Assembly (NCBI RefSeq): GCF_034351645.1
Contig: NZ_CP133782.1
Coordinates: forward strand, 4,990,001-5,054,000
Reading direction: 5' to 3'
DNA length: 64,000 nt
From: Pseudomonas sp. DC1.2
GTDB lineage: Bacteria > Pseudomonadota > Gammaproteobacteria > Pseudomonadales > Pseudomonadaceae
The notes beneath the pieces were generated by a model, which was given only the letters and a program-made list of their open reading frames with translations, did not search any database and had not been told where the DNA came from. Both the position numbers and the translations under genes were made by a program. Shown in pieces: positions 1 through 64,000 of the stretch (positions are counted from its first letter, which is position 1; each line of letters opens with the position of its first letter).

Positions 1-925
<925 letters not shown>

Positions 926-1018
926 TCAGAGATGATTTGGTTATATTTTATACAGTTATTTAATCTTCATCATGTCATTCATCTTTTCCAATTCATCCTT
1001 TCAAAGTCAAAATTACTT

Positions 1019-2437
1019 ATGACCACAGAACCGTCTAAAGCGCCTCCGCTTTACCCGAAGACCCACCTGCTCGCTGCAAGTGGTATAGCCGCCCTTCTCA
1101 GCCTGGCGCTCCTGGTATTCCCTTCCAGTGATGTTGAAGCCAAAAAGACGACCCGAAGCCTTGAACTGGAAAGTCCTGCTGAACAACTGACACAAGATCA
1201 AGACGCCGCTGACGCCGCCCAAGCCACAAATGAACCGGCAACCTCGCCTTTTGCGCAGATCGAAAACGGCGCCGAAGATACCCAACAAGCAGCCGAGACC
1301 GCATCCGCGCCAGGAGCAGGAGAAAAGAAAGCTCCAGGCCACAGGGAGGTGATTGTTGCCAAGGGTGACACCCTGTCCACACTGTTCGAGAAAGTCGGCC
1401 TTCCCGCCGCTTCGGTGCATGAAATCCTGGCCAGCGACAAACAAGCCAAGCAATTCAGCCAGCTCAAACATGGCCAGAAACTCGAATTCGAATTAAGCCC
1501 TGATGGCAAACTGACCAACCTACACACCAAGGTCAGCGACCTCGAAAGCATTACCTTGACCAGAAATGCCAAGGGCTATGTGTTCAACCGTATTACTGCA
1601 AAACCAACCGTGCGCACCGCCTATGTACATGGCGTGATCAACAGCTCTCTTTCACAGTCAGCCGCCCGCGCCGGACTCTCACATAGCCTGACGATGGATA
1701 TGGCTAGCGTATTTGGCTATGACGTCGACTTCGCCCAGGATATTCGTCAGGGCGATGAGTTCGATGTGATCTATGAACAGAAAGTCGTTAACGGCAAGCC
1801 CGTGGGTAATGGCCCAATCCTTTCTGCACGCTTCACCAATCGCGGTAAAACCTACACCGCTGTGCGTTACACCAACAAGCAAGGCAACAGCAGCTACTAC
1901 ACGGCTGATGGCAATAGCATGCGCAAAGCATTCATCCGTACCCCGGTAGACTTTGCCCGCATCAGTTCGAAATTCTCAATGGGGCGCAAGCACCCGATTC
2001 TGAACAAGATTCGCGCGCACAAAGGCGTCGACTATGCCGCCCCTCGTGGTACACCGATTAAAGCCGCCGGTGACGGCAAAGTGTTATTGGCTGGTCGTCG
2101 TGGCGGCTACGGCAACACCGTTATCATTCAGCACGGCAACACTTACCGCACGCTCTACGGCCACATGCAAGGCTTCGCCAAAGGCGTCCAGACCGGCAGC
2201 AACGTCAAGCAAGGCCAGGTAATCGGTTACATCGGCACCACCGGCCTTTCCACTGGTCCGCACTTGCACTACGAGTTCCAGGTCAATGGCGTACACGTCG
2301 ACCCACTAGGTCAGAAACTGCCAATGGCTGATCCAATCGCGAAGGCAGAGCGAACACGCTTCCTCGCACAAAGCCAGCCGCTAATGGCACGGATGGATCA
2401 AGAGAAAGCCACAATGCTGGCTTCGAGCAAGCGCTAA
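1019..2437 (+). CDS. M23 family peptidoglycan endopeptidase (MepM-like)
   Basis: A 472-residue murein hydrolase expected to cut peptide cross-links in the periplasm. An N-terminal hydrophobic stretch (about residues 18-36) acts as a membrane anchor or signal. An Ala/Glu-rich linker follows, then an OapA/LysM-like segment from about residue 109 (VIVAKGDTLS), and a C-terminal LytM/M23 domain. The zinc-site motifs are visible: HKGVDYAAP near residue 335 and HLHYEF near residue 415. The frame stays open upstream to 905, but that 38-residue extension is AT-rich and would place the anchor oddly, so I chose the ATG at 1019. The ribosome site before it is weak. anmK begins 3 bases after the stop, so the two are probably co-transcribed, pairing wall cleavage with recycling of wall sugars. 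Confidence 0.9.
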   Translation: MTTEPSKAPPLYPKTHLLAASGIAALLSLALLVFPSSDVEAKKTTRSLELESPAEQLTQDQDAADAAQATNEPATSPFAQIENGAEDTQQAAETASAPGAGEKKAPGHREVIVAKGDTLSTLFEKVGLPAASVHEILASDKQAKQFSQLKHGQKLEFELSPDGKLTNLHTKVSDLESITLTRNAKGYVFNRITAKPTVRTAYVHGVINSSLSQSAARAGLSHSLTMDMASVFGYDVDFAQDIRQGDEFDVIYEQKVVNGKPVGNGPILSARFTNRGKTYTAVRYTNKQGNSSYYTADGNSMRKAFIRTPVDFARISSKFSMGRKHPILNKIRAHKGVDYAAPRGTPIKAAGDGKVLLAGRRGGYGNTVIIQHGNTYRTLYGHMQGFAKGVQTGSNVKQGQVIGYIGTTGLSTGPHLHYEFQVNGVHVDPLGQKLPMADPIAKAERTRFLAQSQPLMARMDQEKATMLASSKR

Positions 2438-3532
<1,095 letters not shown>

Positions 3533-3539
3533 GCCCCAC

Positions 3540-3590
3540 ACAGCAAAACGCCGCAAAGCCATGAGCTGTGCGGCGCTTGATGATGCAATA
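3540..3590. terminator. Possible terminator between convergent anmK and erpA
   Basis: An inverted repeat GCCGCA ... TGCGGC with AAA upstream and a short CTTG downstream lies between the two convergent stops. The loop is long and the T-run poor, so this is a weak candidate. Confidence 0.3.
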
Positions 3591-3598
3591 AAGCGCGA

Positions 3599-3949
3599 TC
3601 AGATCGAAAACGAAGAACCGCAGCCACAGGTGGTGGTTGCATTGGGGTTCTTGATCACGAAACGCGAACCTTCCAGACCTTCCTGATAATCCACCTCGGC
3701 ACCCGCCAGGTATTGGAAGCTCATAGGATCGACCACCAGACTAACGCCTTCGCGCTCGACGATGGTGTCGTCGTCAGCTACTTCTTCATCAAAGGTAAAG
3801 CCGTACTGAAAACCTGAACAACCGCCACCCGTAACAAATACGCGCAGCTTCAAACGATCATTCCCCTCTTCATCGACCAGGCTCTTCACCTTGTGCGCAG
3901 CACCGTGAGTGAATTGCAAAGCCGTGGGGGTGAAGGATTCGACGCTCAT
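3599..3949 (-). CDS. erpA: Iron-sulfur cluster insertion protein ErpA (A-type carrier)
   Basis: A 116-residue A-type carrier that passes Fe-S clusters to target enzymes such as those of isoprenoid synthesis. The three cluster ligands are visible: Cys44 in GGGCSGF, and Cys108 and Cys110 in the C-terminal CGCGSSFSI. The frame is open ten codons further upstream, but the ATG at 3949 gives the family's usual [10 protein letters not shown] start. It is a single gene on the minus strand, convergent with anmK. The 170 bases up to the argC terminator would hold its promoter. Confidence 0.95.
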
Positions 3950-4071
3950 GCTAACTATCTCCCGGCGTGATGCCGCCATAATGCGTGATGACGCGCATTA
4001 TCCGCTTCTCCTAGAAAATTGGTCAACTATTGTTACGGTATATCAATCGCCAAAATTGTTAGACCAAAATG

Positions 4072-4098
4072 CAAAAAAGCCCGATTAACGGGCCTTTT
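4072..4098 (-). terminator. Rho-independent terminator of argC
   Basis: On the minus strand GGCCCG-TTAAT-CGGGC is followed by TTTTTTG. It starts about 20 bases after the argC stop, where an intrinsic terminator is expected. Confidence 0.85.
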
Positions 4099-4117
4099 GC
4101 CAAGCTCTTAGCAGGGT

Positions 4118-5152
4118 TTATGGAAGCATGCCTGCGTGAGACAAGCCCAAGCGTTCATCCAGCCCGAACAAGATGTTCAAGTTCTGCACCGCCTGACCCG
4201 ACGCGCCCTTGACCAGGTTATCGATCACCGACAACACCACAACCAGGTCACCATCCTGCGGACGATGCACGGCAATACGGCACACGTTTGCCCCGCGCAC
4301 ACTGCGGGTTTCAGGATGGCTACCGGCCGGCATCACATCGACGAACGGCTCGTTGGCGTAACGCTTTTCAAACAGTGCTTGCAGGTCCACGGAACGATCA
4401 ACGACGGTCGCATAAAGTGTCGAATGAATGCCGCGAATCATCGGGGTCAGGTGCGGAACGAAGGTCAAACCGACTTCCTTGCCGGACGCAAGACGTAGTC
4501 CTTGGCGAATTTCCGGCAGGTGACGATGCCCTTTTACTGCGTAGGCCTTCATGCTTTCCGACGTTTCGGAATAAAGCGAACCGACAGAAGCACCACGACC
4601 GGCACCGCTGACACCGGATTTGCAGTCAGCTATCAGACGCGAAGTATCCGCCAGACCCGCCTCAAGCAACGGCAGGAAACCCAATTGCGTAGCAGTCGGA
4701 TAGCAACCGGGCACGGCAATCAGACGTGCATGCTTGATCTGCTCACGATTAACTTCCGGCAAGCCGTAAACTGCCTCTTCCAGCAACTCTGGCGCACCAT
4801 GAGGCTGACCGTACCATTTAGCCCATTCATCGGCGTCTTGCAGGCGGAAGTCTGCCGACAGGTCGATGACCTTGGTCCCGGCAGCCAGCAACTCACCTGC
4901 CAATGCATGGGCCACACCATGAGGCGTGGCAAAGAACACCACGTCACAGGCACCCAAGGTTTTGATGTCAGGCACGCTGAACGCCAAACCATCGTAGTGG
5001 CCTCGCAGGTTCGGATACAGGTCGGCCACAGGCAGGCCAGCCTCGGATCGAGAAGTAATGACCACCACTTCCGCTTGCGGATGCTGTGCCAACAGACGCA
5101 GCAGTTCGACACCGGTGTAACCCGTGCCGCCGACGATACCGACCTTGACCAT
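4118..5152 (-). CDS. argC: N-acetyl-gamma-glutamyl-phosphate reductase
   Basis: ArgC reduces N-acetylglutamyl phosphate to the semialdehyde with NADPH, the third step of arginine synthesis. The 344-residue product begins [14 protein letters not shown], the Rossmann nucleotide loop. The active-site Cys lies in VPGCYPTA. The frame extends 24 codons further upstream, but the ATG at 5152 has a good ribosome site (GAGGGCAGG) and the family's start. It is monocistronic here, diverges from hemJ and has its own terminator at 4072-4098. Confidence 0.96.
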
Positions 5153-5287
5153 AAACCTGCCCTCAACGAACCCACTGGAAAGCCGTCGATAATAGGGGGC
5201 ACGCAGCCCTGCGACAACCGCCAAGGTGACGCGCGGCCGCTCAAGCCTCTACTATTCGGACTACCGTGAACCTGGGAATAACTAAAA

Positions 5288-5719
5288 ATGCTTTATCTAT
5301 GGCTCAAAGCGCTTCACATCGTCAGCATGGTCTGCTGGTTTGCCGGCCTATTCTATCTGCCGCGACTGTTCGTCTACCACGCTCAAAGTGAAGACACTGT
5401 CAGTAAAGAACGCTTCAGCATCATGGAGCGCAAACTTTACCGCGGCATCATGGGTCCGGCGATGATCGCCACTCTGGCCTTCGGCATCTGGCTGATCAGC
5501 CTCAATCCAAGCGCGTATTTCGGCCAAGGCGCCTGGATGCACGCCAAGTTGACACTTGTGGTGATCCTCATCGGCTATCACCATATGTGCGGCGCGCAAG
5601 TAAAACGTTTTGCCCGTGGCGAAAACACCCGCAGCCATGTCTTTTATCGCTGGTTCAATGAAGTGCCGGTTCTGATATTGCTGGCTATCGTAATTCTGGT
5701 CGTCGTTCGCCCGTTCTAA
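5288..5719 (+). CDS. hemJ: Protoporphyrinogen IX oxidase HemJ
   Basis: A 143-residue membrane protein with four predicted helices. HemJ oxidises protoporphyrinogen IX to protoporphyrin IX, the step before ferrochelatase in haem synthesis, in bacteria that lack HemG or HemY. The conserved His and Trp of helix 1 are visible in KALHIVSMVCWFAGL, with YHAQSE just after and the basic loop RKLYRGIMGP before helix 2. Length and motifs fit the HemJ (UPF0093) family. It diverges from argC and is followed 33 bases later by the nitronate monooxygenase gene, possibly on one transcript. Confidence 0.9.
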   Translation: MLYLWLKALHIVSMVCWFAGLFYLPRLFVYHAQSEDTVSKERFSIMERKLYRGIMGPAMIATLAFGIWLISLNPSAYFGQGAWMHAKLTLVVILIGYHHMCGAQVKRFARGENTRSHVFYRWFNEVPVLILLAIVILVVVRPF

Positions 5720-5752
5720 ACCAATAAGCCATTACTCACCGGGGTACTTCCA

Positions 5753-6721
5753 ATGTCGCTGCCCGCGCTACTCGACCAACGTTTGCGCCTACCTGTTGTG
5801 GTGGCGCCGATGTTTCTGATCTCTAACCCTCAACTGGTGCTTGCCTGCTGTCGCAATGGCATCGTGGGCAGCTTTCCTGCGCTGAACCAGCGTGAAAGCA
5901 GTGGCTTCAAGGCCTGGCTGGAAGAGATCGAAGCGGGGCTGGCGATATTGGAAAATCCGGCACCTTATGCCGTGAATCTTATCGTTCACAACAGCAATCC
6001 ACGCCTGCAAGCGGATCTGGACATCTGCGTCGAACATAAAGTCCCGATCGTGATCACCAGCCTCGGAGCCGTAAAAGAACTGGTCGATGCCGTCCACAGC
6101 TATGGAGGCTTGGTATTCCATGATGTGACCACCCGCCGCCATGCCGAGAAAGCTGCCGAAGCTGGCGTGGACGGGCTCATCGCTGTCGCCGCAGGCGCCG
6201 GTGGACACGCCGGCACCTGGAGCCCATTCTCGCTGATTGCCGAGATCCGCCAATTCTTCGACAAGACCCTGTTACTCGCGGGCTGCCTGAACCACGGCCA
6301 CGAGATTCTCGCGGCACAATTGCTCGACGCGGATCTGGCCTACTTCGGTACGCGATTTATCGGCACCACTGAAAGTCATGCGCCTGACGCCTACAAGCAG
6401 ATGCTGCTGACTTCCAAGGCAGCCGACATCGTTCATACTCCCGCTGTCTCCGGAGTACCGGCAAGCTTTATGCGCCAGAGCCTGGAGAATGCCGGTTTCG
6501 ACATGGCAACACTGCAAGGTAAGGGCGAAATGAATTTCGGCTCAAAGCTAAAGCCATTGAGCGATGAAGCCAAAGCCTGGAAAACCGTGTGGTCCGCCGG
6601 ACAAGGCGTCGGAGAAATCAATGACCTGCCAAGTGTCGATCAGTTGATTGCGCGGCTGGACGCCGAGTACCGCAAGGCGCAGGAACTCGCCGCACAGTTG
6701 CCCAAACGCTGGCCACGCTGA
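5753..6721 (+). CDS. Nitronate monooxygenase family flavoprotein
   Basis: A 322-residue TIM-barrel FMN protein of the 2-nitropropane dioxygenase/nitronate monooxygenase family. These enzymes oxidise alkyl nitronates such as propionate 3-nitronate. Family signatures include VVVAPMFLIS near the N-terminus and the FMN-phosphate loop AAGAGGHAGTWS near residues 146-157, which contains the candidate catalytic His. A second glycine patch, YFGTRFIGTTES, sits near residue 200. The real substrate is not known from sequence. It could share a transcript with hemJ. Confidence 0.85.
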   Translation: MSLPALLDQRLRLPVVVAPMFLISNPQLVLACCRNGIVGSFPALNQRESSGFKAWLEEIEAGLAILENPAPYAVNLIVHNSNPRLQADLDICVEHKVPIVITSLGAVKELVDAVHSYGGLVFHDVTTRRHAEKAAEAGVDGLIAVAAGAGGHAGTWSPFSLIAEIRQFFDKTLLLAGCLNHGHEILAAQLLDADLAYFGTRFIGTTESHAPDAYKQMLLTSKAADIVHTPAVSGVPASFMRQSLENAGFDMATLQGKGEMNFGSKLKPLSDEAKAWKTVWSAGQGVGEINDLPSVDQLIARLDAEYRKAQELAAQLPKRWPR

Positions 6722-6815
6722 AAGGAAAACTTGGCCAGCCTTGACCGGCTGGCTTTACACTCCGCGCCTACAGCCTTTTCTATTTAAAAAAATTTGTGAC
6801 AAGGATGCCTCGGCC

Positions 6816-7793
6816 ATGAGCGAAAACCGGTTCAAGATTGTCTTCGACGGCGCCTTGCTGCCAGGCGTTGATGTTGCCACCGCAAAACTCAATATCGCCG
6901 AGCTGTTCAAAAGCGATGTGGAAGCCATCGAACGGCTCTTTAGTGGCCATTGCGTAGCGCTCAAACGTGACCTGTCACAAGCAGATGCGCAGACCTACCT
7001 TCAAGCACTGAAGAAAACCGGAATCGATGCGCGCATCGAAGCAGAGCCCGCCATCGAGCTGAACTTGTCAGACGTCCACGAGCATCATCACGCCAACGAC
7101 CCAACGCTGTCGCCTGCCCCACAATCCCCTTACGCTCCTCCTCAGGCAAGTGTCGGTGAAACGCTGCCCGAGTTCGCCACACTCAAACCCTTCAGCATTG
7201 AGGGGCGCATCGGTCGCTTGCGCTTCCTCGCATGGACGATGGTGCTGGCGCTGGTCATGCTGATGACCGTCGCTGTATTTGCCTCGATAGCACTCACGCT
7301 CATAAGCGCCAACTCCACGGCTGGTTTGGTGATCGGTGGTCTGCTGGCAGCGCTCCTCTGCGTAGCGTTTGCGTTCATCAGCATCCAGATCAGCGTGCAG
7401 CGTTTGCACGACATCGGCTGGTCCGGCTGGCTCTGGCTGCTGAGCCTGGTGCCCTTCGTGGGCAGCTTTTTTCCGTTTGTACTGATGATTGCCCCCGGCA
7501 ACAACATCGCCAATCGATACGGCGCGCCGCCACCGCCCAACAGCACAGCGGTGAAGGTGTTGTCATCGTTGTGGGTAGCGTTTATTGCCATCATGTTCTT
7601 TGCTGGTTTGTCCGGCGGTATCAGTACTCTACGAAATGAGTACGAAAGCGCCACGGAAACCAGCTATGACAGTGGCTCTGTGACCACCGACGACGTTGAG
7701 GTGGAGCCGGCTGAGTCGGCCGAACAAGCGCCAAATTCAACCGACGATGCAGCCGAAGCAGCCCAGCCCCCTGTAGACTCTGCGAAAGAATGA
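6816..7793 (+). CDS. DUF805 family membrane protein
   Basis: A 325-residue protein of unknown function. Residues 1-80 form a soluble domain. A Pro/Ala/His-rich linker follows, then a DUF805 membrane region of four helices (roughly residues 140-280) with the typical motif VQRLHDIGWSGW. The C-terminal tail is acidic. I took the ATG at 6816 because the longer open frame (from 6648) overlaps the preceding gene and encodes arginine-rich, non-conserved sequence. DUF805 proteins are widespread inner-membrane proteins without an assigned activity, and the neighbours give no clear clue. Confidence 0.8.
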   Translation: MSENRFKIVFDGALLPGVDVATAKLNIAELFKSDVEAIERLFSGHCVALKRDLSQADAQTYLQALKKTGIDARIEAEPAIELNLSDVHEHHHANDPTLSPAPQSPYAPPQASVGETLPEFATLKPFSIEGRIGRLRFLAWTMVLALVMLMTVAVFASIALTLISANSTAGLVIGGLLAALLCVAFAFISIQISVQRLHDIGWSGWLWLLSLVPFVGSFFPFVLMIAPGNNIANRYGAPPPPNSTAVKVLSSLWVAFIAIMFFAGLSGGISTLRNEYESATETSYDSGSVTTDDVEVEPAESAEQAPNSTDDAAEAAQPPVDSAKE

Positions 7794-7855
7794 ACAGCGC
7801 TCCCCGTCCGTGACACCTGCGTCGCCGGCGCGGAGCTGTTGCGATGGAGAAATGC

Positions 7856-8644
7856 ATGACCCGTTACGCTCTGATCACTGGTGCTTCCAGCGGCATCGGC
7901 CTAGCGCTGGCAGAAGCGCTTGCCCGGCGCGGCCGCAGCTTGATCCTGGTGGCCCGACAACGTGATCAGCTGGAAAGTATTGCGATTGAACTAACGCAAC
8001 GGTTTGGCGTGGAAGTATTGTTCCGGGCCTGTGATCTCGGTGAGCCATTGCGGCTTTCAGGATTTCTGCTGGAACTGGAAGAGGGTGATCGGCAAATTGA
8101 TTTACTGGTCAACTGCGCCGGTATTGGCACCTGCGGCCCATTTCTGGCCCAGGACTGGATGACCGAACAAGACCTGATTGAGGTCAATATTCTCGCGCTG
8201 ACACGGCTGTGTCATGCCATCGGCAATAGCATGGCTCTGCAGGGCGGCGGGCAAATTCTGAATGTCGCCTCGGTGGCGGCATTTCAACCGGGCCCATGGA
8301 TGAGCACTTACTACGCCAGCAAAGCTTATGTACTGCATTTTTCCGAAGGCTTGCGCGTCGAGCTGAAGAAATGCGCAGTAAAGGTATCGGTGCTCTGCCC
8401 AGGGCCAACACGAACGTCGTTTTTCCGTACCGCGCAACTGGACATCGCAAAACTAGCGAACAGTCAACGGCTCATGAGCCCGGAAGAGGTCGCGCTTTAC
8501 ACGGTTCGTGCGTTGGAGAAAAACCGCGCCATCATCATTCCCGGACGCTTGAATCGCTGGTTCGCCTTCCTGCCAAGGCTTGGCTCGCGGTGGCTGACTC
8601 GGACCATCACCGGCATGGTTAACAAAGCCTATTGCCCGCGCTGA
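7856..8644 (+). CDS. SDR family NAD(P)-dependent oxidoreductase
   Basis: A 262-residue short-chain dehydrogenase of the DltE/YqjQ-like 'classical' type. It has the cofactor loop TGASSGIG (residues 8-15), the NAG motif as NCAGIG, and a YxxxK catalytic pair in YYASKAYVL with an upstream Ser in [13 protein letters not shown] ribosome site six bases before 7856 favours this ATG over the one at 7844. The substrate cannot be read from sequence. Relatives act on short acyl or keto substrates. Confidence 0.87.
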
Positions 8645-8724
8645 GTGCCCACAAAGCAAAAGACTGGGCTCGGGCATGGCCCATGAGTACACTCAGGCCA
8701 GCCCAAACAACGGAGAAAAAAGCT

Positions 8725-9063
8725 GTGGATACTCTGTTCACCAAGATCATCAACCGGGAAATACCGGCGAAGATTATTTTTGAGGACGACCAGGTACTGG
8801 CCTTCCACGATATTGCCCCACAGGCACCGGTACATTTTCTGGTCATCCCGAAAAAGCCAATACGCACCCTCAATGACCTGACCGAAGACGACAAGGCACT
8901 GGCCGGGCATATTCTGTTCACCGCCCAGCGACTGGCGCTGGAGCTGGGTTGCGAAGAAGGTTTTCGCATCGTCATGAACTGCAATGAACTGGGCGGTCAG
9001 ACTGTCTATCACATTCACATGCACGTACTGGGTCAGCGGCAAATGAACTGGCCGCCGGGCTAA
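8725..9063 (+). CDS. HIT family protein (Hint-like nucleotide hydrolase)
   Basis: A 112-residue histidine-triad protein with the triad HIHMH at residues 96-100. Hint proteins hydrolyse adenosine phosphoramidates and similar nucleotides. The open frame extends up to 8632, but that part is non-conserved. The GTG at 8725 gives the family start (V/M)[14 protein letters not shown] and has GGAG ten bases upstream. It lies between the SDR gene and coq7, all on the plus strand. Confidence 0.9.
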
Positions 9064-9157
9064 TTACAGAAGTGCTGGCGCTTATGGATGACCCAGCGCA
9101 AACCTTGCGCGGCCGATTGGGTTAAACTGGCCGCCGAGATTCCTCCCGGAGGTCAGC

Positions 9158-9805
9158 ATGTCTACACAACGTCATTACTCGCCGATTGACCGTCTTCTGC
9201 TGCAAGCCGACGCAGCGATGCGTACCTTGCTGCCCTTCAGTGGCCAGCCGTACCGCCCGTCGCCAGCCATCGTTCAGCCGGACGTAAAAATGAGCGACGA
9301 AGACACCCGACATGTTGCCGGCCTGATGCGCATCAACCATACCGGTGAAGTGTGCGCCCAGGCGCTTTACCAGGGACAAGCCCTCACCGCCAAGTTACCG
9401 CACGTGCGCGCGGCAATGGAACATGCCGCCGAGGAAGAAATCGATCATTTGGTCTGGTGCGAACAACGCATCCAGCAGTTGGGCAGCCACACCAGCATCC
9501 TCAATCCGCTGTTCTACGGCATGTCGTTCGGAATTGGCGCGGTGGCCGGCTTGATCAGCGACAAGGTCAGCCTCGGATTTGTTGCCGCGACAGAGCATCA
9601 AGTGTGCAAGCACTTGAATGAACATCTGGAGCAACTGCCGGCCGAGGACGAGAAATCACGGGCGATCCTTGAGCAGATGCGCGTCGATGAAGAGCATCAT
9701 GCGGAAAGTGCGCTGGATGCAGGCGGTTTCCGTTTTCCGGCGCCGGTTAAATTCGGCATGAGCCTGTTGGCAAAGGTGATGACCAAGAGCAGTTACCGGA
9801 TCTAA
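9158..9805 (+). CDS. coq7: 2-polyprenyl-3-methyl-6-methoxy-1,4-benzoquinone monooxygenase
   Basis: Coq7 hydroxylates demethoxyubiquinone in ubiquinone synthesis using a carboxylate-bridged di-iron site at the membrane. The 215-residue product shows the ferritin-like ligand motifs: the first Glu in [20 protein letters not shown] as the ExxH motif in the second helix, and DEEHHAE near the C-terminus. A GGAGG-type ribosome site precedes the ATG. It ends just before a strong bidirectional terminator shared with speD. Confidence 0.95.
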
Positions 9806-9868
9806 GACTTATCGTCAAATCGCCGTCCGAGCCACGCTCGCTTCAACAGAGCGATGCATTTCAGCCAT

Positions 9869-9904
9869 AAAAAAGGCGACTACCGCAAAGTAGTCGCCTT
9901 TTTT
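9869..9904. terminator. Bidirectional terminator between coq7 and speD
   Basis: A nine-base-pair stem GGCGACTAC / GTAGTCGCC with a six-base loop, flanked by AAAAAA on one side and TTTTTT on the other. It can end transcription of both convergent genes. Confidence 0.93.
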
Positions 9905-9916
9905 GTACAAAAAATC

Positions 9917-10711
9917 TTAGCTCGGCATATTGCGTGCGTAGAAGATTTCCAACATTTCGTGTTTCACCCGCTCAGTCACCTGCGAGCGCTGCTCGGAAGA
10001 CAGGCTGCTGGTGGCATCACCAAACAGGTAGTTATCCAGCTCGAAGTTCTTCAACAGCATCTTCGTGTGGAACAGGTTTTCCTGGTACACGTTCACGTCA
10101 GTCATCTGGTAACTGTCGCGAGTGTCTTCGGAAAGATAATTCTGAATCGAGTTGATCTCATGGTCGATGAAGTGCTTTTTGCCTTCAACGTCACGGGTGA
10201 AACCGCGCACGCGGTAATCCACGGTCACGATGTCCGATTCGAACTGGTGAATCAGGAAGTTGAGCGCCTTAAGCGGTGAAATGACGCCACAGGTCGACAC
10301 ATCTATGTCTACACGGAATGTCGCAATGCCATCCACCGGGTGGATTTCCGGGTAGGTATGCACCGTGATATGACTTTTGTCGAGGTGGGCCAGGATAATC
10401 TCGGGCAACGGGCCTGGTGACTCTTCGATCTGACTGTCGGTTGGGGTCACCGGCTCTTCAGAGATCAGAATCGTGACGCTGGCACCCTGGGGTTCATAGT
10501 CCTGACTGGCAATGTTCAGGATGTTGGCACCAATGATTTCGACAACTTCAGTGAGAATCTGCGTCAGGCGTTTCGCGTTGTACTCTTTATTGATGTACTC
10601 AACGTAAGCCTGCTGGTCTTGCGGGGTTTCCGCGTAGCAGATGTCATAGATGTTGAAGCTCAAGGTCTTTGTCAGGTTATTGAACCCATGGAGCTTGAGT
10701 TTGCTTTTCAC
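9917..10711 (-). CDS. speD: S-adenosylmethionine decarboxylase proenzyme
   Basis: SpeD makes decarboxylated SAM, the aminopropyl donor for spermidine. The proenzyme cleaves itself to form a pyruvoyl cofactor. At 264 residues it has the length of the E. coli-type enzyme, and the cleavage site is visible as [12 protein letters not shown], with the new N-terminal Ser at residue 113. I chose the GTG at 10711, which gives [10 protein letters not shown]; the longer frame from 10753 adds non-conserved residues. About 240 bases upstream separate it from the OsmC-like gene. A polyamine/opine-type ABC importer lies further on in the window. Confidence 0.94.
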
Positions 10712-10948
10712 CGTTAAAAACTCTCTATGTAAGCGGCCCGGCCGCGTGATCAAGCATGCCCGTCAGATGCGAACAACGCACCTGCGTAGGACGGTTAACA
10801 CCTCTTCGCGATGGCGATTTTGGTTGTCTGTTCGGGTGTGCGGCCTCTCGATTAGCGGGCCACTACCCTGAAAAAAGTGGCGCATTATGCAGACGTCAGC
10901 TATGGATCGCCAGAGTCTGCACTGCTTTTATGATAGTTGAATGTCGAA

Positions 10949-11377
10949 TCAGCCGAGTTCAATGATCTCGTAGTCATGAGTAATGGCCACGCCGGCTGCG
11001 CCGAGCATGATCGAGGCCGAGCAATACTTCTCGGCCGACAGCTCGATGGCACGCTTGACCTGCGCTTCTTTCAGCCCCCGCCCCTTGACCACAAAGTGCA
11101 TGTGGATCTTGGTAAAGACCTTAGGGTCTTCGGTCGCACGCTCGGCGTCGAGAAACGCTTCACAGCTTTCGACTGCCTGACGGGATTTCTTGAGGATGCT
11201 GACCACATCAAAATTGCTGCAACCGCCAACGCCCAACAGCAGCATTTCCATCGGGCGAACACCCAGATTGCGACCACCGGCCTCAGGCGGACCGTCCATG
11301 ACAACGACATGACCGCTGCCGGATTCACCGAGGAACATGGCTTCGCCAGCCCATTGGATGCGTGCCTTCATCGCCAA
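10949..11377 (-). CDS. OsmC family protein
   Basis: A 142-residue OsmC/Ohr-fold protein. The two redox cysteines typical of the family are present: Cys53 in GVGGCSNFD and Cys119 in EKYCSAS. The closest type by eye is the YhfA-like group, often found beside crp/vfr, rather than Ohr itself. A role in peroxide or thiol stress is the family expectation, not shown here. It is divergent from vfr. The ATG two codons downstream (MKARIQ) is an alternative start. Confidence 0.85.
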   Translation of the reverse strand: MAMKARIQWAGEAMFLGESGSGHVVVMDGPPEAGGRNLGVRPMEMLLLGVGGCSNFDVVSILKKSRQAVESCEAFLDAERATEDPKVFTKIHMHFVVKGRGLKEAQVKRAIELSAEKYCSASIMLGAAGVAITHDYEIIELG

Positions 11378-11425
11378 GACTCCACTGTCTAAAAAAGGGT
11401 CGCCAGCTTAGCACAAGGCCCCGGT

Positions 11426-11446
11426 ATGACGGCGCTTCGCCGTCCT
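11426..11446. promoter_or_regulatory. Hairpin in the OsmC-like/vfr divergent region
   Basis: A seven-base-pair inverted repeat GACGGCG-CTT-CGCCGTC lies 50 bases upstream of the OsmC-like gene and about 160 bases upstream of vfr. It could be a protein-binding site or transcript structure. Nothing in it identifies the factor. Confidence 0.4.
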
Positions 11447-11606
11447 AGGACGCATGCACATTCGGCGTAGGTAAATTCTCGAATTATCAAGGAAGTGTCT
11501 GTTAAGCTGGCGCCAATTCGCTGGCGCATAGCCAGCTTTGTAGCGACCGTCATCTGCACCTCATAAAAAAACCAAACACACAGTGAAGTCCTTTCGGGAT
11601 ACAACC

Positions 11607-12251
11607 ATGGTTGCTAGTGCCCCAACCCCAAAAATCAAAAACCTCGACAAGCTACTGATGCATTGCCAGCGCCGCCGCTATGCAGCCAAGAGCAACATCA
11701 TCTGTGCCGGTGATCGCTCAGACACGCTGTTCTTTATCATCAAGGGGTCAGTGACCATCATCATCGAGGATGATGAGGGCCGCGAAATGATCATTTCCTA
11801 TTTAAATTCCGGGGACTTCTTTGGCGAGCTGGGGCTGTTTGAGCAGGCCGGTCAAGAACAGGAACGTAGCGCCTGGGTGCGAGCCAAGATCGAATGCGAA
11901 GTCGCGGAAATCAGCTACGCGAAATTCCGTGAACTGTCGCAGCAGGATCCAGACATTCTTTACGTGCTCAGCGGACAAATCGCACAGCGTCTGCGCAATA
12001 CCACGCGCAAAGTAGGAGACTTGGCCTTCTTTGACGTGACCGGACGAGTCGCGCGCTGCCTGCTGGAGTTGTGCAAGCAACCGGACGCCATGACCCATCC
12101 AGACGGCATGCAAATCAAAGTAACCCGCCAGGAGATCGGGCGGATTGTCGGCTGTTCGAGGGAGATGGTCGGACGCGTGCTCAAGGACCTGGAGGAGCGC
12201 AACCTGGTGGACGTTAAAGGCAAGACCATGGTGGTCTTCGGAACGCGCTAA
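11607..12251 (+). CDS. vfr: cAMP-activated global regulator Vfr (CRP family)
   Basis: Vfr is the Pseudomonas CRP homologue and controls virulence, quorum sensing and motility genes with cAMP. The 214-residue product has the length and much of the sequence I remember for P. aeruginosa Vfr. It has a cyclic-nucleotide β-roll with [11 protein letters not shown] and RSAWVRAK in the phosphate cassette, a dimerisation helix, and a C-terminal helix-turn-helix with [18 protein letters not shown]. The upstream ATG-like start at 11583 adds eight non-conserved residues, so 11607 is preferred. It is convergent with the lipoate-ligase-like gene, overlapping it by 4 bases at the stops. Confidence 0.95.
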
Positions 12252-12949
12252 CCCTCGAACATTCGAGCCAGTATTTGGCGATACAACGCGTCCAGACGCG
12301 CCAATGCCTCGGGCGCACTGAATTTCTCATGCAAGGCGATGTGGCTCTCGGCGCGAACCCGCTGCTCCAGGCCGCACGCCGCATTGAACCGATTGACCGC
12401 AGCAACCATCGAAGCCCGCTCGTCATCCAGCAGCAAGGCACCATGCACCAATCCAACGGGACGCTGCCCGCCCTTGCTTTGGCGCCAGCGCTGGGCCGTG
12501 CCAACCATCTTGCGCCCGTCAAGGTTGACGTTGAACCGGCCATCACAAAAGGCACCTTCGACTTCACCCAATGAAGAAACGCCCCCCAACTCATCGAGCA
12601 GGTGGCAAATCGGTTCGCAGAGTCGGCGATAAGCCGTTTCGATTCGCTGCTGATCACCCTCGCTGCGCGGGGGTGCATAGACCAGTGCGATGTTGATAGT
12701 TGAGGCGGATTGCGGGACCGGCTCGCCACCGGTTTCACGTAGCAGCACGGGCCACCCCGCCGCCGCCGACACTTCGCACGCAGCCTCGAACCCAGACAGA
12801 CGACTCAAGCGACGCGGCATGACCAACGCTCGATCGCTGGGCTGCCAAAACAGCAACCCAAACTCCGAATCACCGCTGCACACGTGAGCCAGCAGATCCT
12901 GCTCGGCGAGCAAGCCGCCTTCGACAGTCAGAGAGGTCGGTTGAGTCAT
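12248..12949 (-). CDS. Lipoate--protein ligase family protein (BPL/LPL fold)
   Basis: A 233-residue protein of the biotin/lipoate ligase fold. The lysine expected to hold the acyl group is Lys147 in [12 protein letters not shown]. The substrate-loop motif reads [11 protein letters not shown], where LplA and LipB usually have a TGGG...H form, so the active site is somewhat divergent. It may be a lipoyl/octanoyl transferase, a ligase, or a relative with another acyl substrate. The ATG at 12949 has GGATCC as a weak ribosome site. The frame stays open upstream into the REP region, which I reject. Its stop overlaps that of vfr on the other strand. Confidence 0.8.
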
Positions 12950-12992
12950 AGAGGATCCGTAGGGCGTTGGGTCTGTGTCGCATCTGATGACG

Positions 12993-13069
12993 TCTTCGCG
13001 AGCAAACTCGCTCACACATTGGATCTCCAGAGTTGGCAGACTTACAGTGGGAGCGAGCCTGTTCGAAGG
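12993..13069. repeat. Inverted pair of REP elements (REPIN-like)
   Basis: Two facing REP-type units sit between trpC and the lipoate-ligase-like gene: CTTCGCGAGCAAACTCGCTC and, about 45 bases on, GGGAGCGAGCCTGTTCGAAG. Units of this kind are typical of P. fluorescens intergenic spaces. Confidence 0.7.
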
Positions 13070-13091
13070 CGACCGGTCAACGTGTGGTCGA

Positions 13092-13928
13092 TCAGTCGAG
13101 TGTAGAGCCACTCACCACCGTGCCACGCTCCGGGAAGAACAGACGTTGCAGTTCCGTTCCGGGGCTTTCGGCGCGCATGAAGGCTTCGCCGACCAGGAAC
13201 GCGTACACGTCGCTGATTTCCATCAGCTCGACATCTGCCCGGTTGAAAATACCGCTCTCAGTGATCACCAAACGATCGCGCGGGATGCGCGGCAACAGGT
13301 CAAGCGTGGTTTCCAGGTTCACATCGAATGTGTGCAGGTTACGGTTGTTCACCCCCACCAACGGTGTATCAAGCGTTTTCAAGGCCCGCTCCAGCTCATC
13401 AGCGTCGTGGACTTCAACCAACACATCAAGGCCGACGCCTTTAGCGACGGCGGCCAGCTCGGCCATTTTCACGTTATCCAGTGCAGACACGATCAACAAA
13501 ATACAATCGGCGCCCAAGGCGCGGGCTTCGACGATCTGGTACGGATCGATCATGAAGTCCTTGCGAATCACCGGCAATTTACACGCGGAACGTGCCTGTT
13601 GCAGGTACGCATCAGCGCCCTGAAAGAAGTCGATGTCGGTCAAGACCGACAGGCACGTTGCACCACCCTTCTCATAGCTTTTGGCGATGTCGGAGGGAAC
13701 GAAATTATCCCGAATCACACCTTTGCTTGGCGAAGCTTTCTTGATTTCCGCAATCACCGCCGGCTGCTTGAGCTTGGCCTGAGTGATCAATGCCTTGGCG
13801 AAGCCACGGGGCGCACCCGCGGCCTTCGCCAACACCTCAAGCTCGGCCAGGCTCACACGGGCGCTACGCTCGGCAACTTCCTGGGCTTTGCGGGCCAAGA
13901 TGTTTTCCAGAACCGTCGGTACACTCAT
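13092..13928 (-). CDS. trpC: Indole-3-glycerol phosphate synthase
   Basis: TrpC closes the indole ring from CdRP, the fourth step from chorismate to tryptophan. The 278-residue single-domain TIM barrel shows the standard signatures PSKGVIR (phosphate side), [21 protein letters not shown] and [10 protein letters not shown], with TESGI for the C-terminal phosphate loop. It is the last gene of trpGDC and its start overlaps the trpD stop by 4 bases, so the two are translationally coupled. Unlike the enterobacterial protein, it is not fused to TrpF. Confidence 0.97.
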
Positions 13929-14974
13929 CCCTCATTCTCCACTCTGAATACCGCGGTAAATGCACCCAACTCCTCAAGTTTTTCCCGAGCGAGGCCGGTG
14001 TGCAGCGCATCGTGCGCCAGGGCAACGCCCTCTTTCAAACTTGTCGCATGGTCGGCGGCATACAGCGCAGCACCGGCATTGAGCACGATCATCTCGGCAG
14101 CCTTCTGACCGTTCTCGGTCTTGCGCTTGCCCAACGCATCGCGAATCAATTCAAGCGAAGCCGCCGGGCTTTCGACGGACAGACCGTGCAGACTTTGGCT
14201 TTTCATGCCCAGGTCTTCGGGCTCGACCCAATACTCGCTGATCTGGTCGTTCTTCAGTTCTGCGACAAAGGTCGGCGCAGCGAGGCTGAATTCGTCGAGG
14301 CCATCCTTGGAATGCACCACCAACACATGTTTGCTGCCCAGACGCTGCAAGACTTCGGCCAACGGGAGGCACAATGCCTGATTGAACACCCCTACGACCT
14401 GATGCTTCACGCCGGCCGGATTCGTAAGCGGGCCAAGCATGTTGAACAACGTCCGCAGCCCTAGGTCACGGCGCGGCCCGGCGGCATGCTTCATGGCACT
14501 GTGATGGGTCTGGGCGAACATGAAACCGATGCCGACATTGTCGATGCAGCGCGCCACCTGAACCGGGGTCAGGTTCAGATAGATACCCGCCGCTTCCAGC
14601 AAGTCGGCACTGCCACTTTTACCCGAGACGGCACGATTACCGTGCTTGGCTACCGTGCAACCGGCAGCAGCGACCACGAAGGATGACGCGGTCGATACGT
14701 TAAAGATGTTAGCGCCATCACCGCCCGTGCCGACCACGTCGACTACGCCGTCGAGGGTCTTGAGTTCAACCTTGTCCGCCAGCTCACGCATGACCGAGAC
14801 AGCACCGACGATTTCGTCAATGCTTTCGCTCTTCATGCGCATGGCCATCATGAACGCACCGATCTGCGCGTCCGAGCATTGCCCCGTCATGATTTCGCGC
14901 ATCACATCGCGCATCTCATCGGTACTGAGGTCGAGGTGATCGACGATACGGCTCAGGGCTGTCTTGATATTCAT
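13925..14974 (-). CDS. trpD: Anthranilate phosphoribosyltransferase
   Basis: TrpD joins anthranilate to PRPP. The 349-residue product has the family's glycine-rich PRPP loop [11 protein letters not shown], the [15 protein letters not shown] segment and the anthranilate-site [11 protein letters not shown]. It is a stand-alone enzyme, not fused to TrpG as in enterobacteria. It starts 10 bases after trpG and overlaps trpC by 4 bases, forming the trpGDC operon. Confidence 0.97.
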
Positions 14975-14983
14975 ACAAAGTCC

Positions 14984-15577
14984 TTAGCGCATGCCGCCGG
15001 TTTGTTTGAGGAAGTTGGCGAACAGCTCATGGCCCTGTTCAGTGAGGATCGACTCAGGGTGAAACTGCACCCCCTCGATGTTCAGCGTTTTGTGGCGCAG
15101 GCCCATGATCTCGTCCACAGAGCCGTCCTCAAGTTGGGTCCAGGCGGTCAGCTCCAGGCAATCGGGCAGGGTCTCGCGCTTGACGATCAACGAGTGATAA
15201 CGCGTCACGGTCAGCGGATGGTTCAACCCTTCGAAAACGCCCTTGTCCTCATGGAATACCGGACTAGTCTTACCGTGCATGACCTGACGGGCGCGAACGA
15301 CATCGCCGCCAAAGGCTTGGCCGATGGACTGGTGGCCCAGGCAAACCCCCAGAATCGGCAATTTACCCGCGAAGTGCTTGATGGCTTCGATGGAGATGCC
15401 GGCTTCGGTCGGGGTGCAAGGACCTGGGGACACCACGATGCGCTCTGGGTTGAGCGCTTCAATTTCGGCAATGGTGAGTTCGTCATTGCGCACTACTTTA
15501 ACCTGGGAGCCTAGCTCGCCCAGGTACTGCACAACGTTGTAAGTAAATGAGTCGTAGTTGTCGATCATCAGCAACAT
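14984..15577 (-). CDS. trpG: Anthranilate synthase component II (glutamine amidotransferase)
   Basis: TrpG releases ammonia from glutamine for anthranilate synthase. In this group it may also serve aminodeoxychorismate synthase. The 197-residue class I amidotransferase has its nucleophile Cys79 in GVCLGHQ and the His-Glu pair in VQFHPESIL. It heads trpGDC. It is separated from its partner trpE (2.4 kb away) by estA on the opposite strand, so the two subunits are made from separate transcripts. Its 5' leader (15578-15815) carries attenuator-like structure. Confidence 0.97.
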
Positions 15578-15742
15578 GGCGTGTAGGACCTCTTGAATTC
15601 ACTGACTTTAAAAATGGCCTTCGAATGATTTACCCGCAGTGCGCTGCGCGTTGCCAGGTGCTGGAGCTACGCCAGCAAAGCGGCATTTGAGACGGGTAAA
15701 GAAGGCAAAGCGATACAGGTCGGCGGGGCCGGCCAAAAAGAT
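15578..15742 (-). promoter_or_regulatory. Candidate transcription attenuator in the trpGDC leader
   Basis: Between the putative leader peptide and trpG the transcript can fold into a large stem. On the plus strand 15617-15622 (GCCTTC) pairs with 15701-15706, and 15629-15636 (TTTACCCG) with 15693-15700. The transcript then continues with CATTTTTAAA, like a terminator. Two smaller hairpins sit inside the loop (15635-15648 and 15660-15676). Attenuation of trpE and of trpGDC has, to my recollection, been reported in P. putida. The pairing here is read by eye, not computed. Confidence 0.6.
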
Positions 15743-15811
15743 TCAGGCGCGCCAACGCCAACGGGCGTGTGCCTTGATGACTTGATCCAAGAGTTTGCGG
15801 ACGATCAACAC
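15743..15811 (-). CDS. trpL: Putative trp leader peptide upstream of trpG (gph tail copy)
   Basis: A 22-codon frame with a GTG start at 15811 ends in RWRWRA-stop, with two closely spaced Trp codons just before the stop, as expected of a tryptophan attenuator leader. The stretch 15727-15811 aligns with the 3' end of gph and the bases after it (19512-19598), with about three quarters of positions identical by eye. The frame and the RWRWRA tail are kept. The ribosome site is poor and no experiment supports translation, so it could instead be a non-coding relic of a duplication. Confidence 0.5.
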   Translation of the reverse strand: MLIVRKLLDQVIKAHARWRWRA

Positions 15812-15986
15812 GGGGAAGGTCTCATTTATGCGTCCGGGCACAGTAACTTAGCTGGGCAGGGCGTGCAATATGGCGGTGCCGGTGGCTTGCGAAACAATCG
15901 AAGGGGTTCGCGACGGATGGCAAAAGGCCGAGAGTTTTTGGTACTGTCGTTTCGTTTCATACAACAATAAATAAACGGACTTGCTC
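15812..15986. other. Divergent promoter region of the trpGDC leader and estA
   Basis: About 175 bases lie between the leader peptide start and the estA ATG. It must hold promoters for both directions. I see no clear consensus pair, and the estA ribosome site (ACGGAC) is weak. Confidence 0.4.
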
Positions 15987-17897
15987 ATGATCAAACAGAA
16001 GTTGTTTGTACCGCTCACCGGATGCCTGCTCGCCATAGCCTGCGCCCAAGCAATCGCGGCGCCCAATCCTTATTCAAACTTCGTGGTCTTCGGCGACAGC
16101 CTCAACGATGCCGGGCAGTTTACCGATACGGGCGGTCCCGCCGGCGCCACGCAACGCTACACCAACCGCACCGGTCCGCTTTATCAGGACGGTAGCGGTG
16201 AATTGCGCTCGCTGAACTCCACGCAATTGCTGGGCGGAAAACTCGGGTTCACGCCGAACCAGACTGCCGCCTCGACCTCGGCAGTACGCGCCGGCGAAGG
16301 CTTGCCGGACGGTAACAACTGGGCCACCGGCGGTTACCGCACGGACCAGATTCTAGACTCGATCACCAGCACTTCCGCCACCGGCGAACGGACTCGTGCC
16401 GGGTACCTGCCGACGAATAATTTCCGTGCCGATCCGAATGCGCTGTATTACCTGTCGGGCGGGGGCAACGACTTTCTGCAAGGTCGCGTGCTCAGCCTCG
16501 ATCAAGCCAATGCCGCCGCCGATCGATTGGTGAGCAGCGTGCAGGCACTGCAAAGCGCTGGCGCCAAATACATCATGGTCTGGCTGCTGCCAGACATTGG
16601 ACTGACGCCCGCCGTCAACGGCACTCCGCTGCAAGCCTTTACGTCGCAACTCAGCGCCCAGTTCAACAATGAACTGGTGAGTAAACTACAAACGGTCAAC
16701 GCCGAGATCATTCCGCTCAACATTCCGCTGCTGCTCAAAGAGACGTTCGCCAACCCGGCGCAATTCGGGCTGGCCACCGATCAGAACCTGACGGCGACTT
16801 GTTTTAGCGGCGACAGCTGCACCGAAAACGCCCGATATGGTATCAACAGTGCCACGCCGGACCCGACCAAACTGATCTACAACGACTCGGTCCACCCCAC
16901 AGAAGCCGGGCAACGCCTGATTGCCGATTACGCCTACTCCCTGCTGTCGGCGCCCTGGGAACTGACACTGTTGCCGGAAATGGCCCAAGGCACCTTGCGC
17001 GCGCATCAGGACGAATTGCGTAGCCAGTGGCTGGCTGACTGGGAAAACTGGCAAGGCGTCGGTCAATGGCGAGCCATTGTCAGCGGCGGCGGCCAACATC
17101 AGGACTTCGACGACCAACACAGCGCCGCCAGCGGCGACGGCACGGGTTACAACCTGAACATCGGTGGCAGCTACCGCCTCAACGAGGCGTGGCGCCTCGG
17201 TGTAGCCGCCGGTTTCTACAACCAGAAACTTGAAGCAGGCCAGGACAACTCGCAGTACACACTCAACACCTACATGGGCACGGCGTTCGCGCAGTACCAG
17301 CAGAATCGCTGGTGGGGTGATGTAGCGATGACCGCCGGACACCTTGACTACGACAGTCTCAAGCGCAAATTCGATCTGGGTGTTAACGAGCGCGGGGAAA
17401 AAGGTGATACCAGCGGCTACTTGCTGGCCATCAGTGGTCGCCTCGGTTACGACATTGCGCAGTCGGCCAGCAGTCCATGGCACCTGTCGCCATTCGTGAG
17501 TGCCGACTTCGCCAAGGTCGAGGTCGATGGCTATTCGGAAAAAGGCGCCGACGCGACAGCGTTGACGTTCGATGACCAGTCGCGCAACTCCAAACGCCTG
17601 GGCGTCGGTATTCAGGGCAAGTACCAGATCACCCCAATGACTCAGGTATTTGGCGAACTCGCTCACGAGCGTGAATACAACAACGACACCCAAGCGCTAA
17701 CCATCAATCTCAACAGCCTGCCGAACAACCACTTCACACTCGAAGGCTACACCCCGCAAACCAACCTGAACCGCCTGAACCTGGGCGTAAGCCACAAACT
17801 TACCCAGGACCTGGCACTGCGGGCCAACTACATCATTCGCAAGGATGATGACTTCACCCAACAGGGGATTAATGTCGGGGTCAGTCTCGACTTCTAA
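15987..17897 (+). CDS. estA: Autotransporter esterase EstA (GDSL lipase)
   Basis: A 636-residue outer-membrane esterase. In P. aeruginosa EstA displays a lipase on the cell surface and affects rhamnolipid production and motility. A signal peptide (about residues 1-25, ending AIAAP) is followed by the GDSL passenger with nucleophile Ser38 in FGDSLND. The catalytic Asp/His pair is in YNDSVHP near residues 299-302. From about residue 370 comes an autotransporter β-barrel ending INVGVSLDF, with the C-terminal Phe used by the BAM machinery. The frame begins at a TTG at 15981, but the ATG at 15987 fits the signal peptide. It stands alone, opposite in strand to the trp genes on both sides, with its own terminator. 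Confidence 0.94.
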
Positions 17898-17907
17898 ATC
17901 GCTGGCA

Positions 17908-17945
17908 TAAAAAACGCGGAGCCCTCACAGGCGCCGCGTTTTTTT
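17908..17945 (+). terminator. Terminator of estA (and possibly trpE)
   Basis: AAAAAACGCGG-A-GCC / GGC-G-CCGCGTTTTTTT forms a stem flanked by A and T runs between the convergent estA and trpE stops, so it may work in both directions. Confidence 0.9.
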
Positions 17946-17975
17946 ATGCCGATAAACCACAGGTCTGGCGTGAAC

Positions 17976-19457
17976 TCAGCTTTGCGGGGTTTGTTCGGCC
18001 AGCGCCACCGCGCGGAACATGGCGCGGCGCTTGTTCAGGGTTTCTTCCCACTCCAGCGCGGGTACCGAGTCGGCAACAATGCCGCCACCAGCCTGCACGT
18101 GCAACTCGCCGTCCTTGATCACTGCCGTCCGGATCGCGATCGCCGTGTCCATGTTGCCGTTCCAGGCGAAATAACCGACGGCTCCACCGTAGACACCACG
18201 TTTGACGGGCTCCAATTCGTCGATGATTTCCATCGCGCGAATCTTCGGCGCGCCAGACAACGTGCCCGCCGGCAGAATCGCCCGCAATGCATCCATCGCC
18301 GTCAAACCGGCTTTCAATTGCCCAGTGACGTTGGACACAATGTGCATCACGTTGGAGTAACGCTCGATGACCATCTTCTCGGTGAGTTTCACCGAGCCAA
18401 TCTCCGAAACACGGCCAGTGTCGTTACGACCAAGGTCGATCAGCATCAGGTGCTCGGCGATTTCCTTGTCATCCGACAACAAGTCTTTTTCCAGTGCCAG
18501 ATCTGCCTCTTCACTGGCCCCACGAGGGCGAGTGCCAGCAATCGGGCGCACGGTGATCAGGTTGTCCTCGACGCGCACCAGCACTTCCGGCGAACTGCCG
18601 ACAACATGGAAGTCGCCGAAGTTGAAGAAGTACATGTAAGGCGTCGGGTTGAAACAACGCAGCGCCCGGTACAAGTCGATCGGCGCAGCCTTGAAGTCGA
18701 TGGACATGCGCTGAGAAGGCACCACCTGCATGCAGTCGCCGGCCAGGATGTATTCCTTGATAGTGTCGACGGCTTTTTCATAATCGTTCTGGGTGAAGCT
18801 TGAACGAAACACCGGATCAGCCGATTGCTGCTTGCTGAAATCCAGGCCACGGCGCGGGGTAATCGGCTGGCGGAGTTTTTCCAGCAGCGCTTCCAACCGC
18901 ACCTGACCGTGTTCGAAAGCGTCGGCCTGCGAAGGGTCGGCCAGGACAATCGCGTGCATCTTGCCGGCAAGGTTGTCGAACACCACAACGGCATCGGAGA
19001 CCATCAGCAAAATGTCTGGCACACCGAGTGGATCGGGGTTCGGGCACTTGCCCAGACGTTTCTCCACATAACGCACGCAGTCATAACCGAAGTAACCGAC
19101 CAGGCCGCCATTGAAGCGCGGCAGGCCAGGGATGGACGGTACGTTGTAACGGGCTTTGAATTCTTCGACGAAGGCCAATGGGTCTTCGGCTTCGTGGCTT
19201 TCGATCTCGATGCCGTCGTGGGTCACGCTGATGTGGTGATCATGAACCCGTAGTACCGTGCGACACGGCAAGCCGATGATCGAGTAGCGGCCCCACTTTT
19301 CGCCGCCCTGCACCGACTCCAGCAAGTAGGAGTTGGGCTCGTCGGCCAGTTTCAGGTAGATCGACAGCGGTGTGTCGAAGTCGGCCAGGGTTTCGCAGGC
19401 CATCGGGATACGGTTATAGCCGGCAGCGGCCAAACGCAGGAATTCTTCGCGGATCAT
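17976..19457 (-). CDS. trpE: Anthranilate synthase component I
   Basis: TrpE converts chorismate to anthranilate with ammonia from TrpG. It is the tryptophan-inhibited entry enzyme of the pathway. The 493-residue product has the N-terminal allosteric domain ([18 protein letters not shown], containing the LLES tryptophan-binding motif) and the C-terminal chorismate-binding domain with [19 protein letters not shown] and [11 protein letters not shown]. It follows gph by 72 bases on the same strand (rpe-gph-trpE). The leader between gph and trpE, together with the end of gph, looks like an attenuator. Confidence 0.97.
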
Positions 19458-19501
19458 GGGGTAGCCTCGTGGCTTGAGGGTCTAACAGTCAGGTGTGCAA
19501 A

Positions 19502-19538
19502 CGCGCCGGGGGGCCGGCCAGGAACAAGTCAGGCGCGC
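19502..19538 (-). promoter_or_regulatory. Candidate attenuator between gph and trpE
   Basis: On the minus strand GCCGG-CCCC-CCGGC (19505-19518) forms a small GC-rich hairpin followed by GCGTTTGC, a weak terminator. An alternative stem pairs GGCGCG at 19532-19537 (the last codons of gph, just after its Trp codons) with CGCGCC at 19502-19507, which would break the terminator. This is the usual logic of an attenuator, but the stems are short and were found by eye. Confidence 0.45.
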
Positions 19539-19573
19539 CAACGCCAGCGGGCCAGGGCCTTGATGACTTTCAT
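19529..19573 (-). CDS. trpL: Possible trpE leader peptide nested in the gph 3' end
   Basis: An in-frame ATG at 19573 inside gph would give the 14-residue peptide [14 protein letters not shown], with paired Trp codons at the end, directly before the candidate attenuator. The same tail recurs in front of trpG. It may not need its own start, because ribosomes finishing gph would also read the Trp codons. No good ribosome site is seen. Confidence 0.35.
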   Translation of the reverse strand: MKVIKALARWRWRA

Positions 19574-20347
19574 CCAGAGTTTGCGAGTGACCACCACGAT
19601 GGCGTTTCCAAAAGGGGGTTGAACAGCGTCGGGCAACGTTATCTCAGCCGCCAGATCCAGGCAACCGGGAATTAGCTTGCGCAGATCGTCGATGACCAGC
19701 GCCGGCAACTCTTCGGCAATCGGCCGGCCATGGTTATAGCCGTAACTAAGCGCCACGCACTTGACCCCGGCCGCTTTCGCCGCTAGTACATCGCTCCGTG
19801 AGTCGCCAATAAACAACGATTGTGACGCTGGAATGTTGGCCATTTTCATCACGAAAAACAGTGCTGCGGGGTCAGGCTTTTGCTGCGGCAGGGTGTCGCC
19901 ACCAATGATCCACTTGAAGTAGCGGCCGATTTTCATCTGATCCAGCAGCGGCGCAACGAAGCGCTCAGGTTTATTGGTGATCAATGCCATCTCGACCCCC
20001 TGCTTGTGCAGCCATTTGAGGGTGTCACGCACGCCGGGATAAACCACTGTCAGCTCATGGCTTTCGCTGTAAGCCTCCATGAACATCTCCAGCGCCGCTT
20101 CCGCCTCGCCGTCATCGACCGCCGAATGATCAATGCCGCCAGCCAGCGCTCGACGAACCAGTACCGGTGCGCCGTTGCCGACCCACTCACGTACCGACTC
20201 AATGCCAGCAGGTTTTCGGCCGAGCTTGAGCAGCATGTTATCCACCGCCACTGCGAGGTCCGGAACCGAATCGATCAGCGTGCCATCCAGATCGAACATC
20301 ACCAGCCGCGGCAGTCGCCCCGGGAACAACTGCTCAAAACCACTCAT
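19529..20347 (-). CDS. gph: Phosphoglycolate phosphatase
   Basis: A 272-residue HAD-family phosphatase that removes 2-phosphoglycolate formed during DNA repair. The nucleophile Asp is in [15 protein letters not shown] near residues 19-26. Other HAD motifs follow: ITNKPERF (motif II), Lys in QQKPDP (motif III) and [14 protein letters not shown] (motif IV). The basic C-terminal tail, [18 protein letters not shown], lies beyond the HAD core. Its Trp codons sit just before trpE and may serve attenuation. The start overlaps the rpe stop by 4 bases. Confidence 0.95.
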
Positions 20348-21018
20348 GGGCGGGCCAGCGCCAATTCGGATCGCATCTTCTCGATCACGTCCTGATAGTT
20401 CGGCGCATTGAAGATTGCCGAGCCAGCCACAAAAGTGTCGGCGCCAGCGGCGGCGATTTCGCGGATGTTGTTCACGTTCACCCCACCGTCGATTTCAAGG
20501 CGAATGTCACGCCCACTGGCGTCGATCAAGGCACGAGCCTGTCGAAGTTTGTCGAGGGTTCCCGGAATGAACTTCTGCCCGCCAAAGCCAGGGTTGACGC
20601 TCATCAGCAATATCATGTCGACCTTGTCCATCACGTATTCGAGCACGCTCAAAGGGGTCGCCGGGTTGAATACCAGTCCGGCCTTGCACCCGCCCTCGCG
20701 GATCAGTTGCAGTGAACGGTCAACGTGCTGGGTCGCTTCCGGGTGGAAGGTGATGTACGTCGCGCCGGCCTCGATGAAGTCACCAATAATGCGGTCTACA
20801 GGGCTGACCATCAGGTGCGCATCAATAGGCGCGGTGATGCCGTACTTGCGCAATGCCGCGCAGACCATCGGGCCAATGGTCAGGTTGGGCACGTAGTGAT
20901 TGTCCATGACGTCGAAGTGGACGAAGTCGGCGCCAGCGGCCAGAACGTTGTCCACTTCTTCGCCCAGGCGGGCGAAGTCGGCGGAGAGAATCGACGGAGC
21001 AATTACGAAGGGCTGCAT
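20344..21018 (-). CDS. rpe: Ribulose-phosphate 3-epimerase
   Basis: Rpe interconverts ribulose-5-P and xylulose-5-P in the pentose phosphate pathway. The 224-residue TIM barrel begins [21 protein letters not shown]. It has the metal-site motifs [12 protein letters not shown] and DAHLMV, plus [10 protein letters not shown] and EIDGGVN. The ATG at 21018 has an AAGGTG ribosome site; the open frame upstream is not conserved. It heads rpe-gph-trpE, with a 4-base overlap to gph. Confidence 0.96.
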
Positions 21019-21133
21019 GACGCACCTTTTCTGAGCAAGATCACAATGGCGCGCATTGTATACCTCATGCTTTGACACGCGCACTGTGACCGCGATGATT
21101 GGGCCGGACCTCAATCAATCACTACGGCGAGCT

Positions 21134-22282
21134 CTAATACGCCGCTCGGTAGATCTTCTCGATATCGACGGCGCTCAATTTACGTGGATTGTTGCGCATC
21201 AAGCGCTCGATCCCCGCCGCTTCCACGGCCATGGCCGGGATCGCGTCCTCAGGCACGCCAAAACTGTGCAGCCCTCGCGGGATTTCTACCACCGCGCACA
21301 ATGCGGCCATCGCCTCGACGGCTTTATCCGCAGCATCGTTGGCGCTCAAGTGAGCGGTTTTAACCCCCATTGCCTCGGCAATATCCTGCATGCGTTCCAC
21401 GCAGGCCATTTTGTTCCACGCCATGACATACGGCAGCAGCAACGCGTTGCTAACGCCGTGGGCAATGTTGAAACGCCCGCCCAGCGGATACGCCAATGCA
21501 TGCACGGCACCGACCCCCGCATTGCCGAACGCCATGCCGGCCATCAGGCTGGCAGTGGCCATGTCTTCGCGAGCTTGCAGGTTGGACGGGTTGGCGTAAG
21601 CCTTGGGCAGCGCCTTGGCGATCAGTTTCATGGCGCCGATGGCCAGGGCATCGGTGATCGGCGAGGCGTTCAGCGACAGATACGATTCGATGGCGTGTAC
21701 CAGCGCATCGACACCACTGGCGGCGGTGACACTGCGTGGGCAGGTCAGGGTCATTTGCGGGCTGATCAGTGCAACGTCGGGTAATAGATAGTCGCTGACG
21801 ATGCCCTTCTTCATCTGCGCCACTTTGTCGGAAAGGATCGCCACGTTGGTCACTTCCGAACCGGTGCCAGCGGTGGTCGGGATGGCAATCAGCGGCGGGC
21901 CTTTGCGCGGCACCTGATCGACGCCAAACAGATCCTCCAGCGCGCCATGGTAACCGGCGTAAGCGGCCACGCTTTTGGCGATGTCGATAGCACTGCCGCC
22001 GCCCAGGCCGATCAGCCCGTCATGCCCGCCATCGCGATAAACCTGCATGCAGTCTTCGACGATGGCAATTTCCGGATCAGGCAGTACACGGTCGAAAATT
22101 TCGTAAGGACGCTCGCCCAAGTGCGCCAACGCTAGAGCCACCGTACCTGAGGTAACCAGGGCAGCGTCGGTGACGATCAGAGGGTTGTCGATGTCCAGAC
22201 GCGTCAGCTCAGCCGCCAGTTGCTCGATGGCGCCGACGCCAGTGATCAGTTTGTGAGCGATTTTGAAAGAGGAAAGACTCAT
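21134..22282 (-). CDS. Iron-containing alcohol dehydrogenase
   Basis: A 382-residue group III alcohol dehydrogenase. NAD is bound by the GLGGGSAIDIAK and PTTAGTGSEVT segments. Metal ligands are seen in SGVDALVHAIESY and in the paired-His region GAVHALAYPLGGRFNIAHGVSNA. The substrate is not evident; relatives act on ethanol, 1,3-propanediol, lactaldehyde or 4-hydroxybutyrate. It lies between the rpe operon and the ABC importer, all on the minus strand, but a REP hairpin separates it from the importer. A catabolic link to the imported compound is possible but unproven. Confidence 0.9.
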   Translation of the reverse strand: MSLSSFKIAHKLITGVGAIEQLAAELTRLDIDNPLIVTDAALVTSGTVALALAHLGERPYEIFDRVLPDPEIAIVEDCMQVYRDGGHDGLIGLGGGSAIDIAKSVAAYAGYHGALEDLFGVDQVPRKGPPLIAIPTTAGTGSEVTNVAILSDKVAQMKKGIVSDYLLPDVALISPQMTLTCPRSVTAASGVDALVHAIESYLSLNASPITDALAIGAMKLIAKALPKAYANPSNLQAREDMATASLMAGMAFGNAGVGAVHALAYPLGGRFNIAHGVSNALLLPYVMAWNKMACVERMQDIAEAMGVKTAHLSANDAADKAVEAMAALCAVVEIPRGLHSFGVPEDAIPAMAVEAAGIERLMRNNPRKLSAVDIEKIYRAAY

Positions 22283-22388
22283 GTGCGCAGCCTCTTATCG
22301 ATAGGGAGCTGGGCACAATAGTAGCTGGGGATTGGGGTTTGTCTGTTATTCAGCCAATGAATGACCAGAGATCTCGACCACCACACAC

Positions 22389-22426
22389 AATCACCGGTGG
22401 GAGCTTGCTCGCGCCCACCGGTGATT
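22389..22426. repeat. REP-type hairpin
   Basis: A perfect 13-base inverted repeat AATCACCGGTGGG / CCCACCGGTGATT encloses AGCTTGCTCGCG, a REP core. It lies 12 bases after the downstream permease gene's stop and could stabilise or end that transcript. Confidence 0.75.
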
Positions 22427-22437
22427 GATGTGCAGCT

Positions 22438-23262
22438 TCAAACCTGGGCAGTGCGCAGTTTTTCGCCGCGCCCGCGCAACCACTCCAGCGTCAACAGCAG
22501 CACTACCGAGAACGCGATCAGCAGCGTCGCCGCCGCCGCGATGGTCGGGCTGAGGTTTTCGCGGATGCCGCTGAACATCTGCCGCGGCAACGTCGCTTGT
22601 TCGGGACCGGCGAGGAACAGCGTCACGACCACTTCATCAAACGAGGTCGCGAAGGCGAACAACGCGCCCGAGATCACGCCAGGCGCAATCAGCGGCAAGG
22701 TCACCCGACGGAACGCCGTCAGCGGCGAAGCGCCAAGGCTGGCGGCGGCGCGCACCAGGTTGTGGTTAAACCCCTGCAACGTCGCAGACACCGTGATGAT
22801 CACAAACGGCACGCCCAACACCGCATGCACCACGATCAATGAAAAGAAGCTGTTACCCAGGCCCAACGGGGCGAAGAACAGATAACTGGCCACACCGATG
22901 ATCACCACCGGCACCACCATCGGCGAAATCACCAGGGCCATCACCAGCGCCTTGCCGGGAAAATCACCACGCGTCAGGCCGATCGCGGCCAGCGTCCCGA
23001 AGACCATCGCCAGCACGGTGGCCGCCGGGGCGACGATGATGCTGTTCCTCAACGCCCGCATCCACTCCGCCGAGGCAAAGAAATCCTGATACCAGTGCAA
23101 CGAAAAACCTTGCAGCGGGTACACCAGAAAACTTCCAGAGTTGAACGACAGTGGAATGATCACCAACACCGGCAGGATCAGGAACAACAAAATCAAGCCG
23201 CAGAGAATCCGCAAGCTGTAAAACCAAACGCGCTCGACGGGCGACATATAAGGACTCAGCAT
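22438..23262 (-). CDS. ABC transporter permease (PotC/PotI-like)
   Basis: A 274-residue inner-membrane permease of the spermidine/putrescine/opine type. It has about six helices and the EAA loop RAAASLGASPLTAFRRVTLP, which docks to the ATPase. The open frame reaches up to 23541, but it overlaps the partner permease there. The ATG at 23262 has GGGAGA immediately upstream and gives a normal-length protein. It is the last gene of the importer, 11 bases after the other permease. The exact substrate (putrescine, spermidine or an opine) cannot be told from sequence. Confidence 0.9.
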   Translation of the reverse strand: MLSPYMSPVERVWFYSLRILCGLILLFLILPVLVIIPLSFNSGSFLVYPLQGFSLHWYQDFFASAEWMRALRNSIIVAPAATVLAMVFGTLAAIGLTRGDFPGKALVMALVISPMVVPVVIIGVASYLFFAPLGLGNSFFSLIVVHAVLGVPFVIITVSATLQGFNHNLVRAAASLGASPLTAFRRVTLPLIAPGVISGALFAFATSFDEVVVTLFLAGPEQATLPRQMFSGIRENLSPTIAAAATLLIAFSVVLLLTLEWLRGRGEKLRTAQV

Positions 23263-23273
23263 TTCGTTCTCCC

Positions 23274-24521
23274 TTAGCTCAGGCGCAGGCGACTGGCGCC
23301 CACCAGCCAGCTGTAAATCAGATAAAGCACCACGGTCGCCAACAGCAGCAGCCCACCGAGTGCGGTCGCCATGCCCCAGTTGATGCTGGTGTTGGTGTAG
23401 AAGGCGACGAAGTAGCTGACCATCTGATCGTTCGGGCTGCCCAGCAAAGCCGGGGTGATGTAGTAGCCGATGGCGAGGATGAACACCAACAGACAACCCG
23501 CGCCGACACCGGCATAGGTCTGCGGGAAGTACACCCGCCAAAAGCTGGCGAACGGATGACAGCCGAGAGAAATAGCCGCACGCATGTAGGTCGGCGAGAT
23601 GCCTTTCATCACGCTGTAAATCGGCAGGATCATGAACGGCAGCAGGATGTGAACCATGGAGATGTAAACCCCGGTGCGGTTGAACACCAATTCCAGTGGT
23701 TTATCGATGATGCCCATCGCCATCAAACCACTGTTGATCAGCCCACCCGATTGCAACAACACAATCCATGCTGCGACCCGTACCAGAATCGAGGTCCAGA
23801 ACGGTAGTAACACCAGGATCATCAACAGGTTGCTTTGGCGGGCTGGCAGATTCGCCAGCAAATAGGCCAGCGGATACGCCAAAAACAGGCAGATCACGGT
23901 AATGACCAAGCCCATCCAGAACGTGCGAGCGAAGATGTCGAGGTAAATCGACTGATCGGGCGTTGCCGGGGCAACTTCACCGAGGTCGTCGATGCGGTGA
24001 TCGACCGCCGCCAGCAAGTAGTAAGGCGTAATGCTGCTGGTGTTACGGCGCACGGCTTGCCAGTAGGCAGGATCGCCCCAGCGCTCATCGAGACTTTCAA
24101 GCGCTTCTTTATACGAGGCCGGTTCGGTGGCGAACGGCAAGGCCCGGGCCGTTTTAGTCAACAGGCTGCGGTAGCCGGCCAATTCCATGTTCAGGCGCTT
24201 GGACAGATCGCCCAAAGTCTGGTTTTTGCGGGCATCAGCGAGGTCTTCGCTGGCCGCTTTATAAACCGGTTCAGCCGGTAGGCCGCGGCCGTCCCAACTG
24301 GCGATCGCCGTTACGGTGCGCGGCATGCCGCCGACCACTTCCGGGTTACCGACACTTTTGCAGAGCAGCGCCACGATCGGCACCAGAAACACCAGTAACA
24401 AAAACAGCACCAGTGGCGCGATCAAGGCCTGGGCCTTCCAGCGGTTGACCCGCTCGGCGCGCTTGAGCCGCTGCTTCAAGGTGAGGCTGCTACCCGCGTT
24501 AAGGGGAATGGCGATAGCCAT
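23274..24521 (-). CDS. ABC transporter permease with large periplasmic insert (PotB/PotH-like)
   Basis: A 415-residue permease, about 100 residues longer than E. coli PotB or PotH. Helix 1 (about residues 31-55) is followed by a hydrophilic insert of roughly 130 residues, predicted periplasmic and partly helical (Leu/Ala/Lys/Glu-rich). The remaining helices start at about residue 200, with the EAA loop RAAISLGCHPFASFWRVYFP. The insert could contact the binding protein. It is translated just before the second permease and lies 116 bases after the binding-protein gene, with two hairpins between. Confidence 0.88.
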   Translation of the reverse strand: MAIAIPLNAGSSLTLKQRLKRAERVNRWKAQALIAPLVLFLLLVFLVPIVALLCKSVGNPEVVGGMPRTVTAIASWDGRGLPAEPVYKAASEDLADARKNQTLGDLSKRLNMELAGYRSLLTKTARALPFATEPASYKEALESLDERWGDPAYWQAVRRNTSSITPYYLLAAVDHRIDDLGEVAPATPDQSIYLDIFARTFWMGLVITVICLFLAYPLAYLLANLPARQSNLLMILVLLPFWTSILVRVAAWIVLLQSGGLINSGLMAMGIIDKPLELVFNRTGVYISMVHILLPFMILPIYSVMKGISPTYMRAAISLGCHPFASFWRVYFPQTYAGVGAGCLLVFILAIGYYITPALLGSPNDQMVSYFVAFYTNTSINWGMATALGGLLLLATVVLYLIYSWLVGASRLRLS

Positions 24522-24551
24522 GGCGTACTCCGGAAATCTTTGATCGTTACA

Positions 24552-24571
24552 GAGGTGGCAAACGCCACCTC
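24552..24571. promoter_or_regulatory. Intergenic hairpin after the binding-protein gene
   Basis: GAGGTGGC-AAAC-GCCACCTC forms an eight-base-pair stem between the binding-protein and permease genes. Together with the REP hairpin at 24584 it may cause partial termination or protect the upstream message. Confidence 0.55.
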
Positions 24572-24583
24572 GAACTTTGGGTA

Positions 24584-24617
24584 CTGATCGCTCCCACGTG
24601 CTGCTGGGAGCGATCAG
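24584..24617. repeat. REP-type hairpin inside the ABC operon
   Basis: CTGATCGCTCCCA / TGGGAGCGATCAG is a perfect 13-base inverted repeat with an eight-base loop, 20 bases after the stop of the binding-protein gene. Such elements between transporter genes often raise the binding protein over the permeases. Confidence 0.7.
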
Positions 24618-24637
24618 CCCTCTACCACAGGGTTTGC

Positions 24638-25681
24638 TTATTTCGCAGCCCAGGAGTTGAAACGCTGCTCCAGTTGCTCGCCGTTATCAGCCCAGAAGCT
24701 GACGTCGATCTGCACTTGGTTGGCGATGTTTTCCGGAGTGGTCGGCATGTCTTTCAAGACATCCTTGGCCAGCAGCGGTACGGCTTGGGTGTTGGCCGGG
24801 CCGTAGGCGATGTTTTCCGAGTAGGTCTTCTGCTGCTGCGGCATGACCGAGTAAGCGATGAATTTCTTCGCCGCTTCGGCACGGGCTTTATCCAGACCTT
24901 TGGGGATTGCCCAGGCGTCGAAGTCGTAGATGCCGCCGTTCCATACCACTTTCAAATTGCTTTCTTTCTGTACCGCAGCGATGCGGCCGTTGTAGGCCGA
25001 GCTCATGACCACGTCACCGGAAGCGAGGTATTGCGGCGGCTGTGCGCCAGCTTCCCACCACTGGATACTCGGCTTGAGTTCGTCAAGTTTCTTGAACGCG
25101 CGGTCCTGGCCATCTTTACCCGCCAGTACTTTGTAAACGTCTTTCGGCGCAACGCCGTCAGCCATCAGTGCGAATTCCAGGGTGTACTTGGCGCCTTTAC
25201 GCAGGCCACGCTTGCCAGGGAATTTCTTGGTGTCCCAGAAATCCGCCCAACTGGTCGGTGCGGAAGCCAATTTGTCGGCGTTGTACGCCAACACCGTCGA
25301 CCACACGAAGAAGCCCACGCCGCATGGCTGGATAGCGCCTTTGACGTAATCTTCGGACTTGCCGAACAACTTCGGATCAAGCTGCTCGAACATGTCTTCA
25401 TCGCAACCACGGGACAGTTCTGGCGATTCAACTTCTACCAAGTCCCAGGAAACGCTCTTGGTGTCGACCATGGCTTTGACCTTGGCCATCTCGCCGTTGT
25501 ACTCGCCAGCCACGATCTTGCCATTGCCTGCCGCTTCCCACGGTGCATAGAAGGCTTTGACTTGCGCCGCCTTGTTCGCCCCGCCAAAGGACACCACGGT
25601 CAGGTCCGGACCCGCCGCCATCGCGTGTGCCGCACCCATCATGCCCATGACCAGGGCGGTGAATTTCAGGGATCTCAACAT
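24638..25681 (-). CDS. ABC transporter substrate-binding protein (PotD/PotF-like)
   Basis: A 347-residue periplasmic binding protein. A signal peptide (about residues 1-22, ending AMAAGP) is followed by a family 1 solute-binding fold with VVSFGGANKAAQ, then WDLVEVESPEL. Similar proteins bind polyamines or related cations. Acidic residues expected to hold the amines (DE-rich patches such as SRGCDEDMFEQ) are present, but I cannot assign the ligand. It follows the ATPase gene by 44 bases on the minus strand. Confidence 0.88.
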   Translation of the reverse strand: MLRSLKFTALVMGMMGAAHAMAAGPDLTVVSFGGANKAAQVKAFYAPWEAAGNGKIVAGEYNGEMAKVKAMVDTKSVSWDLVEVESPELSRGCDEDMFEQLDPKLFGKSEDYVKGAIQPCGVGFFVWSTVLAYNADKLASAPTSWADFWDTKKFPGKRGLRKGAKYTLEFALMADGVAPKDVYKVLAGKDGQDRAFKKLDELKPSIQWWEAGAQPPQYLASGDVVMSSAYNGRIAAVQKESNLKVVWNGGIYDFDAWAIPKGLDKARAEAAKKFIAYSVMPQQQKTYSENIAYGPANTQAVPLLAKDVLKDMPTTPENIANQVQIDVSFWADNGEQLEQRFNSWAAK

Positions 25682-25725
25682 TTATTGTTCTCTCCACGTG
25701 CAGGGTTGGTTGAAGCAGGGGGCGA

Positions 25726-26850
25726 TCAGTTCGCCTCTAGAAGGGGGTCGAGCGCGCGAACGTGTTCGACCTGCCAGCCAAGCGGAACCACGTCGCCAAC
25801 GGCGAGCGCAGGGTCTAGCTCGGCAATCGGTTGTTTCACGAAGAAGTCGGTCTTGCCGCAGACTTCCAGGCGAACCCGGACGTGGTCGCCCAGATAGATG
25901 AATTCCGCCACCCTCCCTGAGAAGCGGTTGACGCAGGACTCACTCGAACCATTAAGGCTCACGCGTTCCGGGCGAATCGACAACGTGACGGGCTCGCCGG
26001 TCTTGCCGACGTTGACCGCCAGGGCTTCAACTTTTTCACCGCGCCCAAGCTCGACAATACAACGGTCGCCGGTCTGGCTGTGCAAGCGGCCATTGAGACG
26101 GTTGTTCTCACCGATGAAGTTGGCGACGAAGGTGTTTTTTGGTTCTTCATAGAGCGTCCGCGGCGGCGCGATCTGCTGGATCTCACCCTGATGGAACACC
26201 GCGACACGGTCAGACATGGTCAGGGCTTCGCCCTGGTCGTGGGTCACATAGACCACGGTTACGCCGAGACGCTGGTGCAGGTGTTTGATCTCCATCTGCA
26301 TGTGTTCGCGCAGTTGCTTGTCGAGCGCGCCGAGGGGTTCGTCCATCAGCACTAACTGCGGCTCGAACACCAGCGCACGGGCGAGTGCCACACGCTGCTG
26401 CTGACCACCGGACAGTTGCGCCGGGTAGCGCTGGGCGAAGGCATCGAGCTGAACCATGCTCAGCACGCGCTTGACCCGGTCACTGACGTCGCTCTTGTTC
26501 AGACCGCGCACGGTCAGCGGGAACGCCAGGTTCTCGGCCACCGTCATGTGCGGAAACAGGGCGTAGTTCTGAAACACCATGCCGATGTCACGCTTGTGCG
26601 GGGGCACATTATTGATGGAGCGACCGGCCAGCAGGATTTCGCCGGCGGTCGGGGTTTCGAAACCGGCGAGCATCATCAGACTGGTGGTCTTGCCCGAGCC
26701 AGAAGGCCCGAGCAAGGTGAGGAATTCGCCTTTGCGAATGTCCAGGTTGAGGTCTTTGACGATCAGGTTCTCGCCGTCGTAGCTCTTTTGCACACCACGA
26801 AAGCTGACCAGAATGTCACTGGCCCCAGCGCTTGAATCGACCTCGCTCAT
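25726..26850 (-). CDS. ABC transporter ATP-binding protein (PotA-like)
   Basis: A 374-residue ATPase with Walker A (LGPSGSGKTTS), the signature LSGGQQQRVALARAL and Walker B (LVLMDEPLGALD), followed by a C-terminal TOBE domain (about residues 280-370) as in PotA. It is the first gene of the four-gene importer (ATPase, binding protein, two permeases). I chose the ATG at 26850, with AAGGTG upstream, over the GTG two codons earlier. It diverges from the 1571-residue gene, with about 345 bases between. Confidence 0.93.
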   Translation of the reverse strand: MSEVDSSAGASDILVSFRGVQKSYDGENLIVKDLNLDIRKGEFLTLLGPSGSGKTTSLMMLAGFETPTAGEILLAGRSINNVPPHKRDIGMVFQNYALFPHMTVAENLAFPLTVRGLNKSDVSDRVKRVLSMVQLDAFAQRYPAQLSGGQQQRVALARALVFEPQLVLMDEPLGALDKQLREHMQMEIKHLHQRLGVTVVYVTHDQGEALTMSDRVAVFHQGEIQQIAPPRTLYEEPKNTFVANFIGENNRLNGRLHSQTGDRCIVELGRGEKVEALAVNVGKTGEPVTLSIRPERVSLNGSSESCVNRFSGRVAEFIYLGDHVRVRLEVCGKTDFFVKQPIAELDPALAVGDVVPLGWQVEHVRALDPLLEAN

Positions 26851-27196
26851 ACCCACACCTTTGTTGTTGATGACTGCTGTGGGCTAAGACTAGTGGCTGC
26901 TCGCCGTCACGCAAATCGGGGCGCAGGAGAGAATCGCCTCAGCCGGATGGAAGGTTGGGGGTAGGGATTGCCCTACAAGCATGGCGGGATTGGATAGGTA
27001 CAGCGAAACGCGCTTCGCTGCACGCCTCAAGACAAGGCAAAAGGCTGGGCACAGGCATGTCGCAAATAGATCGACCGAGTGAATAGCGCGGGTATGAAGC
27101 GTTTGAGGCAGAGGCGATAAATAATTACCACCCAGGCACAAGGACAAGGCGATACATCTAGCAATCCCACTACGGGGTTAAAGAAAAAGGAATTTC
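26851..27196. other. 346-base divergent intergenic region
   Basis: No credible gene here. It holds two small hairpins, GTAGGG-ATTG-CCCTAC (26961-26976) and CAGCGAA/TTCGCTG (27001-27020). It also holds the ribosome site AAAAAGGA just before the 27197 start. I cannot pin down promoter elements. A minus-strand frame at 26890-27147 has no recognisable features. Confidence 0.5.
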
Positions 27197-30100
27197 ATGA
27201 CCACCACTACCGACTCGACGCCGCTGCTCTCTCTACCAGCGCAAGCCGTTAACGCTCAATTCGCCTCACGCCCCACGCTGGATAGCGTGGCCCAGCAAAC
27301 ACTTGTCGACGCCCTCTACGAAAAATACCCGACATTGCAGATCGACCTCTCCCGCACCAAGCTGGCGACGCCCGATACCAGCGGTGGATGGACGCTACGC
27401 CCGCTGATGGAGATCGTGCTCGACTACTTGGCCAATGGCACCGAACCCGACTTCTCGGATCGTGACTCGCGGCAGTGCTTCCTCAGCGATGTCACCCCAA
27501 AACGCCTCAAACTGCCCGACCCTATCAATCGCTCCCCAGACATGATGCTGATCGAAACGTGGATCAAAGCGTTGCGCTGGAGCTTGCCCATCAGCCTGCA
27601 AGACAGCCTCGCCACTTACTGGGGAGGTGACACCGATACCGGCGTCACTCGCTGGCACTGGATCAGCGACGTGCTGATGGACTGCCTGAGAACGGGTGCC
27701 ATCAACCAGGACGGGCTCGATGACCTTGAGCGCGAGACAGTCGACCAACTCGTTAGCTATCCGAATAAGGAGGAACGGCAACGCTTGTTTGGTGAACGTG
27801 CCGTCCATGCGTTTTGTCCGGAGATCGTATTCAACAGCTCGGTACCGACCCGTCACCTGTTGCAGACGGAACTCCTGCTAGTCCACTCGACCCCTGGGCG
27901 AAACGTGGTGTTGCTGTGCAAACCGAGTGGCGCTTGCGAGCGCTTTGCCTCGGTAGACGCCTTTACTCAGGGCTGGGGCCAACGAGTGGCCAAGCGCTAC
28001 GTGGTTGAGCAGGTCACTGTCAGTCGCTATGAACCTGACGGCAACATCTTCGATAACCAGGCGGCGGCCATACTGAATCAGCAGCTGGAAAACCTGCAAG
28101 CGCTCCAATTACCCGCCAGTCAGGGGCTCGAAACATTGCGAGCGCTGCACCGGGAGATCACCGCCCCGGAGCACTATTTTCTGGACTCGGTCCAGGCATC
28201 ATCCCAAGTATTGACGAGGGTACTCAGCCAACTGCCCGAATGGTTACAACGGGCATCTGCCGCTGACCGAATGGCCTATCGGCAATACAGCCTGGTTCTG
28301 GCGAGCGCCAAAAAGCGCCGCAGTGGGCGCATGTTCCTCAGCGGTATTACGGACATCCACACCTACACCACTGCCGCCCTGTGGGCACAACTGAAACTCG
28401 ATGAAATCAAGTTCGACAACGTCACACCCGAACAGTCGAAAGCCAGGCAATTCCATCCTGAAGATCTACAACTGACCTTTACGGTGGCCGCGGGATACCC
28501 AGGAGGGGCTGGGATCATCGAAAAAATCCCCATGAGTCTGACGGATCTGGCGATCAAGAACCTGGCCAGCCAGCCCCAAGGTCTGCTGACCCTCAAGCAC
28601 CGTCATTCGTTGCCATTGCCTGCCTGGTTGACCCCTGAATACGTCAAGGGAAGCGCAGGCCTGATAGAACAGGTGGACATCGGTAGAACCTATCCTGAAA
28701 TGCTCAAACTCCATTTACTCGGCGACGCTCAACAAGTGCGTGAGAGGGAGGAATCGTTCGCGGAGCAAACCGCGGCGCAATTACCGTTAATGGCTCTGGA
28801 ACTGAAGCTCAAGAACGAGCTTGGGTTTACGGAACAGGGCGCACGCTACGTTCGCGTGCTGATGAGCAATACGGCGCAAGAGCGCAGTGTCGGGGGTCAG
28901 GCAGTGGTGATTCGCCCGCTGGCCCTGGTCCGCAAACCCGGAGCGGCACCTGATGTAGTCGCCAACATGTTTATCATCGAAGCGCACAACAGTCAGATCG
29001 GGCCTCACGTCCTTTATCGCCAGTTGTACGCCCAACCCTTGCAAGAATTCACCACCCGGCAACAGCTAATGGATGCTATTGCCCAACCGGGAGATTTGCA
29101 GTCCAGCGTATTGACGTGGCTGTCCGCCAGTGCAAGGCCTATCTACGACAACGGCGGGTTTCAGGAGCCCCATTACCTGCGCTTCGGCGCGGGCAGCGAG
29201 TTCGCTCCGCTTGACGCGCCGAAGCCACCCACCCTCGCGACGGAAGGCATAAGTGCCGAGAGGCTGCTGTCACTGTCAAATGGCCGACTGATGCAGTCCC
29301 TGTACGGCAGTTATGCCCAGGCGCTCATCAATCAGGCTGATCGTGAGTCGATGTCCACCAGCGAAAGTCGGTGGGCGATATGGCTCTCGGGGGCGGAGCT
29401 CTTGTTCAACGCGCTGTTGGTCCCCTATTTACGCGGCCCAGCCATGATGACCAGTTGGTTGCTGACACTCATGAGCAGCCTGAGCCACGATATTCCGGCA
29501 CTGAGCAGTCAAGACACGGTCACTCAAGAGCTGGCGCTGGTAGACCTGTTGCTCAACGTAGGGATGCTGTTGTTACACCCGTTCGACCCGACCACAAGAA
29601 CGACTCGTCCCCTGAGCGAAAGCGTCAAACAGCGAGCACTACAACCGCCTGCGCCCTACCGCACTACCGGCCAATGGCCCGTACCCGCGCCTGCCAAGGT
29701 GCGCGAAGGTGTGGTGGTGCTTGATAGCGAGGCACTGGGCTCAAATAACACGGTGTTCGATTTCAGCTTTTCCAGTCCGCGCATCGTGCTGACGCCAAGT
29801 CAGCGTACCCGACTGACACGCCTGCAGGTTCGTAAACCCGAACCACTGCCACCGCCCATCTCGAACGGACCTCGAAAAGGTCTGTATGTGTACCAAAACA
29901 AATGGTACGTACAAATTGATGCCCACTGGTATCGCGCCGACATCGAGCTGGACGGCAGCGTAGTCATCGTGTCCCCCTCCTCCGAGCATCAACCGGGGCC
30001 TGCGGTGCAATCGGATGGCAACGGCAATTGGTCTCTGGACTTGAAGCTGCGCCTGCGTGGAGGCGTGCCACCTTCACGCATTGCTGCCGAACGACAGCGC

Positions 30101-31912
30101 AAGGCAGACAGAAAAAAACGCCTGACGGATGAGTACGAACAACTGCTGATGGGGCAGGCGGAAGTCCAAAAAAAAATCGACGGCGCAGAGTGGGTCATGA
30201 ACAACGCAGCGCGAGAGCCCAAATACAGCGACGCCATACGCGCCAGTACGCGCAAGGCCTTCGACGCCGCTCTGCGAGCGCAGACCGACGGCTACACACA
30301 GGTGCTGGATACGCTCAAGGAGCGCAGCGAACTGCAGATCCCGCTAACGGCGCAGAAGGTCGCGATCCTGATGCAAAACACCATCAACAACGCACGCAAG
30401 TCGGTGGTAATAGCCGATATGGACCGACAAGCACTCTATGCGGCAAATAGCGAATTTTCGGGGAAAAGTAGTGCGTTCATTCCCACACTCATTGCCCAAA
30501 AAACCCGTTTTGGCCTATTCATGAAACAGATATCCAGCATCAATGAGCGACAAATACACGCGCTGGAACTCAAGGATCGTTACCTGTTAGATCTGTTTAA
30601 TCTTGGCAATCCGGGCCCCGAAGTATTTGATCAACTGACCCGGGGCCGACCGGACGAGGTCAGTGCAATAGCCGTGAAGCACCTGCAATTACACAGTTTG
30701 AAGTTCTCAAGCATCAAAGATTTTGCGGCCGCAGGGACCCATGAAATGGTTATCATTTTCGAGCCACTCCAGGCTCAGGTACTGACCCACAGCGAACTGA
30801 ATAAGCTCGATCTTGCACCCGCGGATCGACTGGAGGTTCTGGAAAGCCTCTGCGAACAATACGGCCACGTCCTGGATGCCATGCAAGGCATCGCGATTGT
30901 TCATGCCGATGCCCTGGAGATGGAGTATTTCAGCCGCACGCAAAAACTGCTCGAAGAGCTATACGCGGATGTCACGCAGCAACTGGCAGCCGAGGTCAAG
31001 CCCACGCCACAAACGGCGAAACGACCGCCCAAGCACGCGCTGGTGTCTGCCGGAAAACCGCAAAAGAAAGTGATCAAAACCCGCAAGCAGGGCACGTTGA
31101 TTGGTGAACTGAAACCGGCCGGCACCCACCTGCCGATTGACGTCGTTGAACTACGGTCCGAACAAAACGATGACCTGTTAGTCACCTATTCTCGCCATGG
31201 GGAGCTATGGGATGAGGTCCGGGACGTTAAGAGCCCGCCACTATCACCGACAGTACCGGGCACACGGGCAATTAACATCGTCAAAGGTGAAGCGCGCAAA
31301 CACCTGGCAGAACTCGATCAAATACTGGTTCGTGAGGAGCGCTATTCGAAAGTCTCCCGTTACCCGGCAGAGGTGCAGGAGAGCTTGCAGCACGAAGCTG
31401 TTCGCTTTACCGACTTTGCCTCTGAGCTCGACCGTGCGATACAGGCGCAACCCGAGGATTCGCGTTTGCCTGCCGACCGACTCCTGCTGGAAGAACTGAC
31501 CGCAGCGGCCACCACACTGAATGGCAAAGGCCAGGAACTGCGCCTTCAACGAGCGCGGGAATTACCGCCCACTCACTCCAATCTTAGCTACTTACTCCAG
31601 GAGCGGAATGTACAAGTGGCCAGGCTTGGCGAGCGGGTTGCGATGCGTGGCGAGCGCAATGACTTTATTCAGGAGTACGCCGTCAACGACAGACAAGGCC
31701 ATCCGCTGTGGTACGCCCACTTTCACTACGCCAAGGCCGACACACCGCAACAGGATTATTCAGTCGCGCACCTGAAAACCGTGCCACAACGAAAAGAGAG
31801 CTACTACTCAATACTGGCCAAGGCGCAGCCCGCGCAAAGCGTTGTCGATGTACATCGGGGGATTATCGGTAAAGAACTGGCGCAGCGCTGGTTCCTTTCG
31901 CTGGCAACCTGA
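27197..31912 (+). CDS. 1571-residue dermonecrotic-toxin-domain (DUF6543-like) protein
   Basis: A very large protein of the kind common in Pseudomonas and often annotated 'dermonecrotic toxin domain-containing'; function unproven. Residues 1 to about 350 are helical, with no signal peptide. A hydrophobic block, possibly a membrane hairpin, covers about 726-760 with a further patch near 778-795. The segment from about 894 (GLYVYQNKWYVQIDAHWYR, then LDLKLRLRGG) is the module I recall from this family. A Lys/Arg-rich coiled region follows near 960, with more coiled coil to about 1300. No catalytic motif is recognisable. The ATG has a strong AAGGA site. It stands alone, with no adjacent small gene that could be an immunity partner. 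A7 and A9 runs at 30112 and 30168 lie in frame. Confidence 0.75.
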   Translation: MTTTTDSTPLLSLPAQAVNAQFASRPTLDSVAQQTLVDALYEKYPTLQIDLSRTKLATPDTSGGWTLRPLMEIVLDYLANGTEPDFSDRDSRQCFLSDVTPKRLKLPDPINRSPDMMLIETWIKALRWSLPISLQDSLATYWGGDTDTGVTRWHWISDVLMDCLRTGAINQDGLDDLERETVDQLVSYPNKEERQRLFGERAVHAFCPEIVFNSSVPTRHLLQTELLLVHSTPGRNVVLLCKPSGACERFASVDAFTQGWGQRVAKRYVVEQVTVSRYEPDGNIFDNQAAAILNQQLENLQALQLPASQGLETLRALHREITAPEHYFLDSVQASSQVLTRVLSQLPEWLQRASAADRMAYRQYSLVLASAKKRRSGRMFLSGITDIHTYTTAALWAQLKLDEIKFDNVTPEQSKARQFHPEDLQLTFTVAAGYPGGAGIIEKIPMSLTDLAIKNLASQPQGLLTLKHRHSLPLPAWLTPEYVKGSAGLIEQVDIGRTYPEMLKLHLLGDAQQVREREESFAEQTAAQLPLMALELKLKNELGFTEQGARYVRVLMSNTAQERSVGGQAVVIRPLALVRKPGAAPDVVANMFIIEAHNSQIGPHVLYRQLYAQPLQEFTTRQQLMDAIAQPGDLQSSVLTWLSASARPIYDNGGFQEPHYLRFGAGSEFAPLDAPKPPTLATEGISAERLLSLSNGRLMQSLYGSYAQALINQADRESMSTSESRWAIWLSGAELLFNALLVPYLRGPAMMTSWLLTLMSSLSHDIPALSSQDTVTQELALVDLLLNVGMLLLHPFDPTTRTTRPLSESVKQRALQPPAPYRTTGQWPVPAPAKVREGVVVLDSEALGSNNTVFDFSFSSPRIVLTPSQRTRLTRLQVRKPEPLPPPISNGPRKGLYVYQNKWYVQIDAHWYRADIELDGSVVIVSPSSEHQPGPAVQSDGNGNWSLDLKLRLRGGVPPSRIAAERQRKADRKKRLTDEYEQLLMGQAEVQKKIDGAEWVMNNAAREPKYSDAIRASTRKAFDAALRAQTDGYTQVLDTLKERSELQIPLTAQKVAILMQNTINNARKSVVIADMDRQALYAANSEFSGKSSAFIPTLIAQKTRFGLFMKQISSINERQIHALELKDRYLLDLFNLGNPGPEVFDQLTRGRPDEVSAIAVKHLQLHSLKFSSIKDFAAAGTHEMVIIFEPLQAQVLTHSELNKLDLAPADRLEVLESLCEQYGHVLDAMQGIAIVHADALEMEYFSRTQKLLEELYADVTQQLAAEVKPTPQTAKRPPKHALVSAGKPQKKVIKTRKQGTLIGELKPAGTHLPIDVVELRSEQNDDLLVTYSRHGELWDEVRDVKSPPLSPTVPGTRAINIVKGEARKHLAELDQILVREERYSKVSRYPAEVQESLQHEAVRFTDFASELDRAIQAQPEDSRLPADRLLLEELTAAATTLNGKGQELRLQRARELPPTHSNLSYLLQERNVQVARLGERVAMRGERNDFIQEYAVNDRQGHPLWYAHFHYAKADTPQQDYSVAHLKTVPQRKESYYSILAKAQPAQSVVDVHRGIIGKELAQRWFLSLAT

Positions 31913-31928
31913 CCGCTAAGGCAAGGCG

Positions 31929-31978
31929 AAAGCCCCATGGACAGAGCCTTGCTCCCGCCGGTGGTGGGGGCAGGCTTT
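31929..31978 (+). terminator. Possible terminator of the giant gene
   Basis: AAAGCCCC ... GGGG..GGCTTT is an imperfect inverted repeat between the convergent stops of the giant gene and the response regulator. The T-run is short. Confidence 0.35.
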
Positions 31979-32630
31979 AAAGGAGTTTGTGCTCCATCGC
32001 GTACTTCACCAGTTCAGCCAGCGAGGTGATGTTGAGCTTCTGCATCAGCCGCGCTTTGTGGGTGCTGATGGTTTTGCTACTCAGGGCCAATTGCTGGGCA
32101 ATGTCGTTAACGTTGGCGCCTTGGGCCAGGCGTTCAAACACCGAGAACTCACGTTCCGACAGCAAGGAGTGCAAGGGGCGGGAGTCAGTCAGGCCAACTT
32201 CGAAAACCATGCGGTCAGCCAGGTCCGGATCGATGTAGCGCCCGCCCGCGGCAACTTTGCGGATGGCCGTCAACAGCAGCGCCGGATCGCTGTCCTTGGT
32301 GGCATACCCGGCGGCCCCGACTTTTAACGCACGGGCTGCCATTTGCGCTTCGTCGTGCATCGACAGCACCAGAATTGCCGGCGGATTATTCAGCGCGCGA
32401 ATCCGTGGAATCGCCTCCAGACCGTTGACGCCGGGCATCGAGATGTCCAGCAACACCACCTCGCAAGGCACGTGACGCAAGGTCTCGAGCAACTGCTCGC
32501 CATTGCTCGCTTCGCCGACCACCAGCAGATCCTTGGCCAAGCCAATCAACTGCTTGATGCCTTCACGGACGATGGTGTGGTCTTCGGCTACCAGTACACG
32601 GATCACAGACTTCTCCAGATTCAAGATCAT
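31977..32630 (-). CDS. NarL/LuxR-family response regulator
   Basis: A 217-residue two-component regulator. The receiver domain (about residues 10-125) has acidic residues in VAEDHTI and the phospho-acceptor Asp62 in VLLDISMPGVNG. The C-terminal LuxR-type helix-turn-helix (about 150-210) carries LSEREFSVFERLAQG and SSKTISTHKARLMQKL. It is 15 bases downstream of the sensor kinase gene and is almost surely its partner. The targets are unknown. The nearest candidate is the ABC importer operon on the far side of the giant gene. Confidence 0.92.
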   Translation of the reverse strand: MILNLEKSVIRVLVAEDHTIVREGIKQLIGLAKDLLVVGEASNGEQLLETLRHVPCEVVLLDISMPGVNGLEAIPRIRALNNPPAILVLSMHDEAQMAARALKVGAAGYATKDSDPALLLTAIRKVAAGGRYIDPDLADRMVFEVGLTDSRPLHSLLSEREFSVFERLAQGANVNDIAQQLALSSKTISTHKARLMQKLNITSLAELVKYAMEHKLL

Positions 32631-32645
32631 TCGCGAGCAAAACCA

Positions 32646-35042
32646 TCAAGCCTCATCCAACGGCACACGCACACTCAAGGTCGTTCCCTCCCCCGGCACA
32701 CTATCAAGAGACAACTGCCCCCCCATGATCAACACCCGCTCACGCATGCCCACCACACCAAAGGAAGTCGGCCTACCCGTTGCAGCGACAAATCCTACGC
32801 CATCATCGCTGACGGTCAGACACAACTCGTTGCCCTCCAGCACCAGCGTCAGCTCGACAGTATGCGCCTGGGCATGCCGCATGACATTGGTCAGCGCCTC
32901 CTGAAGTATCCGGAACAAGCCAACAGCCTTGGCATCGCTCAGCGCCGGTAAATTATCAGGCACCTGCACCAGGCACGGAATCTGCGTGCGAGCCTCGAAA
33001 CGCCGGGCCTGCCATTCGATGGCCGACGCGATCCCTGCGTCGAGAATCGGCGGTCGTAGCGCTGTGGCCACATCGCGCACCAACTGAAACAGCTGAGCGA
33101 TCAGCCGCTTCATGCTGTTCAAGCGTTCGTTCAGGCCGGGATCGAGTTGGGCGTAGGCCAGTTCGCACATGGACGTTTCGAGTTTCAAGACAGTCAACAT
33201 CTGCCCCAATTCGTCATGAACCTCCCTCGCAATCCGCGCCTTTTCTTCTTCCCGCACACTCTCCAGATGCGCGGACAGTTCACGCAATTGCCCCCGAGAG
33301 CTGGCCAGTTCCAGTTCGATGCCTTTGCTTTCGCTGATGTCCCAGACGATCCCGTCCCAGACATACGCGCCGTCATCCAGTCGCCGGGTAATGGCCTTGA
33401 TCTCGGCCCAGCGCTGCTCGCCCTGACGGGTGAGAATCCGACCTTGCCACGACCAGTCGCTGTCAGTGTCCAGAGCATGGTCCTGGGTTTGGTGATAACT
33501 GGCCTTGTCGTCCGGATGCACCAGACTGCGCAGGCCTTTGTCGCGATGGGCCAGGGTCGCCGGCGAGTACCCCACCAGGCTCTCGCTGCCCTCGCTGATG
33601 TAGGCAAAATCTATCTGCCCTGTCACCGGTGCCCGCTCCAGCCGAAAGACCAAGCCAGGAACGTTGGCAGCAATCCCTTGCAGCCGCGCCTCACTTTCCT
33701 GCAGTGCGGCCAACGCACGACGACGCTCGGTAACGTCGTTGAGGTAAACCACCAGGTATTCGCCATCGCGAAAGCGCAGGAAGCTCAACGAAACATCCGT
33801 CGGCAGGATGCTGCCATCCGCTCGTAGACAATAGGTTTCGAAACTTTGCGGCCCCTCCTCACTTGATCGCGCGCGCTTCCACAGACTCAGCCAGCGATCC
33901 ATGTGCAGGCCGGGCTCGAAGTCGATCAAGGGTCGGTCGATGATTGCGCCCGCCGGGTAGCCGAGCATGACTTCAGCGGCGCGGTTGGCGTAGCGCACAT
34001 GGCTGTCCCAATTGACCCACAGAATGCCAACGGTACTTTGATCGATGGAGAACTGCGTGAGGCGCAAGGCTTCTTCGCCGGCAGCGCGCAAGGCGATGTC
34101 CTCCCGCGCCGCGAGCAGCCGCTGCTCCAGACTGTGTTGCTGACGCCGTTGCCAGAACACAATGGCCAGACTGCTTAGCGTCAACACCGCGAACAACAGG
34201 CTGAGGTTCTGCCAGAACCCAGGCGATTCAGACAGCCGTGGGTATTTCGGTTGTAGCCATTGATTGTGCAGTTGCTCCAAATCCTTGGCCGGAATCGCAC
34301 GCAGCGCACTTTCGACGACGCCTGCCAGCTCCGGCCAGTCTCGGCGTGAGGCCACGCGCAGCAATTGCGGCAGACCGATGTCGCCCACGACGGAGAGGCC
34401 GGCAAACTCCGGCTCAGCAGACAAACGCCCCAGTTGTGCTTCATCGACCACCGCATAACCGGCCTGCTGGCTCAATAGCAGTTGCAGGGCCTGGCGTTCA
34501 ATCGGCACGCCTTGCAAGTTCAGGTGAGGATAATTGCTGCGTAAATAATCGGCCGTCGCACCAGGCATGCGCACGGCGACCCGCGTCTGGCTGTCGAGCT
34601 TTTCCAACTCCACCACCCCGGTACCCTTCTGCTCGCTGACCACCAGTTGTGGCACCCGCATATAAGGGTCGGAAAACTGCCAAAGCCGCAGCCCCCCTGG
34701 GGTCTGGGTCAACCCTGGGGCGATGTCGATTTCTCCTTCGCGCGCGGCCGCCTCCAGTTGGTCCAGATCGGGAAAGTTGCGCCAGCTAAGCTCAACATTG
34801 AGGGCCTTGGCCAACCATTTCATCAGCTCGACGTTTACCCCGGACAAGCGCTGCAAGCGTCGGTCGTATTGAGCATACGGCGCCTGCAAGACCAAGCCGA
34901 CGCGCAGTTCATCATGCTGAGCCAGCCATTGCTGCTGAGCCGCCGACAGCTGTGCAACGTGTGCGGGCGGCGCGGAGGCCGCCCAGCCCATCAAGGGAAA
35001 CCATAAACAGCCGATAAACCACAGGCAGCGAAAACGCTTCAT
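32646..35042 (-). CDS. Solute-binding, PAS-containing sensor histidine kinase
   Basis: A 798-residue hybrid-architecture sensor. A signal peptide (about 1-23, MGWAAS) leads to a periplasmic family 3 solute-binding domain (about 40-265). One membrane helix follows near 280-300, then two PAS domains (about 325-455 and 460-585). The kinase is of the NarX/HisKA_3 type, with phospho-His near residue 609 in AREVHDELGQ and an ATP-binding domain with NVMRHAQAH and DDGVGF. It should detect a small molecule in the periplasm, such as an amino acid or amine, and phosphorylate the regulator encoded just downstream. The ATG at 35042 gives the signal peptide at the N-terminus. Confidence 0.9.
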   Translation of the reverse strand: MKRFRCLWFIGCLWFPLMGWAASAPPAHVAQLSAAQQQWLAQHDELRVGLVLQAPYAQYDRRLQRLSGVNVELMKWLAKALNVELSWRNFPDLDQLEAAAREGEIDIAPGLTQTPGGLRLWQFSDPYMRVPQLVVSEQKGTGVVELEKLDSQTRVAVRMPGATADYLRSNYPHLNLQGVPIERQALQLLLSQQAGYAVVDEAQLGRLSAEPEFAGLSVVGDIGLPQLLRVASRRDWPELAGVVESALRAIPAKDLEQLHNQWLQPKYPRLSESPGFWQNLSLLFAVLTLSSLAIVFWQRRQQHSLEQRLLAAREDIALRAAGEEALRLTQFSIDQSTVGILWVNWDSHVRYANRAAEVMLGYPAGAIIDRPLIDFEPGLHMDRWLSLWKRARSSEEGPQSFETYCLRADGSILPTDVSLSFLRFRDGEYLVVYLNDVTERRRALAALQESEARLQGIAANVPGLVFRLERAPVTGQIDFAYISEGSESLVGYSPATLAHRDKGLRSLVHPDDKASYHQTQDHALDTDSDWSWQGRILTRQGEQRWAEIKAITRRLDDGAYVWDGIVWDISESKGIELELASSRGQLRELSAHLESVREEEKARIAREVHDELGQMLTVLKLETSMCELAYAQLDPGLNERLNSMKRLIAQLFQLVRDVATALRPPILDAGIASAIEWQARRFEARTQIPCLVQVPDNLPALSDAKAVGLFRILQEALTNVMRHAQAHTVELTLVLEGNELCLTVSDDGVGFVAATGRPTSFGVVGMRERVLIMGGQLSLDSVPGEGTTLSVRVPLDEA

Positions 35043-35115
35043 CGAACTCTCACACACTGACAAATACTGACCAACCCTTTAGGCTGCCGGAATAACTTCT
35101 GGCCTGGAATATCCG

Positions 35116-36108
35116 ATGCCCCCTGTCTACCGCCTGGCACTGCCAGCCTTGTGCCTGTCGCTGATCCTGCCATGCGCCATGTCTGTCGAAGCCGCTGATC
35201 CTGCGCCCGCCGCTGCGCAAACACCGGCAGCAGCAAAACCAGTCGAACGCCAGCCGCTGCTTGAGCGTAGTCAGGAAGAAGCCACTGCACTTGAGCGAAC
35301 AATCCCTGCCCAGGAACAGCAACAGCTTCAGGCCGGGGCTGAAACCTTTCTGGCCCTTTGGAAATCCGCCAATACCGCCGATCCCAAAGGCGCGGTGATT
35401 ATCATACCGGGGGCCGGTGAAACCGTTGACTGGCCGCAAGCTATTGGCCCTTTACGCAGCAAATTACCCGATGCCAAGTGGAGCAGCCTGAGTATCACCT
35501 TGCCCGATCTGCAAAGCGATGCCATTGCGCCACGGATTGTCGTCGCAGCGCCAGCCCCCAAAGCGGCTAATACCGGGAGCAAGGACTCGACCACCGCACC
35601 GCCTATCGAACAAGTGGCCGGCGGAGAAGCCGAAGTGGCGGACAAGGCCATCGCTGAAACCACCGAAGAACAGGCCAAGGCTGACGCGGAGCGAATCTTC
35701 GCCCGCCTGGATGCGGCGCTGGCTTTTGCCGCACAGCAAGGTGCCCGCAGCATTGTGGTGCTGGGACATGGCACTGGGGCTTACTGGGCAGCACGTTATT
35801 TGAGCGAGAAACAGCCTTCGCAGGTGGAGAAGTTCGTCATGGTCGCGGCGCAGACGCCAGTAAAGGCGAAACCCGAGCTGGCCGAACTGACGCCAACGCT
35901 TAAGTTGCCAACCATCGATCTTTTCTACATGGATAAACCGCTGGATCGCAACGCGGCACTGGAGCGTTTGCAAGCCAGTAAACGCCTGAAGACTTCGGCG
36001 TTCAGCCAAGTATCGCTGAAGGCGCTGCCGGGCAATCCCCATGCAGAACAAGAGCAACTCTTGCGCCGGGTCCGGGGCTGGTTGAATCCGCAGCCTGTGG
36101 CGAATTGA
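35116..36108 (+). CDS. DUF3530 family protein (α/β-hydrolase-like, periplasmic)
   Basis: A 330-residue exported protein of unknown function. A signal peptide (about 1-26) is followed by an Ala/Pro/Glu-rich linker and an α/β-hydrolase-like fold. The 'nucleophile elbow' reads GHGTG near residues 217-221, where true hydrolases have GxSxG, so the usual catalytic serine is absent. An Ala/Pro-rich insert (around 140-190) interrupts the fold. It diverges from the kinase gene with only 73 bases between the starts, suggesting shared control. Confidence 0.8.
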   Translation: MPPVYRLALPALCLSLILPCAMSVEAADPAPAAAQTPAAAKPVERQPLLERSQEEATALERTIPAQEQQQLQAGAETFLALWKSANTADPKGAVIIIPGAGETVDWPQAIGPLRSKLPDAKWSSLSITLPDLQSDAIAPRIVVAAPAPKAANTGSKDSTTAPPIEQVAGGEAEVADKAIAETTEEQAKADAERIFARLDAALAFAAQQGARSIVVLGHGTGAYWAARYLSEKQPSQVEKFVMVAAQTPVKAKPELAELTPTLKLPTIDLFYMDKPLDRNAALERLQASKRLKTSAFSQVSLKALPGNPHAEQEQLLRRVRGWLNPQPVAN

Positions 36109-36121
36109 TCAACCAGCTGCA

Positions 36122-36148
36122 CGCTCCCACCGCGAGCGTGCTCGCGAT
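36122..36148. repeat. Single REP element
   Basis: CGCTCCCACCGCGAGC followed by GTGCTCGCGATGA has the REP core and lies between the convergent DUF3530 and djlA genes. Confidence 0.65.
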
Positions 36149-36180
36149 GAGGGGACTCACGGCGATGCGCTTCTGCCCTG

Positions 36181-36948
36181 CTAGCGAAAATCGCGGCGCT
36201 GACGAATCAGCTTATAGGCGTTATGCAGCTCGCGAGTTTTGTCAGTAGCCTCGCGAACCTGCAACGCTGTGGCCCCCGTGCCAGCAATCTTGTCCGGATG
36301 ATGACGGCTGAGCAGGCGCCGATAAGCGCGCTTGATCTGCTCAGGTTCAGTGGTGGCCGACACGCCCAGGATCCGCAAGGCATCCTGATAACTACCGCCG
36401 CCATAAGCCAGCGGGCGTTTCTGCGGCTCATAGTCGTTTGCCAGTGCCTGCACTTGCTGTGGCGTCCAACCCAGCCATCTACCCCATTGCGCCAGCAACT
36501 CACGCTCACGGCTGCCTGCCCGACCATCGGCCCAGACCATCCGCCAACACGCTCGCAAGATGCCTTCAGTGGCGTGGGGTTGTGAACTCAAACGTCGCAA
36601 GTAACTGCGCACGCGGTCATGACCCGACTTGCCACGATTGAACGCCGCAATCGCACGACGCTGCGCCGACTCGCTCATGTCCAGAGAGCGCATCTCCTGA
36701 CGAGCCTGCTGGATGTGCCCTTGCACCACCCGCCCGTCACTCTTCGCCAACCGGCCGAGCAACACGAACAACAGTTCGTCGTTGCGCAGCACTGGACGAC
36801 CGCCGAGTTTTTCACGCAAATGCCCCCAACTCTGCAAGTGCAGACGCCGGTCCAGCGCCTGTCCTAACAAAGCGCCGAGCATGGCCCCCGGAATGCTGGC
36901 TATGGCAAAGCCCGCTCCGGCTCCGATCAGAGTCCCTGGCCACAACAT
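36181..36948 (-). CDS. djlA: DnaJ-like membrane co-chaperone DjlA
   Basis: A 255-residue type III DnaJ. An N-terminal helix (about 5-30, rich in Gly/Ala) anchors it. A TerB-like domain (about 55-150) follows, and a C-terminal J domain (about 185-250) has the HPD tripeptide in SRHHPDKI, needed to stimulate DnaK. Length and layout match DjlA of gamma-proteobacteria. It lies 1 base from the murU stop on the same strand, so amgK-murU-djlA may form one transcript. Confidence 0.92.
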   Translation of the reverse strand: MLWPGTLIGAGAGFAIASIPGAMLGALLGQALDRRLHLQSWGHLREKLGGRPVLRNDELLFVLLGRLAKSDGRVVQGHIQQARQEMRSLDMSESAQRRAIAAFNRGKSGHDRVRSYLRRLSSQPHATEGILRACWRMVWADGRAGSRERELLAQWGRWLGWTPQQVQALANDYEPQKRPLAYGGGSYQDALRILGVSATTEPEQIKRAYRRLLSRHHPDKIAGTGATALQVREATDKTRELHNAYKLIRQRRDFR

Positions 36949-36949
36949 G

Positions 36950-38643
<1,694 letters not shown>

Positions 38644-38773
38644 TGCAAGGGTCTCCGACGGCGCTAGCCGTCAAGCGGGTCATGCTTTATTATCCAGCAT
38701 CTTTTTCAGACCATCGAGAGGCGTGCGGCCCACACCGCGGGCAGATGGCACGCAGGAAGCCCGGACTAATAAG

Positions 38774-41587
38774 ATGGCATTGAAATCCCCCGCGTTTCGT
38801 AAAAAATTCCCGTTGTTGGTTACCGGCAGTCTGCTGGCCCTGCAACCTCTAGCCACTTCGTTCGTGGTCGCCGCGGAACAGTATGACTGCTCAGTCTCTG
38901 CTTCGGGTGCCTGGGACTGTGCGCCAAAGACGCCGGTAGCTGTTTTGCCGCCGCGTCCCGTCCATGACGGCAGCGCAGTCACAGCCAATGGCGAGACCGC
39001 ACCGGCACCTGACGGTTCCAGCACCAATACCGGCGCGAAGCCGGCGTTGGTGACTGAAGCCAAGGGCCGCGGCCTGAAGTCCCGTAGCGCAGACTACAGT
39101 CACCTCGACTGGGTTCCGCGCGACAAGCTCACTGCTGCGCAGTTAGCTGAAACAGGCCCTTACTGCTCTGGTTCCTATATCGAACCGATTCGTCCTGGCA
39201 TGAATGACAAGACGAATAAAAGTGACGCACCGACCTTTATCGGCGCCAAAGCTTCCCGCTATAACACCGAAGATCAGATCGGCACGCTGGCCGGTGACGT
39301 GGTCTTGCGTCAGGGCAGCATGCAGGCCGAAGCCGACGAGGCCAGCCTGTATCAGGCCGAGAGCCGTGGCGAACTGTCGGGCAACGTGCGCATCCGCGAC
39401 AACGGCGCACTGATCGTGGGCGACCACGCCGACGTGCAACTCGATACGGGTGAAGCCAAGGTCGACAACGCCGAATACGTGATGCATAAATCGCGTATCC
39501 GCGGTAATGCGCTGTACGCCAAACGCGCCGAGAACGCGATCATCCGCCTCAAGGATGGTACGTACACAACGTGTGAACCGGACAGCAACGCCTGGCAACT
39601 TAAAGGCAACAACATCACCTTGAACCCGGCCACCGGTTTCGGTACGGCGACCAACGTAACGTTGCGGGTCAAGGACATTCCGATTCTGTACACGCCGTAC
39701 ATCTATTTCCCGATCGACAATCGTCGCCAGTCCGGATTCCTGCCGCCGACCATCGGCACGAGCACCAAAACCGGCTTCATGCTGGTGACACCGTATTACT
39801 TCAACTTGGCACCGAACTACGATGCCACGTTGTACCCGCGCTACATGAGCAAGCGCGGCATGTTGGTGGAAGGCGAGTTCCGTTACCTGACCACGTCCAG
39901 CGAAGGTCAGTTTGGGGCGGCGTACCTCAATGACGATGACACTGAGCGCAGCAAGCAGAGCGACTACCAACGCACCCGCTACATGTACAACTGGCAGCAC
40001 AAGGGTGGTCTCGACTCGCGCGTATTCACGCAAGTCGACTACACCAAGATCAGCGATCCTTACTATTTCCAGGATTTGCAGACTGACCAGATCGGCATAA
40101 AAAGCGCGGATTACGTGAACCAGCAAGGTTCGGTGACCTACCGTGGCGACAGTTACACCGCCGCGATCAATGCCCAGGCTTACCAACTGGCCACCGTATC
40201 GAACATCACGCCCTACGATCGTCTGCCGCAGATCACGTTCAACGGCGCCCTGCCTTACCACCCGAACGGTCTGGATTTCTCGTACAACACTGAAATCGTA
40301 AGGTTTGACCGAGACCTGCAAAACGGTAACTTCACCAATGAAGACGGCAGCGTTTCTCCGCGTCTGGATAACAATGTCAACGGTCTTGCCCGAGCCACTG
40401 GCGATCGCCTGAACCTGGCGCCAGCCGTCAGCTTGCCGCTGAACTGGACTTATGGCTTCGTGAAGCCGACGCTCAAGTACCAGTACACTCAGTACCAGCT
40501 TGATCTAGACGGTACCGGCAAACAGGAAATCATTGATAACCAAGCCGCCGCCATTGCAAACAACACCAATTACGTTGGCGGTCGGTTCGGCAGCAATCAG
40601 AACCGCGGCGTGCCTATTGCCAGCGTAGACAGCGGCCTGTATTTCGATCGTAATACCCAGTGGTTTGGCAAAAACTATCGCCAGACCCTCGAACCACGGC
40701 TGTTCTACCTGTACGTCCCTGAGGTCGACCAGCAAGACATCCCAGTCTTCGACACCAGCGAATACACCTTCAACTACTCCTCATTGTTCCGCGACAATCG
40801 CTTCTCCGGTTCCGACCGCATCGGTGACGAGAACAAATTGTCCCTTGGCGTGACCAGCCGCTGGATCGAAGACAACGGTTTCGAGCGTCAACGCGTCAGC
40901 GTCGGCCAGGCTTATTACTTCAAGGACCGCGAAGTCCAGTTGCCGGGCATCGATCCAAAGCTGCGCTCATCGGCACAGTCCAATGTTTCGCCGTATGCAC
41001 TGGAATACGAATATCGCTGGAACCGCGACTGGCGCACCACGGCCGACTACAACTGGGACCCGGACAGCCACAGCCCTCGCTCTGGCAGCGCGATGTTCCA
41101 TTATCAGCCTGAAGACAACCCGAACAAGGTCGTCAACGCCGGCTATCGCTATCGCAATGACCAGGTTCGTTACGACCAGAGTACCGGCCAATGGACGACG
41201 GGTGGTGATTACGGCACCCCTGGCCAGCCTGGCTACGTGAAGGACTACTACAAGATCAAGCAGCACGACTTCTCCGTAATCTGGCCAATCGTGCCGCAGT
41301 GGAACGCTATCAGCCGCTGGCAATACGACTACAACCGCAGCCGCACCCTGGAAGCGTTTGGTGGTTTCGAGTACGACAACTGCTGCTGGAAACTGCGCGT
41401 GATAAACCGTTACTGGATTTCCTACGACGAGTTCAGTCAGGAAGCTCCGCAAAACGAAAAAGGCGACCACGGCGTCTTCCTCCAAATCGTTCTGAAGGGA
41501 CTCGGCGGCCTCACCGGCGCCAAAGTAGAGAGTTTCCTCGACAAAGGCATTCAAGGTTATCGTGAACGTGAAGACCAAGCTTTCTGA
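38774..41587 (+). CDS. lptD: LPS-assembly protein LptD
   Basis: LptD is the outer-membrane β-barrel that, with LptE, inserts lipopolysaccharide into the outer leaflet. The 937-residue product has a signal peptide (about 1-33), a Pseudomonas-type extended N-terminus (to about 150), an LptA/OstA-like jellyroll domain (about 150-280), and a long barrel with many aromatic girdles ending [12 protein letters not shown]. Cys pairs near the start ([13 protein letters not shown]) and end (YDNCCWKL) could form the disulfides. The ATG at 38774 replaces the longer frame from 38723. Its 3' end overlaps surA by 26 bases. Confidence 0.95.
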
Positions 41588-42884
41588 TTGTCTGCGCCCG
41601 CTGATGCTGGGCGCGCTGTTCCTGGGTACTGCCGCTAACGCCGCCGTACAGTCCATCGATAAAGTGGTGGCGATCGTCGACAACGACGTGGTCATGCAGA
41701 GTCAACTGGACCAGAGGGTCCACGAGGTTCAGCAAACCATCGCCAAGCGTGGTGCAGCCGTACCACCGACCAGCGTGTTGGATCAGCAGGTACTCGAACG
41801 CCTTATCGTCGAAAACCTGCAATTGCAGATCGGTGAGCGTTCCGGCATCCGCATCAGCGATGAAGAACTGAACCAGGCTGTCGGCACCATTGCCCAGCGC
41901 AACAACATGAGCATTGATCAGTTTCGCGCCGCCCTGGCTCACGATGGTCTGTCTTACGACGACGCCCGTGACCAGATTCGCCGCGAGATGATCATCAGCC
42001 GTGTACGTCAGCGCCGAGTGGCAGAACGTATCCAGGTGTCCGAGCAGGAAGTAAAAAATTTCCTCGCTTCCGACTTGGGCAAAATGCAGCTGTCCGAAGA
42101 GTTCCGCCTGGCCAACATTCTGATTCCTACGCCGGAAAGCGCTAACTCCGACGCTATTCAGAATGCAGCCAAGCAGGCAGATGCGGTTTATCAGCAGCTC
42201 AAGCAAGGCGCAGACTTCGGTCAACTGGCCATCGCCAAATCCGCTAGCGAAACCGCACTAGAAGGTGGCGACATGGGCTGGCGTAAAGCTGCTCAACTGC
42301 CACCACCATTCGATCGCATGCTGAGCACCATGGCGATCGGCGACGTGACCCAGCCGATGCGCACACCGGGCGGCTTCATTATTCTGAAGATCCTTGAGAA
42401 GCGTGGCGGTGAGACTCAGATGCGCGACGAAGTGCATGTGCGTCATATTCTGGTGAAACCGAGCCCGATCCGCGACGAAGAAAAGACCAAAGCCCTGGCT
42501 CAGTCGCTCTATACCCGTATTGAAGCGGGCGAGAATTTTGGCGACCTGGCTAAAAGCTACTCGGAAGATCCGGGTTCCGCCCTCAACGGCGGTGACTTGA
42601 ACTGGATCGACCCGAATGTGCTGGTGCCGGAATTCCGCGAAGTAATGGCCAAGACCCCACAAGGTCAACTGTCCAAACCGTTCAAGACCCAATATGGCTG
42701 GCACGTTCTGGAAGTCCTTGGCCGCCGCGCCACCGACAGCACCACCCAGGCCCGCGAGCAGCAAGCGATGACCGTACTGCGTAACCGCAAATACGACGAA
42801 GAGCTGCAAAGCTGGCTGCGTCAGATACGTGACGAAGCTTATGTAGAGATCAAACTCCCTGGTGCAGACCAGGCAGTGCAGTGA
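41562..42884 (+). CDS. surA: Periplasmic chaperone/peptidyl-prolyl isomerase SurA
   Basis: SurA escorts outer-membrane proteins such as LptD to the BAM complex. The 440-residue product has a signal peptide (about 1-28, ending ANAAV), the chaperone N-domain (to about 170), and two parvulin domains (about 175-276 and 286-385) carrying RHILVKPS and DLNWIDPN motifs. The start is a GTG at 41562, inside the end of lptD. A second GTG two codons later is possible. pdxA starts 4 bases before its stop, so the run lptD-surA-pdxA-rsmA is tightly coupled. Confidence 0.95.
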
Positions 42885-43870
42885 AATCCAAGCGTTTCGC
42901 GCTGACGCCGGGTGAACCGGCAGGCATAGGTCCCGACCTGTGCCTGCTGCTCGCATCGCAAGCCCAGCCACACCCCCTGATTGCCATTACCAGCCGCGAC
43001 CTGCTCATCGAGCGGGCCGCGCAACTGGGCGTGGCTGTCACTCTGTTGCCTGTCACGCCCGGGAACTGGCCTGACGCTCCAGCGCCGGCCAATAGCTTGT
43101 ATGTCTGGGATACCCCGCTCAATGCACCGGTCATCGCTGGGCAACTGAACAAAGCTAATGCCGCTTTCGTCCTGGAAACCCTAACCCGCGCGGGCCACGG
43201 CTGCCTGGATGGACATTTCGCCGGAATGATCACCGCACCTGTACACAAGGGCGTGATCAATGAATCCGGCATCACCTTTTCCGGGCATACGGAATTTCTA
43301 GCTGGCCTGACTCATACCGAGCAAGTGGTGATGATGCTCGCCACACGCGGCTTGCGCGTGGCCCTGGTCACCACCCACCTGCCCCTGCGCGAGATTGCCG
43401 ATGCAATAACGCCGGAGCGTCTGGAGCGGGTCACGCGGATTCTGCATGCAGACCTGCAAGAAAAATTCGGCATCGCCCAGCCACGCATCCTGGTCTGCGG
43501 GCTCAATCCCCACGCCGGTGAAGGCGGACACCTGGGCCATGAAGAAATCGACATCATCGAACCCACCTTAGAGCGCCTGCGCGGCGAGGGCATGGACCTT
43601 CGTGGCCCCCTGCCCGCCGACACTCTGTTTACCCCCAAATATCTGGAGCACTGCGACGCGGTGCTGGCGATGTACCACGACCAGGGCCTGCCCGTGCTGA
43701 AGTACAAAGGCTTCGGCGCAGCAGTCAACGTGACCCTTGGTTTGCCGATCATCCGCACATCGGTAGACCACGGCACTGCCTTGGACCTTGCCGGCAGCGG
43801 CAAAATCGATACCGGCAGCCTGCAAGTCGCCCTGGAAACTGCTTACCAGATGGCCGAGACCCGTTTATGA
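42881..43870 (+). CDS. pdxA: 4-hydroxythreonine-4-phosphate dehydrogenase
   Basis: PdxA oxidises 4-phosphohydroxy-L-threonine in pyridoxal phosphate synthesis. The 329-residue product has [12 protein letters not shown] at the N-terminus. Substrate and metal residues appear in [18 protein letters not shown] and [12 protein letters not shown], where the His is a metal ligand. The GTG start at 42881 overlaps surA by 4 bases, and the stop overlaps the rsmA start by 4 bases. Confidence 0.95.
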
Positions 43871-44685
43871 CCGAGCACTATCAACACAAGGCGCGCAAAC
43901 GCTTTGGCCAAAACTTCCTGCACGATGCCGGGGTTATCGACCGTATCCTGCGTGCCATCCGCGCCAAACCCGAAGACCGCCTACTGGAAATCGGTCCTGG
44001 GCAGGGTGCCCTGACCGAAGGCCTGCTCAACAGCGGCGCCCAATTGGACGTGGTGGAACTGGACAAGGACCTGATCCCGATCCTCAACCAGCAGTTCGGC
44101 AGCAAGAGTAATTTCAACCTGCATCAGGGCGATGCGTTGAAGTTCGATTTCAACAGCCTGAACGCCGCGCCGAACAGCCTGCGCGTGGTTGGCAACCTGC
44201 CGTACAACATCTCCACACCGCTGATTTTCCACCTGCTAAACAACGCGAGCATCATTCGCGACATGCACTTCATGCTGCAAAAGGAAGTGGTCCAGCGTCT
44301 GGCGGCAGGTCCTGGCGGTGGCGATTGGGGCCGTCTGTCGATCATGGTTCAGTACCACTGCCGGGTTGAGCATTTGTTCAACGTTGGTCCCGGCGCGTTC
44401 AACCCACCACCGAAAGTGGATTCGGCCATCGTGCGCCTGGTGCCCCACGCGGTGCTTCCGCACCCGGCCAAAGATCACAAGTTGCTGGAGCGCGTTGTCC
44501 GAGAAGCCTTCAACCAGCGTCGCAAGACTCTGCGCAACACCCTGAAATTGCTACTCAGCAACGACGAAATCGAAGCCAGTGGCGTCGATGGCAGCCTGCG
44601 CCCCGAACAACTCGACCTGGCCGCCTTCGTGCGACTGGCCGACACGCTTAGCGAACAAGTCCTACAGACACCCGCCGCCGACTGA
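43867..44685 (+). CDS. rsmA: 16S rRNA A1518/A1519 dimethyltransferase
   Basis: RsmA (KsgA) dimethylates two adenines in the 3' hairpin of 16S rRNA, a late quality-control step in 30S maturation; its loss gives kasugamycin resistance. The 272-residue product has the SAM loop [13 protein letters not shown] and the catalytic motif NLPYNIS. The RNA-binding C-terminal domain includes [13 protein letters not shown]. It follows pdxA with a 4-base overlap. Confidence 0.96.
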
Positions 44686-44700
44686 CAGGCGATAAGCGTT

Positions 44701-44743
44701 ATCGGGTAGGACGCCAGACGCGATGTCTGGTTTACTACCCGAT
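44701..44743. promoter_or_regulatory. Long hairpin between rsmA and apaG
   Basis: ATCGGGTAG / CTACCCGAT forms an outer nine-base-pair stem, and CCAGAC / GTCTGG an inner six-base-pair stem with loop GCGAT. The internal loop is GACG/TTTA. No T-run follows, so it is not a plain terminator. It may be an mRNA-processing or regulatory element. Confidence 0.6.
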
Positions 44744-44808
44744 ACTTGGCCTAGACTGAATTCCATCAGCTACGCCCCGCACCCCGCTTCGCTTTTAAGG
44801 CCTCTTGC

Positions 44809-45189
44809 ATGTCCGATCCTCGTTATCAGGTCGACGTCAGCGTCGTCACCCGCTATCTGGCAGAACAATCGCAACCTGAGCACAACCGCTTTGCCTTCGC
44901 ATACACCATCACCGTACACAACAACGGTGAGGTTCCCGCCAAGCTCTTGTCCCGTCATTGGGTGATCACAGACGGTGACGGGCATGTCGAAGAGGTTCGC
45001 GGGGCTGGCGTTGTGGGTTTGCAACCGCTGATTCAGGCGGGCGACAACCACACCTACAGCAGCGGCACAGTCATGACGACTCGGGTCGGCACCATGCAAG
45101 GTACCTATCAGATGATCGCCGATGACGGTCAGCACTTTGATGCCGTGATCGCACCTTTCCGCCTGGCGGTGCCCGGAGCCCTGCACTGA
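44809..45189 (+). CDS. apaG: ApaG (Co2+/Mg2+ efflux-associated, DUF525)
   Basis: A 126-residue β-sandwich protein of unknown exact role, linked in enterobacteria to cobalt resistance and magnesium efflux. Typical sequence is present: [13 protein letters not shown] [12 protein letters not shown], then [22 protein letters not shown], the family's glycine-rich turn. It is followed by apaH with a 1-base overlap (TGATG), and the pair is conserved downstream of rsmA. Confidence 0.94.
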
Positions 45190-46070
45190 TGGCGACTTAC
45201 GCCGTGGGCGACCTGCAAGGCTGCCTAGATCCACTGCAATGCTTGCTCAAGGAGGTCGCATTCGACCCTGCCCGAGATCGTCTGTGGCTGGTAGGCGACC
45301 TGGTCAACCGTGGGCCGCAATCTCTGGAAACGCTGCGTTTTCTCTATAGCATCCGTGACTCGCTGGTGTGCGTACTCGGCAACCATGATTTGCATTTGCT
45401 GGCGGCGGGGCAAAACATTGAGCGCCTGAAAAAATCCGACACGCTACGTGACATTCTCGAAGCACCGGATTGCAACGAGCTGCTGGGATGGCTGCGCCAG
45501 CAAAAGCTCATGCATTACGACGAACAACGCCACATCGCACTGGTCCATGCCGGCATACCGCCGCAATGGTCGTTGCGCAAAGCCTTGAAATGCGCGGCCG
45601 AAGTTGAAGCAGCACTGCGCGACGACAGTCTCTTCGCGCCGTACCTTGATGGTATGTACGGTAACGAGCCCACAAAATGGAACAGTGACCTGAGCGGCAT
45701 TGAACGCCTGCGTGTGATCACCAACTACTTCACCCGCATGCGTTTTTGTACCCGCGAAGGCAAGCTCGACCTCAAGGGCAAAGAAGGCGCAGACACCGCT
45801 CCACCGGGTTATGCGCCGTGGTTCACGTATCAGGAGCGCAAGACCAAGGGCCTGAAGGTAATCTTCGGCCACTGGGCGGCGCTCGAAGGCCAATGCGACG
45901 AGCCAGGCATCTTCGCCCTAGACACCGGGTGTGTGTGGGGCGGCGCCATGACGCTAATGAACGTCGACAGCGGCGAACGCCTGCACTGCCAATGCGATGA
46001 GCACGGCCACGCCGCACCGCCAGCCACCCCACTTATTAGCGACCAAACGTCAGCCAGCGCCCAGCGCTAG
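45189..46070 (+). CDS. apaH: Symmetrical diadenosine tetraphosphatase
   Basis: ApaH splits Ap4A to two ADP and can remove Np4A caps from RNA. The 293-residue calcineurin-like phosphoesterase shows the metal motifs [20 protein letters not shown] and LGNHDLHLL, and FGHWAALEG further on. The C-terminal 25 residues are low-complexity. It overlaps apaG by 1 base and precedes glpE by 33 bases. Confidence 0.96.
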
Positions 46071-46103
46071 GCTGCGCTTTCAGCCGAGCCAAAGGAGCCC
46101 GCC

Positions 46104-46433
46104 ATGAGCGAATTCAAACGTATACCCCCAGAACAGGCACAAACTCTGCGCGAACAGGGCGCAGTGGTAGTGGATGTCCGCGACCCTGCGACTTATGCGG
46201 CACTGCACATTGCGGGCTCCAAGCATCTGGACAATCATTCCTTGCACAGTTTCATCAGTGCCGCGGATCTCGACGCACCGACCGTAGTGGTCTGCTATCA
46301 CGGCAATTCCAGCCAAGGTGCCGCAGCCTACCTGATTAGCCAAGGCTTCTCTGACGTCTACAGCATGGATGGCGGTTTCGAACTGTGGCGCACGACTTAT
46401 CCTTCGGAAACGGAGCAAGGCACTTCCGAATAA
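46104..46433 (+). CDS. glpE: Thiosulfate sulfurtransferase GlpE
   Basis: A 109-residue single-domain rhodanese that moves sulfane sulfur from thiosulfate to an acceptor such as cyanide or thioredoxin. The active-site loop is CYHGNSS with Cys64. The N-terminal [10 protein letters not shown] motif is typical. It has a strong AAAGGAG ribosome site. It is the last gene of the rsmA-apaG-apaH-glpE run. Confidence 0.94.
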
Positions 46434-46726
46434 TTTTTTGTAACGCGCAAGCCCCGCCCCCCGCGGGCTCGCGCGAGGCAGACGAACGGTCTGCCACAAC
46501 TAATTACGCATTGCTCCTTTACCTCTCAGATTCCGAACTATCCTTAGCCTCAGGCCATCCAAAACAGGGGAGAGCCGGTACACCGGCGCGGGTCATCGGG
46601 AGTGGCTTTCAGGGCTGTAAGCCGTGAGAGTGTTCTGGGGGGTAAACAACAGCTGTTATTTCAGCTGCTTGCCAGCATCGACTGAATGACCCGGCGTCGG
46701 CTCCACGTATCGAGCGAGGTGACGTC
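46434..46726. other. 293-base spacer before prkA
   Basis: No gene is seen. A hairpin GGCAGAC-GAACG-GTCTGCC at 46477-46495 follows glpE and could end its transcript, though without a good T-run. The remainder should hold the prkA promoter. I found no clear sigma-54 or sigma-70 consensus. Confidence 0.45.
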
Positions 46727-48649
46727 ATGAGTATCTTTAGCCACTTCCAACAACGCTTCGAGTCCACACGCCAGGAAGAACTCTCGCTGCAAGAGTATCT
46801 TGAGCTGTGCAAAAAGGACCGCAGTGCCTACGTTTCCGCCGCCGAGCGCCTGCTACTGGCCATCGGTGAACCGGAACTGCTCGACACCTCGGCCAACTCG
46901 AGACTGTCGCGAATCTTCTCCAACAAGGTGATCCGCCGCTACCCGGCCTTTGAAGACTTCCACGGAATGGAAGAATGCATTGACCAGATCGTGTCGTATT
47001 TCCGCCATGCAGCTCAAGGCCTGGAAGAGAAGAAACAGATCCTCTACCTGCTCGGCCCCGTCGGCGGTGGTAAGTCGTCCCTGGCCGAAAAGCTCAAGCA
47101 ACTGATCGAGAAAGTCCCCTTCTATGCAATCAAGGGCTCACCGGTATTCGAGTCACCCCTAGGTCTGTTCAACGCCACCGAAGATGGCGCGATCCTAGAG
47201 GAAGACTTCGGTATTCCGCGGCGCTACGTCAACACCATCATGTCGCCATGGGCCACCAAACGCCTGGCAGAGTTCGGTGGCGACATCAGCCAGTTCCGCG
47301 TGGTCAAGCTCTATCCATCGATCCTCAACCAGATCGCCGTGGCCAAAACCGAGCCTGGGGATGAAAACAACCAGGACATCTCGGCCCTGGTGGGTAAAGT
47401 CGATATCCGCAAGCTCGAAGAATTCCCGCAAAACGATGCTGATGCCTACAGCTACTCGGGCGCTCTGTGCCGGGCCAACCAGGGCCTGATGGAGTTCGTC
47501 GAAATGTTCAAGGCACCGATCAAGGTGCTGCACCCATTACTGACAGCCACCCAGGAAGGTAACTACAACAGCACAGAAGGTTTGGGCGCGATTCCATTCA
47601 CCGGGATTCTACTGGCCCACTCCAACGAGTCGGAGTGGCACACCTTCCGCAACAACAAGAACAACGAAGCTTTCATCGACCGGATCTACATCGTCAAAGT
47701 ACCTTACTGCCTGCGGGTCAGCGACGAAGTGAAGATCTACGACAAACTGCTGTTCAACAGCTCACTGGCCAAAGCCCACTGCGCCCCCGACACCTTGAAA
47801 ATGCTGGCGCAGTTCACCGTGCTTTCGCGTCTCAAGGAGCCTGAAAACTCGAACATCTACTCAAAGATGCGCGTGTACGACGGCGAAAATCTCAAAGATA
47901 CCGATCCGAAGGCGAAGTCGATCCAGGAATATCGCGACAATGCCGGCGTCGACGAAGGCATGAACGGACTGTCGACCCGGTTCGCTTTCAAGATCCTCTC
48001 CAAGGTCTTCAACTTCGATCCGCACGAAATTGCCGCTAACCCCGTGCATTTGCTTTACGTACTGGAACAACAGATTGAACAGGAGCAATTCCAGGCCGAA
48101 ACCCGCGAACGCTACCTGCGCTTCCTCAAAGAGTACCTGGCACCGCGTTATATCGAGTTTATCGGTAAGGAGATTCAAACCGCTTACCTCGAGTCTTACA
48201 GCGAGTATGGCCAGAACATCTTCGATCGTTACGTGCTGTATGCCGATTTCTGGATTCAGGATCAGGAGTACCGCGACCCGGAAACCGGCGAGATTCTCAA
48301 CCGCGTAGCCCTGAACGAGGAGTTAGAGAAAATCGAGAAACCGGCTGGCATCAGTAATCCGAAAGATTTCCGCAACGAAATCGTCAACTTCGTATTGCGC
48401 GCTCGGGCCAATAACAACGGCAAGAACCCGACCTGGCTCAGCTACGAAAAACTGCGGGTGGTGATCGAGAAAAAAATGTTCTCGAACACCGAGGACCTGC
48501 TGCCAGTCATCAGTTTCAATGCAAAGGCCAGCAAAGAGGATCAACAGAAGCACAACGACTTCGTCACTCGGATGGTCGAGCGAGGCTACACCGACAAACA
48601 GGTACGACTGCTGTCCGAGTGGTATCTGCGGGTCAGAAAATCCCAATAA
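46727..48649 (+). CDS. prkA: PrkA-type serine protein kinase (YeaG)
   Basis: A 640-residue AAA+-like kinase related to B. subtilis PrkA and E. coli YeaG, which is linked to stress and nitrogen starvation. The nucleotide loop GPVGGGKSS lies near residues 109-117, and the C-terminal part is the PrkA kinase-like domain. Length fits the family. It heads prkA-yeaH-spoVR, a widespread but poorly understood module. The next gene starts 141 bases later, after a short repeat. Confidence 0.94.
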   Translation: MSIFSHFQQRFESTRQEELSLQEYLELCKKDRSAYVSAAERLLLAIGEPELLDTSANSRLSRIFSNKVIRRYPAFEDFHGMEECIDQIVSYFRHAAQGLEEKKQILYLLGPVGGGKSSLAEKLKQLIEKVPFYAIKGSPVFESPLGLFNATEDGAILEEDFGIPRRYVNTIMSPWATKRLAEFGGDISQFRVVKLYPSILNQIAVAKTEPGDENNQDISALVGKVDIRKLEEFPQNDADAYSYSGALCRANQGLMEFVEMFKAPIKVLHPLLTATQEGNYNSTEGLGAIPFTGILLAHSNESEWHTFRNNKNNEAFIDRIYIVKVPYCLRVSDEVKIYDKLLFNSSLAKAHCAPDTLKMLAQFTVLSRLKEPENSNIYSKMRVYDGENLKDTDPKAKSIQEYRDNAGVDEGMNGLSTRFAFKILSKVFNFDPHEIAANPVHLLYVLEQQIEQEQFQAETRERYLRFLKEYLAPRYIEFIGKEIQTAYLESYSEYGQNIFDRYVLYADFWIQDQEYRDPETGEILNRVALNEELEKIEKPAGISNPKDFRNEIVNFVLRARANNNGKNPTWLSYEKLRVVIEKKMFSNTEDLLPVISFNAKASKEDQQKHNDFVTRMVERGYTDKQVRLLSEWYLRVRKSQ

Positions 48650-48726
48650 GGGAGCGGCAAGCGGCGCACGACAACTCTCTGCCCAACGCATGTTGTTTGC
48701 GTAATTGTGGCCATATGTCGCGCGCT

Positions 48727-48780
48727 GCTTGTTTCTGAAGCTTCTGTCTTGCAGCTTGAAGCTTGTGACTCGAAGCTCCC
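48727..48780. repeat. AAGCTT-rich imperfect repeat between prkA and yeaH
   Basis: The motifs GAAGCTTC, GCAGCTTGAAGCTTG and CGAAGCTC follow one another in about 50 bases, forming alternative inverted repeats. It resembles small intergenic repeats I recall from fluorescent pseudomonads. Confidence 0.45.
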
Positions 48781-48790
48781 CGGAGGGCCT

Positions 48791-50062
48791 ATGAGCTATG
48801 TGATTGACCGACGCCTCAATGGCAAGAACAAAAGCACGGTAAACCGCCAGCGATTCCTGCGGCGCTACCGTGATCACATCAAGAAAGCCGTCGAAGAGGC
48901 GGTCAGCCGGCGCTCCATTACCGATATGGAGCATGGCGAGCAAATCAGCATTCCCGGTCGCGACATCGACGAACCGGTACTTCACCATGGCCGGGGCGGC
49001 AAGCAGACCGTCGTGCATCCCGGTAACAAGGAATTCACCAGCGGCGAGCACATTGCCCGCCCGCCCGCAGGTGGTGGCGGCCGAGGCCCCGGCAAAGCGG
49101 GCAACTCCGGCGAAGGCATGGATGAGTTCGTCTTCCAGATCACCCAGGAAGAATTCCTCGAGTTCATGTTCGAGGACCTTGAGCTACCTAACCTGGTGAA
49201 GCGCAACCTGACCGGCACTGACACCTTCAAAACTGTTCGTGCAGGCATCAGCAACGAGGGTAATCCCTCAAGGATCAACATCATCCGCACGCTGCGGTCG
49301 GCCCACGCACGGCGCATCGCCCTGTCTGGCAGCAGCCGCAAAAAACTGCGTGACGCGAAAGAAGAGCTCGCGCGACTCAAACGCGAAGAGCCGGACAATT
49401 TCGGCGATATTCAGGAACTCGAAGTTGAAATCGAAAAACTAAGCGCGCGCATCCATCGGGTTCCGTTCCTCGACACCTTTGACCTCAAGTACAACCTGCT
49501 GATCAAGCAGCCCAACCCAAGTTCAAAAGCCGTGATGTTCTGCCTGATGGACGTGTCCGGCTCGATGACCCAGGCCACCAAGGACATTGCCAAGCGCTTC
49601 TTCATCCTGCTGTACCTGTTTCTCAAGCGTAACTACGACAAAATCGATGTGGTGTTTATCCGCCACCACACCAGCGCTAGAGAGGTAGACGAAGAGGAGT
49701 TTTTCTACTCCAGAGAAACCGGCGGCACCATCGTCTCCAGCGCGTTGAAACTGATGCAAGAGATCATGGCTGAGCGTTATCCCAGCAACGAGTGGAACAT
49801 CTACGCGGCACAGGCTTCCGACGGCGACAACTGGAACGATGACTCACCTATCTGCCGCGACATCTTGATCAACCAGATCATGCCGTTCGTGCAGTACTAC
49901 ACTTATGTAGAAATCACCCCGCGCGAACATCAGGCCCTGTGGTTCGAATACGAGCGCATCGCCGAAGCTTTTTCCGATACGTTTGCCCAGCAGCAACTGG
50001 TCTCGGCCGGGGATATTTATCCGGTCTTCCGTGAACTCTTCCAGCGCAGGTTAGTGACATGA
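48791..50062 (+). CDS. yeaH: YeaH/YhbH family protein (DUF444)
   Basis: A 423-residue protein with a von Willebrand A-type fold. The metal-ion adhesion motif is DVSGSM (about residues 254-259), followed by RRH-type MIDAS partners in [14 protein letters not shown] and in GGTIVSSAL. The N-terminal half contains a Gly-rich stretch ([14 protein letters not shown]). The protein is a partner of PrkA/YeaG in E. coli, where both are stress-induced. The ATG at 48791 is inside a longer frame that includes the repeat. It overlaps spoVR by 4 bases. Confidence 0.93.
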
Positions 50063-51621
50063 CCGCCAAAGAGCAGAAGCGCCACCCTATTTCCACCGGC
50101 TCCGAATGGACGTTCGAGCTGATCCAGGCCTACGACCGCGAAATCAGCCGTATCGCGGCCCGTTACGCCCTCGACACGTACCCCAACCAGATCGAAGTGA
50201 TCACCGCCGAGCAGATGATGGACGCCTATGCCTCGGTCGGCATGCCATTGGGGTATCACCATTGGTCGTATGGCAAACACTTCCTCAGCACCGAGAAATC
50301 CTACAGCCGCGGGCAAATGGGGCTGGCCTACGAAATTGTCATCAACTCAGACCCCTGCATTGCCTATCTGATGGAAGAAAACACCATCTGCATGCAGGCA
50401 CTGGTCGTCGCCCATGCATGCTACGGCCATAACAGCTTCTTCAAGGGCAATTACCTGTTCCGTACCTGGACCGACGCCAGCTCAATCATCGATTATCTGG
50501 TGTTTGCCAAGCAGTACATCATGCAATGCGAAGAGCGCCACGGCATCGACGCCGTGGAGGACCTGCTGGACTCCTGTCACGCGCTGATGAATTACGGGGT
50601 TGATCGCTACAAACGTCCGTACCCGATTTCTGCGGAGGAAGAACGTCGGCGGCAGAAAGAACGAGAAGAGCATTTGCAGAAGCAGATCAACGATCTGTGG
50701 CGAACGATCCCCAAAGGCGCAGACAAGTACAGCGACAAGGACAACGCGCGCTTCCCCGCCGAACCTCAGGAAAACATCCTGTACTTCATCGAAAAACACG
50801 CGCCGTTATTGGAGCCCTGGCAGCGCGAGATTGTGCGAATCGTGCGCAAAATCGCTCAATACTTCTACCCGCAACGTCAGACTCAAGTGATGAACGAAGG
50901 GTGGGCCACGTTCTGGCACTACACCCTGATGAACGATCTGTACGACGAAGGCTTGGTCACAGACGGCTTCATGATGGAGTTCTTGACGTCGCATACCAGC
51001 GTGGTCATGCAGCCCGGCTTTGACAGCCCCTACTACAACGGCATAAACCCCTATGCCTTGGGCTTTGCCATGTACCGGGACATTCGACGCATGTGCGAAC
51101 ACCCGACCGAGGAAGATTACCGCTGGTTTCCTGAAATTGCCGGCACCGACTGGCTGTCGAGCATCAAGTTCGCCATGAGTAGTTTCAAGGACGAGAGTTT
51201 CATCCTCCAGTACCTGTCCCCACAGGTGATCCGCGACCTGAAGCTGTTCAGCATTCTCGATGATGACCAGAAGGACGACCTCCTGGTTCCTGCTATTCAC
51301 GACGAGCCTGGCTATCGAATCATCCGTGAAACCCTGGCGGCGCAGTACAACCTGGGCAATCGCGAACCCAACGTGCAGATCTACAGCATCGACCGCCGCG
51401 GTGACCGCTCACTGACCCTGCGCCATCAGCAACACGACCGTAAGCCGCTGGCAGAGTCCACCGATGAAGTGCTCAAGCACCTCCACCGGCTGTGGGGCTT
51501 CGACATCCACTTGGAAACCCTGCAAGGCGACCAAGTGATGAAAACCCATCACGTTCCGCCCAGAAGCGAACACAGCGAAGGCGATTACGGTCGTCTGGAC
51601 TTAGCCGTCATTCATCTTTGA
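50059..51621 (+). CDS. SpoVR family protein
   Basis: A 520-residue protein of the SpoVR/YcgB family. B. subtilis SpoVR acts in spore cortex formation, but in Pseudomonas its role is unknown. Conserved segments include [29 protein letters not shown] and [10 protein letters not shown], whose His/Glu content suggests a metal site like that of a zinc hydrolase. It is the third gene of the module and overlaps yeaH by 4 bases. Confidence 0.93.
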
Positions 51622-51684
51622 TCCTGTTTACGCCTCCGGAAGTTCGACGCAACGGTTATTCTGTCGAGCTAACGGAGGTTTTTT

Positions 51685-52914
51685 ATGCAGATTTATAAAG
51701 TCGGTGGTGCAGTACGTGATCGCCTGCTAGGCAAGCCTGTCACCGACATCGACTGGGTCGTGGTAGGGGCAACCGCAGAAGAAATGCTCGCCCAGGGTTT
51801 TCGCCCTGTGGGCTCGGACTTTCCCGTGTTTCTTCATCCCAAAAGCGGCGAGGAGTACGCGCTCGCCCGGACCGAACGCAAAAGCGGACGCGGTTACGGC
51901 GGGTTTACTTTTCACGCCAGCCCCGAAGTCACCCTCGAAGAAGACTTGATCCGTCGCGACCTGACGATCAATGCCATGGCCGAAGACGCTCAGCAAAACC
52001 TGACCGACCCTTACCAAGGTCAACGCGACCTTGAGGCCCGAGTGCTTCGTCATGTATCGCCCGCTTTCGCAGAAGATCCACTGCGAGTCTTGCGCGTTGC
52101 ACGCTTTGCCGCTCGTTACGCAGCACTGGGTTTTAACGTCGCCCCCGAGACGCTGGAACTGATGCGTCAACTCAGCGATTCTGGGGAATTGGAGGCACTG
52201 ACCGCAGAACGCAGCTGGAAAGAGATCGCTCGCGCCTTGATGGAAGACCAGCCACAGGTGTTTATCGAGGTCCTGCGTGCGTGCGGCGCACTCAAGGTGT
52301 TGATGCCGGAAATCGACGCTTTGTTCGGCGTACCACAACCGGAGGCCCATCACCCGGAAATCGATACCGGCGTACACACCTTGAGCGTGCTGGAGCAAGC
52401 AGCGCGGCACAAACAACCGCTGACGGTACGCTGGGCCTGCCTGCTGCATGACTTGGGCAAAGGACTCACGCCCGAGGAGGAATGGCCACGGCACATCGCC
52501 CACGAGCACAAGGGCCTGAAGCTGATCAAAGCGGTCAACGAACGATTCAAGGCGCCGAAGGACTGCCAGGAACTAGCGTTGCTGGTAGGCCAATACCACA
52601 CTCATGGCCATCGCGCCCTGGAGCTCAAACCGTCGACGCTGCTCGAGCTACTGCAGAGCTTCGACGTGTACCGGCGACCGCAGCGATTTGAAGAGTTTAT
52701 TTCGGCGTGCGAAATGGATGCTCGGGGACGCAAGGGCCTTGAGCAAAGAAGTTATCCCCAGGCGGATTATTTGCGCGGAGCGGCGAATGCGGCGCGAACC
52801 GTCGCGGTTCAACCGTTACTGGAAAAGGGATTTAAGGGGCCTGAGTTGGGGGAGGCGATTAAGCGTGAGCGGCTTAAGGCGTTGAAGGCTTACAAAGAGA
52901 CGACGCCTGCCTGA
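51685..52914 (+). CDS. cca: Multifunctional CCA tRNA nucleotidyltransferase/phosphohydrolase
   Basis: Cca adds or repairs the CCA end of tRNA. The 409-residue product starts [16 protein letters not shown], with catalytic Asp21 and Asp23 in TDIDWVV. The RNA-binding neck includes [12 protein letters not shown]-terminal HD domain (about residues 228-258, with LLHDLGKG) adds phosphatase and phosphodiesterase activity. A strong GGAGG ribosome site precedes it. It stands alone, convergent with folK-folB. Confidence 0.96.
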
Positions 52915-52918
52915 AAAG

Positions 52919-52977
52919 CTCCGCGGGCGAGCGCTCGCGGGGCCGCTCAATCCTCTGGGACCAAGCCTGCTCGCGAA
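52919..52977. repeat. REP-like palindromes between cca and folK
   Basis: A perfect 12-base palindrome GCGAGCGCTCGC at 52927-52938 and a degenerate REP (GGGACCAAGCCTGCTCGCGA) lie between the two convergent stops. They could act as a transcription barrier. Confidence 0.5.
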
Positions 52978-52983
52978 CCCATC

Positions 52984-53502
52984 TCACAATAAATTCAAAG
53001 GCGTGAGTGGCTTGCCACGCCACTCGAATGCCACTGGCGCCAGCACCTGCTCAATCTGCGCCTCGCCCCACAAGGTCGCAAAGCTCTTGCCCACGCCTGG
53101 GTGCTCCCTGTCCGGCGCAATCAACGACAACGGCCATAACACAAAGGCGTTTTTCAGAATTTCCGCCCGAGGCAGGACCAAGCCATCGAAGTTGCCCACA
53201 AGGTCACCGAACAACAGGACATCGATGTCCAGCGGCAAACCCTTGCGGTCTGGCGCATAGCGACCATTGTCCGCCTCAATCAATTTCAATCGCCGGTCCA
53301 GCTCCACCAATGACAAATCAGTGAAGGCCGACACCACAAAGTTGAAGAACGGCCCGCTCTTGATCCCCACTGGCTGGCTTTCAAACACCGCCGAGCACTG
53401 TATATCCACCAGAAAATCCGCAAGGGCTTCCAGGCCGGCGTACAAATGGGATTCACGCTCGATATTGCTCCCGAGCCCGAGGTACACCTGAGTCAGCGAC
53501 AT
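52984..53502 (-). CDS. folK: 2-amino-4-hydroxy-6-hydroxymethyldihydropteridine pyrophosphokinase
   Basis: FolK transfers pyrophosphate from ATP to the pterin in folate synthesis. The 172-residue product has the family start [17 protein letters not shown] and the signatures PVGIKSGPFFNFV, RKGLPLDIDVLLFGD and VLPRAEILKNAFVLWPL. It overlaps the 3' end of folB by 10 bases and is transcribed after it. Confidence 0.95.
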   Translation of the reverse strand: MSLTQVYLGLGSNIERESHLYAGLEALADFLVDIQCSAVFESQPVGIKSGPFFNFVVSAFTDLSLVELDRRLKLIEADNGRYAPDRKGLPLDIDVLLFGDLVGNFDGLVLPRAEILKNAFVLWPLSLIAPDREHPGVGKSFATLWGEAQIEQVLAPVAFEWRGKPLTPLNLL

Positions 53503-53849
53503 CCGCGCTCGATCTCCACGCCCACACCACCCGTGGCCGCCGGCACTGCGCCCGGCTTGGTCAATTTAAGGCGAATCCAAGTGATGTTGAACTCACTCAT
53601 CAATACTTGCACCAGGCGCTCGGCAAACGTTTCCACCAACTGAAACTGCGCTTGCTCGGCAAAGACCTGAATACGCGATGAAACACTCGCATAGTCGAGT
53701 GCCAAGGTCAGGTCGTCACCGGCCGCTGCCGGGCGATTATCCCAAGCGAAGCTCAGATCAAGTCGCAGGCACTGTCGGATGTCTCGCTCCCAGTCGTAGG
53801 CACCTATGACGGTGTCAACTTCCAGGCCCTCGATAAACACTCTGTCCAA
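53493..53849 (-). CDS. folB: Dihydroneopterin aldolase
   Basis: FolB cleaves dihydroneopterin to the pterin used by FolK, and epimerises it. The 118-residue product begins (L/M)[21 protein letters not shown] with the usual Tyr and Glu of the active site, and ends with [22 protein letters not shown] chose the TTG at 53849, preceded by GGAGAAGAG; the longer frame from 53873 has no conserved extension. It overlaps folK, and the two make consecutive steps of one pathway. Confidence 0.9.
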
Positions 53850-53923
53850 GCACTCTTCTCCACTGCACGACAAGGGCGCAATGCGCCGTTAGAATCAGGG
53901 CGTCCTCGCCCGGAATAGTTAGC

Positions 53924-54493
53924 ATGTTTTGGTTACTGGCGACTCTCGCCTACCTGCTTGGCTCTCTGTCCTTCGCCATTTTGCTCAGCCGCCTGACCGG
54001 TAATCCGGATCCGCGAATGAGTGGCTCGGGCAATGCGGGTGCTACCAATATGTTGCGCCTGGCCGGCAAGAAGCTCGCCGTCCTGACCCTGATCGGAGAC
54101 CTCTGCAAAGGCCTGATGCCGGTGCTGATCGCCGGCGCTGCCAACCTTTCGCTACAAGAACAGGCCTGGATCGGCGTCTGCGCCGTCATGGGCCACCTGT
54201 ACCCGCTGTATTTCCGCTTTCATGGCGGCAAGGGTGTCGCCACCGCTGCCGGCATGCTGCTGGGCCTTTACCCACCCGCAGCCTTGCTGGCGGTCTGCGC
54301 CTGGCTGCTGACGTTCTATCTGACCCGCACCAGCTCGCTCGCCGCACTGATCGCCACACCGCTGACTCTGCCATTGCTCGCCTGGCAAGAACCGGCCGCG
54401 CTGCTGCCCATGAGCGCACTCACGGGCCTGATCGTCTGGCGCCACCGCGGCAATCTACGCGACCTGTTTGCCGGGCGCGAACGGCATTTTTAA
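53924..54493 (+). CDS. plsY: Glycerol-3-phosphate acyltransferase PlsY
   Basis: PlsY transfers the acyl group from acyl-phosphate to glycerol-3-phosphate, the first step of phospholipid synthesis. The 189-residue membrane protein has about five helices and the family motifs [12 protein letters not shown] and [12 protein letters not shown]. It diverges from folB-folK and is convergent with tsaD. A good start is the ATG at 53924. Confidence 0.95.
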
Positions 54494-54516
54494 ATACCAC
54501 TCGTAAGTGCCACCGA

Positions 54517-55542
54517 TCACAAGGCCGACAATTGCTCCATCGGCCAGCGCGCCTGCACGCTAATCGCCAAGCTTTCGTGCTGACCGGCCTGCAAGCGCTG
54601 GCAGCCGGCAAACGCAATCATGGCGCCGTTGTCGGTACAGAACTCGGGGCGGGCATAAAACACATCGCCCTTCATGTCGCCGAGCATTTTCTCCAACGAA
54701 ACACGCAAAGCCTTGTTGGCGCTGACGCCCCCAGCGATCACCAGACGCTTCATGCCGGCCTGTTTGAGAGCACGCTTGCACTTGATGGTCAAAGTCTCCA
54801 CCACGGCCTGCTGGAACGCCAGCGCGATGTCGCAACGGGCTTGCTCACCGTCGTCCCCGACGCTGACGCACTGCTGCCAAGTATTCAGGGCAAAGGTTTT
54901 CAAGCCGCTGAAGCTGAAAGCCAAGCCTGGACGGTCGCACATCGGACGTGGAAAAAGGAAACGCCCTACAACCCCCTGCTCTGCCAGGCGAGCGATTTCG
55001 GGACCACCCGGATAATTGAGCCCCATCATCTTTGCCGTCTTGTCGAACGCCTCGCCGGCCGCATCATCGAGCGTCTCGCCCAACAACGTGTATTGGCCGA
55101 TCCCATCGACCTGAACCAACTGCGTATGCCCCCCTGAAACCAACAAAGCGACGAACGGGAATTCGGGCGGTTGCGACTCAAGCATCGGCGCTAGCAAATG
55201 GCCTTCCATGTGATGCACACCCAAGGCCGGAATACCCCAGGCAAAAGCCAACGCCTGAGCACAGGAAGCCCCCACCAGCAGCGCACCGACCAGTCCGGGA
55301 CCGGCGGTATAAGCGATGGCGTCGATCTCGGTAGGCACACAGTCAGCCTCCGCCAACACCTGACGAATCAAGGGCAGCATGCGTTTGACGTGATCACGCG
55401 AGGCCAGCTCCGGCACCACGCCACCATAGGCACGATGGAGATCGATCTGACTGAACAGCGCGTCGGCCAGCAGACCTCGCTCACTGTCGTAAAGTGCGAC
55501 ACCGGTTTCGTCGCAAGAGGTTTCTAATCCCAGTACTAGCAT
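54517..55542 (-). CDS. tsaD: tRNA N6-adenosine threonylcarbamoyltransferase TsaD
   Basis: TsaD transfers threonylcarbamoyl to A37 of ANN-decoding tRNAs together with TsaB and TsaE. The 341-residue ASKHA protein begins [14 protein letters not shown]. Its metal ligands include His111 and His115 in [10 protein letters not shown], with SGGHTQL and [10 protein letters not shown] also present. It diverges from rpsU, the arrangement found in E. coli and many other gamma-proteobacteria. Confidence 0.97.
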
Positions 55543-55741
55543 GGGTTTACGCCTTGTTTAGGCTGAATTCGAAGGCGCGCATAATAGTCGCCATGGGATG
55601 CCCCGACTAGCGGTTTTCGATCAGAGGCTTTGCATTCCGGTCAATGAGGGGTTAACATCCGCAACCCTTAAAAACCGACGTCTTCAAGTGCTCTTTTGCC
55701 GCGAGGATGTTGACCCCGGTAATGAATGAAGGTAGCTCTGG

Positions 55742-55957
55742 ATGCCAGCCGTCAAAGTAAAAGAGAACGAACCCTTCGACGTAGCTCTGCGTCGTTTCAA
55801 GCGCTCCTGCGAAAAAGCCGGTGTACTGGCTGAAGTTCGTAGCCGCGAATTCTACGAGAAGCCAACTTCTGAGCGTAAGCGTAAAGCAGCAGCCGCTGTT
55901 AAGCGTCACGCCAAGAAAGTACAGCGCGAACAGCGCCGTGCCGTTCGTCTGTACTAA
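55742..55957 (+). CDS. rpsU: 30S ribosomal protein S21
   Basis: A 71-residue basic ribosomal protein ([20 protein letters not shown]), involved in initiation. It heads the macromolecular synthesis operon rpsU-dnaG-rpoD, which couples translation, replication and transcription. The ribosome site is AAGG before the ATG. A hairpin 31 bases after the stop probably limits read-through into dnaG. Confidence 0.98.
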
Positions 55958-56438
55958 TACACAGACGTTCGTAGCAAGCTTCTGCCAAGCCCGGCCCTCA
56001 GCCGGGCTAATGGCATTTTCGGAAAACGCTTGATGCTTCACCGTCAAAGCCGCAGACGCGACCGAGACACATCTGCTTCACAGCGTCAGACCTGGCTCTT
56101 TTGCCAGCGGTGCACGTCTTTTCTGACGAGCCTTCCAAGGCTACTGACGAGCACATCCACTGATTCCTCTCACGACGATCAGCCCAAGGCACCAGCATGC
56201 GTGCCAGATTATGAGCTATCCGAGGCCATCGATTGGCCGTAGCGGATTTCAGCGCAACACTTTCATAGCGTCGAATACTGATCAGCACTAACGTCAGTGG
56301 ATTTTCGGCAGATACACTTCCCGACAGCGATTACGCAGACGACACTGGTCGAGCCGCACACTGTGCGTGCCTCAGACAATGACCCGCGTTCGCCAGCCCA
56401 TCGCCGGGATCCAATTCATCGCAGATGACGAGAACGCC
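55958..56438. other. 481-base spacer between rpsU and dnaG with an attenuator hairpin
   Basis: The hairpin AGCCCGGC-CCTCA-GCCGGGCT at 55988-56008, followed by TAATGGCATTTTC, fits the partial terminator expected between rpsU and dnaG. The remaining 430 bases contain no clear gene. The long spacer could hold an internal promoter. Confidence 0.6.
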
Positions 56439-58406
56439 ATGGCCGGGCTAATTCCCCAGAGCTTCATTGACGACCTTCTGAACCGCACCGACATAGTCGA
56501 CGTGGTCAGCTCGCGCCTGCAGATAAAAAAAGCCGGCAAGAACTACACCGCCTGCTGCCCGTTCCACAAAGAGAAGACCCCGTCTTTCAGCGTCAGCCCC
56601 GACAAACAGTTCTATTACTGCTTCGGCTGCGGCGCTGGCGGCAACGCCCTCGGCTTCATGATGGACCACGACAACCTGGACTTCATCCAGGCGGTCGAAG
56701 AACTGGCCAAAGCCGCCGGCATGGAAATCCCCCGAGAAGAAAGCGGTCGCCCGCACAAACCGCGACAGCCGACTGATTCGCCGCTGTACCCGCTGCTCAC
56801 CGCCGCCGCCGACTTTTACCGTCAAGCCCTGAAAAGCCATCCATCGCGCAAGGCGGCTGTGGATTATTTAAAAGGTCGCGGCCTAACCGGCGAAATCGCC
56901 AGGGACTTTGGCCTCGGCTTTGCTCCTCCGGGCTGGGACAACCTGTTCAAGCACTTGAGCAGCGACACGCTGCAACAGAAAGCCATGGTCGATGCAGGCT
57001 TGCTGATCGAGAACGCCGAAACCGGCAAACGCTATGATCGCTTCCGTGATCGCGTCATGTTCCCGATCCGCGACAGTCGCGGGCGCATCATCGCTTTCGG
57101 TGGCCGCGTTCTTGGCGACGACAAACCGAAATACCTGAACTCACCGGAAACCCCGGTATTTCATAAAGGCCAAGAGCTTTACGGTCTTTATGAAGCACGC
57201 AAAAACAACCGAAACCTCGACGAAATCATCGTTGTCGAAGGCTATATGGACGTTATTGCCTTGGCCCAACAAGGTTTGCGCAATGCCGTCGCCACCCTCG
57301 GCACTGCGACCAGCGAAGAGCACTTGAAGCGACTGTTTCGCGTCGTGCCCAACGTGCTGTTTTGCTTTGACGGCGACCAAGCCGGCCGCAATGCCGCCTG
57401 GCGAGCGCTAGAGGCAGCCCTGCCGTGCCTGCAAGATGGAAGACGAGCACGTTTTCTGTTCCTGCCAGAGGGCGAAGACCCGGATACACTGGTCCGCTCC
57501 GAAGGCACTGACGCCTTCCGCGCGCGGATCAACCAGCACGCCCAGCCACTGGCAGATTATTTTTTCCAGCAACTGACTGAAGAAGCCGACCCGCGCTCGC
57601 TCGAAGGCAAGGCTCACATGGCCACCCTCGCCGCGCCGCTCATCGACAAAGTCCCAGGCGCCAACCTGCGAATCCTGATGCGCCAGCGACTAAGCGAAAT
57701 CACCGGCCTGAGCGGTGAAGCTGTCAGCCAATTGGTACACAGCGCACCACAAGAGGCGCCACCGGCTTACGACCCAGGCATCGATTACGATGCCATGCCG
57801 GATTACAGCGACTACCATCAGCCACAAGCACAAGACATGTATGCGCCGCAGCAGGAATGGACGCCGAAGAAACCCGGCGCCGGCGGTAAGAAGTGGGACA
57901 AGAAACCCTGGGACAAGAACGGCAAGCGCGGCGGCGGTCGTGATCAACCCCGCGCGCCGCGAGTGCCAGCAGCCGTAGAGCCGCCGACGCTGTCAGCCCT
58001 GCGCACCTTGCTACATCACCCGCAACTGGCCGAAAAAGTTGAGGATGCTGGGCATTTTGCTGCCGAGGATCACACCAATACTCAATTGTTGGTGGCCCTG
58101 CTGGAGGCGGTACAGAAGAATCCCAAGCTAAACTCATTTCAGTTGATTGCGCGCTGGCACGGTACAGAGCAAGGACGATTGCTCAAGGCGCTGGCGGAAA
58201 AGGAATGGCTGATTGATGGAGATAACCTTGAACAACAGTTTTTCGACACCATTACTAGCTTGTCAGCCCGCCAACGCGAGCGAAATCTGGAACAACTTCT
58301 TAGAAAAGCACGTCAAAGCGAGCTAAGTGCCGAAGAGAAAAATCAACTGCGCGACCTTTTAAGTCGCAATGTTTCCGCATCAAGCCCGACCTCAACTGGC
58401 GCGTGA
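56439..58406 (+). CDS. dnaG: DNA primase
   Basis: DnaG makes RNA primers at the replication fork. The 655-residue product has the CHC2 zinc ligands Cys40, His43, Cys61 and Cys64, a catalytic TOPRIM domain (VVEGYMDVIALAQ near residue 270), and the C-terminal helicase-binding domain from about 535. A Gly/Lys/Asp-rich linker (about 460-515) is longer than in E. coli. I chose the ATG at 56439; the frame open to 56367 would add non-conserved residues. rpoD follows 67 bases later. Confidence 0.96.
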   Translation: MAGLIPQSFIDDLLNRTDIVDVVSSRLQIKKAGKNYTACCPFHKEKTPSFSVSPDKQFYYCFGCGAGGNALGFMMDHDNLDFIQAVEELAKAAGMEIPREESGRPHKPRQPTDSPLYPLLTAAADFYRQALKSHPSRKAAVDYLKGRGLTGEIARDFGLGFAPPGWDNLFKHLSSDTLQQKAMVDAGLLIENAETGKRYDRFRDRVMFPIRDSRGRIIAFGGRVLGDDKPKYLNSPETPVFHKGQELYGLYEARKNNRNLDEIIVVEGYMDVIALAQQGLRNAVATLGTATSEEHLKRLFRVVPNVLFCFDGDQAGRNAAWRALEAALPCLQDGRRARFLFLPEGEDPDTLVRSEGTDAFRARINQHAQPLADYFFQQLTEEADPRSLEGKAHMATLAAPLIDKVPGANLRILMRQRLSEITGLSGEAVSQLVHSAPQEAPPAYDPGIDYDAMPDYSDYHQPQAQDMYAPQQEWTPKKPGAGGKKWDKKPWDKNGKRGGGRDQPRAPRVPAAVEPPTLSALRTLLHHPQLAEKVEDAGHFAAEDHTNTQLLVALLEAVQKNPKLNSFQLIARWHGTEQGRLLKALAEKEWLIDGDNLEQQFFDTITSLSARQRERNLEQLLRKARQSELSAEEKNQLRDLLSRNVSASSPTSTGA

Positions 58407-58473
58407 GGTCATAGCTCAGGTATAATCCTCGGCTTGTTTTTTGCCCGCCAAGACCTTCAGTGGATAGGGTGTT
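58407..58473 (+). promoter_or_regulatory. Candidate rpoD promoter
   Basis: A consensus TATAAT lies at 58421-58426, with a poor -35 (TGGCGC) 18 bases upstream inside the end of dnaG. In E. coli internal promoters before rpoD allow separate control. Confidence 0.4.
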
Positions 58474-60324
<1,851 letters not shown>

Positions 60325-60328
60325 TCAC

Positions 60329-60356
60329 AAAACCCCCGGCGCAGGCCGGGGGTTTT
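60329..60356 (+). terminator. Terminator of rpoD
   Basis: AAAACCCCCGGC-GCAG-GCCGGGGGTTTT forms a 12-base-pair stem ending in TTTT, five bases after the rpoD stop. Confidence 0.92.
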
Positions 60357-60446
60357 GCTTTGTGCAGATTAAATTTACCGCGCCCCACCCCCCGCCGAAT
60401 TGCCCGTCTACACTCGAAACATTCCCCGAGCCATAACGAGACCGTT

Positions 60447-63400
60447 ATGCCCAGACTGTCGACCGTGCTTTTTTTGCTGTCGCTGATTACCTGGACCGCA
60501 ACGGCTAGCGCGCTGACTCTGACCGACGAAGAACGTAGCTGGCTGACGGCCCACCCGGACCTGCGCCTGGGTGTAGATGCTTCATGGCCCCCATTCGAGT
60601 TTCGCGACGAAGAGGGTCGTTACCAGGGACTGGCCGCTGATTACATCAACCTGATCCGCCAGCGCCTAAACATCAAGCTCACGCCCATAGAACCGGTCAG
60701 TTGGACCGTGGTTCTGGAGGAGGTCAAGAAAGGCAAACTGGACCTGCTACCCGGCATCATGTCGACCCCGGAACGACAGGCCTATCTGTCATTCACCCGA
60801 CCCTACCTGGATTTTCCAATTGTCATTCTCGCCCATAGGGGCGGCGCCCAGCCCCGCAAGATCGAAGACTTGTACGGTCTGAAAATCGCTGTTGTGGAAA
60901 ACTACGCCCCTCATGAACTACTGCGCACACATCACCCGGATTTAAACCTGGTGGCGATGCCCAACGTCAGCTCGGCCTTACAGGCACTGGCAACCGATCA
61001 AGTGGATGCGGTCGTAGGCGATCTTGCTTCCAGCGTCTGGAGCTTGCGCCAACTCAAGCTCGACGGGCTCTATGTCAGCGGCGAAACCCCTTACCGCTAC
61101 CAACTGGCGATGGCCGTGCCACCAAAAAACAAAGTCCTGGTGGGCATCCTGGACAAAGTCCTGGCCGACATAACACCCGATGAGATCAGTGCCATTCAAG
61201 AACACTGGGTCGGCAACGTACTGGACCATCGGTCGTTCTGGTCCAACCTGCTGATCTATGGACTGCCGGGAATGCTGTTGCTCATCACGGTGCTGGCGGT
61301 GGTGATCCGCATCAATCGTCGACTGAGCTCAGAGATTGCACGCCGGATCGACCTTGAACAGGAGTTGCGTACCAGCGAATACCACTACCGCGGACTGGTA
61401 GAAAGTCTTTCGGCGATTGCATGGGAAGCGCGGATAACTGATTTCACGTACAGCTATGTGTCACCACATGCCGAAGCGCTGCTAGGGTATCCCCTCGCCC
61501 ATTGGCTGATTCCAGGTTTCTGGCGCAGCATTATTCACCCCGCTGACCTGACCCGCGCGCAAAACTTCTGTGCTCGCGAAATTGTGGCGGGCCGCGATCA
61601 CAGCCAAGACTATCGGGTGATTACCGCCGACGGTCATTGCCTGTGGGTGCGCGACATTGTCAGCCTGATTGAGCATGGCCACGAACCCGTATTGCGCGGG
61701 CTAATGATCGACATCAGCGAAACCAAGCACATAGAGGAAGCCTTGCGGCTGTCGGAGCAAAAATTCGCCTCGGTGTTCCAGCAATGCCCGGACATTTTGG
61801 TGATTGCCCGGCTTTCAGACGGCTGCTTGCTGGAGGTCAACAAGGCGTTTGAAGAGCAGATAGGCCTCAAGGCCGAAGACGTCGTTGGCCAAACCGCAAC
61901 CACCCTGAATATCTGGGGGATCCCGGGAGTCGGACCCGGCCTGCTACAACGATTGCAGGCCGGCAGTATTCGCAACCTGGAGATGCCCTTCCGCCGCAAC
62001 AACGGACAAGTGTTCACCGGTCTTATCTCCGCCGAGCCGTTTGATCTTGATACGACGCCTGCGCTGGTCGTCGTGGTACGCGACATCAGTCAACTCAAGG
62101 AAACCCAGAAGCAACTGCAAACCTCCGAAGAGAAGTTCGCCAAAGCCTTTCACGCGTCCCCCGATGGTCTACTACTGTCCCGACAAAGCGACGGCCTGCT
62201 GATTGAAGTCAACGAAGGCTTCAGCCGCATTACTGGCTTTAATAGCGCTATTTCCCTGGAGCGCTCGGTCCTCGACCTGGGCATCTGGGTCAACCTGAAC
62301 GAACGTAAGCAGATGCTGGACTTGCTGCAACGAGATGGTTTCGTTCGCGACTTCACTTGCCATATTCGCCGCAGTGACGGGCAGATACGACTGTGCGAAG
62401 TGTCCAGCCGTCCGCTGCCCATCGGTGATGAAGACTGCATGTTGACCATTGCCAGGGACATCACCGAGCGGCATCTGATGCAGGAAAAACTACAACAGGC
62501 TGCCACAGTGTTCGAGAGCACCGCCGAGGGAGTGTTGATTACCGATACACAGCAGCACATCAGCGCGGTCAATCGCGCGTTTACTGAAATCACCGGCTAC
62601 AGCGAGAGCGAAGCACTAGGCCACACCCCTCGCCTGCTCGCCTCGGGGCTGCATGACAGCGCATTCTATGCGGCCATGTGGCATCAACTAACCGCCGAAG
62701 GTCATTGGCAGGGCGAGATTTCCAACCGACGCAAGAACGGCGAGCTTTACCCCAGCTGGTTGACCATCAGCGCCGTGCGCAATCGAGACAAGCTCATCAC
62801 CCATTTTGTCGCGGTGTTCGCCGACATCTCAAGCCTCAAACACGCCCAGGCCAAGCTCGATTATCAGGCCCACCACGACCCCCTCACCGGCCTGCCGAAC
62901 CGCACACTGTTCGAGAGCCGATTGCTGGTCGCGCTGAATAGTCAGCAGGAAAACGGCGGTCAGGGCGCAGTGTTGTTCCTCGACCTGGACCGCTTCAAAC
63001 ACATTAACGACAGCCTCGGCCATCCGGTCGGCGACCTGCTGCTCAAGGGCATCGCCGTTCGCCTCAAGGAGCAACTGCGCGACATTGATACCGTGGCGCG
63101 CTTGGGCGGCGATGAATTCATCATCCTGCTTCCGGGCCTTCAACAACCCAGCGACGCCGACCACATTGCCAACAAATTGCTTCATTGCTTCGCCGCGCCA
63201 TTCCAGGCGGGTGTGCATGAGTTTTTCATCAGTGCCAGCATCGGTACCAGCCTCTACCCGCAGGACGGTGGCGACGTCGCCACACTGGTCAAGAACGCAG
63301 ACGCGGCGATGTACCGCTCCAAGGCCAAGGGCCGCAACCGCGTCGAAAGCTACACCCGCGACCTCACCGCGCAGGCCAGCGAGCGCGTGGCGCTGGAACA

Positions 63401-64000
63401 CGAACTGAGGCGCGCCATTGAGCGTAATGAGCTGTTTCTGTACTACCAACCTAAAATCAGCCTGGAAGACCACCGCCTCGTCGGTGCCGAAGCGCTTCTT
63501 CGCTGGCATCACCCGACCTTTGGTGACGTGCCGCCAGAACATTTCATTCCGCTCGCTGAAGAGAACGGCATGATCCTGCAAATCGGCGACTGGGTACTCG
63601 AAACTGCCTGCCGACAAATGTACGAATGGAACCGACTCTACGACAGCCCAGGACCACTGTCGGTCAACCTTGCCGGCGCGCAACTGCGCCAACCGAACCT
63701 GCTAAGTCGTATCGAACATCTGCTCAAGGACAACCGCCTGCGGCCGGATTTTCTGCAACTGGAAATTACCGAAAACTTCATCATGAGCCAGGCGGAAGAA
63801 GCGCTTTCGGTATTGCACCAACTCAAACACTTGGGCGTGCAGCTAGCCATCGATGACTTCGGTACCGGCTACTCGTCGCTGAGCTACCTTAAACGCTTGC
63901 CGCTCGACATCCTCAAGATCGACCAGTCCTTCGTCCGCGGCCTGCCGGACGACCCCCACGACGCAGCAATCGTGCGAGCCATCATCGCCCTGGGCCGAAG
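60447..64000 (+). CDS. rmcA: RmcA-like periplasmic-sensor/PAS/GGDEF/EAL protein (3' end beyond window)
   Basis: The ATG at 60447 opens a frame that runs to the window edge without a stop (1184 codons). It has a signal peptide (about 1-23) and a family 3 solute-binding domain (about 30-255). A membrane helix follows near 270-290. Four PAS domains begin near 306, 430, 555 and 685. A GGDEF domain has its motif GGDEF at about 888, and an EAL domain has EAL near 1015 and DDFGTGYSS near 1135. Both catalytic signatures look intact. P. aeruginosa RmcA, encoded beside rpoD, has this same layout and lowers c-di-GMP in response to redox state and phenazines. I infer a homologue. Activity direction cannot be told from sequence. 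Confidence 0.82.
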   Translation, partial: MPRLSTVLFLLSLITWTATASALTLTDEERSWLTAHPDLRLGVDASWPPFEFRDEEGRYQGLAADYINLIRQRLNIKLTPIEPVSWTVVLEEVKKGKLDLLPGIMSTPERQAYLSFTRPYLDFPIVILAHRGGAQPRKIEDLYGLKIAVVENYAPHELLRTHHPDLNLVAMPNVSSALQALATDQVDAVVGDLASSVWSLRQLKLDGLYVSGETPYRYQLAMAVPPKNKVLVGILDKVLADITPDEISAIQEHWVGNVLDHRSFWSNLLIYGLPGMLLLITVLAVVIRINRRLSSEIARRIDLEQELRTSEYHYRGLVESLSAIAWEARITDFTYSYVSPHAEALLGYPLAHWLIPGFWRSIIHPADLTRAQNFCAREIVAGRDHSQDYRVITADGHCLWVRDIVSLIEHGHEPVLRGLMIDISETKHIEEALRLSEQKFASVFQQCPDILVIARLSDGCLLEVNKAFEEQIGLKAEDVVGQTATTLNIWGIPGVGPGLLQRLQAGSIRNLEMPFRRNNGQVFTGLISAEPFDLDTTPALVVVVRDISQLKETQKQLQTSEEKFAKAFHASPDGLLLSRQSDGLLIEVNEGFSRITGFNSAISLERSVLDLGIWVNLNERKQMLDLLQRDGFVRDFTCHIRRSDGQIRLCEVSSRPLPIGDEDCMLTIARDITERHLMQEKLQQAATVFESTAEGVLITDTQQHISAVNRAFTEITGYSESEALGHTPRLLASGLHDSAFYAAMWHQLTAEGHWQGEISNRRKNGELYPSWLTISAVRNRDKLITHFVAVFADISSLKHAQAKLDYQAHHDPLTGLPNRTLFESRLLVALNSQQENGGQGAVLFLDLDRFKHINDSLGHPVGDLLLKGIAVRLKEQLRDIDTVARLGGDEFIILLPGLQQPSDADHIANKLLHCFAAPFQAGVHEFFISASIGTSLYPQDGGDVATLVKNADAAMYRSKAKGRNRVESYTRDLTAQASERVALEHELRRAIERNELFLYYQPKISLEDHRLVGAEALLRWHHPTFGDVPPEHFIPLAEENGMILQIGDWVLETACRQMYEWNRLYDSPGPLSVNLAGAQLRQPNLLSRIEHLLKDNRLRPDFLQLEITENFIMSQAEEALSVLHQLKHLGVQLAIDDFGTGYSSLSYLKRLPLDILKIDQSFVRGLPDDPHDAAIVRAIIALGR

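Follow-up and report, generated by a model that had tools for sequence, protein, structure and literature searches.

In Escherichia coli, the trpL attenuator encodes a short leader peptide in which two Trp codons lie near each other, and RNA stems follow just downstream. The gene miaA acts in tRNA modification. According to its title, a study of Pseudomonas putida (Olekhnovich and Gussin 2001, J Bacteriol 183:3256) concerned attenuation of trpE and trpGDC and the effect of miaA mutations. For P. aeruginosa, passages of an RNA 3'-end mapping study (PMC8297930) place premature ends beside a GTG-started upstream open reading frame (uORF) before trpGDC; these ends passed the authors' cut-off only when biofilms were treated with azithromycin, and the legend concerned cites a study of B. 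subtilis trpG. In the relevant passage of a paper on P. syringae, tailocins directly adjoin trpG, with trpE and trpD on their far side. In literature searches that covered few subscription journals, no paper linked the leader to gph or phosphoglycolate phosphatase, and among those on trp attenuation in Pseudomonas no title or start of an abstract named a duplication.

Here we analyzed a 64,000-nucleotide stretch of the Pseudomonas sp. DC1.2 genome (contig NZ_CP133782.1, positions 4,990,001 to 5,054,000), which we refer to as the window. We consider it highly probable that the stretch before trpG in this window serves as leader to a second tryptophan attenuator, a paralogue that arose when the trpE cassette was copied to a position before trpG and that may have let the two genes belong to separate units.

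Two related leaders precede trpG and trpE

The trpG gene (14984-15577, minus strand) has a Shine-Dalgarno (SD) sequence, AAGAGGT (15588-15594), 10 nt upstream of its ATG. Further upstream on the same strand, homology and alignment delineate a 22-codon leader ORF with a putative GTG start, MLIVRKLLDQVIKAHARWRWRA-stop (15743-15811). It is preceded by GAGACC (15818-15823), which is conserved in the trpG leader alignment and is likely the ribosome-binding site of the leader ORF, and by a promoter predicted from its motif, TTGCAC, 17 bp, TACTGT (15840-15868). The trpE gene (17976-19457, minus strand) likewise follows a leader hairpin (19504-19520), a 22-codon leader ORF with a putative GTG start (19529-19597) and a motif-predicted promoter, TTGCCT, 17 bp, TAACGT (19636-19664), all on the minus strand. 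This promoter lies within a gene that we take to be gph, encoding phosphoglycolate phosphatase (19529-20347, minus strand), and the leader ORF is in frame with the end of gph. Between trpG and trpE, on the opposite strand, is an estA-like autotransporter esterase gene (15987-17897, plus strand; here called estA). Where estA and trpE converge, their ends are separated by a hairpin with A and T runs (17904-17950; minus strand -31.2 kcal/mol, z -4.75), whose sequence suggests that it likely terminates trpE transcription ahead of trpG. Because the opposite-strand esterase gene and this hairpin separate trpE from trpG, trpGDC should need its own promoter.

A first-pass annotation, made from the sequence of the window, had described 15727-15811 as a diverged copy of 19512-19598, with about three quarters of the bases matching. 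Local alignment confirmed the likeness and exceeded that estimate: minus-strand positions 15812-15721 and 19598-19507 share 78 identical bases at 88 aligned positions, with 8 gap positions, an identity of 89% over the aligned bases, or of 81% when gap columns are counted as well. The alignment score was 92, against a mean of 19.5 and a maximum of 31 for 1000 dinucleotide-shuffled pairs. The aligned blocks (15721-15812 and 19507-19598) match the earlier coordinates within a few bases, and 15813-15815, which the annotation had also included, fall outside. The kept frame and shared endings that it had described are borne out as well, as RWRWRA-stop terminates both stretches in the same matching frame. 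Across the 5.82 Mb genome, the 18-base pattern for Trp-Arg-Trp-Arg-Ala-stop, TGGCGNTGGCGNGCNTGA, was found at two places, which are the trpG and trpE leaders, and the same pattern read backwards had no match in the whole genome.

The likeness extends past the gph fragment, with promoters of the same form, TTGCnn-17-TAnnGT, upstream of both stretches (15868-15840 and 19664-19636). Of 87 trpG leaders, 84 carry the motif TTGCnn-16/18-TAnn[GT]T, against a mean of 0.4 after shuffling; for trpE, the motif is present in 102 of 118 leaders, against a shuffled mean of 0.48. At the presumed start position, GTG is found in 24 of the 29 distinct leaders of trpG and, for trpE, in 19 of 34. The sets used for the leader alignment, consensus folds, co-variation, accessibility, cassette tree and promoter motif were chosen by a pattern holding both Trp codons; because this pattern demands both, Trp-codon invariance in those sets is built in, and only the split-locus counts and their shuffles, given below, test conservation.

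The trpG leader accompanies the separation of trpE and trpG

We called a trpG leader where an ORF ending in (R/H)WRW, one or two further residues and a stop was present at most 330 bases upstream of trpG. Three sets of Pseudomonadaceae loci were examined, which may overlap by species (L201 and L065, for example, have contigs of the same length). For the genus set, we searched 149 same-genus genomes, found TrpG homologs in 148 and hand-chose 100 upstream regions; the family set comprised 40 of 55 matching family genomes, and the named set comprised 17 Pseudomonadaceae among at least 80 loci. The leader was found at 87 of 89 split loci versus none of 69 loci in which trpE and trpG are adjacent or have a co-oriented gene between them (among the Pseudomonadaceae examined, in part among the matches listed); the split class includes loci with trpE not found inside the stretch examined, and part of this contrast is inevitable, as 30 of the 41 adjacent gaps checked, at 25 bases or fewer, are too short for a leader. 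By set (101, 40 and 17 genomes), it was found at 62/62, 16/17 and 9/10 split loci and at 0/39, 0/20 and 0/7 adjacent loci, with the third set being among the matches listed. When the upstream regions of the 89 split loci were shuffled, a leader was called in 0 of 89 in each of 20 rounds. In the genus set, estA lies between trpE and trpG in 53 of the 62 split loci.

The annotation had proposed that selection maintains a leader peptide and that its copying was linked to the split of trpE from trpG. Both parts of this interpretation agree with the split-locus counts and shuffles, and the frame and Trp codons are conserved in relatives.

Two split loci, L186 and L215, have no trpG copy. L186 has other sequence before trpG. 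In L215 (Pseudomonas fulva), trpE and trpG are split by estA and the RWRWRA leader is absent; approximately 330 to 280 bases before trpG is a mini-ORF ending FFPQWWRFQ, in which two Trp codons adjoin each other and a hairpin covers the end; from its sequence, it is perhaps a replacement attenuator. Other Trp-rich mini-ORFs, ending QWWWRL, GWWRL and QWWRS, were seen approximately 137 to 185 bases before trpG in L255, L258 and L259 (Salinicola and Billgrantia), where trpE is apart from trpG or was not found nearby, and these may represent convergence. L198 to L200 have a co-oriented gene between trpE and trpG (its ORF being inspected in L198 and L200), which we take to resemble diaminopimelate dehydrogenase; the second leader is absent in all three. 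L321 (OQ658366.1), deposited as a complete Pseudomonas phage genome, has host trp genes at its start: the "carbamoyl phosphate synthase small subunit" at 1052-1657 is TrpG by similarity, with 79.7% identity to the TrpG of the window.

The copied unit is the trpE control cassette

A Trp leader ORF was found before trpE in 118 of 119 loci. Of 92 genomes, 82 have a gph that continues in frame into this leader and uses the same stop; in the other 10, gph ends upstream and the leader is separate. L090, with an unfused gph, is near L077, with a fused gph, on the tree. Among the outgroup loci, Trp-rich mini-ORFs precede trpE, with trpE adjacent to trpG, in L218 (Spongiibacteraceae), L219 and L223 (Marinobacter), L225 (Porticoccaceae) and L234 (Alcanivorax), the chance level of such ORFs not being estimated; none was found before trpE in the other outgroup loci, including a second Porticoccaceae locus of the same gene order (L224). 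Because gph is unfused in 10 of 92 genomes and mini-ORFs precede trpE in outgroups, we regard the trpE leader as the older element, over which gph has grown. On that reading, the C-terminal tail of Gph in the window is the translated trpE promoter and leader. The copied unit is not the 3' end of gph, which the annotation had named as the source, but the trpE control cassette, made up of the promoter that both places share, a leader of 22 codons that includes two for Trp and probably starts at GTG, and a hairpin following the stop.

In L092, a 719-bp tandem repeat (4809-7020, 99.9% identical) covers the end of gph, the leader and the start of trpE. We considered this repeat as a fresh duplication and dropped it, as the assembly is listed with 9% contamination and the repeat may be an artefact.

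Putatively rejoined operons and the age of the duplication

Among 11 adjacent genomes with longer gaps, nine have scars of the trpG leader 3' end in the gap, five of them strong (scores 85-119) and four weak (32-42). None of 100 shuffles reached any of the nine scores, and the loci's own shuffle maxima (28-32) were each below the observed score. L132 and L202 have no scar, and the promoter motif and the peptide are absent from the gap in all 11 long-gap genomes. From these remnants, we take the nine scarred loci to be operons that were rejoined through deletion.

In a cassette tree of 63 tips, copies grouped by position, with 3 changes between the trpE type and the trpG type. In the 57 genomes with both copies, identity was 0.755 between copies of the same genome and 0.749 between cross-genome pairs, while identity within class was 0.846 for trpG copies and 0.923 for trpE copies. 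Because the copies group by position and not by genome, the duplication is old, and it appears from these sequences to predate many of the sampled genera. On a trpG-trpD tree of 85 taxa, leader state changed 22 times, where the tree was rooted on one outgroup tip, and the leader was scored as absent in the 4 outgroup tips as well as in the 2 split loci that have none; because of these 22 changes, we read the history of the leader as one with many losses, transfers or both. We rejected dating of the split by parsimony, as 22 changes over 85 taxa are too many to place gain and loss.

Stems of the trpG copy co-vary

To score co-variation, we performed an arm-swap test, in which pairing of each arm with its own partner was compared with pairing after partners were exchanged among 38 dissimilar trpG leaders. 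Hairpin A, in the region immediately 3' of the leader stop (15718-15734, minus strand), co-varied with a z of 3.15 (3/1000 permutations). Stem B, in which the 5' arm GCCTTCTTTACCCG (15693-15706) pairs in the window fold with the 3' arm CGGGTAAATCATTCGAAGGC (15617-15636), followed by CATTTTT, gave a z of 3.10 (5/1000 permutations), both arms being on the minus strand. Helix C, formed by the leader-stop region and the stretch up to the trpG SD, gave a z of 3.82 (0/1000 permutations); its partner in front of the SD, which pairs with the leader-stop region in relatives, is AAAGTCAG (15602-15609, minus strand). We also scored 60 control window pairs, which had a mean of -0.22, a standard deviation of 1.24 and a maximum of 2.05, with one at 2 or above; these fit helix C sizes only, and permutation is the sole control for hairpin A, stem B and the hairpin of trpE. 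The trpE leader hairpin gave a z of 5.63 (28 representatives), and helix C in the trpE leader gave -1.58 in the same test.

Helix C pairing of at least 8 bp is present in relatives such as L081, L090 and L109, and L078 has a compensated form in which the stop is TAA and the pairing TAACTTC:GAAGTTA. The sequence of the window itself favours another pairing over helix C. We found that pairing of the leader-stop region with the SD proper alone is unsupported (246/2000 permutations reached the observed value), while the AGTCAG segment alone (20/2000) and the wider window (0/2000) were reached less often; relatedness among the representatives is a caveat to the co-variation results, given the 246/2000 of the control segment. 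We rejected pairing between the Trp-codon segment and the hairpin downstream of it, as no co-variation was found (1863/2000 permutations reached the observed value); this is expected if the peptide fixes the sequence. On the annotation's question whether the Trp codons and downstream stems covary, the arm-swap test supports co-variation for three stems of the trpG copy, and none was seen between the Trp-codon segment and the stretch after it.

Terminators, SD accessibility and Rfam

A hairpin followed by a U-run terminator, searched from the first Trp codon on, was found in 22 of 87 leaders of trpG, where shuffles gave 6-11, and in 18 of 118 leaders of trpE, where they gave 3-10. This is a modest excess over shuffles and not a general feature. 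Consensus folds of the whole and clade alignments from three starting points contained no conserved intrinsic terminator after either leader. The window has a Trp-codon hairpin with a T-run, which we rejected as a general terminator, since the T-run is absent in several of the relatives inspected.

We modelled accessibility of the trpG SD in 38 representatives. Its mean was 0.29 when the leader was free of ribosomes and 0.34, 0.42 and 0.44 when a ribosome stood at the first Trp codon, the second Trp codon and the stop, respectively. The rise with the stop region covered had a Wilcoxon p of 1.9e-5, for representatives that are not independent of one another. In the window itself, modelled accessibility falls from 0.29 with no ribosome to 0.23 with a ribosome at the stop. 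No Rfam trp leader was among the matches at E values up to 5, and none reached the gathering score in the window; we rejected two Rfam matches (E 0.86 and 1.5) as chance, neither being a trp leader.

Proposed mechanism and alternative explanations

Our proposal begins with an ancestor that would have had a single leader before trpE, with a promoter, an SD, a 22-codon peptide ending RWRWRA and a hairpin. Gain of a copy of this cassette before trpG would then have made it possible for trpE and trpGDC to be separate transcription units, so that the duplication may have caused or enabled the split. When charged tRNA-Trp is scarce, the ribosome on the leader would slow over the pair of Trp codons, before it reaches the stop codon. 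Its position would set which downstream RNA stems form and hence whether trpGDC is expressed. Ribosome-mediated attenuation is the likely mechanism, and the trpG copy's own stems, including the pairing of the stop region with sequence at or just before the SD, may add control at the level of translation.

One could instead regard the likeness as a decaying, functionless fragment of gph left by a duplication. In keeping with this, the ATG present at codon 9 of the leader in many relatives is no longer found in the window. We nevertheless find such an origin extremely improbable, as the frame, the Trp codons and the form of the promoter are kept across genera, the leader is found at 87 of 89 split loci versus 0 of 69 unsplit loci, and the two copies are old and distinct, such that a useless copy would be expected to decay. 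The cassettes might also be independent in origin, or have been copied repeatedly and recently and kept alike through gene conversion. The mini-ORFs before trpG in Salinicola and Billgrantia (L255, L258 and L259), for which the chance level was not estimated, indicate that such leaders may arise anew. Same-genome pairs, however, are about as alike as different-genome pairs (0.755 versus 0.749), and the grouping by position requires only 3 changes over 63 tips, which makes this explanation quite improbable, if slightly less so than a gph fragment.

A more serious alternative concerns how the trpG copy acts. Its leader-stop region would pair with the ribosome-binding region of trpG, and a ribosome on the leader would open this pairing, making control mainly translational. 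The co-variation of helix C (z 3.82, with -1.58 for trpE in the same test) and the modelled rise in SD accessibility with the stop region covered (Wilcoxon p 1.9e-5, 38 non-independent representatives) point in this direction. Against it, the accessibility effect is small and missing in the window sequence, pairing with the SD proper alone is unsupported (246/2000 permutations), and the premature RNA 3' ends at the P. aeruginosa uORF, as reported in passages of the mapping study, point to transcription or processing. We therefore judge a mainly translational device to be rather unlikely, and we continue to favour a second, paralogous attenuator copied from the trpE cassette.

Implications and comparison with known systems

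If correct, the duplication offers a natural experiment on operon splitting, in which a control cassette was copied, kept in 87 of 89 broken loci and gone after rejoining, with scars in 9 of 11 long-gap cases. It would also account for the Trp-rich tail of Gph in Pseudomonas, the gene having grown into a promoter and a leader peptide, and it suggests why the interval between trpE and trpG tolerates large inserts, for example tailocins. A bolder extension, which we offer tentatively and regard as less likely than not, is that the trpG copy became a distinct device, with a closing helix from stop codon to ribosome-binding site that encloses two stems and provides translational control that the trpE copy lacks, and that the duplication made the trpE-trpG interval a safe site for the esterase gene and, in other lineages, for tailocin clusters.

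Compared with trpL of E. coli, the leaders described here differ in several respects. Their peptides have Trp codons in W-R-W spacing at the extreme end, two paralogous copies are present, U-run terminators are not a general feature, gph is fused to the leader that follows it, and no Rfam trp leader matches. They are like trpL in having a short leader peptide with two Trp codons and downstream stems. The P. putida system, going by the title of the study, has the same two transcription units as this locus, trpE and trpGDC, under attenuation control. In P. aeruginosa, the 3' ends mapped before trpGDC lie at a GTG-started uORF, as here, with neither Trp codons nor a second copy at trpE named in the passages concerned (PMC8297930), and we found that the uORF before trpGDC in the P. 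aeruginosa PACL record has a GTG start and ends IKAFARWRWRA. The trpG and trpE leaders are thus a known kind of control, to which this locus may add, as new elements, the extent of the cassette, the pattern of its retention, the fusion with gph, and a co-varying pairing of the leader stop with the pre-SD sequence, observed for the trpG copy and not for that of trpE.
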